Below are positions 1-26,055 of a stretch of 26,055 nt of DNA, piece after piece; the first letter of the stretch is position 1, and each line of letters opens with the position of its first letter. The stretch is taken from the IMG/VR virus record IMGVR_UViG_3300030104_003863, positions 1 through 26,055 of that record; one strand, written 5' to 3'. The notes beneath the pieces were generated by a model, which ran no database searches, was not told where the DNA came from, and saw only the letters and a list, made by a program, of their open reading frames with translations. Source of the stretch: a virus. The position numbers were made by a program, and so were the translations under genes.

Positions 1-92
1 ATTCGCTGGACAAACAAATTGAAGCAGCAAAGGCGCGACCATTGCCAGCCAAGTTCCCTTGGCAACAGGCAAGTGAAGCACCTTCAGAATAA
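1..92 (+). CDS. C-terminus of an upstream virion gene (partial)
   Basis: The third forward frame is open from the window edge to a TAA at 90-92 and encodes the last 29 residues of a protein, ending in SEAPSE. The composition (KARPLPAKFPWQQASEAPSE) is that of a flexible tail. By position before the lysis and tail genes it could be the end of a capsid, scaffold or portal protein, but the fragment is too short to tell. The other two frames close early or give an odd Gln/His-rich peptide, so this frame is preferred. Confidence 0.5.
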   Translation, partial: SLDKQIEAAKARPLPAKFPWQQASEAPSE

Positions 93-118
93 CCTTTAGA
101 TAAATCGGGTGGAGTAAA

Positions 119-277
119 ATGGAAGATTTAGAATGGTTAAAAATATTTGGAGTGAACGGTGGTGTGTTTGCCACTGTATCCTTCTCCGATTTGGAGGTCA
201 TTCTAAAAATAGTAATGCTTCTCCTTACTTGCATTTGGACAGGCATTAAAATCATTAAACTCATAAAAGAAGAATGA
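119..277 (+). CDS. small single-pass membrane protein (52 aa)
   Basis: A 52-residue gene preceded by GGTGGAG seven bases or so before the ATG. Residues about 27-50 form a hydrophobic helix (VILKIVMLLLTCIWTG) followed by a lysine-rich tail, giving one transmembrane segment with a positively charged C-terminus. Its stop overlaps the next start as ATGA, so it is translationally coupled to the holin-like gene. A role in lysis, as a holin partner or regulator, is an inference from size, topology and neighbours; I recognise no named family. Confidence 0.7.
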   Translation: MEDLEWLKIFGVNGGVFATVSFSDLEVILKIVMLLLTCIWTGIKIIKLIKEE

Positions 278-477
278 AAGAAAAACTAAAGAGTAGAAAG
301 CTATGGATGGCCATTGGTGGTCTTTTGACTGTAGCTGCAACTGAATGGCTGAACTTGTCACCAGAGCTAACTGAACAGGTGGTTAGTGCCGTAATCATAA
401 TCGTACCTGCGTACATCGGAGGTCAGGGCATAGTAGATGCGATGAAAGAATACGCCTCTAATGGCAAGAAGAAATGA
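274..477 (+). CDS. holin-like protein (67 aa)
   Basis: A 67-residue protein with a basic N-terminus (MKEKLKSRKLW), a first hydrophobic segment at about 11-27 (MAIGGLLTVAATEWL), a polar turn, a second at about 36-53 (VVSAVIIIVPAYIGGQGIVD) and a lysine-rich tail. The SRKLW start and the AYIGGQGIxD end are the pattern of many small two-helix phage holins. Such proteins assemble in the inner membrane and permeabilise it at lysis. It overlaps the genes on both sides by ATGA, so the four genes from 119 to 789 form one coupled lysis-type cassette placed unusually among the virion genes. Confidence 0.65.
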   Translation: MKEKLKSRKLWMAIGGLLTVAATEWLNLSPELTEQVVSAVIIIVPAYIGGQGIVDAMKEYASNGKKK

Positions 478-716
478 TAGTTGAAGCTCTCAAAGGCTTG
501 GCCGCGTTACCACGGCTGATAGACGCGGTTGAGTCTTTGGGGGATATAGCAAGAGCGCAGATGGCTCAGAAAAGAAAAGATGATAAAGACGAAATGGTTG
601 ACGATCTTATTGCTAATGCTAGGGAACGTAGGGTGCGTCAGCGTGAAGTTGAACGGATTTCAGGAGATAACGGAGAGAAATGCTGTGGGTTTTGCGAATG
701 CTGTAGAAACAGATGA
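474..716 (+). CDS. small coupled protein overlapping a lipoprotein gene (80 aa)
   Basis: Starts in an ATGA overlap with the holin-like gene. The first ~30 residues form an amphipathic helix (VEALKGLAALPRLIDAVESL), then a highly charged Lys/Asp/Arg segment, and the end is a cysteine cluster (CCGFCECC). The last 137 bases also encode the start of the lipoprotein gene at 580 in the +1 frame. This nested layout is like Rz/Rz1 spanin pairs, but the protein has no clear N-terminal transmembrane helix, so an inner-membrane spanin role is only a guess. The cysteine-rich end may simply be a by-product of coding two frames. Confidence 0.5.
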   Translation: MIVEALKGLAALPRLIDAVESLGDIARAQMAQKRKDDKDEMVDDLIANARERRVRQREVERISGDNGEKCCGFCECCRNR

Positions 717-789
717 GGGAGCGGAATTTATAAGAGAGCTTGGAAAATACATTAACCAACTGGAACAACAAATAGAGGCAGGACAATGA
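580..789 (+). CDS. putative outer-membrane lipoprotein, o-spanin-like (69 aa)
   Basis: Basic start (MIKTKW), a hydrophobic stretch (LTILLLMLGNVG) and Cys19 give a lipoprotein signal peptide; Asn at position -3 is unusual, but Val-Gly-Cys is acceptable. Residue +2 is Val, not Asp, which favours outer-membrane sorting. The mature ~50 residues end in a helix (FIRELGKYINQLEQQIEAGQ) suited to coiled-coil contacts. It begins inside the 474-716 gene in another frame and its stop overlaps the next start as ATGA. Size, lipobox and nested position match Rz1-type spanins that help fuse the membranes at lysis. The weak ribosome site (AGAAAAG) suggests coupled translation. Confidence 0.5.
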   Translation: MIKTKWLTILLLMLGNVGCVSVKLNGFQEITERNAVGFANAVETDEGAEFIRELGKYINQLEQQIEAGQ

Positions 790-1520
790 CTTTAACCGAA
801 CTGGCAGATCAGGTTACGACTAAATTGAGCGATACCGACTCCGCTTCAGTTGCGACCTGCAAGAAATTTATCAATAACCGCTACCGTATGCTGTGGGATT
901 CGGGCCTGTGGACTAACTCACTGGGGGTTGTAACCAAATCTGTAGCAGCAGAGGACGAAACTCTTACTTTGTCCGGTGATCCTACTATCTTTTATTACCC
1001 CAGTTCCACAACTGTTGCAGCAACAGCCCCCAGATTACAGTTTGTGGTGGCAACAAAGTTTACTGAGACAGGAAAAGAAGACGGGATAGAGGTTGTTGGT
1101 TCTAACTGGATGCAATTCTTCCAGCTAGACCCTAACATTTGGGAGAACACAAGTTCTCGTCGGGCTAATCCTACCAACTTCACTCCATTGCCCCCTGATG
1201 CCAGCGGTAACTGCCGCATTAAACCCCTTCCCACACCCAAAAACGCAGGGACACTGTATGCGCTGGGCAAATTAAAGTTTACTGAACTGGGTGACTCGGA
1301 TTCTCCGGTGATTCTAGGGGCTGACAATGTGTTATTAGCCTATGCAGAGGGCGATATGCTGGAGAGGTCAATGCAGTACCAGAAAGCACAGGCTAAATTT
1401 ACTGAAGCAACGACATTACTACAGATTTGCAGGGACTTAGACAATGTTCAGCCAGCAAAGGTAAACCGGATAATTCCTGAAGTACCGGATCACTGGCAAA
1501 CACAGGATTTTGTTAACTAA
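786..1520 (+). CDS. head-tail adaptor / tail tubular protein A-like
   Basis: A 244-residue protein with an N-terminal helical region (TLTELADQVTTKL... CKKFINNRYRMLWDSGLW) of the kind found in podovirus gp11/gp4-type connector proteins. A beta-rich middle with hydrophobic FYYP and LQFVV strands follows, and then a helical end (AYAEGDMLERSMQYQKAQAKFTEA) that is also typical of these adaptors. It sits directly before the propeller-like nozzle gene, with TAATG overlap, which is the T7 gp11-gp12 order. Its expected job is to dock below the portal and carry the tail nozzle. The assignment is by order and fold-like pattern, not by a unique motif. Confidence 0.6.
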   Translation: MTLTELADQVTTKLSDTDSASVATCKKFINNRYRMLWDSGLWTNSLGVVTKSVAAEDETLTLSGDPTIFYYPSSTTVAATAPRLQFVVATKFTETGKEDGIEVVGSNWMQFFQLDPNIWENTSSRRANPTNFTPLPPDASGNCRIKPLPTPKNAGTLYALGKLKFTELGDSDSPVILGADNVLLAYAEGDMLERSMQYQKAQAKFTEATTLLQICRDLDNVQPAKVNRIIPEVPDHWQTQDFVN

Positions 1521-3349
1521 TGCCAGTTATAGCCAACAACTCCTTAGATGACTCGCTGCTCCTAGACGGGAACAACAGTTTTGTTGGTGGTCAGGTTAGT
1601 GCTCCCCGCGCAAATCTTGTTCCGCAGGATGCTTATGCTGAAGGCAAGAACATTGACCTTGATGAGTTTGGAAATGCTGTAACTCGTAGGGGTGCAAGTC
1701 TTGCAGCGGGGTATTTAGTGTGGAATGAGGTTAATGTTAACTGGGAAAGTGAGAATGCGGTATGGGAGGGGTTAGTCGCGCCAATAACTTCATTGGGTTA
1801 TTTTGACACTGGCAGCACTGAGTACATAGTAGTTGCTGATGGGTCTAATTACTTAAAAGCAATCACTGAAAACGGCAGCTTTACTCTTCTTACTGGAGCA
1901 ACTTATGCGTCTGGAGCCACCATAAGGTTTGCCCAACTAAATAACCGCTTTTATTACACTGATGAAACCAACAATTTAAGGTACGTTGAAGGCTCAACTG
2001 ATCCGGTCACTGCCCAGACTATTACTGCTGGAAAGATTACCGGAATAAACATTACTGAGGGTGGATCAGGCTATACCAGCCCACCTACTGTTACTATTGA
2101 TGCCCCTTCTTCCGGTGTGACTGCTACAGGCACAGCAGTGCTGGGGTATGATGGCAGTGTGGTTAGCGTGACAATGACCAATGAGGGTAGCGGGTACAAT
2201 AAAGATAACCCGCCTTCTGTCACTTTCTCTACTTCAAGTGGAACTGATGCAACTGGGACAGTTAGAATATCTCAAACCCCTAGTCAGCCTAAGTTTATTG
2301 CTTCTCACACTAATAGACTTTTCTGCACTAGCGCAGACTCTACTGTGCCCTCTGATTTGCTTTATGTTAGCGGGATATTAGATGGTGATGCGTGGGATTT
2401 AGCTGGAGACAATTTAAGAATAGGAAATGACCGAGACCCTATAACTGCATTAATGCCAGCCCAGAACTTTGACCTAATTGTGTTTAAGGAAAGGAGCATT
2501 TATAAGGTTAACTGTGATCCGACTAAAGAAGTTCATCAATGGGACATTAAATTAATTAATAACCGGACAGGTTGTGTGGCAGACGGAACAGTACAGCAGG
2601 TTGGTGCGGATATTATGTTCCTGTCGCGTGACGGTGTTCGTTCTTTGCAGTCTATTCAAGCAGGTACAGAGACAGATATTTCTTTGCCTATTAGCCGCAA
2701 TATAAATGATTACATTGGCCGGATTAATCAGGCTCAAGTTAGTAAATGTACCGCAGCATATTGGAGGAACCGTTACATGCTTTCTGTTCCATTGGACTCA
2801 GCCACCAACCCTGACACGGTGCTTTGTTACAACCTAATGGCGGGAGCTTGGTGTGGATTCTGGACAGGCTGGGAGGCTAGAGATTTTGTTATTACTGCGT
2901 TTAGCGGTCAGTTAAAGCTGAACATAGGAACGCAGAATGGAGAGCTTTACACTTGGGACGACACAACTCCAGAAGCGGATACGACCATAGCTGATTATAA
3001 AGACGGCAATAACACCTATGAATCTTACATAACAACCAGAGCATACACTTATGGAGAAACGTGGGGTGATAAGATTGGTTACTCTTCTCAGTTTAACTTT
3101 GGAAATATCCACACTGACGCAGTTACCGGAGATATAACTTTATTTAAAGACCTGTCGTCATCCGGTAGTTCGCTGGATTCAAGTTTGTCCTTAACTGGCA
3201 GCACCAACCTGATCCGAAAAGGTTACAACACTTTGTCAAAAGGCAGGTTTGACCAGATGCAATTTAAAGTAAAAGCAGACGGAGGAAGGCTTTCCCTGCA
3301 CACCATCCAAACCAGTGCGTTTGGTCAACCTATTGATCCGCAGAAATGA
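1520..3349 (+). CDS. tail nozzle / DNA-stabilisation protein, tail tubular B-like
   Basis: A 609-residue, beta-strand-rich protein with repeated propeller-like strands (YIVVADGSNYLKAI, FAQLNNRFYYTDE, DLIVFKERSIYKV, DIMFLSRDGVRSL, YWRNRYMLSVPLD, LCYNLMAGAWCGF), as in T7 gp12 and P22 gp10-type podovirus nozzle or hub proteins. Residues about 171-250 hold an inserted pair of GSGY repeats (GGSGYTSPPTVTI and EGSGYNKDNPPSVTF), a motif common in phage surface modules. It would sit at the tail tip, keep packaged DNA in and take part in host contact. It overlaps both neighbours by one to four bases. Confidence 0.65.
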   Translation: MPVIANNSLDDSLLLDGNNSFVGGQVSAPRANLVPQDAYAEGKNIDLDEFGNAVTRRGASLAAGYLVWNEVNVNWESENAVWEGLVAPITSLGYFDTGSTEYIVVADGSNYLKAITENGSFTLLTGATYASGATIRFAQLNNRFYYTDETNNLRYVEGSTDPVTAQTITAGKITGINITEGGSGYTSPPTVTIDAPSSGVTATGTAVLGYDGSVVSVTMTNEGSGYNKDNPPSVTFSTSSGTDATGTVRISQTPSQPKFIASHTNRLFCTSADSTVPSDLLYVSGILDGDAWDLAGDNLRIGNDRDPITALMPAQNFDLIVFKERSIYKVNCDPTKEVHQWDIKLINNRTGCVADGTVQQVGADIMFLSRDGVRSLQSIQAGTETDISLPISRNINDYIGRINQAQVSKCTAAYWRNRYMLSVPLDSATNPDTVLCYNLMAGAWCGFWTGWEARDFVITAFSGQLKLNIGTQNGELYTWDDTTPEADTTIADYKDGNNTYESYITTRAYTYGETWGDKIGYSSQFNFGNIHTDAVTGDITLFKDLSSSGSSLDSSLSLTGSTNLIRKGYNTLSKGRFDQMQFKVKADGGRLSLHTIQTSAFGQPIDPQK

Positions 3350-3756
3350 ACTCACTGAACCTAATGACATTGGCAATCGGGCAGCTTTTTCATAAGCACC
3401 TAGACCATTGTAAGGATTGGAAACCTGCCACTTTGTTGAGGTGGGTGGAATGGTTCGTCGTCAAAAAGAGGTACTGGACAGTGGTAAGAGACGGAGAAAT
3501 TGCCGGAGCAGTTTTAATACGGTTTGTTGACAGTCCTGAAGATTGCAAGTCAAACTACATAGATACTGGTGGCAGAATTTGTTTTGTAGATGCTGCTGTA
3601 GCAAAGGGAGACGGAGTGCTGAAGGAACTTTATACAAAGATGTTTAATGATATGGGCCATAAAGCTGACTCAATGGTTTGGGTTAGGCCAAAACATAACG
3701 ACAAAATAATTAGTGTTCCAATGGAGCAAGCAAAAAGAAGATTAATAAAGGAATAG
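3346..3756 (+). CDS. gp13-like internal/assembly protein, GNAT-like
   Basis: A 136-residue protein, close in size to T7 gp13 and in the same place between nozzle and internal core genes. The strands YWTVVRDGEIAGAVLIRFV and ICFVDAAVAKGDGVLKELYTKMF look like the central strands and following helix of a GCN5-type acetyltransferase fold, with a GDG turn near the acyl-CoA loop position. No complete acetyl-CoA motif (Q/RxxGxG/A) is present, so catalytic activity is doubtful. It is coupled to the nozzle gene by ATGA and ends four bases before the next gene. The name rests on synteny and fold impression only. Confidence 0.45.
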   Translation: MNSLNLMTLAIGQLFHKHLDHCKDWKPATLLRWVEWFVVKKRYWTVVRDGEIAGAVLIRFVDSPEDCKSNYIDTGGRICFVDAAVAKGDGVLKELYTKMFNDMGHKADSMVWVRPKHNDKIISVPMEQAKRRLIKE

Positions 3757-3760
3757 AATT

Positions 3761-5938
3761 ATGGGCAAATCATCAGCACCTCCAGCACCAACACCACCCT
3801 CTCCTGCCGACATAGCTGCGGCTAATACTGAGTCAGCACAGGCTATGATGGAACTGCAACGGGCAATGCAGTTTGGTGACGAGGTAATGAAGCAGGGCTA
3901 TATGAGGGAGAGTCTTGGGGTTCCTACAGGAGCAACCCCAGTTTATTCCTCTGAAACCGTAAAAACTACTGGCCCAAAAGAAATTTACCAGCAAGACCGT
4001 AAGGATGTTGACGGAGATGAATTACCTGAAAACGAATATAAACTTTTTACTGTAGACCCAAATGGAAACCTTCAGTTTGTTAAAGGGGTAAATAAGCCAT
4101 CTTGGGCCAGTCAATATAAAGGAAAACCTTGGTACACTTTAAGGGATGACGGGCGAAATTTGCCTTCTTCGGGTAATCAAACAGTAAATCAAGATGTAAA
4201 GACTTTAACTGGCTATAAAAATGCAGACGGCACAATTACTGAAGCATATCAATATTTTAAATTAGATGAAGACGGCTCAAGAGTAGCGGTAGATAGAGAT
4301 GAAGCAATTCAAGCAGACTTTGCAGGAATGTCTGACATTGATTTGGCAAGAAAACAATTTGAGTTTGAGCAGGAAACTTCCCCTGAAAAAACTCGGTTTT
4401 TACTAGACCAACTTGAACAGTTCGGGCCGGAGGCAGCTAGGATTGGGCGTGATGTTCTGCAAAGAACAGACCCAACCGGATTTGCTGCGCGTGAACTGCT
4501 TGGAGAACTGGCACAGGCATACGAGCCGTCACCAGTGCCAGATGCTCCAACAATGCAGGAGGCAGGAGATGCACCTACGGCTGAGAGAATAGATGCACCC
4601 CCAACCCTTTCAGAAGTTGCTTATACTCCAGAGTACCAGAGGGCAGGTGAGTTAGGTGATCTTGGTAGAGTGCAAGCAGCACCACAGTTTGCCGAGCTTG
4701 ACACTACTGGCCCAACTCTCGGACGGGCTGGGGAAATGGATGCTCTGGAAAGAACGCAAGCAGCACCTAGTCTTGAAAGGTTACAGGATATTCCTGAATT
4801 AACCGCTGACCCAACTTCAATGGCCGGAAGAAGGTTTGCTGAACAACAGTACATTGATCGGGCACAAGATGGTCGCACTTCTCAGTTAATGGCAGAGGAG
4901 GCAAGAAGAGTTGCTAGAGGCAGAGCAGCAGCAACCGGAAACATTTTTGGAGGCGGGGCAGCTATAGAAGAGGCTCGCACAGTAAGGCAAGCTGAAGATG
5001 CAGGACAACGTCAGGCTTTATCTGACTTAATTGGATTCCTGCAATCAGGGCAAAGTGCTGGAGACTATGAGTCTCGCCTTGCCCAACAGAATCTAGCCAA
5101 CCGCCTAATGGGCATCCAGCAGAGAACAGGAGCGGAACAAGCAGAGTTTGGAATGGGTCAGCAGGTTACAGAACAGCGCAATGTTGCTGCAATGCAGGAA
5201 CGTGCTGACCAACTGGCCGCGCTTGGGCAGCGTAATCAAGCTGAACAACAGGAGTTCCAAAACTTACAAGCCGCACTTGACCAGCAGAACCAAGTGAGAG
5301 CGCAACAATTCGGTGCAGATATGCAAGCCACCGAGTTTAACACGCAACAAAGAATGCGTGAGCGAGCAGATGAGTTGGCAGCTATGGCTCAACGTAATCA
5401 GGCTGAAGAGTCTGAGTACCAGAACTTGCTTCAGGGCTTGCAGCAACAACAGAACGTCAGAACCGCAGGGTTCGGTATGCAGCAACAAGCAGTTGCTCAA
5501 AGGAATCAAGCTGCCGAGTCTGACTTTGCTAAACAGCAATCGGCACTGGCTCAACGTAATCAAGCTAGACAGCAATCCTTTGCTAATGCAATGCAAAGGA
5601 CTGCTACGCAGCAACAAATGCAACAACAGCAGATGGCTAACTTACAGAGCTTTAGCGGGTTAGCCCCTGTCAGTCAACAGTTTGGTGGAATGGCTGGAGC
5701 GGGACAGGGTATGGCAACTACCTTCAACCCAATCCAATATCAACCTACCAGCGCACAATCCTTACTGCAGGGACAACAGCAGTTGCAGAGCAACCTGTTT
5801 GGTACTCAATCACAGAACTGGGCAACACAAGCACAAATGGCCAACCAGCCTAGCGCATTTGGGCAGATACTGGGAACAGGGCTGGGAGCATTTGCCGGAG
5901 GATTTGGGGCTAAAGCAGGAAAGAAAGCATTTAGTTAA
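3761..5938 (+). CDS. Gln-rich ejection / internal virion protein with repeats
   Basis: A 725-residue protein opening with MGKSSAPPAPTPPSPAD, a Pro/Ala start common in podovirus internal proteins. The middle carries a repeated Ala/Pro segment (RAGELGDLGRVQAAP, RAGEMDALERTQAAP). The C-terminal third is a long Gln/Asn/Arg coiled-coil region in which RNQA recurs four times (RNQAEQQEF, RNQAEESEY, RNQAAESDF, RNQARQQSF) at about residues 490-610. It ends in a Gly/Ala-rich hydrophobic stretch (ILGTGLGAFAGGFGAKAG) that could insert in a membrane. A good ribosome site (AAGGAA) precedes the ATG. Position corresponds to T7 gp14, which enters the host during DNA ejection. Confidence 0.55.
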   Translation: MGKSSAPPAPTPPSPADIAAANTESAQAMMELQRAMQFGDEVMKQGYMRESLGVPTGATPVYSSETVKTTGPKEIYQQDRKDVDGDELPENEYKLFTVDPNGNLQFVKGVNKPSWASQYKGKPWYTLRDDGRNLPSSGNQTVNQDVKTLTGYKNADGTITEAYQYFKLDEDGSRVAVDRDEAIQADFAGMSDIDLARKQFEFEQETSPEKTRFLLDQLEQFGPEAARIGRDVLQRTDPTGFAARELLGELAQAYEPSPVPDAPTMQEAGDAPTAERIDAPPTLSEVAYTPEYQRAGELGDLGRVQAAPQFAELDTTGPTLGRAGEMDALERTQAAPSLERLQDIPELTADPTSMAGRRFAEQQYIDRAQDGRTSQLMAEEARRVARGRAAATGNIFGGGAAIEEARTVRQAEDAGQRQALSDLIGFLQSGQSAGDYESRLAQQNLANRLMGIQQRTGAEQAEFGMGQQVTEQRNVAAMQERADQLAALGQRNQAEQQEFQNLQAALDQQNQVRAQQFGADMQATEFNTQQRMRERADELAAMAQRNQAEESEYQNLLQGLQQQQNVRTAGFGMQQQAVAQRNQAAESDFAKQQSALAQRNQARQQSFANAMQRTATQQQMQQQQMANLQSFSGLAPVSQQFGGMAGAGQGMATTFNPIQYQPTSAQSLLQGQQQLQSNLFGTQSQNWATQAQMANQPSAFGQILGTGLGAFAGGFGAKAGKKAFS

Positions 5939-5971
5939 CATTGTGTAACACAATGTTCTACGTAGAACATT
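5937..5971. promoter_or_regulatory. composite palindromes A+B between two ejection genes
   Basis: Two perfect palindromes overlap here. Palindrome A spans 5937-5957 (21 bases, core ATTGTGTAACACAAT, single-base centre at 5947). Palindrome B spans 5952-5971 (AATGTTCTACGTAGAACATT) and shares AATGTT with A. The stop codon of the upstream gene lies in the first base pairs of A, and the ribosome site AAGGAG of the next gene begins just after B. The same pair recurs elsewhere in the window, so this is likely a binding site for one or two dimeric DNA-binding proteins. Confidence 0.75.
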
Positions 5972-5984
5972 AAGGAGTAATAAA

Positions 5985-7379
5985 ATGGCATTAAATCTAA
6001 GAGGATTCGGTGAGGCTTTTTCTCAATCGTTCAACAAGACCTTCGGCCAGACACTAGAGGACTTGTTTAAGAAAGACGCAGAAAAGAGAAAAGAAAAGAA
6101 AGCACAAAAGCTAAGGGACTCTGTGTCAGACTCAAGGTACGAACTTGCCATGAGGCTTGCAGGTGATGAGGCAAAAAAGTCTGTTGCGGGAAAGTTTAAG
6201 CCTAAAGGAATGCACTCAATAGAAGAGGGGATGTTTGATGTAAGCACTCCCAGCGAAAAAATGGAGACAGCATTGCTATCGGAAAAGTTTAAAGAAGGAA
6301 AAGATAAAGCAAGAGTAATGAAAGATGTTATGTCTGATCTGCTTACCGACGAAGCACAGACTAGAAGGGCCGAGGAGTTAAGGCAAAAGATGAGGAAAGA
6401 AAGGAAGCAAGATGCTAATAGACCCGAAAAGAAAGCAACTAAAGAAAATATAGGCTTAATTAACACTGCATTAAGAGACTCACTTTCAACTAAATCAAGA
6501 GGTGAAGGTGACATTGCAACAAGAGTGCCGACCCAAGTTTGGGTAGATGAAGGGCTGTTTGATGAAAACAGAAGGGCAACAAAAAAACTATCAAAAGCAC
6601 TTAGAATGGGAACTACGGCAGGGCAGGAAAACCTTAATAATTTGCGAGAGTATGTAGCAGAAAAGGGTCAACTTCCTGCAGCAAGTTTGATAGGAACAAG
6701 TGAACTTGGTAGACAGGTTAAGAGCTGGAAGGGTGAATCAGATAAGGTAAAATCTTTAGAAAGCAACACTAAAGTCTTAAAGGCAGTGCACTCTGCGCTA
6801 AGACTGAAAGGCGATGATGGAGCAGCAGCAGCAGCAGCAGCAGGACTCCACCCTTGGCCTTCTAAAGAATTTAAGGATGAAACACTAGCAACATTATTCA
6901 GAACCAAAGATGATCTTAATTCTGCTATAGGACAATTTACTCCGCTAGAAATGGCAAGTTACAATTCACATTTAGCTAGAGCAAATATAGAGAAAGCAAT
7001 GAAGCAAGAAGCAAAGGACGAAAAAAGAACTGAGACTACTCAGGAAATGCGAAGAGTCTACAGGGATCAAGCAAAAAGACTGTCAGAAGACTTTAAGTCT
7101 TCAAGTTATGATGAAGAAGGAGTGCCAGCATATGTATTACTTCCATACAGTAGCACTACAGACAATGGCAGGCCTTACACTCTTTTTAAACCTATCTTTG
7201 ACCCAAGGCACAAAAGAACGCAAAAAGACATAAAAGAGGCAAACTCAAAAGCAAAAGAACTTATACTAAAAGTTAACCCTTGGATGAAAGAAGATGCAGG
7301 TGACAGTGGAAGCGTTGATTTCGGAGGAGGCCAAAATGCAACTTGGAAGAAAAAGTTTGAGCCACACACAGACGAGTAA
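5985..7379 (+). CDS. internal virion protein (gp15-like position)
   Basis: A 464-residue, very charged and mostly helical protein without transmembrane segments. It starts MALNLRGFGEAF after a strong AAGGAG site. It carries Lys/Glu-rich stretches (KKDAEKRKEKKAQKLR; QKMRKERKQD) and, near residues 280-286, seven alanines all encoded by GCA. It lies between the Gln-rich protein and the giant ejection protein, with TAATG coupling to the latter, which is the place of T7 gp15 in the internal core that crosses the periplasm. No family motif is recognisable, so the function is inferred from position alone. Confidence 0.5.
   Translation: MALNLRGFGEAFSQSFNKTFGQTLEDLFKKDAEKRKEKKAQKLRDSVSDSRYELAMRLAGDEAKKSVAGKFKPKGMHSIEEGMFDVSTPSEKMETALLSEKFKEGKDKARVMKDVMSDLLTDEAQTRRAEELRQKMRKERKQDANRPEKKATKENIGLINTALRDSLSTKSRGEGDIATRVPTQVWVDEGLFDENRRATKKLSKALRMGTTAGQENLNNLREYVAEKGQLPAASLIGTSELGRQVKSWKGESDKVKSLESNTKVLKAVHSALRLKGDDGAAAAAAAGLHPWPSKEFKDETLATLFRTKDDLNSAIGQFTPLEMASYNSHLARANIEKAMKQEAKDEKRTETTQEMRRVYRDQAKRLSEDFKSSSYDEEGVPAYVLLPYSSTTDNGRPYTLFKPIFDPRHKRTQKDIKEANSKAKELILKVNPWMKEDAGDSGSVDFGGGQNATWKKKFEPHTDE
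6822..6842 (+). repeat. GCA x7 trinucleotide run
   Basis: Seven consecutive GCA codons encode a poly-alanine run flanked by Gly. Perfect trinucleotide tracts of this length can change by whole codons without breaking the frame, so length variation between isolates would be expected. Confidence 0.9.
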
Positions 7380-10300
7380 TGCCTACATATATAATTACGC
7401 ATCCTGAGACAGGGGAGGAATACGAGGTAAAGTTTTCCAAGGAACCTAGTAAAGCCGAGATTACTATGGTTATGGAACAAATGTTCCAAACCGAATCCAG
7501 TAAAAGCCTACCACGTAAAGCAGTAGAAGCAGTCGGGTCAGGCATTGTGGGAGTTGCTGGTGGATTTCACGGGCTATCTGGGGCTGCTCTTTCTGCTCTG
7601 TCCGACTTTGGATTTGTTGCAGGAGACACCCTTGAGAAGATGGGAATGGAAAGGCTTGGGAAAATTTATAAGGGAACTGGGGAATACTACGGAAAAGCCT
7701 CTGATTTTTTTACTGAAACATCCGAAGGCATGGGGGAGAGCGCAACAAAGTACGGAACAAGATACAGAACCCCCTATATGCTTGGCTCAGTTGTTGGGCA
7801 GGTCGCGCCAACGCTTCCCCTCGGTGTAGCAGGTGCTGCCGCAGGAAGAACATTAGCTGCCCCCAGAATAGCAGCAGCATTAAAAACTACAGCAGAAACA
7901 GGCAAAGCAATCCCTAAGTCAATTCAGATGCTTAGGGGCGCAAAAGGTAGTCTTCTTTCTGCTGAGTCACTTGGAGCAATGGGTGGAACCGTGGCAGGTG
8001 CTGGAGCACAGGCAGGTCTTTTTACCTTACAAGAAGGGCAGGAAGAATACCTTAAAAGACACATGGAGGAGAACCCAGACTTAACTCCAGAAGAAATCAG
8101 AATGATGGCTATAAGCAGTGCGCTGCCCGTAGCAGCCGCAGCCGCAGCTAAGACAGGTGCGATAACCTTGGGCGGTGGCGTTATCGGTGGCAAACTCATG
8201 GGAAGTCTTGGCCCTGAAGCACTTGGAGCTGGTTCAAAGGTAGGAGCAGGTGCAATAGGGAGGATGGGACAAGCCGGAAAATTTGCGACAACAAATCCTT
8301 ACGGAAGGGGAATAACAAGTGGAGCTATTGAGGGTCTTGAAGAAGGCCTAGACGAAGCAATACAAGCAGTGCTTGAGACTAAAACCTTCAGGGAGGACAT
8401 GACCGATGAGGAAAGAAATCAAAGAATAAAGGATGGTGTGCTGGCTGGGTTCCTCTTGGGAGCTGCGATAGACACAACAGTTTCAAAATATGCTATTAAG
8501 CAAAACGCAAAAGCTAAGAAAGAAGTAGAAAAGATTTTAGGGCCGATAATAGCTAAGAGCAAAAAATTTAGAGGAGGTATGCTAGACTGGCAGATTCAGT
8601 CAGGTGTAGGCCCGTTAGATACAAAGGCACTAGAAGCACAGAAGAAAGCCAGAATTGAAGAACTAGAAAAAGAGGGGTTAGTTACGGAGATGGGAGTCCT
8701 AGACCCTGACACTCCGGCTGGAACCATCACCAGCCCCAGAGGAGCAGAGGCTATAGTTGATGCGAGAAGGCAGCAGGAAATCTTAAAAGAGCTGGAAGAT
8801 ATAAAGCTTGGCAGGAAAGATATTGTTCCGTCTGAGGTGCAGGGAGTCCTAGACACTCTTGGAGTAAAGACCGTAAACGAAGCATTTCAAAAGTTAACAT
8901 CACCAGAAATTGCCCCGCCAGTAGAACAAGCACCAATCGGCAAGTCTATAATAGAGCCAAGAACTGTTCCCCGCAGGCATTCGTTTGACCCAAGCACAAA
9001 ACAATTTAGAACACTGGATGAAGGAGGAGTTTTACCCAGCAAAGGAGAAGGGTTTTTAGCTGAATCTTCATTTATAACAGAACCAGAGCCAGCTCCAGAG
9101 CCATCCCCATTAAGAACTCAAGCTGAAATTGTTGCACAACAAAGAGCAGAAAGGGAGTCTATTCCCCCTCAGTCTGAGGGAGGGATAGGAATGTCATTTA
9201 TCAATATGCTTGGCATGAAGAAACAGACACCTCCCGCTACTTCAAAGCGAGCAGACATTAGGTCAAAGTATTCAGGTGGGCCTATAATGGACGAGCCTTT
9301 ATTCGGGATGTCCAGCGGAGAGGTTGGGGCTTACGGAACAAAGCAGCCATCTACTAAGAGCAAGAAGTCAGACTTATCATTTCTTGAAGGCCCACAAAAA
9401 ATAACTGAGCAAGAACAAAAGCTAATAGACTCTAAAAAAACAGGCCAGTTATTAACCAGCGAAGAAATCAGAGACGGCAAAAGAGCAGCAAAGAAAAGGT
9501 TAGCTGCCATAAGAAACTGGAGAAGGAGCAGGTCTAAGAATATAAGGTCACTGGTTGACCCGATAACCGGAACAATAGCAGAGGGAGCAATAATAGCAGG
9601 GACTAAAGCAGCAGAGAAAGCACTTGAAGCAGGCATTAGCAATGCGGAAGTAATCGCAGCAGGAATTAACGCAGCAGCCAGTGTTGACCCAAGGATTTCA
9701 GGGTTAACTACGGAGGATCAGGACAGGGTTAAAGCGCACATAGTAGATAGAGCCTTGCTAAGTGTAAGTCCTCCTAGCTGGAAAGATATAATTAAGGTTC
9801 AGGCAGACGTAAAAGCAGCAGACGTAGCAGAAGACGCAGAATTTGATATTAAGTATGAAGACTTTATAAAGAAACAAACAGAGATACTTAACACTCCTAC
9901 TGACCAAGGTAGTTATCTAGACAGTGAAGTTTCAGGAACCGTAATAGATAACGCATGGACTGAATTTCTCGAAAGCTACAGCTATGATAACTCCCTGTCG
10001 CAAGATATAGAACGCTACAATGAGGACAGAGATATATCCAGCAAAAGCCTCAAAGATTACATAATTGACAGATACATTGAGGAAGAAATATGGAAAGCCG
10101 AAAGTTATCCAGCGAACGGATACGAGTATGAACTCCTTGATAACGACCCTAATAAAGTTGTTTACGAAACTGAAAAAGATTACCTTGACGCATTAGATAA
10201 AGTAGAAGAACTGAAAAAAGATAACGAAGATTATTACCTTCACCCTCAAGAAGGAGCTAGAGTAAAGATTAGCAGGGCAGCACCAGAGTGGAACAAAGGG

Positions 10301-13300
10301 AATATGTTCACTCACATGACTGCTTACTCTAATTTAGATTCAATACTTAAAAATGGAATCGAATCCAGACTTGAGTTTGACAGGCTATCTAATACGTTAA
10401 GCCGAGATTACAGGTTATTCTTTTTGTCTCCTATGTCTTTTGACGAGTATTGGAAAAGCGAAAAAGAAGAGTACCACTCCTACACTCCAAACCAGATCAT
10501 AAAAAACATAACAAATACAACTACAGGCCCACACAACGCAGGGAAGAAAGCCATATTAGGATGGAAAGAGGAGGCTTTTAACAGCATACCTAATGGTATA
10601 AATAGGATAGAAATAGATTACGGCATGGGGCTAACTGGGCTAGACGATAACGCAAAAGTAATAAGAAGTGGCCCAGATGACGCAGTAAGGGGAAAAGATA
10701 CCCCATCAATAAGACCTGAAGATTTATTTATATGGACAGGGATAAAGTGGGAACCCCTAACTGAGCACTTTAAAAACAGGAAAGCAGGAAGATCAGCAGA
10801 AGTCTTAAAGCGTTGGAGTTTCAGTGTTAAGGAACTAAGGAGAAAGCTAAATCGAGACAAAAGAACTACGTTCTACAACATTGGAAATGCACTGGGCGAT
10901 GTTGCTGTTAAAATTACAGTAGTTGCTGCTGACAACGCTTTAGACTTAGCACTTAAAGCAATCAATGCAGGGTCATCAATCTCTAAAGCAATAGATGCAG
11001 CTTATGCTTATATAAATGATAGCTCTATAGACAAAGACAGATTCAGAATCTACATGGCTGGACGGCTGGACATAGCCCTTAGCGATATGTCGGATGGAGC
11101 AACTCAGGAAGAGGCAATATCTTCAAGTTCCCTTCCAATGCAAGGGCTTACAACAAAAGAAATAGAGGAGAATGTTGCTGAGATTGGCCCGACAGAAATA
11201 ACCAATGCTAGGGATTACCTTAACAAAGCTAAGAGATGGTTTGGCTATGCTGGAACAGCAGATGTTATAGAATCTGATGCTGCATTTATGGGGCTGGGCA
11301 ATGCAGTCAAAAGTCATGTTGATATGTCTGCTGATTTTCAAGGCACACTAGATGGAATGCTCAGAAAGAACCTTAATTCAGAGCAGTTTGAAGCAGCAAA
11401 GCCTGAATTTGAAGCATACTGGAGTGCAAAAGAACAAGGACTAACTCTCCCCCAGTTATCACCGGAGGCAGAGCAACTGGTAAGCAACTGGCAAGACATA
11501 GCTGAGTACACAGGAAAAATATCCACCGAAGAAGGGGTGGTTGTTTCGGAAGGAGACAAGAAAAGAAAGGGCAGGTTTACTTTAGGGAGGGACTACTTTA
11601 TTAGAACTATAAGACCTGACTACGGGGCTATACTTTCAAGGCTGGACTCCAGTTCTACTATGAATGATTCACTTCAGGAGATAGGAGACATTCTTAAAGA
11701 AGCAAAGCTGATTAAGGATGTAACAGTAGCAGATATATTAAAATGGAAAAATAGGAACTCTGACTTTACTGGCTCACATGGAACGGTTCAGACACAAATA
11801 AATAACTTCTTTGCCAACCTAGAAAAAGCTAGAGGGAAAGAAAGTAGACTACCAGCAAAGCTGCAAGACTTCAGCATAGGGGCAGTTGAAAGGTACATCT
11901 ACAACTGGTCTGAAAGGATGGCACAAATAAAAGCATACGGACAAATTAAGAGAGATGGTAAGGATTTATTTGACGTAGCACAAAACAACCTAGAGAGCAA
12001 CGGTTACGACGAAGAAGCAGCATACATCGGAAAACTAAGGATGGCAGCATACGGGCTAGACCCTTCTGGAAGACCAGTGGGAGACTCTAAGAGTGCGCCT
12101 GTAGAGGCAGCAACGATTTTAAACAAGTTCGCCACTCTTGTTATGCTCACCGGAGGATTTAATGCAATCAGGAACCTTAGCGGAATGGGCGTTACTACTA
12201 CAGTATTTGGAGCTGAAAACTCAGTAGCAGCACTGTACAAAATGACATTAGGTGAAGGCGGGTTTAAGCAAGCCATTGAAAACTCACGGTCTGCCGGAAT
12301 AATTTTAGACAACACTGCAATGCTTATGTCTGGCCACGACTTCTCCATAGAAGGGGAAGGGGCAATGGCGAAACTAGATAAAGGACTAAGCAAGGCAACG
12401 CAATCTGCGCTAACAGCAACAGGCTTTACTGGCTCTGAGTATTTCGTAAGGATTCACGCAGACAACACGGCTATAGCCTTTGCTGTTGAGGGAATAGGCG
12501 CGGTACGTAATAAAGACAACTCTGGTCTTGAGAAAGAGTTTAAGAGAATGACCAAGAGGCTGGGAGTTGACTGGGAAAAGCTAGTTCAAGCAGAAATAGA
12601 CTCTAAAGGGGATACTCAAAAGTTTCTTAACAACTCAGAGGTGAGGTCTTACAGGCGTAAAGCAGTTAAGGAGGTTCAAGGTGGCTATAGATTTGACCAA
12701 CTACCTATGTGGATGTCATCTAATATAGGCAGATTTATGTTTAAGTTTGGAGCATACGGATTGCAAGTGCAAAGAGCAATGATGAGAAACGTATGGGGAG
12801 AGATGAAGGAAGGAAATCTTTTCCCCTTAATCAGAATGCTACTTACTGCTGCTGGAAGTGGAGAACTGCTTTATGAGATAAGGAGAATGGTTTTTGGCAG
12901 AGACAGGCGTGATGCCACCATAAAGGAAATAATGAAGTCAGACAGAAAGCTATCTTTAACATTTCAAAGATTGCTTAACGACATTGTGTACGCAGGAACA
13001 CTTGGAACAGTGGCAGACATATCAGGAAATCTAATTAAATTTACAGGGGGAGAAAGATTTAAAAGCCCGCTAGACCCAGCAGGATATGCTGTAATAGGGA
13101 ATACCTTTGAGATTGCTGAGAAACTGATTGTAGCAGGCAGAGCACCAACCTTCAAAGATGCACACGACTATCTCAGGCAGCTAGTTGCACTGTACAGGAA
13201 CCTTTACTATGTGTCTGGGCAGCTTGCCCCAGACACGTTTGACTCATTTAAAATGTCCCAAGCTGAAGCAGACAGAGCATTGCTGAGAGGTGCTGCTTCT

Positions 13301-13792
13301 AGGTTTGCTGAAGAATCTGGGTACGAAAAGAAATACCCAGCAGAGGGGCAAGTGGAAAGCAAGTACAGCTTTATGTACAACAGAGTAAAAGACCAATTAC
13401 TCATAGGGAATGTGGAACAGGCAAGGAGAAGTGCTATTGAAGCAGCAAATGAAATGCCAGAAGACATAAAGGACAAGGCTTGGACTAGAGTATCTCAGTC
13501 CATCAAGTCCTCCCAGCCGATGAAGATTGACAACCTAAGCAGAAGAGAAGTTCAGGATGAGTTCTTTCAATGGGCAAAAGAAAACTTAGACACCGAAAGC
13601 GTTGAAAGAATTGCAAGGATACAGAATAGATACATGGAGACTGCTATAAAAGCAGGGCTTGTAAGTGAGTCACCCAGCGCATTAAAGAGGGAGATGAAGA
13701 AAGCTATGACAGGATCGTACCCTAAGAGGAAATTTAAAAAGCCGCAATTAACTGACTACGAGAGAAGAATTAACGAAATAATGTCTCGCTAA
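7379..13792 (+). CDS. giant ejection protein (gp16-like, polyvalent) with ART-like domain
   Basis: A 2137-residue protein, far longer than T7 gp16 (about 1318). The N-terminal ~40 residues (MPTYIITHPETGEEYEVKF) form a small beta module seen at the start of many large virion proteins. Gly/Ala-rich hydrophobic segments follow at about 52-82, 134-168, 248-278 and 352-364, which could form a membrane channel. Residues about 975-1130 begin FTHMTAYSNLDSILKNGI, close to the His-containing start of DarT/ADP-ribosyltransferase-type folds. A conserved-looking C-terminal region starts near 1580 (TLVMLTGGFNAIRNLSG) and includes FDQLPMWMSSNIGRFMFKFG, like large polyvalent phage proteins. I see no clear transglycosylase motif. 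It would be injected with the DNA and may act on host targets. Confidence 0.6.
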   Translation: MPTYIITHPETGEEYEVKFSKEPSKAEITMVMEQMFQTESSKSLPRKAVEAVGSGIVGVAGGFHGLSGAALSALSDFGFVAGDTLEKMGMERLGKIYKGTGEYYGKASDFFTETSEGMGESATKYGTRYRTPYMLGSVVGQVAPTLPLGVAGAAAGRTLAAPRIAAALKTTAETGKAIPKSIQMLRGAKGSLLSAESLGAMGGTVAGAGAQAGLFTLQEGQEEYLKRHMEENPDLTPEEIRMMAISSALPVAAAAAAKTGAITLGGGVIGGKLMGSLGPEALGAGSKVGAGAIGRMGQAGKFATTNPYGRGITSGAIEGLEEGLDEAIQAVLETKTFREDMTDEERNQRIKDGVLAGFLLGAAIDTTVSKYAIKQNAKAKKEVEKILGPIIAKSKKFRGGMLDWQIQSGVGPLDTKALEAQKKARIEELEKEGLVTEMGVLDPDTPAGTITSPRGAEAIVDARRQQEILKELEDIKLGRKDIVPSEVQGVLDTLGVKTVNEAFQKLTSPEIAPPVEQAPIGKSIIEPRTVPRRHSFDPSTKQFRTLDEGGVLPSKGEGFLAESSFITEPEPAPEPSPLRTQAEIVAQQRAERESIPPQSEGGIGMSFINMLGMKKQTPPATSKRADIRSKYSGGPIMDEPLFGMSSGEVGAYGTKQPSTKSKKSDLSFLEGPQKITEQEQKLIDSKKTGQLLTSEEIRDGKRAAKKRLAAIRNWRRSRSKNIRSLVDPITGTIAEGAIIAGTKAAEKALEAGISNAEVIAAGINAAASVDPRISGLTTEDQDRVKAHIVDRALLSVSPPSWKDIIKVQADVKAADVAEDAEFDIKYEDFIKKQTEILNTPTDQGSYLDSEVSGTVIDNAWTEFLESYSYDNSLSQDIERYNEDRDISSKSLKDYIIDRYIEEEIWKAESYPANGYEYELLDNDPNKVVYETEKDYLDALDKVEELKKDNEDYYLHPQEGARVKISRAAPEWNKGNMFTHMTAYSNLDSILKNGIESRLEFDRLSNTLSRDYRLFFLSPMSFDEYWKSEKEEYHSYTPNQIIKNITNTTTGPHNAGKKAILGWKEEAFNSIPNGINRIEIDYGMGLTGLDDNAKVIRSGPDDAVRGKDTPSIRPEDLFIWTGIKWEPLTEHFKNRKAGRSAEVLKRWSFSVKELRRKLNRDKRTTFYNIGNALGDVAVKITVVAADNALDLALKAINAGSSISKAIDAAYAYINDSSIDKDRFRIYMAGRLDIALSDMSDGATQEEAISSSSLPMQGLTTKEIEENVAEIGPTEITNARDYLNKAKRWFGYAGTADVIESDAAFMGLGNAVKSHVDMSADFQGTLDGMLRKNLNSEQFEAAKPEFEAYWSAKEQGLTLPQLSPEAEQLVSNWQDIAEYTGKISTEEGVVVSEGDKKRKGRFTLGRDYFIRTIRPDYGAILSRLDSSSTMNDSLQEIGDILKEAKLIKDVTVADILKWKNRNSDFTGSHGTVQTQINNFFANLEKARGKESRLPAKLQDFSIGAVERYIYNWSERMAQIKAYGQIKRDGKDLFDVAQNNLESNGYDEEAAYIGKLRMAAYGLDPSGRPVGDSKSAPVEAATILNKFATLVMLTGGFNAIRNLSGMGVTTTVFGAENSVAALYKMTLGEGGFKQAIENSRSAGIILDNTAMLMSGHDFSIEGEGAMAKLDKGLSKATQSALTATGFTGSEYFVRIHADNTAIAFAVEGIGAVRNKDNSGLEKEFKRMTKRLGVDWEKLVQAEIDSKGDTQKFLNNSEVRSYRRKAVKEVQGGYRFDQLPMWMSSNIGRFMFKFGAYGLQVQRAMMRNVWGEMKEGNLFPLIRMLLTAAGSGELLYEIRRMVFGRDRRDATIKEIMKSDRKLSLTFQRLLNDIVYAGTLGTVADISGNLIKFTGGERFKSPLDPAGYAVIGNTFEIAEKLIVAGRAPTFKDAHDYLRQLVALYRNLYYVSGQLAPDTFDSFKMSQAEADRALLRGAASRFAEESGYEKKYPAEGQVESKYSFMYNRVKDQLLIGNVEQARRSAIEAANEMPEDIKDKAWTRVSQSIKSSQPMKIDNLSRREVQDEFFQWAKENLDTESVERIARIQNRYMETAIKAGLVSESPSALKREMKKAMTGSYPKRKFKKPQLTDYERRINEIMSR

Positions 13793-13795
13793 AAG

Positions 13796-13810
13796 ATTGT
13801 GTTACACAAT
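13796..13810. promoter_or_regulatory. palindrome A before the nuclease gene
   Basis: ATTGTGTTACACAAT lies between the stop of the giant ejection gene and the start of the nuclease gene, ten bases from the ATG. No Shine-Dalgarno is visible between palindrome and start. This is a single A site without B. Confidence 0.75.
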
Positions 13811-13820
13811 GTTATAATGG

Positions 13821-14258
13821 ATGGGAAAAGACAACAAAAGAATAGGAAACACTGCTGAACTTGAAGTATCTGCTAAGTTGTCAGCTTTGGGTTATGAGGT
13901 TAGCTTTCCTTTTGGGGAATCTGCATACGACCTGATAGCCAACAAAGGCAAGAAACTAATCAGGATACAGGTTAAGTCAGCAACCCTGTCGGATAAGGGG
14001 AGTTACAGGTGCGCTCTAACTCACGGCACGAGCGGTCAAAACAGGTACACTAAGGATGACTGCGATGCCATAATACTTTATGCTCCCTATTCAAAGGACT
14101 ATAGTGATGTGTGTATCGACGGGTTTTATGTTATCCCGATAAAAGAGATAGTAAAGTCAGGTGCTCAACACGCTTTCTTGTTTCCAGAGGGAAAAGGAAA
14201 AGGGAATTACAAGACCTGCAAATGGGAGAAGTTTAGAAACGCATGGAAAAAGTTATAA
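13821..14258 (+). CDS. PD-(D/E)XK endonuclease (homing/resolvase-like)
   Basis: A 145-residue protein with the nuclease signature in order: Glu13 (GNTAELEVSAKLSALGY), Asp37 (SAYDLIA) and Gln50-Val-Lys52 (IRIQVKSA). The pattern E...YDLI...IRxQVKS is that of small PD-(D/E)XK endonucleases, including cyanobacterial intron homing enzymes and phage resolvases. It would cut DNA using a divalent metal. It stands apart from the ejection genes, after palindrome A and without a ribosome site, and may be transcribed separately. A homing role or a late recombination/packaging role are both possible. Confidence 0.7.
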   Translation: MGKDNKRIGNTAELEVSAKLSALGYEVSFPFGESAYDLIANKGKKLIRIQVKSATLSDKGSYRCALTHGTSGQNRYTKDDCDAIILYAPYSKDYSDVCIDGFYVIPIKEIVKSGAQHAFLFPEGKGKGNYKTCKWEKFRNAWKKL

Positions 14259-14261
14259 AAG

Positions 14262-14543
14262 ATGGCAGTCAGGAAACACCAGTTTAGTACAGGTAAATTT
14301 GACATTAAAATCGAAGAGATTGACGGGCTATGTTATGACTCTGAAAACCCGTGTGAAGATCAAGAGAAGTCTATAACTATAAGTCCTAAGCTAAAGGGAC
14401 GTTACAGACTAGAAGTGATAATACATGAATGCCTCCATGCTGAATACCCAAGCACAGAGAATATGAACGAAGAAGAATGGGTGGATGTGGCAGCTTGCAA
14501 CATCTCCAAGTTACTATGGAGAATGGGGTATAAAGATAAATAA
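14262..14543 (+). CDS. small HExxH zinc metallopeptidase-like protein
   Basis: A 93-residue protein with a clear zinc-binding motif His55-Glu56-Cys-Leu-His59 in a helix (LEVIIHECLHAEYP). A conserved-looking acidic helix follows (NEEEWVDVAACNISKLLWRMGY), whose Glu could supply the third ligand. This is the layout of minimal SprT/IrrE-like peptidases often found in phages. Substrate is unknown. It begins three bases after the nuclease gene, and the right-going operon ends here, facing the left-going replication operon. Confidence 0.6.
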   Translation: MAVRKHQFSTGKFDIKIEEIDGLCYDSENPCEDQEKSITISPKLKGRYRLEVIIHECLHAEYPSTENMNEEEWVDVAACNISKLLWRMGYKDK

Positions 14544-14551
14544 GGGCCGAA

Positions 14552-14574
14552 GGAATGTATACAGTATACATTCC
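14552..14574. terminator. 23-base perfect palindrome between convergent operons
   Basis: A perfect 23-base inverted repeat (arms GGAATGTATAC and GTATACATTCC around one A) fills the 54-base gap between two convergent stop codons. It can fold as a hairpin in transcripts of either strand, which suits a bidirectional terminator, but no T-run follows in either direction. The one-base centre is also operator-like, as in palindrome A, so a protein-binding site is the alternative. Confidence 0.5.
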
Positions 14575-14597
14575 CCCGACCCCAGTACAGGAGTTGC

Positions 14598-15206
14598 CTA
14601 CTTCTCCAACATCTTTGCTGCTGCATCAAGCCCTTGCCATGAGTTCCTCATGGTGACTTCCAGTATCTCGGATGCTTTCCTTGGCCCGAACGTAGCTAAC
14701 CAGTTCAACTGCTTCTGGAAGAACAAGCCTTCATCGGCTATCTGAGCACTATGCGAACGCCTGTATGTGATCCACTCCTTCCACGCCTTCAGGAAGTCTG
14801 CGTCTTCAAGGCAAGCAGGGACATTAAGTTTAAGTCCCTCTTTCTCAACCTTCTTCTTCCAGTACCCGTCTCTCTTTCTCTTTGCGTCTGCTGCTGTTGA
14901 CCTGTAGTTCGATTGCCATTGCTCCCATTTCAAGAGTTGCATCATGTAATCACCATCAGTATCAACCCACTTAACTTCAGCAAGCGCACTCACTACTTTG
15001 GCTAACCTTTCCTCATCCATACCAAGCCTACGGCATACCATCTTTAGCTCTATGCCTTTTATGTTTGGCACGATTGAATCGTCCCTCTGCTTGCAGGAAC
15101 CCTTAGCCCACTCCCAGACAGCACACGCTCCTGAGTCTACGGACTGAAGGTATTCCATTTCAGGGTCGTCCATTTGATGAGCACTGTTCTTGTACCATAT
15201 TCTCAT
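14598..15206 (-). CDS. phage replication-organiser-like protein
   Basis: A 202-residue protein preceded by a near-perfect ribosome site (AAAGGAGG) that lies inside the upstream gene, overlapping it by 47 bases. The C-terminal part (FLKAWKEWITYRRS...FFQKQLNWLATFGPRKASEILEVTMRNSWQGL) matches the pattern of phage replisome organisers and helicase loaders, which end with a helix containing S/NxWQGL. The N-terminal ~90 residues look like a winged-helix domain (GIELKMVCRRLGMDEERLAKVVSALAEVKWVD) with a Trp-rich strand pair. It probably brings host helicase to the phage origin. Pairing with the DnaA domain-IV protein just upstream supports this. Confidence 0.6.
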   Translation of the reverse strand: MRIWYKNSAHQMDDPEMEYLQSVDSGACAVWEWAKGSCKQRDDSIVPNIKGIELKMVCRRLGMDEERLAKVVSALAEVKWVDTDGDYMMQLLKWEQWQSNYRSTAADAKRKRDGYWKKKVEKEGLKLNVPACLEDADFLKAWKEWITYRRSHSAQIADEGLFFQKQLNWLATFGPRKASEILEVTMRNSWQGLDAAAKMLEK

Positions 15207-15750
15207 CTAGTCCTCCTTTACTTTCTTCAAGCATTAGTTCTGTCTTGGCGAGCGCATCTTCATGCTCCTTGATTGAGTTCTTTATTGTGTCAATAGAACT
15301 TTGCAGTGCGTGAATCTGTAGGTTAGTTATCTTCTTAACTTCCCTTGATAGATACATACCTCTGTTGATCTCATAAATATTCAATGCCTTGATATATACA
15401 GCATAGAATTTCTTATCAACTGATAGGTGATTGCAGCAGACATTAACTCCGTGAAGCACTGATCCGTGATCTCTTCCGAACTTATTTCCTATCCATTGAA
15501 GGCTGGGGCAACGATCGCCTCTATCAACTGCATTATCTCCTGTGCCTATTTCATGACGACTCATTTTGTAAACCATCATCCTAGCCTCGGCTATATCAGC
15601 GGGTCTTCTTCTGCCCATGATTTCCAAAACAGGAACTCCTGTTGCTTCCGACACGGCCTCAACGCATAGGTTAAACAGGCCGTCGTAGTGTTTCTTTTCT
15701 ATATCAACTGGGGGCAGCATCCTGCCCATACATAATTCTTTTAGTTCCAT
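15160..15750 (-). CDS. stand-alone DnaA domain IV (origin-binding) protein
   Basis: A 196-residue protein in which residues about 26-110 match the DNA-binding domain of DnaA. FNLCVEAVSEATGVPVLEIMG aligns with the first helices, the GRRRP loop follows, then a helix with IAEARMMVYKMSR. The hallmark is LQWIGNKFGRDHGSVLHG, where GRDHxxVLH (residues 92-100) reads the DnaA box in bacteria. A ~12-residue insert precedes this signature. The AAA+ ATPase is absent; instead the C-terminus (residues 137-180) is a predicted coiled coil (ITNLQIHALQSSIDTIKNSI). It likely binds DnaA-type sites to start or divert replication. GGGAGG precedes the ATG, and palindrome B lies 11 bases upstream. Confidence 0.75.
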   Translation of the reverse strand: MELKELCMGRMLPPVDIEKKHYDGLFNLCVEAVSEATGVPVLEIMGRRRPADIAEARMMVYKMSRHEIGTGDNAVDRGDRCPSLQWIGNKFGRDHGSVLHGVNVCCNHLSVDKKFYAVYIKALNIYEINRGMYLSREVKKITNLQIHALQSSIDTIKNSIKEHEDALAKTELMLEESKGGLDENMVQEQCSSNGRP

Positions 15751-15761
15751 AATTACCTCCC

Positions 15762-15779
15762 ATGTTCTACGTAGAACAT
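15762..15779. promoter_or_regulatory. palindrome B before the DnaA-like gene
   Basis: ATGTTCTACGTAGAACAT is an 18-base perfect palindrome immediately upstream of the ribosome site of the DnaA domain-IV gene. No A partner is present here. The core is identical to four other places in the window. Confidence 0.75.
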
Positions 15780-15786
15780 ATAATGA

Positions 15787-15845
15787 CCCTCCCCCTCCTA
15801 AACTGCAAAAGGAGAGAGAGGGCCTACCAAGCCACTGCAGGTGGC
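15787..15845 (-). other. tandem hairpins at an operon boundary
   Basis: In the left-going transcript a 5-bp hairpin with GCAGT-type loop (15831-15845) starts at the stop of the upstream gene. It is followed by a 12-pair hairpin (arms 15811-15822 and 15787-15798, 12-base loop). The second stem has two G-U wobbles in the left-going RNA that would be C-A mismatches in the opposite strand, which suggests it works as RNA of the left-going operon. There is no T-run, so a simple intrinsic terminator is doubtful. Confidence 0.55.
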
Positions 15846-16184
15846 CTAGAACTCCGACTGTTCGGACTCAGCAACAGGCTGCTCCGACTCTACCGGATGT
15901 TGGAGTTGCAGCGAGATGAACTTACCGTTCGCCCCGTCTCTTCCCCATCCTCCGATCTTACAGAATAACTTACCTCCGTTATCCTTGATAATAGACTGGA
16001 CTTCTTCACTAAAGACCAGATGACAAGCACCCCTGTAATCAGGCTCCTTCTCATTCTTCTTGTTCTCATTCTTATTAAGAGTATGAGAATATACCTTACT
16101 GGTCTTAGGGTTTATGTTTTCCTGTCCGTCTTCTTTCTTTGCTGGCTCAGTCAGGGTGAGCCACTTCGTATCACTTCCACTCAT
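15846..16184 (-). CDS. hypothetical protein, possible OB/DUF736-like
   Basis: A 112-residue protein with a polar, disordered Lys/Asn-rich first half (KTSKVYSHTLNKNENKKNEKE) and an ordered second half (YRGACHLVFSEEVQSIIKDNGGKLFCKIGGWGRDGANGKFISLQL). The GWxRDGxxGKFISLQL strand pair faintly recalls DUF736 and other small single-strand-binding-type folds, but this is weak. The end is Glu/Ser/Val rich (ESEQPVAESEQSEF), like the acidic tails of SSB proteins. Together with ERF and nuclease genes in the same region, a single-strand DNA role is plausible but unproven. There is no Shine-Dalgarno; ACTAAC lies two bases before ATG. Confidence 0.45.
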   Translation of the reverse strand: MSGSDTKWLTLTEPAKKEDGQENINPKTSKVYSHTLNKNENKKNEKEPDYRGACHLVFSEEVQSIIKDNGGKLFCKIGGWGRDGANGKFISLQLQHPVESEQPVAESEQSEF

Positions 16185-16202
16185 ATGTTAGTTTTATGCT
16201 TT

Positions 16203-16784
16203 CTACTTATTTAAAAGACTAAGGGTGTGCAATAGCTTTTCCTTAGCCTTATCTTTATCCTTCAACCTCATGCTCCGCATGAATACATCAAGCACACCAT
16301 CGAAGTTGTCGGGGTTTCCTACTGCCTTTGATAAGCACCGATGTAACCTGTCTGGATTGTTAGCCGGACAGATTGTTTTATCAGCACACCACTTGCAGTA
16401 ACTACATGGTTCAGGAAGTTTGTCCGAGGACTCAACCCCATCTATGATAGAATTGACTACCTCTTCTGCGACCTCCCTAGCCACACTCATGTGACTTACC
16501 ACACGAGTTTCAGAATATAACAGATAGACATTAATCTGGTCAAGGTTGTCCCTCTGGCATAATGCCGCAGCATAAACCAACATCTGAGGGACGTAATCTC
16601 TTTCCATGCCTGTCTTTAGATCAAACAGATGACCAGTGAAATAGGCATCAAGATACCCGAACGTCATCACCCTGCCATCCTTTTTGTATTTAACTAATGT
16701 TTCAGTTTCTAAATCTTTATCAGCTCTCTCAGCCATAGCTATGACTTTATCTGCTGCCCACCTTACTCCTTCGTTCTCCATCAT
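16203..16784 (-). CDS. C-terminal part of a split RecB/Cas4-like nuclease
   Basis: A 193-residue protein with the catalytic half of a RecB/Cas4-type PD-(D/E)XK nuclease: Glu28 region (LETETLVKY), Asp46 (FGYLDAYF), Asp55-Leu-Lys57-Thr-Gly (LFDLKTG) and the Q-x3-Y motif (YVPQMLVYAAAL). A cysteine cluster CSYCKWCADKTICPA (Cys127, 130, 133, 139) resembles the iron-sulfur motif of Cas4/AddB. The usual N-terminal part (first cysteine and RGTxxH motif) is missing here and is found instead in the gene at 17553-17744. The start is preceded by AGGATGAG. If the two chains associate they would form an exonuclease, likely the partner of the ERF annealing protein. Confidence 0.7.
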   Translation of the reverse strand: MMENEGVRWAADKVIAMAERADKDLETETLVKYKKDGRVMTFGYLDAYFTGHLFDLKTGMERDYVPQMLVYAAALCQRDNLDQINVYLLYSETRVVSHMSVAREVAEEVVNSIIDGVESSDKLPEPCSYCKWCADKTICPANNPDRLHRCLSKAVGNPDNFDGVLDVFMRSMRLKDKDKAKEKLLHTLSLLNK

Positions 16785-16792
16785 AACTCATC

Positions 16793-17290
16793 CTAAAAGA
16801 AGTCACTAACTCCAAGCAAGTTATCCAACTGAAACATTGGCCTGAGCTGAGATACGTGCCTGTAATAACAGTCAGTATTTAGAGGGGGCCAAGATTTAAC
16901 AGGCATCATCCTCATAATCTCACGAGTCTCCCAGCCTAAGAACTCGATTGACGGTGAAGATTCGCCTTCCTTGTACTTAGCCAGAACCGCTATGTCAGAC
17001 ATTACATCTATCTCCCAGCTTTTAATCAGAAGATTGTACGGGTTACGGTTTGCCTTTACGTCTACTGACACTTTCCTGTCACCGACTATGACCCAGAAAT
17101 CAACATGACCATCACCCTCCGGCCTGATCTCCCTGTCTACCTCAAGGTTATATCTCTTAGCAAAGGCAAGTTCACCTGCAACCCCCATGATGTCCTCAGT
17201 GTTGGGGTCATCATAGAGTCTGGGTGTTCCGTTCGGGTGCGCTGCCTGTCTGGCTTTGCCTAGCTTTTCCGCTTCGCTTTCTTCTTTCAT
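16793..17290 (-). CDS. PD-(D/E)XK nuclease nested inside the split nuclease
   Basis: A 165-residue protein with its own complete nuclease core: Glu40 (GVAGELAFAKRYNL), Asp64 (GDGHVDFWVIVG) and Asp77-Val-Lys79 (VSVDVKANRN). GELA...GxVDF...xDVKA is typical of small restriction-like and freestanding homing nucleases. It starts in a TAATG overlap with the gene before it and ends eight bases before the C-terminal nuclease part, so it lies in the middle of what looks like one older gene. It may be the mobile element that split its host gene. Confidence 0.65.
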   Translation of the reverse strand: MKEESEAEKLGKARQAAHPNGTPRLYDDPNTEDIMGVAGELAFAKRYNLEVDREIRPEGDGHVDFWVIVGDRKVSVDVKANRNPYNLLIKSWEIDVMSDIAVLAKYKEGESSPSIEFLGWETREIMRMMPVKSWPPLNTDCYYRHVSQLRPMFQLDNLLGVSDFF

Positions 17291-17595
17291 TAGAATAAAT
17301 GCTCCTTTCCTCCTTCAGAAGAATACTTCTTACCCTTCTTAATCTCATCGAGCCTCCTCTGCCTTAGTCTTTCAGCAACTGCCAGCTTTCTCTTGCCGTC
17401 ATCTGAACATGACTCACACTTGAGGCCCATACTCTGTACAACATCGGCAAGTCTGGATTCGTAGTCTGATTCATCATCAAACTCTATCTTCACTGAAGTG
17501 CCGCAAATCCCAAGAGGAAGCAATCTTCTCTCGCCATTACTATCCCCCCACTCTAGTGGCCCGTTGCATCTTTGTTCGATCGTAACTTTTGCCAT
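17290..17595 (-). CDS. hypothetical protein next to the nested nuclease (101 aa)
   Basis: Starts inside the N-terminal nuclease part, overlapping it by 43 bases, and ends in TAATG overlap with the nested nuclease. Beta strands (AKVTIEQRCNGPLEWG; LLPLGICGTSVKIEFD) are followed by CESC and a basic helix (KRKLAVAERLRQRRLDEIKKGKK). I recognise no family. The basic C-terminus suggests nucleic-acid or protein contact. It may be the second cargo gene of the insertion that split the RecB-like nuclease. Confidence 0.55.
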   Translation of the reverse strand: MAKVTIEQRCNGPLEWGDSNGERRLLPLGICGTSVKIEFDDESDYESRLADVVQSMGLKCESCSDDGKRKLAVAERLRQRRLDEIKKGKKYSSEGGKEHLF

Positions 17596-17744
17596 TTTTG
17601 TAAATGCTCCTCGAACTCGTCATGCAGCAAAGTGCCACGCCTAGCTGCGGGACTGCTCGATTTTGATGGTTTATAACAAGCACACTTCTCGAACGCGGGG
17701 AACGATGAAGGTGGCAACTTGTCGTGATGTTTTCTCTCGCTCAT
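17553..17744 (-). CDS. N-terminal part of a split RecB/Cas4-like nuclease
   Basis: A 63-residue protein (MSERKHHDKL...) with the N-terminal signature of RecB/Cas4/DUF2800-like nucleases: LPPSSFPAFEKCACY (Cys21, Cys23), then RRGTLLHDEFEEHL with the conserved GTxxH (residues 37-41). In intact relatives this is followed directly by the segment that here begins the gene at 16784 (NEGVRWAADKV). After EEHLQKWQ the frame continues only 12 residues to a stop, and the cargo gene begins within it. A TTG start 15 bases upstream is possible, but it lies inside palindrome A; the ATG at 17744 is preferred. No Shine-Dalgarno is present. Confidence 0.6.
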   Translation of the reverse strand: MSERKHHDKLPPSSFPAFEKCACYKPSKSSSPAARRGTLLHDEFEEHLQKWQKLRSNKDATGH

Positions 17745-17745
17745 G

Positions 17746-17774
17746 ATTGTGTTACACAATGTTCTACGTAGAAC
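17746..17774. promoter_or_regulatory. composite palindromes A+B before the split nuclease operon
   Basis: Palindrome A (17746-17760, ATTGTGTTACACAAT) is joined directly to palindrome B (17761-17774, GTTCTACGTAGAAC). Centres are 14.5 bases apart, the same as at 5937-5971. A ends one base from the ATG of the first gene, and B overlaps the arm of the neighbouring hairpin. This placement would let a bound protein control the start of the split nuclease operon. Confidence 0.75.
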
Positions 17775-17862
17775 TCAGGGACGGCAGGAATGAGTAAACC
17801 GCCGTCCCTGAGTCTGAGGGTGCATGAGGCCAAAGGACAACCTCATTCATGGAGCGCACCCT
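17773..17862 (-). other. two tandem hairpins after the ERF gene
   Basis: Immediately after the ERF stop the left-going RNA can form a compound stem (7 plus 6 pairs with a 9-base bulge, 17817-17862) and then a perfect 13-pair stem with a 15-base loop (arms 17773-17785 and 17801-17813). Neither is followed by a T-run. They fill the whole gap to the palindromes, so they could end the ERF transcript, protect its 3' end or regulate the next operon. Confidence 0.65.
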
Positions 17863-18474
17863 TTAGTCTAGTAGTGATGCCTCCTTTGTCCGAGTCATCA
17901 CAGGTCGTCCCTTTTTCTTTGGTTGTTCTGAGGGGGTAGGGTTTCTGCCCATCAATGATTCAGCATCATCGTCCTCCCCTTCAGCCGTGCTGATGTTAAG
18001 CATACAGGACTTCAGACCCCTGCGATTATAGGTCATCCCGCCTAGCACAGCTTGAGGGTCTTTCGGCCCTTTAACCCCCGTCTTAATTGTTATCTTACCT
18101 TCGAGCCATTGATCTCCGCACATCACTATTCCGCGCTGAAATTCAACAACCTGAATCTCCTCTTTCTCTATGACCTCAACTCGTCCATCAGGATGAGTTG
18201 TAGTCTTGACTGACTTCAACCTCTCCAGAGTAAAATCAGGAACACAAGAGAAAGCCATTCCAGCCTTCTTCAGTGGTTCCTTTGTTACCTCAATCAGTGC
18301 GTTGATGTCTGCGTATTTAGAGGGTACTTTATTCCCATCTTTATCAGTCTTAGTAAAGAAAGGTTGATCGCTCCCTCTTACTGCTGACTGTAGTTCTGAT
18401 TGGAACTTAGCCATTGCAGTGCCTAGCACTAACTTTCCGTTAGTCTTCTCTTTTTTATCTGTCGTCTTTTCCAT
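17863..18474 (-). CDS. erf: ERF family single-strand annealing protein
   Basis: A 203-residue recombinase of the ERF group. The N-terminal helices (LGTAMAKFQSELQSAVRGSD) lead to KYADINALIEVTKEPLKKAGMAFS, the typical YADL...L...G core. The domain closes with the family hallmark around residues 154-180 (AVLGGMTYNRRGLKSCMLNIS followed by EGEDDDAES). The C-terminal tail is basic (KKKGRPVMTRTKE). ERF proteins coat single strands and anneal homologous DNA, helping genome circularisation and recombination. Nearby resolvase-like and RecB-like nuclease genes supply matching activities. Its start lies 20 bases inside the upstream gene. Confidence 0.85.
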   Translation of the reverse strand: MEKTTDKKEKTNGKLVLGTAMAKFQSELQSAVRGSDQPFFTKTDKDGNKVPSKYADINALIEVTKEPLKKAGMAFSCVPDFTLERLKSVKTTTHPDGRVEVIEKEEIQVVEFQRGIVMCGDQWLEGKITIKTGVKGPKDPQAVLGGMTYNRRGLKSCMLNISTAEGEDDDAESLMGRNPTPSEQPKKKGRPVMTRTKEASLLD

Positions 18475-18805
18475 TTTCTGCTTTTATAGGTTGCATTGTA
18501 ATGAGCTTGAAAAATACCCACTCAGGTACTGTAACCATCCAAGGCCCATGATTCTTTTTATGGGCCACTAATGGCATCATCTCACCACAATCTTTTTCTG
18601 CTTGTTTCATTGCTTCCGCAATGTTCAATCTCTCAACACGCTTCACCTCCATGTGGAAGGGAAGTTCTGAGATCACATCAGGGGAGTCAGGACTGCCTGA
18701 AAATTGCTGCCCTCTCCTTGCCTCAAAGCCGTGAGCCTTGATCCTGTCGCGCCATTCTCTTTCACCGCGACATCCTTTTTGTCTGCTGTTAATCGCCTTT
18801 GTCAT
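18455..18805 (-). CDS. PD-(D/E)XK Holliday-junction-resolvase-like nuclease
   Basis: A 116-residue protein (MTKAINSRQKG...) with KGCRGEREWRDRI (Glu15/Glu17), SPDVISELPFHMEVKRVERL (Asp43, Glu53-Val-Lys55) and a helix AEAMKQAEKDCGEMMPLVAHKKN. This is the common phage resolvase-like pattern: ERE near the start, PDV, E-x-K, then a QA helix and a strand pair with HxxN. It would cut branched DNA formed by ERF-driven recombination or before packaging. The ATG at 18805 is preferred over an upstream TTG because AAGG is well placed. It overlaps the regulator gene by 17 bases. Confidence 0.7.
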   Translation of the reverse strand: MTKAINSRQKGCRGEREWRDRIKAHGFEARRGQQFSGSPDSPDVISELPFHMEVKRVERLNIAEAMKQAEKDCGEMMPLVAHKKNHGPWMVTVPEWVFFKLITMQPIKAENGKDDR

Positions 18806-18995
18806 ACTGACCAACCTTAGCCATTTTAATTAGCATCTCCACAATCTCCCTCCTACTCCTGCCTGTCTCACGCGAAAGCATATCCAGCTTTGCGTAGGTT
18901 TCAGGAAGGAACCTGAAGGTTGTCATGGTTCTTCGCTTGTCCAGTTTGGTGATTAAAGCAACGTCCTCTGAAGGACTCCCTACCTCTTCGTCCAT
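18789..18995 (-). CDS. ribbon-helix-helix DNA-binding regulator
   Basis: A 68-residue protein whose residues 24-62 form a ribbon-helix-helix domain: strand MTTFRFLPETYAKL, helix DMLSRETGRS, helix RREIVEMLIKMAKVG. Such proteins are dimers that read short palindromic operators through the strand pair. The first 23 residues are acidic and flexible; an internal ATG at codon 24 would give the bare domain. A good sigma70-type promoter ends about seven bases before the first ATG, so the message may be nearly leaderless. It is the first gene of the resolvase-ERF operon and is a candidate controller of phage early genes. Confidence 0.7.
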   Translation of the reverse strand: MDEEVGSPSEDVALITKLDKRRTMTTFRFLPETYAKLDMLSRETGRSRREIVEMLIKMAKVGQYDKGD

Positions 18996-19002
18996 ATCGA
19001 AT

Positions 19003-19030
19003 ATAATATCATAATGAATTTACGGGTCAA
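19003..19030 (-). promoter_or_regulatory. sigma70-type promoter with extended -10
   Basis: On the left-going strand TTGACC (19030-19025) is followed after 16 bases by TATTAT (19008-19003), with TG one base before it, an extended -10. The predicted start would be at or just before the ATG at 18995. It drives the ribbon-helix-helix, resolvase and ERF genes. No A or B palindrome lies close by. Confidence 0.6.
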
Positions 19031-19031
19031 G

Positions 19032-19361
19032 TTATCTGTTTGACAAATCTTTATAGAATACCATTTGCCTGTTGACCCTTGCGTACTCGTCGTTACTCAG
19101 GAGAACTTGATGTTGAGCAGAACAGAGATAAAACCATAAGTCTATGACTTCCTCTTTTGCTGCTGCTATGCAGTCCCTGTCGTCCAGACAACCTCCGTGT
19201 TCCTTTTGACCCTTCCAGAATTTACTACTGGCAAGCTCATTGAACTCGTCGATTGCTTCTTTGCATATTTTCTCAGGAGGTCTCCCTCCCTCCTCCTTCC
19301 ATCGCTCTGCTGCCTTCCTTTCCTCTGGATCGGTAGAGATTATTTCATCACCTTCAGCCAT
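19032..19361 (-). CDS. MazG-like / EExxD-helix protein
   Basis: A 109-residue protein starting MAEGDEIIS, chosen because AAGGAAAAAG precedes that ATG and it overlaps the previous gene by only eight bases. The core FWKGQKEHGGCLDDRDCIAAAKEEVIDLWFYLCSA has the GQxxHGG...EExxDLxxYL layout of phage MazG-like nucleotide pyrophosphohydrolases, where the Glu/Glu/Asp residues bind magnesium. The usual second EXXD helix is not obvious, so activity is uncertain. It would adjust nucleotide pools, if active. It is the last gene of the cluster beginning at 19805. Confidence 0.45.
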   Translation of the reverse strand: MAEGDEIISTDPEERKAAERWKEEGGRPPEKICKEAIDEFNELASSKFWKGQKEHGGCLDDRDCIAAAKEEVIDLWFYLCSAQHQVLLSNDEYARVNRQMVFYKDLSNR

Positions 19362-19599
19362 TTCTTTTTCCTTTCTTTTTCTTCTTCGGCCAATCGTTCT
19401 CGATGTGTTGCGTAAGTTTCTCACACAACTCATTCGCATCCTGTTCATCGGTGGATAGCCACCTGTTAACTACCGGAGGGTTAACTCCTTTAAGGAGTCT
19501 AGGCCCACACGGATGACCCATTCGGGTTACAACCTCCCACTTCTCGTAGGTGTAATCGTAAACTACTTCAAGCGGTAGAACATTATTTGCGTCACTCAT
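19354..19599 (-). CDS. hypothetical protein (81 aa)
   Basis: Starts MSDANNVLPLEV in an ATGA overlap with the upstream gene; a longer start five codons earlier is possible. The protein has beta-type strands (LEVVYDYTYEKWEVVTRMG), the segment HPCGPRLLKGVN, and a helical end with a lysine-rich tail (DWPKKKKKGKRNG). The basic tail suggests binding to nucleic acid or an acidic partner. I recognise no family. It is translationally linked to both neighbours. Confidence 0.55.
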   Translation of the reverse strand: MSDANNVLPLEVVYDYTYEKWEVVTRMGHPCGPRLLKGVNPPVVNRWLSTDEQDANELCEKLTQHIENDWPKKKKKGKRNG

Positions 19600-19805
19600 G
19601 ATGCCTTCTTCCACATTTTCTGTATGTAGTCAGCAGAGAAAGAGCCAGCAACTTCTGCCTCCCCTCCTTTACGAGTGCCCTTGGGCCTGAGTGTGTATCC
19701 ACCATCAGGCTCTATGCTTAAAACAAGAGATTTATATTTACCTTTATCCCTTATAGAACACGAGGGCATTTCGATGTCCCTCACCTTTGTCAATTTAACA
19801 GCCAT
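19596..19805 (-). CDS. hypothetical protein (69 aa)
   Basis: Starts MAVKLTKVRDIEM after the strong site AGGAAAGG; an earlier in-frame start would lack a ribosome site and run into the structured leader. It is a compact beta protein (CSIRDKGKYKSLVLSIEPDGGYTLRPKG) with a helical end (SFSADYIQKMWKKAS). Function is unknown. It is the first gene after palindromes and two hairpins, so its expression is the one most directly affected by them. Confidence 0.55.
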   Translation of the reverse strand: MAVKLTKVRDIEMPSCSIRDKGKYKSLVLSIEPDGGYTLRPKGTRKGGEAEVAGSFSADYIQKMWKKAS

Positions 19806-19842
19806 AACTTTTCCTTTCCTGTTTTGGTAGTATGTATAAATT

Positions 19843-19924
19843 GAGGTGTCTGCACCTACCTTAGCGGACACCTCCCTACTAAGGGAGGGCAACGGGTTAT
19901 CTGCTTATCCTGCTGCCCTCCCTT
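19843..19924 (-). promoter_or_regulatory. two-hairpin leader with alternative pairing
   Basis: The left-going leader can form an 11-pair hairpin (arms 19914-19924 and 19881-19891, 22-base loop) and then an 8-pair hairpin (19867-19874 with 19843-19850, 16-base loop). The 3' arm of the first (CCTCCCT) can instead pair with AGGGAGG at the 5' side of the second, so the two states exclude each other. That is the layout of an attenuator or RNA switch, though no T-run follows either stem. Confidence 0.5.
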
Positions 19925-19934
19925 TCCTTTTAAA

Positions 19935-19964
19935 GTTCTACGTAGAACTCTTTGTGTTACACAA
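19935..19964. promoter_or_regulatory. composite palindromes B and A, opposite order
   Basis: Palindrome B (19935-19948, GTTCTACGTAGAAC) and palindrome A (19952-19964, TTGTGTTACACAA) lie 16.5 bases centre to centre, in reversed order compared with the other two composites. A overlaps the stop codon of the DUF932-type gene. The pair precedes the two-hairpin leader and the gene at 19805. Confidence 0.75.
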
Positions 19965-20787
19965 TGTGTCCGGTAACTTCTGCATCTTCCATCTCGGCAA
20001 TTACCTCGTGTGCCTTTGGCTTTGGCAGAAGTTTCTCTATATCTAGGACTCTATCCATGATACCCGTCAGTGCCTTTGTCCTGCGCTGGGCATCGTAAAT
20101 GCTCCAACGCTTTGCCACTTCAGTGAATCCATTCTGGAATGACCAAGCTGAACCGTCACTGAACTCCTCATGCGATGGCTCCCTAATCTCCTTCAGCCAT
20201 TGGTTCATCTGGGATGGAGGGAGAGCGTTGCGACGAACGCACTCCACCATGATGTGATCCTGCTTTTCCTTGCTTGGGAATGTGTGCTTGTACAGATCAA
20301 TTCGAACGTCTTGAGCAACAAATGCGTGGGAAATATCTCCCATTGCGTCACCCATTAGGATGGGTATGTCTCTCATGATGTTCTTGGTATGCTTTCTTGA
20401 AACCTTAAACTCAGCACAGAATGCCATGTTGTCGCACACGAACACGCGCTGACCTGCTCCAACCTCAAAGCTGAAGTCGTATGTGTTTGAGTTTCTTGCA
20501 CCTACAATGCGCTGGTAATCTTCTCCCTGCATTTCAGTTGACTTGATCCCGAACAAGGCGAATGCGTTGTCTTTTTTCTTATCTTTATCTTGATGAAGAA
20601 CATACTCTTCCCATTCGATTTCCCAGCCATGAGGCACAAGACCTTCCTTGACTTCGTTGAGTGCCCAATCATGACGGATTGGTTTGTGTCTTGGCCCCAG
20701 TGGTTTCGGGTCTGGTAGAGACGCGAAATCTTCTATTGAGTCCAAGTGAACCCCACCTTTGTGGGCCATTATTTTCTGCTTTTTCAT
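19957..20787 (-). CDS. DUF932 family phage/plasmid-like protein
   Basis: A 276-residue protein matching the DUF932 pattern: NAFALFGIKS, then GARNSNTYDFSFEVGAGQRVFVCDNMAF, then SRKHTKN and a long helical C-terminal half with WSFQNGFTEVAKRWSIYDAQRRTKALTGIMD. The central R-N-S...VFVCDN...KHT motifs are the family core. These proteins are common in phages and plasmids next to replication and recombination genes; the biochemical role is not established. No Shine-Dalgarno is seen; ACTAAC touches the ATG. Confidence 0.7.
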   Translation of the reverse strand: MKKQKIMAHKGGVHLDSIEDFASLPDPKPLGPRHKPIRHDWALNEVKEGLVPHGWEIEWEEYVLHQDKDKKKDNAFALFGIKSTEMQGEDYQRIVGARNSNTYDFSFEVGAGQRVFVCDNMAFCAEFKVSRKHTKNIMRDIPILMGDAMGDISHAFVAQDVRIDLYKHTFPSKEKQDHIMVECVRRNALPPSQMNQWLKEIREPSHEEFSDGSAWSFQNGFTEVAKRWSIYDAQRRTKALTGIMDRVLDIEKLLPKPKAHEVIAEMEDAEVTGHIV

Positions 20788-20816
20788 GTTAGTGTTATGT
20801 TGTGGCTGGTGTTTTG

Positions 20817-21497
20817 TTAATGCTCAACAATGGCTATATCCCAGCCTTTGCCATTGCAGAGCATACACGTCTCGCATTGCTTGCGGAATCCTGCCTCTTC
20901 GCTGGCAGGACAAACGTGCTCTTTAGATTGTAGCCTGTCTGATTCCCTTCTGGCTCTGAAGGTTGACCAGCCAAGAGCCTTGGCTTGCCAATACTCCCTG
21001 AAGGAATCAACGCTGGCTTTAAAAAACTTTCTGTACCCAGTGTAAGCTGGCTCACTCCATTGGTGAGTGTACCCAGTGTGGGCCTTGCACGCTCTCGAGA
21101 TAGCAGAGACAATATCAAGAGGTATAAATACGGGATCGCCATAAGCCCCGAACCTTACAAGCCTACCACTGAAGATGTGAAGGCTTAAATCCCAGTTAAT
21201 GTAACCTCCGTCTTTCCAGCATTTCCATACGGAATCAGGCCCACGCCACAAGGTCACGTAGCACGGTTCCAGTCCTGATTCCTTTGCCATTATCGGTCTC
21301 CTGCCGCAGTCACCGCAGCAGTGCCGATCGTTACCTGACTTGATCGCCAGTGATGGGAGTTCATGCTTGTAGAATATAAATATCTGAAGCAAGTCTCCGG
21401 TCTTTTCATTTCTGCTTGGCCTTTTGAGTCCAGTGAGAATTACCACCAGCTCATCATTCTGCCATAGCACTATCCCGTTAGGGTTGTACGTTCTCAT
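20817..21497 (-). CDS. uncharacterised phage protein with CCGDCGRRP and zinc-type cysteines
   Basis: A 226-residue protein with NEKTGDLLQIFIFYKHELPSLAIKSGNDRHCCGDCGRRP, followed by CYVTLWRGPDSVWKCWKDGGY. This combination (GxxKTGxxxQ, GxDxxxCGDCxxR, CYV) recurs in a phage family of unknown function that I recognise only by pattern. The C-terminal part has further cysteines (CPASEEAGFRKQCETCMLCNGKGW) that could bind zinc. Good AAGGA ribosome site. It lies in the early operon between the cysteine-cluster protein and the DUF932-type protein. Confidence 0.6.
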   Translation of the reverse strand: MRTYNPNGIVLWQNDELVVILTGLKRPSRNEKTGDLLQIFIFYKHELPSLAIKSGNDRHCCGDCGRRPIMAKESGLEPCYVTLWRGPDSVWKCWKDGGYINWDLSLHIFSGRLVRFGAYGDPVFIPLDIVSAISRACKAHTGYTHQWSEPAYTGYRKFFKASVDSFREYWQAKALGWSTFRARRESDRLQSKEHVCPASEEAGFRKQCETCMLCNGKGWDIAIVEH

Positions 21498-21533
21498 TTT
21501 TTTCCTTTGTTAATGGAGTAGTAGTTCCTATTC

Positions 21534-22118
21534 CTACTTATCCTTTTCCAGTTCTTTCATCCTGTTAGCAAACCGCTTACGCAGAGCAACAGTTGTCCTT
21601 TTTCTTTTACTACCTGTCTTTTCAAGCTCAAGCCATATAGCAACATACATTGCCTCGACTGTTGCCAGTTCTTCAGGTTCGCTCATAAGCGTTTCCCATA
21701 TATGGGCAAGCCTTTCCACTGAGGCTTTGCTTAGAATATCGGCAGCACTCTCGCCCATGTCGCACGAGAAAAACCTGCAACCAAATGGAGCACTGTCATG
21801 CACCTGACATAAGCCCGATTGTTGGTTGTAGTGTATGCAACTGCCGTTCTTCCTGTTGTTAGGTACAAGCGTGGGTATGTGCATAAGCCCAGAGCTTGTC
21901 TTGACGATGGCTCCATCAGAAGCGAGTAATGTTTTCTTAGCCCAAGGCAGCATACTTTCCATATGCATCTCAAGTTTATCACCCTCCTCCAGTTCATCCT
22001 CATTAAGGTATCCTGTCGCACCCATGTAGGGGATTATATCCTCCGGCAATAGGTAGCTAGGCATTACCTTACAGAATAGCTGGCACTTCTGACAGGAGCA
22101 TTCACTTCTTTCTAGCAT
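21534..22118 (-). CDS. YkgJ-like cysteine-cluster protein
   Basis: A 194-residue protein with an N-terminal cluster CSCQKCQLFCK and a second cluster GSCIHYNQQSGLCQVHDSAPFGCRFFSCD, the YkgJ/UPF0153-type arrangement thought to bind a metal or iron-sulfur centre. The C-terminal half is helical and basic (TGSKRKRTTVALRKRFANRMKELEKDK). The start ATG overlaps the previous gene by 17 bases and has AGGAG upstream. Function in phages is unknown. Confidence 0.65.
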   Translation of the reverse strand: MLERSECSCQKCQLFCKVMPSYLLPEDIIPYMGATGYLNEDELEEGDKLEMHMESMLPWAKKTLLASDGAIVKTSSGLMHIPTLVPNNRKNGSCIHYNQQSGLCQVHDSAPFGCRFFSCDMGESAADILSKASVERLAHIWETLMSEPEELATVEAMYVAIWLELEKTGSKRKRTTVALRKRFANRMKELEKDK

Positions 22119-22320
22119 TGCGTCTCTCCTCTCTTTTCCTTTCTCTCTCTATGAACCTCCTTGTTTCTCTTGAAGTTAATTGTCGAACAGAATCATTCCT
22201 CGCTCTCATTTTCTTTTGCATTGATTTGGGGAAGTTGATTTCACCCTTCTCTTTATTTGCTGACTTCAAGAGGTGTTCGTCTAACCCTATCTCATCTCTC
22301 TTCATTCTAATTTCATCCAT
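22102..22320 (-). CDS. small basic coiled-coil protein (72 aa)
   Basis: Starts MDEIRMKRDEIGLDEHLL, chosen for the GGAAAAGGAAAG site and the eight-base overlap with the previous gene. The rest is dominated by lysine, arginine and glutamate (SMQKKMRARNDSVRQLTSRETRRFIERERKREERRNARKK), predicted helical. It resembles small basic nucleic-acid-binding or structural phage proteins but no family is recognised. Confidence 0.5.
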   Translation of the reverse strand: MDEIRMKRDEIGLDEHLLKSANKEKGEINFPKSMQKKMRARNDSVRQLTSRETRRFIERERKREERRNARKK

Positions 22321-22531
22321 CACTTTCCTTTTCCTTTGTGGCAAGCCGATGGTATTTCCCTTCAGGATCACCAAGCTCTGCTGCCTTGTTCTTGTCTATG
22401 CCAGTTCCTTTGTCGACCTTACCGGACATGAACTCGCACCATCTATCATGCCTTGTCTGCTCGGTGAAGTCTTCCCTCTCATTATGCTTGAGATGACTGT
22501 CATCTCTCCTGCTATTCCACGGACTACTCAT
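22313..22531 (-). CDS. small hydrophilic protein (72 aa)
   Basis: Starts MSSPWNSRRDDSHLKHNERED in an ATGA overlap with the previous gene; a longer frame upstream lacks a ribosome site and is rejected. It is rich in His, Arg, Asp and Lys (TRHDRWCEFMSGKVDKG) with no hydrophobic core segment. The HDRWCEFM motif may matter, but no family is recognised. Confidence 0.5.
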   Translation of the reverse strand: MSSPWNSRRDDSHLKHNEREDFTEQTRHDRWCEFMSGKVDKGTGIDKNKAAELGDPEGKYHRLATKEKESDG

Positions 22532-22761
22532 GGGTTCTTTCCTCCGTGCTCTCCAAGCAGTACAGTAAGGCACGTTGGCCCTATGCCTGTGTGTATTGCA
22601 CGGCCATTGTATTCGGTGAAGTGGGGTTTCCAGATTGGTCTGCACCATCCGAACCCTCCCAATGAAAACCTGAATCTCCAAATTCTTAGCCCGTAGTAAG
22701 GCCCAGACCCGTGAGATTTCAGAGTATCATTTGATATATATATTTTATTAAACAGTATCAT
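22528..22761 (-). CDS. small beta-rich protein (77 aa)
   Basis: Linked by ATGA overlaps at both ends to its neighbours, which fixes the start at 22761. The protein is strand-rich and aromatic (YYGLRIWRFRFSLGGFGWCRPIWKP; NGRAIHTGIGPTCLTVLLG). This W/F pattern with a GPxCLTV ending resembles very small phage proteins of unknown function. No catalytic motif is visible. Confidence 0.5.
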   Translation of the reverse strand: MILFNKIYISNDTLKSHGSGPYYGLRIWRFRFSLGGFGWCRPIWKPHFTEYNGRAIHTGIGPTCLTVLLGEHGGKNP

Positions 22762-23246
22762 TTGACTCCCTCCATATTCTTGAGCAGCAGTTCAATCCGC
22801 AGCCCGTTTATCTTGGTAGAGTGTGGGCACTTCTCAAAGTCCCCTTTGAATGTCACGAAGAACCTTTTACCCCCTACATTCCACATGGCCCACAGTTGCT
22901 TAACTGATGGTTCTCTCTTCTCTCTCTTGAGATATCTTCTACGTAGAAGTTGGAGATAGTCATACGCATATACACGAGCATGACCCTCCTGCCAAGCAAA
23001 GTCATAAGAGTATGTCATCACCTTATTCTCTGCCCGATACAAGTTAACGTCCTTCCATGCTATATGCCAGAACTGCCATTGCCCTCGCGCAAGCCCGTTG
23101 TCACCTGAGCAGCACTTGCCTTGGTGATGTTTCCTTGGGCACGCTTCGATCTTTCTGATCGCCTCGACTAAATCCCAAGTGATTACGTTTGCTGCCTGTA
23201 CATTGTGTGACACAATGAGCAGCCCGATTGTTATTAGTTTCTTCAT
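22758..23246 (-). CDS. exported lysozyme / transglycosylase-fold protein
   Basis: A 162-residue protein with a Sec signal peptide (MKKLITIGLLIVSHNVQA, cleavage predicted after Ala18). The mature part reads like a small lysozyme-fold enzyme: LVEAIRKIEAC with Glu34 as candidate catalytic acid, then GDNGLARGQWQFWHIAWKDV, the GxGxxxGxxQ-type segment, and later WAMWNVGGKRFF. Cysteines (CPRKHHQGKCC, FEKCPHST) could form disulfides in the periplasm. It probably cuts peptidoglycan as an exported endolysin. Unusually it sits in the left-going early-type operon, far from the holin-like gene. Confidence 0.65.
   Translation of the reverse strand: MKKLITIGLLIVSHNVQAANVITWDLVEAIRKIEACPRKHHQGKCCSGDNGLARGQWQFWHIAWKDVNLYRAENKVMTYSYDFAWQEGHARVYAYDYLQLLRRRYLKREKREPSVKQLWAMWNVGGKRFFVTFKGDFEKCPHSTKINGLRIELLLKNMEGVK
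22936..22949. promoter_or_regulatory. palindrome B variant inside the lysozyme-like gene
   Basis: CTTCTACGTAGAAG keeps the 12-base B core with changed outer bases. It lies inside a coding region, the only B site that does. Confidence 0.5.
23202..23216. promoter_or_regulatory. palindrome A variant (G centre) in the signal-peptide codons
   Basis: ATTGTGTGACACAAT has the same arms as palindrome A but a G centre instead of A/T. It overlaps signal-peptide codons of the lysozyme-like gene, about 30 bases after the start codon in the direction of transcription. A bound protein here could block transcription of the genes below. Confidence 0.55.
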
Positions 23247-23249
23247 TGG

Positions 23250-23552
23250 TTAGTTCCTTTGTATGTCCATTAGTCTGTCTATTTTTTCTTGGTTGTCATC
23301 GCACCATTCACTTACGAACTCATCTAGGTAGGTGGACACTGCATTTTCGTATGAATCATGACGTTCCTCTGTTAGAACACCATCCGAGTGTGCCTTGAGC
23401 AGTATGTGCATAACACCCTCAAGTAGTACGCACTTAATTAAGAATGGGTCTAAGCCTTTTTCTGCATACTTTGTTGACACATTTATTAACTCCTTTTGGA
23501 GTTGATGAGCTTGCTTCATCTCATGATCGAGTTCTTCGAATTTACTTTTCAT
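23250..23552 (-). CDS. hypothetical helical protein (100 aa)
   Basis: A 100-residue, mainly helical protein (FEELDHEMKQAHQLQKELINVSTKYAEKG; FLIKCVLLEGVMHILLKAHSDGV) with an acidic C-terminus (YLDEFVSEWCDDNQEKIDRLMD). Ribosome site AAAAGGAA precedes the ATG. It is the first gene after the large noncoding region and ends three bases before the lysozyme-like gene, so it starts that operon. No family is recognised. Confidence 0.6.
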   Translation of the reverse strand: MKSKFEELDHEMKQAHQLQKELINVSTKYAEKGLDPFLIKCVLLEGVMHILLKAHSDGVLTEERHDSYENAVSTYLDEFVSEWCDDNQEKIDRLMDIQRN

Positions 23553-23616
23553 AACTTTGATTCCTTTTGGTTAATGTTTATTTGTCTGTCTCTCTGTCTC
23601 TCTATTCTCTCTATTG

Positions 23617-23666
23617 TGGGAGAGTTTGGGAGAAACTGGGAGAAACTGGGAGAAATTGGGAGAATG
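23617..23666 (+). repeat. five 10-base tandem repeats TGGGAGAAAC
   Basis: Five consecutive 10-base units: TGGGAGAGTT, TGGGAGAAAC twice, TGGGAGAAAT and TGGGAGAATG. The unit length is about one helical turn, so proteins bound to each would face the same side. A pyrimidine-rich CTCTCT tract lies just to the left. Confidence 0.85.
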
Positions 23667-23698
23667 GGATGACCCTAGCCCGATTGCTATGTCATCCC
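23666..23698. other. hairpin enclosing a GCCCGATTG word
   Basis: Perfect 8-base arms GGGATGAC (23666-23673) and GTCATCCC (23691-23698) enclose a 17-base loop that contains GCCCGATTG. It directly adjoins the tandem repeats. Confidence 0.6.
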
Positions 23699-24069
23699 CG
23701 CATCACCATATGCTATGCCTTGCATCAATGAAACTCGCTACGCGATGCCTGACCTGCCAAAAGCCCGACTCATTGATTGAATTGTTTAACGTGAGGTATG
23801 GAATTTTCACGGCTCACCCGCCACACGGTTAGAGCTGTCACACTCAGGGAGTCATTGCTGCGCTGCATTCGTAGGTTACAAGCATTAATTGTCTTTGTCC
23901 TCTTCGTTATGTCTCGCCGTCATGTAGCTGGCTTTGTACACCAGAGTCTCGAATTTAATCTCGCGCTAATTTGTTGGGCTTATCAGGTGTTACCGCTCGG
24001 ATTTTTCTGCTTCCATCATCGCGACCAACTGCCAACTCCTTAACTATCCTGCTACTATCTTGTGAGTCA

Positions 24070-24096
24070 TCTAACATTGTGTAACACAATGTTAGA
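24070..24096. promoter_or_regulatory. longest A palindrome (27 bases)
   Basis: A perfect 27-base palindrome centred on 24083 contains the A core ATTGTGTAACACAAT with six further matching pairs outside it. It is noncoding and lies about 520 bases before the first gene of the left-going operon. Confidence 0.75.
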
Positions 24097-24278
24097 CCTT
24101 CACGACCCGCGCCCGATTGCATATGTTTCGACCTAGCTCACGGCACACGCCCGATTCAGTTCGAAGGTTTCAAACCTCCTTATCCTCCCTGTTAAAATGT
24201 CAAAGATACCAGCTTAAATAGTATCAAATTCCCTTGTATATGTAAAGAACTTATGAACCTATTATAAAACTATTTTCT

Positions 24279-24291
24279 TTGTGTAACACAA
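24279..24291. promoter_or_regulatory. palindrome A next to the accessory terminator
   Basis: TTGTGTAACACAA lies 14 bases beyond the T-run of the terminator, at the right edge of the noncoding region, suitable for control of the transcript that starts there. Confidence 0.7.
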
Positions 24292-24305
24292 TCTTTTTAG
24301 GGCAC

Positions 24306-24338
24306 AAAAAAACCCCGCACGCTTTCGCGTACGGGGTT
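24306..24338 (-). terminator. intrinsic terminator of the accessory operon
   Basis: A GC-rich stem (AACCCCGCACGC and GCGTACGGGGTT, one mismatch, loop of four) is followed on the left-going strand by TTTTTTT. It begins a few bases after the stop of the 84-aa gene. It is the only textbook intrinsic terminator seen in the window. Confidence 0.85.
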
Positions 24339-24342
24339 GTGT

Positions 24343-24597
24343 TTATTCGGTTATAATTGGTTTCATCCTTTTCCGGTTTAGTCTTTCGACATCTTTCCAG
24401 TTAAGTGAACCGGTCAACTCACCATTTGTTTTTATAAACATGCTTTTTGACAGCTTATAGTGACAATCTTTTATGGTTTGTTTTGCTTCCATTATCGCCG
24501 ATCTTGCTTCGTCAATTTCTTTCAATTGTTTCTGCATTTCAATTGGCAATGCTGGGGTTATTAATTTCAATATCTCGGAATCGTTTAAAGTATGCAT
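24343..24597 (-). CDS. hypothetical helical protein (84 aa), accessory operon
   Basis: An 84-residue protein, largely one long helix (LPIEMQKQLKEIDEARSAIMEAKQTIKDCHYKLSK) with a basic end (WKDVERLNRKRMKPI). It starts in a TAATG overlap with the 334-aa gene and ends at the terminator, so the two are one closed unit. Codons are AT-richer than in the replication genes. No family is recognised. A partner or antidote role for the larger protein is possible but only inferred from coupling. Confidence 0.6.
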   Translation of the reverse strand: MHTLNDSEILKLITPALPIEMQKQLKEIDEARSAIMEAKQTIKDCHYKLSKSMFIKTNGELTGSLNWKDVERLNRKRMKPIITE

Positions 24598-25601
24598 TAC
24601 TCGTTTCCTTTCAACTTATTGATTACTTCATGGATAGAGTTTTCCTTATCACTTAACCTTTTGGCTAGTTCTAAAACATTCTCATCTCTATTAAGTTTAC
24701 CAACAATATGTTTTTTATCCGCTTTAGCTTTCAGTTCAATTCCTAAATTTTCAGCTAATGCTTTGAAATAGGTAATATCACTTTTGCTATGCTTTGTTAT
24801 AAACTCCTTACCGGATTGTGTTAGCTTTTTGTTTCTAACTTCATCCTTTTGAGCATCCTTCGACAGTCTAATGACTTTATTGAAAGTATCTCTGTAAAAA
24901 GTTCCCTTTTTTGCAAGATAATTTCTCATAACTGATTTTAGTAAATCTGCGCTTTCATTTACATATTCAATAGAATTATTTTTAAACAATTCTGCGTAAA
25001 CATCTGCTATAGATTTGTCTTCAATCAATACCGTTTTACGTTCGATTAATGTCATCTTGTGCTTATAACAAGTTTGGAGCATATCAATTAATGTCTTTTG
25101 AGTTTTGAATTTATTAATCAATACCTTTTTGCCGTTCGACTCAGAGCAGAATGGATTAAACAATTCCTTTTCTTTGTCGTTTAACTTATTAAACAAGTTG
25201 AATTTAATAACATAAAATAGAATTATGGAAGATGCGTAAACCTTTTGTAACGCGGGCATTAGTCCCTTGCTGCTATGGTTTTGCTTCTTCTCAATTCCTA
25301 GAGCTTTCGGAGTCTTACCAGCAGTATCCGCAATTGATTTGCGCTCTGCTGGGGTAAGGCTTGAACATATTTCCCTGATATGCTGCTGACATCGTTTGAT
25401 TAATTCATCCGATAGTTTTTCACCATCTTCAGGCTTAACCTCTGCCACCATCTCTATCAGCTTATCCTTTGTAAAACCTGAGGCAATTAATCCAAGATAA
25501 TACTTTCTCTTGTTTCTAATGGTATCAAATCCATTAGCTAGAGAAATTGTTTCATCATTGAAGTTATTGATTTCGGTTTTTTCGAATACTAGTTTTTTCA
25601 T
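24597..25601 (-). CDS. unknown AT-rich accessory protein (334 aa)
   Basis: A 334-residue, lysine-rich and mainly helical protein. Segments include KRKYYLGLIASGFTKDKLIEMV, SLTPAERKSIADTAGKTPKALGI and a hydrophobic helix (VYASSIILFYVIKFNLF) that is too mixed for a sure membrane segment. The C-terminal third (TKHSKSDITYFKALAENLGIELKAKADKKHIVGKL) looks like a small DNA- or protein-binding helical module. No catalytic motif is seen and I recognise no family. It diverges from the terminase-like gene, with palindrome A between, and has AT-rich base use unlike its neighbours, suggesting recent acquisition. Confidence 0.6.
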   Translation of the reverse strand: MKKLVFEKTEINNFNDETISLANGFDTIRNKRKYYLGLIASGFTKDKLIEMVAEVKPEDGEKLSDELIKRCQQHIREICSSLTPAERKSIADTAGKTPKALGIEKKQNHSSKGLMPALQKVYASSIILFYVIKFNLFNKLNDKEKELFNPFCSESNGKKVLINKFKTQKTLIDMLQTCYKHKMTLIERKTVLIEDKSIADVYAELFKNNSIEYVNESADLLKSVMRNYLAKKGTFYRDTFNKVIRLSKDAQKDEVRNKKLTQSGKEFITKHSKSDITYFKALAENLGIELKAKADKKHIVGKLNRDENVLELAKRLSDKENSIHEVINKLKGNE

Positions 25602-25894
25602 ATTAATTAAGTTAGTTATATGTTTATGAATTGAACATTGTGTTACACAATGTTGAGAAGTTTTTCACGCTACGTTTTTCTATCGCTATGCTTGCGCAAT
25701 GTTCGCGTCGTGATGGTTAGAGCTTTATAAGTTTTTCCTTTTGCGCTCTGCTCAGGATACTGGCTAACCGTATATATATCTTAACTGATTTGCATATTTT
25801 AGCAATAAAATAAAAGGCTCATTGCAAGGTTTTTTTTTAGCTTTTTTTGGCTCTCAAGATTGTGTTACACAATCTTTTGAAGGATAGTATTTAT
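25602..25894. promoter_or_regulatory. divergent control region with two A palindromes
   Basis: The 293 bases between the left-going accessory operon and the right-going terminase-like gene contain no gene. A 21-base A palindrome lies near each end: 25634-25654, about 32 bases before the left-going ATG, and 25856-25876, about 18 bases before the right-going ATG. Between them are AT-rich stretches, including TATATATA near 25771 and a T9 run near 25831. No clear -35/-10 pair can be fixed on either strand. It is the likely early/late switch region. Confidence 0.65.
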
Positions 25895-26055
25895 ATGGCT
25901 AGAATAAATAAAAAGGGAAAGCTAACAGCAGCAAAGCAAAAAGAATTGTTAAGCAACCTTGCAAAGGGCATGAGTCTTTCAGGTGCTTGTCAGCTGATAG
26001 GTATATCATTGGAGAGGATTAATATTTGCATGAAGGACGGAGAGAAGGGGGAGAA
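25895..26055 (+). CDS. putative terminase small subunit (partial)
   Basis: Open from ATG at 25895, preceded by GAAGGA, to the window end. The first 53 residues (MARINKKGKLTAAKQKELLS...) contain a helix-turn-helix pattern, LSNLAKGMSLSGACQLIGIS followed by an ERINICMKDG helix. This LxxGxSxxxACxxxGIS layout is typical of phage small terminases, which recognise packaging sites. Its place at the start of the right-going module fits. A transcription regulator with the same fold is the alternative, as only the N-terminus is visible. Confidence 0.55.
   Translation, partial: MARINKKGKLTAAKQKELLSNLAKGMSLSGACQLIGISLERINICMKDGEKGE

Follow-up and report, generated by a model that had tools for sequence, protein, structure and literature searches.

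The DNA analysed here, called the window below, is the whole of an IMG/VR virus contig of 26,055 bases. Four ORFs, all on the minus strand, follow one another where the initial annotation had placed them (Table 1): the two pieces of a RecB/Cas4-like exonuclease and, between them, as that annotation had also claimed, an intact PD-(D/E)XK nuclease gene together with a small ORF. The small ORF starts with an ATG within the N-terminal piece (N-piece), which it overlaps by 43 nt in a different frame, and its GAGGAG ribosome site sits inside the N-piece; it in turn overlaps the nested nuclease gene by 1 nt (TAATG), and the C-terminal piece (C-piece) starts 8 nt past the nuclease stop with an AGGA-type ribosome site. 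Because an ERF annealase and a resolvase lie upstream and an SSB-like protein downstream, the locus is a phage recombination operon. The PDDEXK_15/RusA-like resolvase is carried by 34 of the loci collected (see below), 32 of which are split-exonuclease loci.

Table 1. Features of the split exonuclease locus (positions are those of the window)
Feature	Position	Strand	Description
N-terminal exonuclease piece	17553-17744	-	63 aa; Fe-S cysteine C21/C23 and motif-I histidine H41 (RGTLLH); sequence FEKCACYK...RRGTLLHDEFEEHLQKW
Small companion ORF	17290-17595	-	101 aa; four conserved cysteines, apparently Zn-ribbon-like
Nested PD-(D/E)XK nuclease, family A	16793-17290	-	165 aa; E40, D64, D77xK79
C-terminal exonuclease piece	16203-16784	-	193 aa; GYLDA (motif II), DLKTG (motif III), QMLVY, CSYCKWC...C
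ERF-type single-strand annealing protein	17863-18474	-	PF04404, E = 5.7e-6; phrog_2324, E = 3.7e-12; upstream of N-piece
PDDEXK_15/RusA-like resolvase	18455-18799	-	phrog_244, E = 4.4e-17; upstream, syntenic in nearly all split contigs
Single-strand DNA-binding-like protein	15846-16184	-	phrog_7364, E = 1e-3; downstream of C-piece; kept in L005
Perfect palindrome TTGTGTNACACAA	17747-17759	.	2 nt before N-piece start; candidate operator of the split-exonuclease operon

The palindrome TTGTGTNACACAA occurs in nine perfect copies in the window (at 5941, 13797, 17747, 19952, 23203, 24077, 24279, 25638 and 25860), against 0.07 expected, and a second palindrome, TTCTACGTAGAA, precedes two of the nine; the repeated element looks like a candidate phage-wide operator or promoter. 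A perfect 13-bp hairpin lies at 17773-17813, between the ERF gene and the N-piece, and a similar one seems present in the related contig L005; given this hairpin, the split exonuclease may start its own transcript. At least four PD-(D/E)XK proteins are encoded in the window record, including the resolvase and a further protein at 13821-14258 (PF11645, PDDEXK_5). A 226-aa ORF at 20817-21497 matches only the C-terminal half of PHROG 2554 (292-512 of 529, E = 5e-56) and is possibly another shortened or split gene.

One exonuclease encoded by two genes

In PHROG 69 (exonuclease), the N-piece matches profile positions 96-141 weakly (E = 0.05) and the C-piece matches positions 166-331 (E = 1.6e-12), and the two are therefore consecutive parts of one family. 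The family falls within the PF12705/PF01930 superfamily, for which the Pfam score of the C-piece is below the curated cut-off (19.4 vs 22), and a PDB sequence search with the exonuclease profile returned ACE1 alone (E = 0.34). The signature assigned to the N-piece by the initial annotation (cysteines and RGTLLH) is found there, as the first Fe-S cysteine and the motif-I histidine, and GYLDA, DLKTG, QMLVY and the remaining cysteines are all located in the C-piece. The proposal that the halves in succession make one normal family member is borne out by alignment: the joined N+C sequence runs end to end with intact phage exonucleases as one protein, and reads straight through the Akkermansia phage exonucleases WAK79052 and WAK78991 with a gap of a few residues at the joint. 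At its C-terminal end, the C-piece is also about 90-110 residues shorter than the intact relatives. The PD-(D/E)XK core (motif II Asp, motif III D-x-K and QxxxY) is complete in the C-piece, whereas the motif-I histidine and the layout of one N-terminal and three C-terminal cysteines become complete only when both polypeptides are counted. In Cas4 proteins, the N-terminal cysteine is the first cluster ligand and the histidine is the motif-I metal ligand, and an N-terminal Cys and His with C-terminal cysteines is the standard of the family (PMC4176176). Judged by motifs and alignments, the earlier observation of an exonuclease split over two genes is confirmed and does not reflect a chance resemblance.

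Scans of IMG/VR and of prokaryote genomes brought up 34 distinct contigs with a split gene (duplicates of one contig were removed by hand) and about 125 loci where it is intact; retrieval was pattern-based, and the frequencies of split and intact loci are therefore biased. All nine matches in prokaryote genomes are from Verrucomicrobiota, and both of the matching phage records are of phages that infect Akkermansia, so the hosts of these phages are probably Verrucomicrobiota. The independent contig L005 has the same four genes as the window, with amino acid identities, from N-piece to C-piece, of about 78-79%, 58%, 70% and 79%, and the dN/dS between the two is 0.07-0.24 across the four genes (0.24 for the N-piece, 0.24 for the small ORF and 0.12 for the C-piece). 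A self-splicing intron or an intein was considered and rejected: an Rfam search of the window from 14 to 21 kb found no intron, the insert is packed with tightly overlapping ORFs, and the pieces have their own stop and start.

States of the junction and the order of events

The 34 split contigs differ in what lies between the two pieces (Table 2). Within state (d), L107 and L116 have no MazG-like gene, and L119 has an insert without a nuclease. As an example of the second split site, the pieces of L124 are at 3009-3437 and 5010-5513 of that contig, with four genes between them. The five nuclease families found in the gap are mutually unmatched by BLAST. Homologues of the small ORF of the window are in the same place in L005, L098 and L099. 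The MazG-like gene and the 269-aa gene of the gap are homologues of g138 and g276, respectively, both of which are upstream in the window, and the gap has therefore been filled partly from the phage's own operon. Between L115 and L116, identity is 97-100% from a point about 150 nt inside the C-piece onward, and the sequences upstream of that point have diverged; on this comparison, the divergence point is a recombination boundary at the split junction.

Table 2. What separates the exonuclease pieces in split contigs
State	Content of the junction	Contigs
(a)	no insert, 8-nt cistron overlap (ATGAGTAA)	L093, L100, L102, L103
(a)	no insert, 17-nt overlap	L011
(a)	no insert, 40-nt overlap	L026, L036, L038, L095
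(a)	no insert, 19-nt overlap	L132, L143
(b)	small Zn-ribbon-like ORF and nuclease family A	window, L005, L098
(c)	same small ORF and a different nuclease (Pfam PDDEXK_14, E = 1.2e-21)	L099
(d)	MazG-like gene, nuclease family B or C, sometimes a 63-73-aa CxxC protein, and a 61-aa gene	L096, most of L105-L118
(e)	second split site, between GYADA (motif II) and DLKTG (motif III); gap with 269-aa protein, two small ORFs and PHROG 13596 nuclease	L123-L126

The nested nuclease of the window retains E40, D64 and D77-x-K79, which are invariant in six homologues, and its AlphaFold2 model (pLDDT 85.5) has a restriction-endonuclease fold, for which the Foldseek matches, many of them restriction enzymes, are weak and include Eco15I, HincII, Hjc and I-Ssp6803I. 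Searches of phage records and single-sequence scans of IMG/VR with this nuclease found nothing, and it took an alignment-based scan to retrieve homologues. Its identity is 57% to the copies that stand alone in unrelated phages (L179-L181), 45% to genes beside a phage exonuclease in L182-L184, and only 38% to the nuclease in the same slot of L098. In L182-L184 (about 3000-6100), the homologue immediately follows a YqaJ-like exonuclease gene and has a RecT-like gene nearby (names assigned by reading the sequence), which appears to be a second association of nuclease A with recombination modules, in an unrelated phage. Neither the nested nuclease nor PDDEXK_14 was found elsewhere, as a required partner, in the incomplete contigs of the relatives.

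The initial annotation had proposed that the nested gene resembles a free-standing homing endonuclease such as mobE, which splits T4-like nrdA. In that case, a PD-(D/E)XK homing endonuclease would have cut and invaded an intact exonuclease gene, and the relatives whose pieces merely overlap would be later deletions of the insert. As in mobE/nrdA-type cases, the exonuclease has uninterrupted homologues (the intact loci counted above) and the nested ORF is a nuclease with intact catalytic residues. It is consistent with this proposal that every class of insert but that of L119 holds a PD-(D/E)XK nuclease, from five unrelated families including PDDEXK_14, that family A is free-standing in unrelated phages, and that PD-(D/E)XK homing endonucleases are known (e.g., I-Ssp6803I, one of the weak matches above). 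In the L105 group, the nuclease gene also differs less between phages (dS 0.15) than the flanks do (dS about 0.4); this and the L115/L116 boundary indicate that genes in the gap turn over, which homing would explain and ordinary recombination equally well. However, a mobE/nrdA-type origin would leave the gene unsplit in relatives that lack the endonuclease, and at least 11 contigs of three lineages (L011, L093, L026, L036, L132, L143 and others) have the break at the same site with no insert. Furthermore, the inserts also carry ordinary phage genes from the operons of relatives (the MazG-like and 269-aa genes), the nuclease of the L105 group is between the MazG-like and 61-aa genes, away from the break, and no significant match to a homing-endonuclease family was obtained for the nested nucleases in profile searches. 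Since the relatives point to the split having come first, with gap genes that come and go, the nested nuclease is probably not what split the gene, and invasion of an intact gene is an unlikely account. The earlier interpretation thus stands for the single family member in two pieces and for a likely two-chain enzyme, and is not supported for the nuclease as the splitter.

In a maximum-likelihood tree of 70 exonucleases, the window, L005, L098, L099, L011/L093, the intact L009, L096-L119 and L026/L036 form a group of 16 (support 99/97), in which members with only an overlap branch off at the base and also form the sister group of the four that include the window; L123-L125 and L132/L143 are lineages of their own. 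L009 is the sole intact member inside the split clade in the best tree, with weak placement (91/62); a split-only clade is not rejected (p-AU 0.083), and the tree of the resolvase gene leaves the position of L009 without resolution. By parsimony, the simplest reading is at least three fissions, each of them first and the insertions later; it is possible that inserts were gained and then cleanly lost in the overlap lineages, which needs more steps. On the fission-first reading, a frameshift or an overlap would have broken the gene within the loop that follows the motif-I helix, in an ancestor of this phage clade and ahead of the arrival of the nested genes. Since each piece is a cistron of its own with a ribosome site, the joint would now work like any other junction between operon genes, and accessory genes, namely, PD-(D/E)XK nucleases of several families, Zn-ribbon genes and MazG-like genes, would have been inserted and swapped there.

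The two pieces as a probable two-chain enzyme

The initial annotation had judged a two-chain enzyme likely because both halves keep their key residues, and the relatives uphold this: the N-terminal Cys and His, motif II, DxK, QxxxY and the C-terminal cysteines are all kept across the two pieces in 34/34 split contigs, and the motif-I His is kept in only 16 of the 125 intact members. Distances among N-pieces and among C-pieces are correlated (Mantel r = 0.868, 0/5000 permutations), and purifying selection acts on both (e.g., dN 0.03 and dS 0.39-0.42), that on the N-piece equalling that on the C-piece. Every split record gives a single N match and a single C match, with no further, intact copy (the N-pieces of L026 and L095 were seen in a separate junction analysis), and the C-piece has its own Shine-Dalgarno sequence: GGAGGA in L005, GGAGG in L098, AAGGAG in L099 and AGGA in the window. 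The fold was examined on the intact relative L009, standing in for N+C; in its AlphaFold2 model (pLDDT 89.8 overall), His41 is in helix 32-51, the main break maps to the loop at 52-63 directly after this motif-I helix, where the pLDDT dips to 75, and the second break site maps to a turn at 109-110. Foldseek matched the model to AdnA, SSO0001 Cas4, MGME1 and RecE (E = 4e-5 to 1e-3), and to ACE1. A two-chain exonuclease is therefore likely on the sequences at hand. The RecB/Cas4-like Fe-S exonuclease of the ERF recombination module would be produced by the phage as two polypeptides, of which the 63-aa N-piece would give the first cluster cysteine and the active-site histidine, and the 193-aa C-piece the metal-binding Asp, DxK, QxxxY and the other three cysteines. 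From the motifs and the model, the pieces are expected to fold together in trans around the Fe-S cluster; the cluster and the nuclease activity of the split enzyme are likewise predicted.

If the C-piece alone were the working nuclease, the N-piece would be a separate small regulatory or DNA-binding leftover of the fission, outside the active site. In favour of this, motifs II and III, QxxxY and three cysteines are all on the C-piece, cysteine mutants of Cas4 can retain activity and the Pcal_0546 and SSO1391 Cas4 proteins are active without an Fe-S cluster (PMC4176176), and the motif-I His is replaced in most of the intact members sampled. Nevertheless, the invariance of the His and Cys in the N-pieces, the co-divergence of the two pieces, and the shortness of the N-piece, which is the first two helices of the family and nothing more, render this very unlikely, and in L123-L126 the break is between motifs II and III, so neither piece is complete there.

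Programmed frameshifting that would bridge the split, or a mistake in assembly or sequencing, can hardly account for the arrangement, in spite of A5-A7 runs at the overlaps of L026, L036 and L038 and a good -1 site (A_AAA_AAA) in L036: L093 and L011 need the other frame and have no A run, two whole genes lie between the pieces in the window so that no frameshift can join them, no intron RNA was found, and the same arrangement occurs under selection in tens of independent contigs. Frameshifting was thus rejected as a general explanation, as the frames differ by lineage. The A5-A7 run lies exactly at the frame change in L026, L036 and L038 (about 6138-6190), and A_AAA_AAA in L036 is a possible candidate for a -1 frameshift site giving some fused product.

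Taken as a whole, a split exonuclease whose pieces assemble in trans, with fission first and the joint then serving as a slot for accessory genes, is the best explanation of the locus, with a probability of roughly 0.74. A bolder version, which we consider rather unlikely, holds that the split, present in three lineages and at two sites, is selected and not tolerated, the small N-subunit with its His and Cys being an activator that has to be produced on its own, and that unrelated PD-(D/E)XK nucleases, moving through the recombination operon by homing-like exchange, land at the joint again and again.

Comparison with known systems

The nrdA-a/nrdA-b genes of Aeromonas phage Aeh1, split by mobE, and gene 60/39 of T4, split by mobA (PMC2988022), are like the present locus in having an essential phage enzyme in two pieces, a nuclease gene between them and intact homologues, and the nrdA pieces have been shown to reassemble (PMC2988022). 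In those cases, however, the split goes together with the nuclease, which is a homing endonuclease of the HNH type, whereas here the split occurs without a nuclease, and the nuclease is of the PD-(D/E)XK type and interchangeable. The DNA polymerase genes 43A/43B of Aeromonas phages 25 and 44RR are split with or without a nuclease gene, their pieces co-purify as an active enzyme, and a seg endonuclease may have invaded an already split gene 43 in phage 25 (PMC2988022). By analogy, this last option would fit the exonuclease better than the nrdA/mobE model does. The exonuclease family resembles the gene 43 case with far more intermediate states: gene 43 is a different enzyme, split in two phages, whereas the exonuclease is split in three lineages and at two sites, with nucleases of at least five families.

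The Fe-S nucleases of the Cas4/AddB/RecB type (SSO0001 and Pcal_0546; PMC4176176) share with the split exonuclease motifs I-III, QxxxY, the 1+3 cysteines and a fold match, but are single chains in the solved cases examined, whereas the first Cys and the His are on another polypeptide in the window. The nearest named relatives, the exonucleases of the Akkermansia phages Chantilly and Chambord (WAK79052 and WAK78991; PHROG 69), have the same domain order and are likewise encoded beside a single-strand annealing protein gene, but they are uninterrupted, about 31-32% identical, and have Asp in place of the motif-I His. Nuclease genes are also known from the mosaic boundaries where phages exchange DNA, inside essential phage genes or beside them (PMC10448857); these belong to homing endonuclease families, to which the nested nucleases here have no significant match. 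A literature search, which was not exhaustive, found no earlier split RecB/Cas4-type phage exonuclease. The locus is thus of a known kind, a split phage gene with a nested endonuclease, and what is new is its RecB/Cas4-type exonuclease version. It would represent a natural two-chain form of a Cas4/RecB-type Fe-S nuclease, with the cluster and the active site shared by proteins of 63 and 193 aa. Invasion by an endonuclease is the usual explanation for phage genes that are split and have an endonuclease gene nested in them. The exonuclease family, with about 34 split contigs, brings together in one set splits without an insert, different inserts, a second site and intact relatives, and because all these junction states are present in a single family, the order of fission and invasion can be tested.
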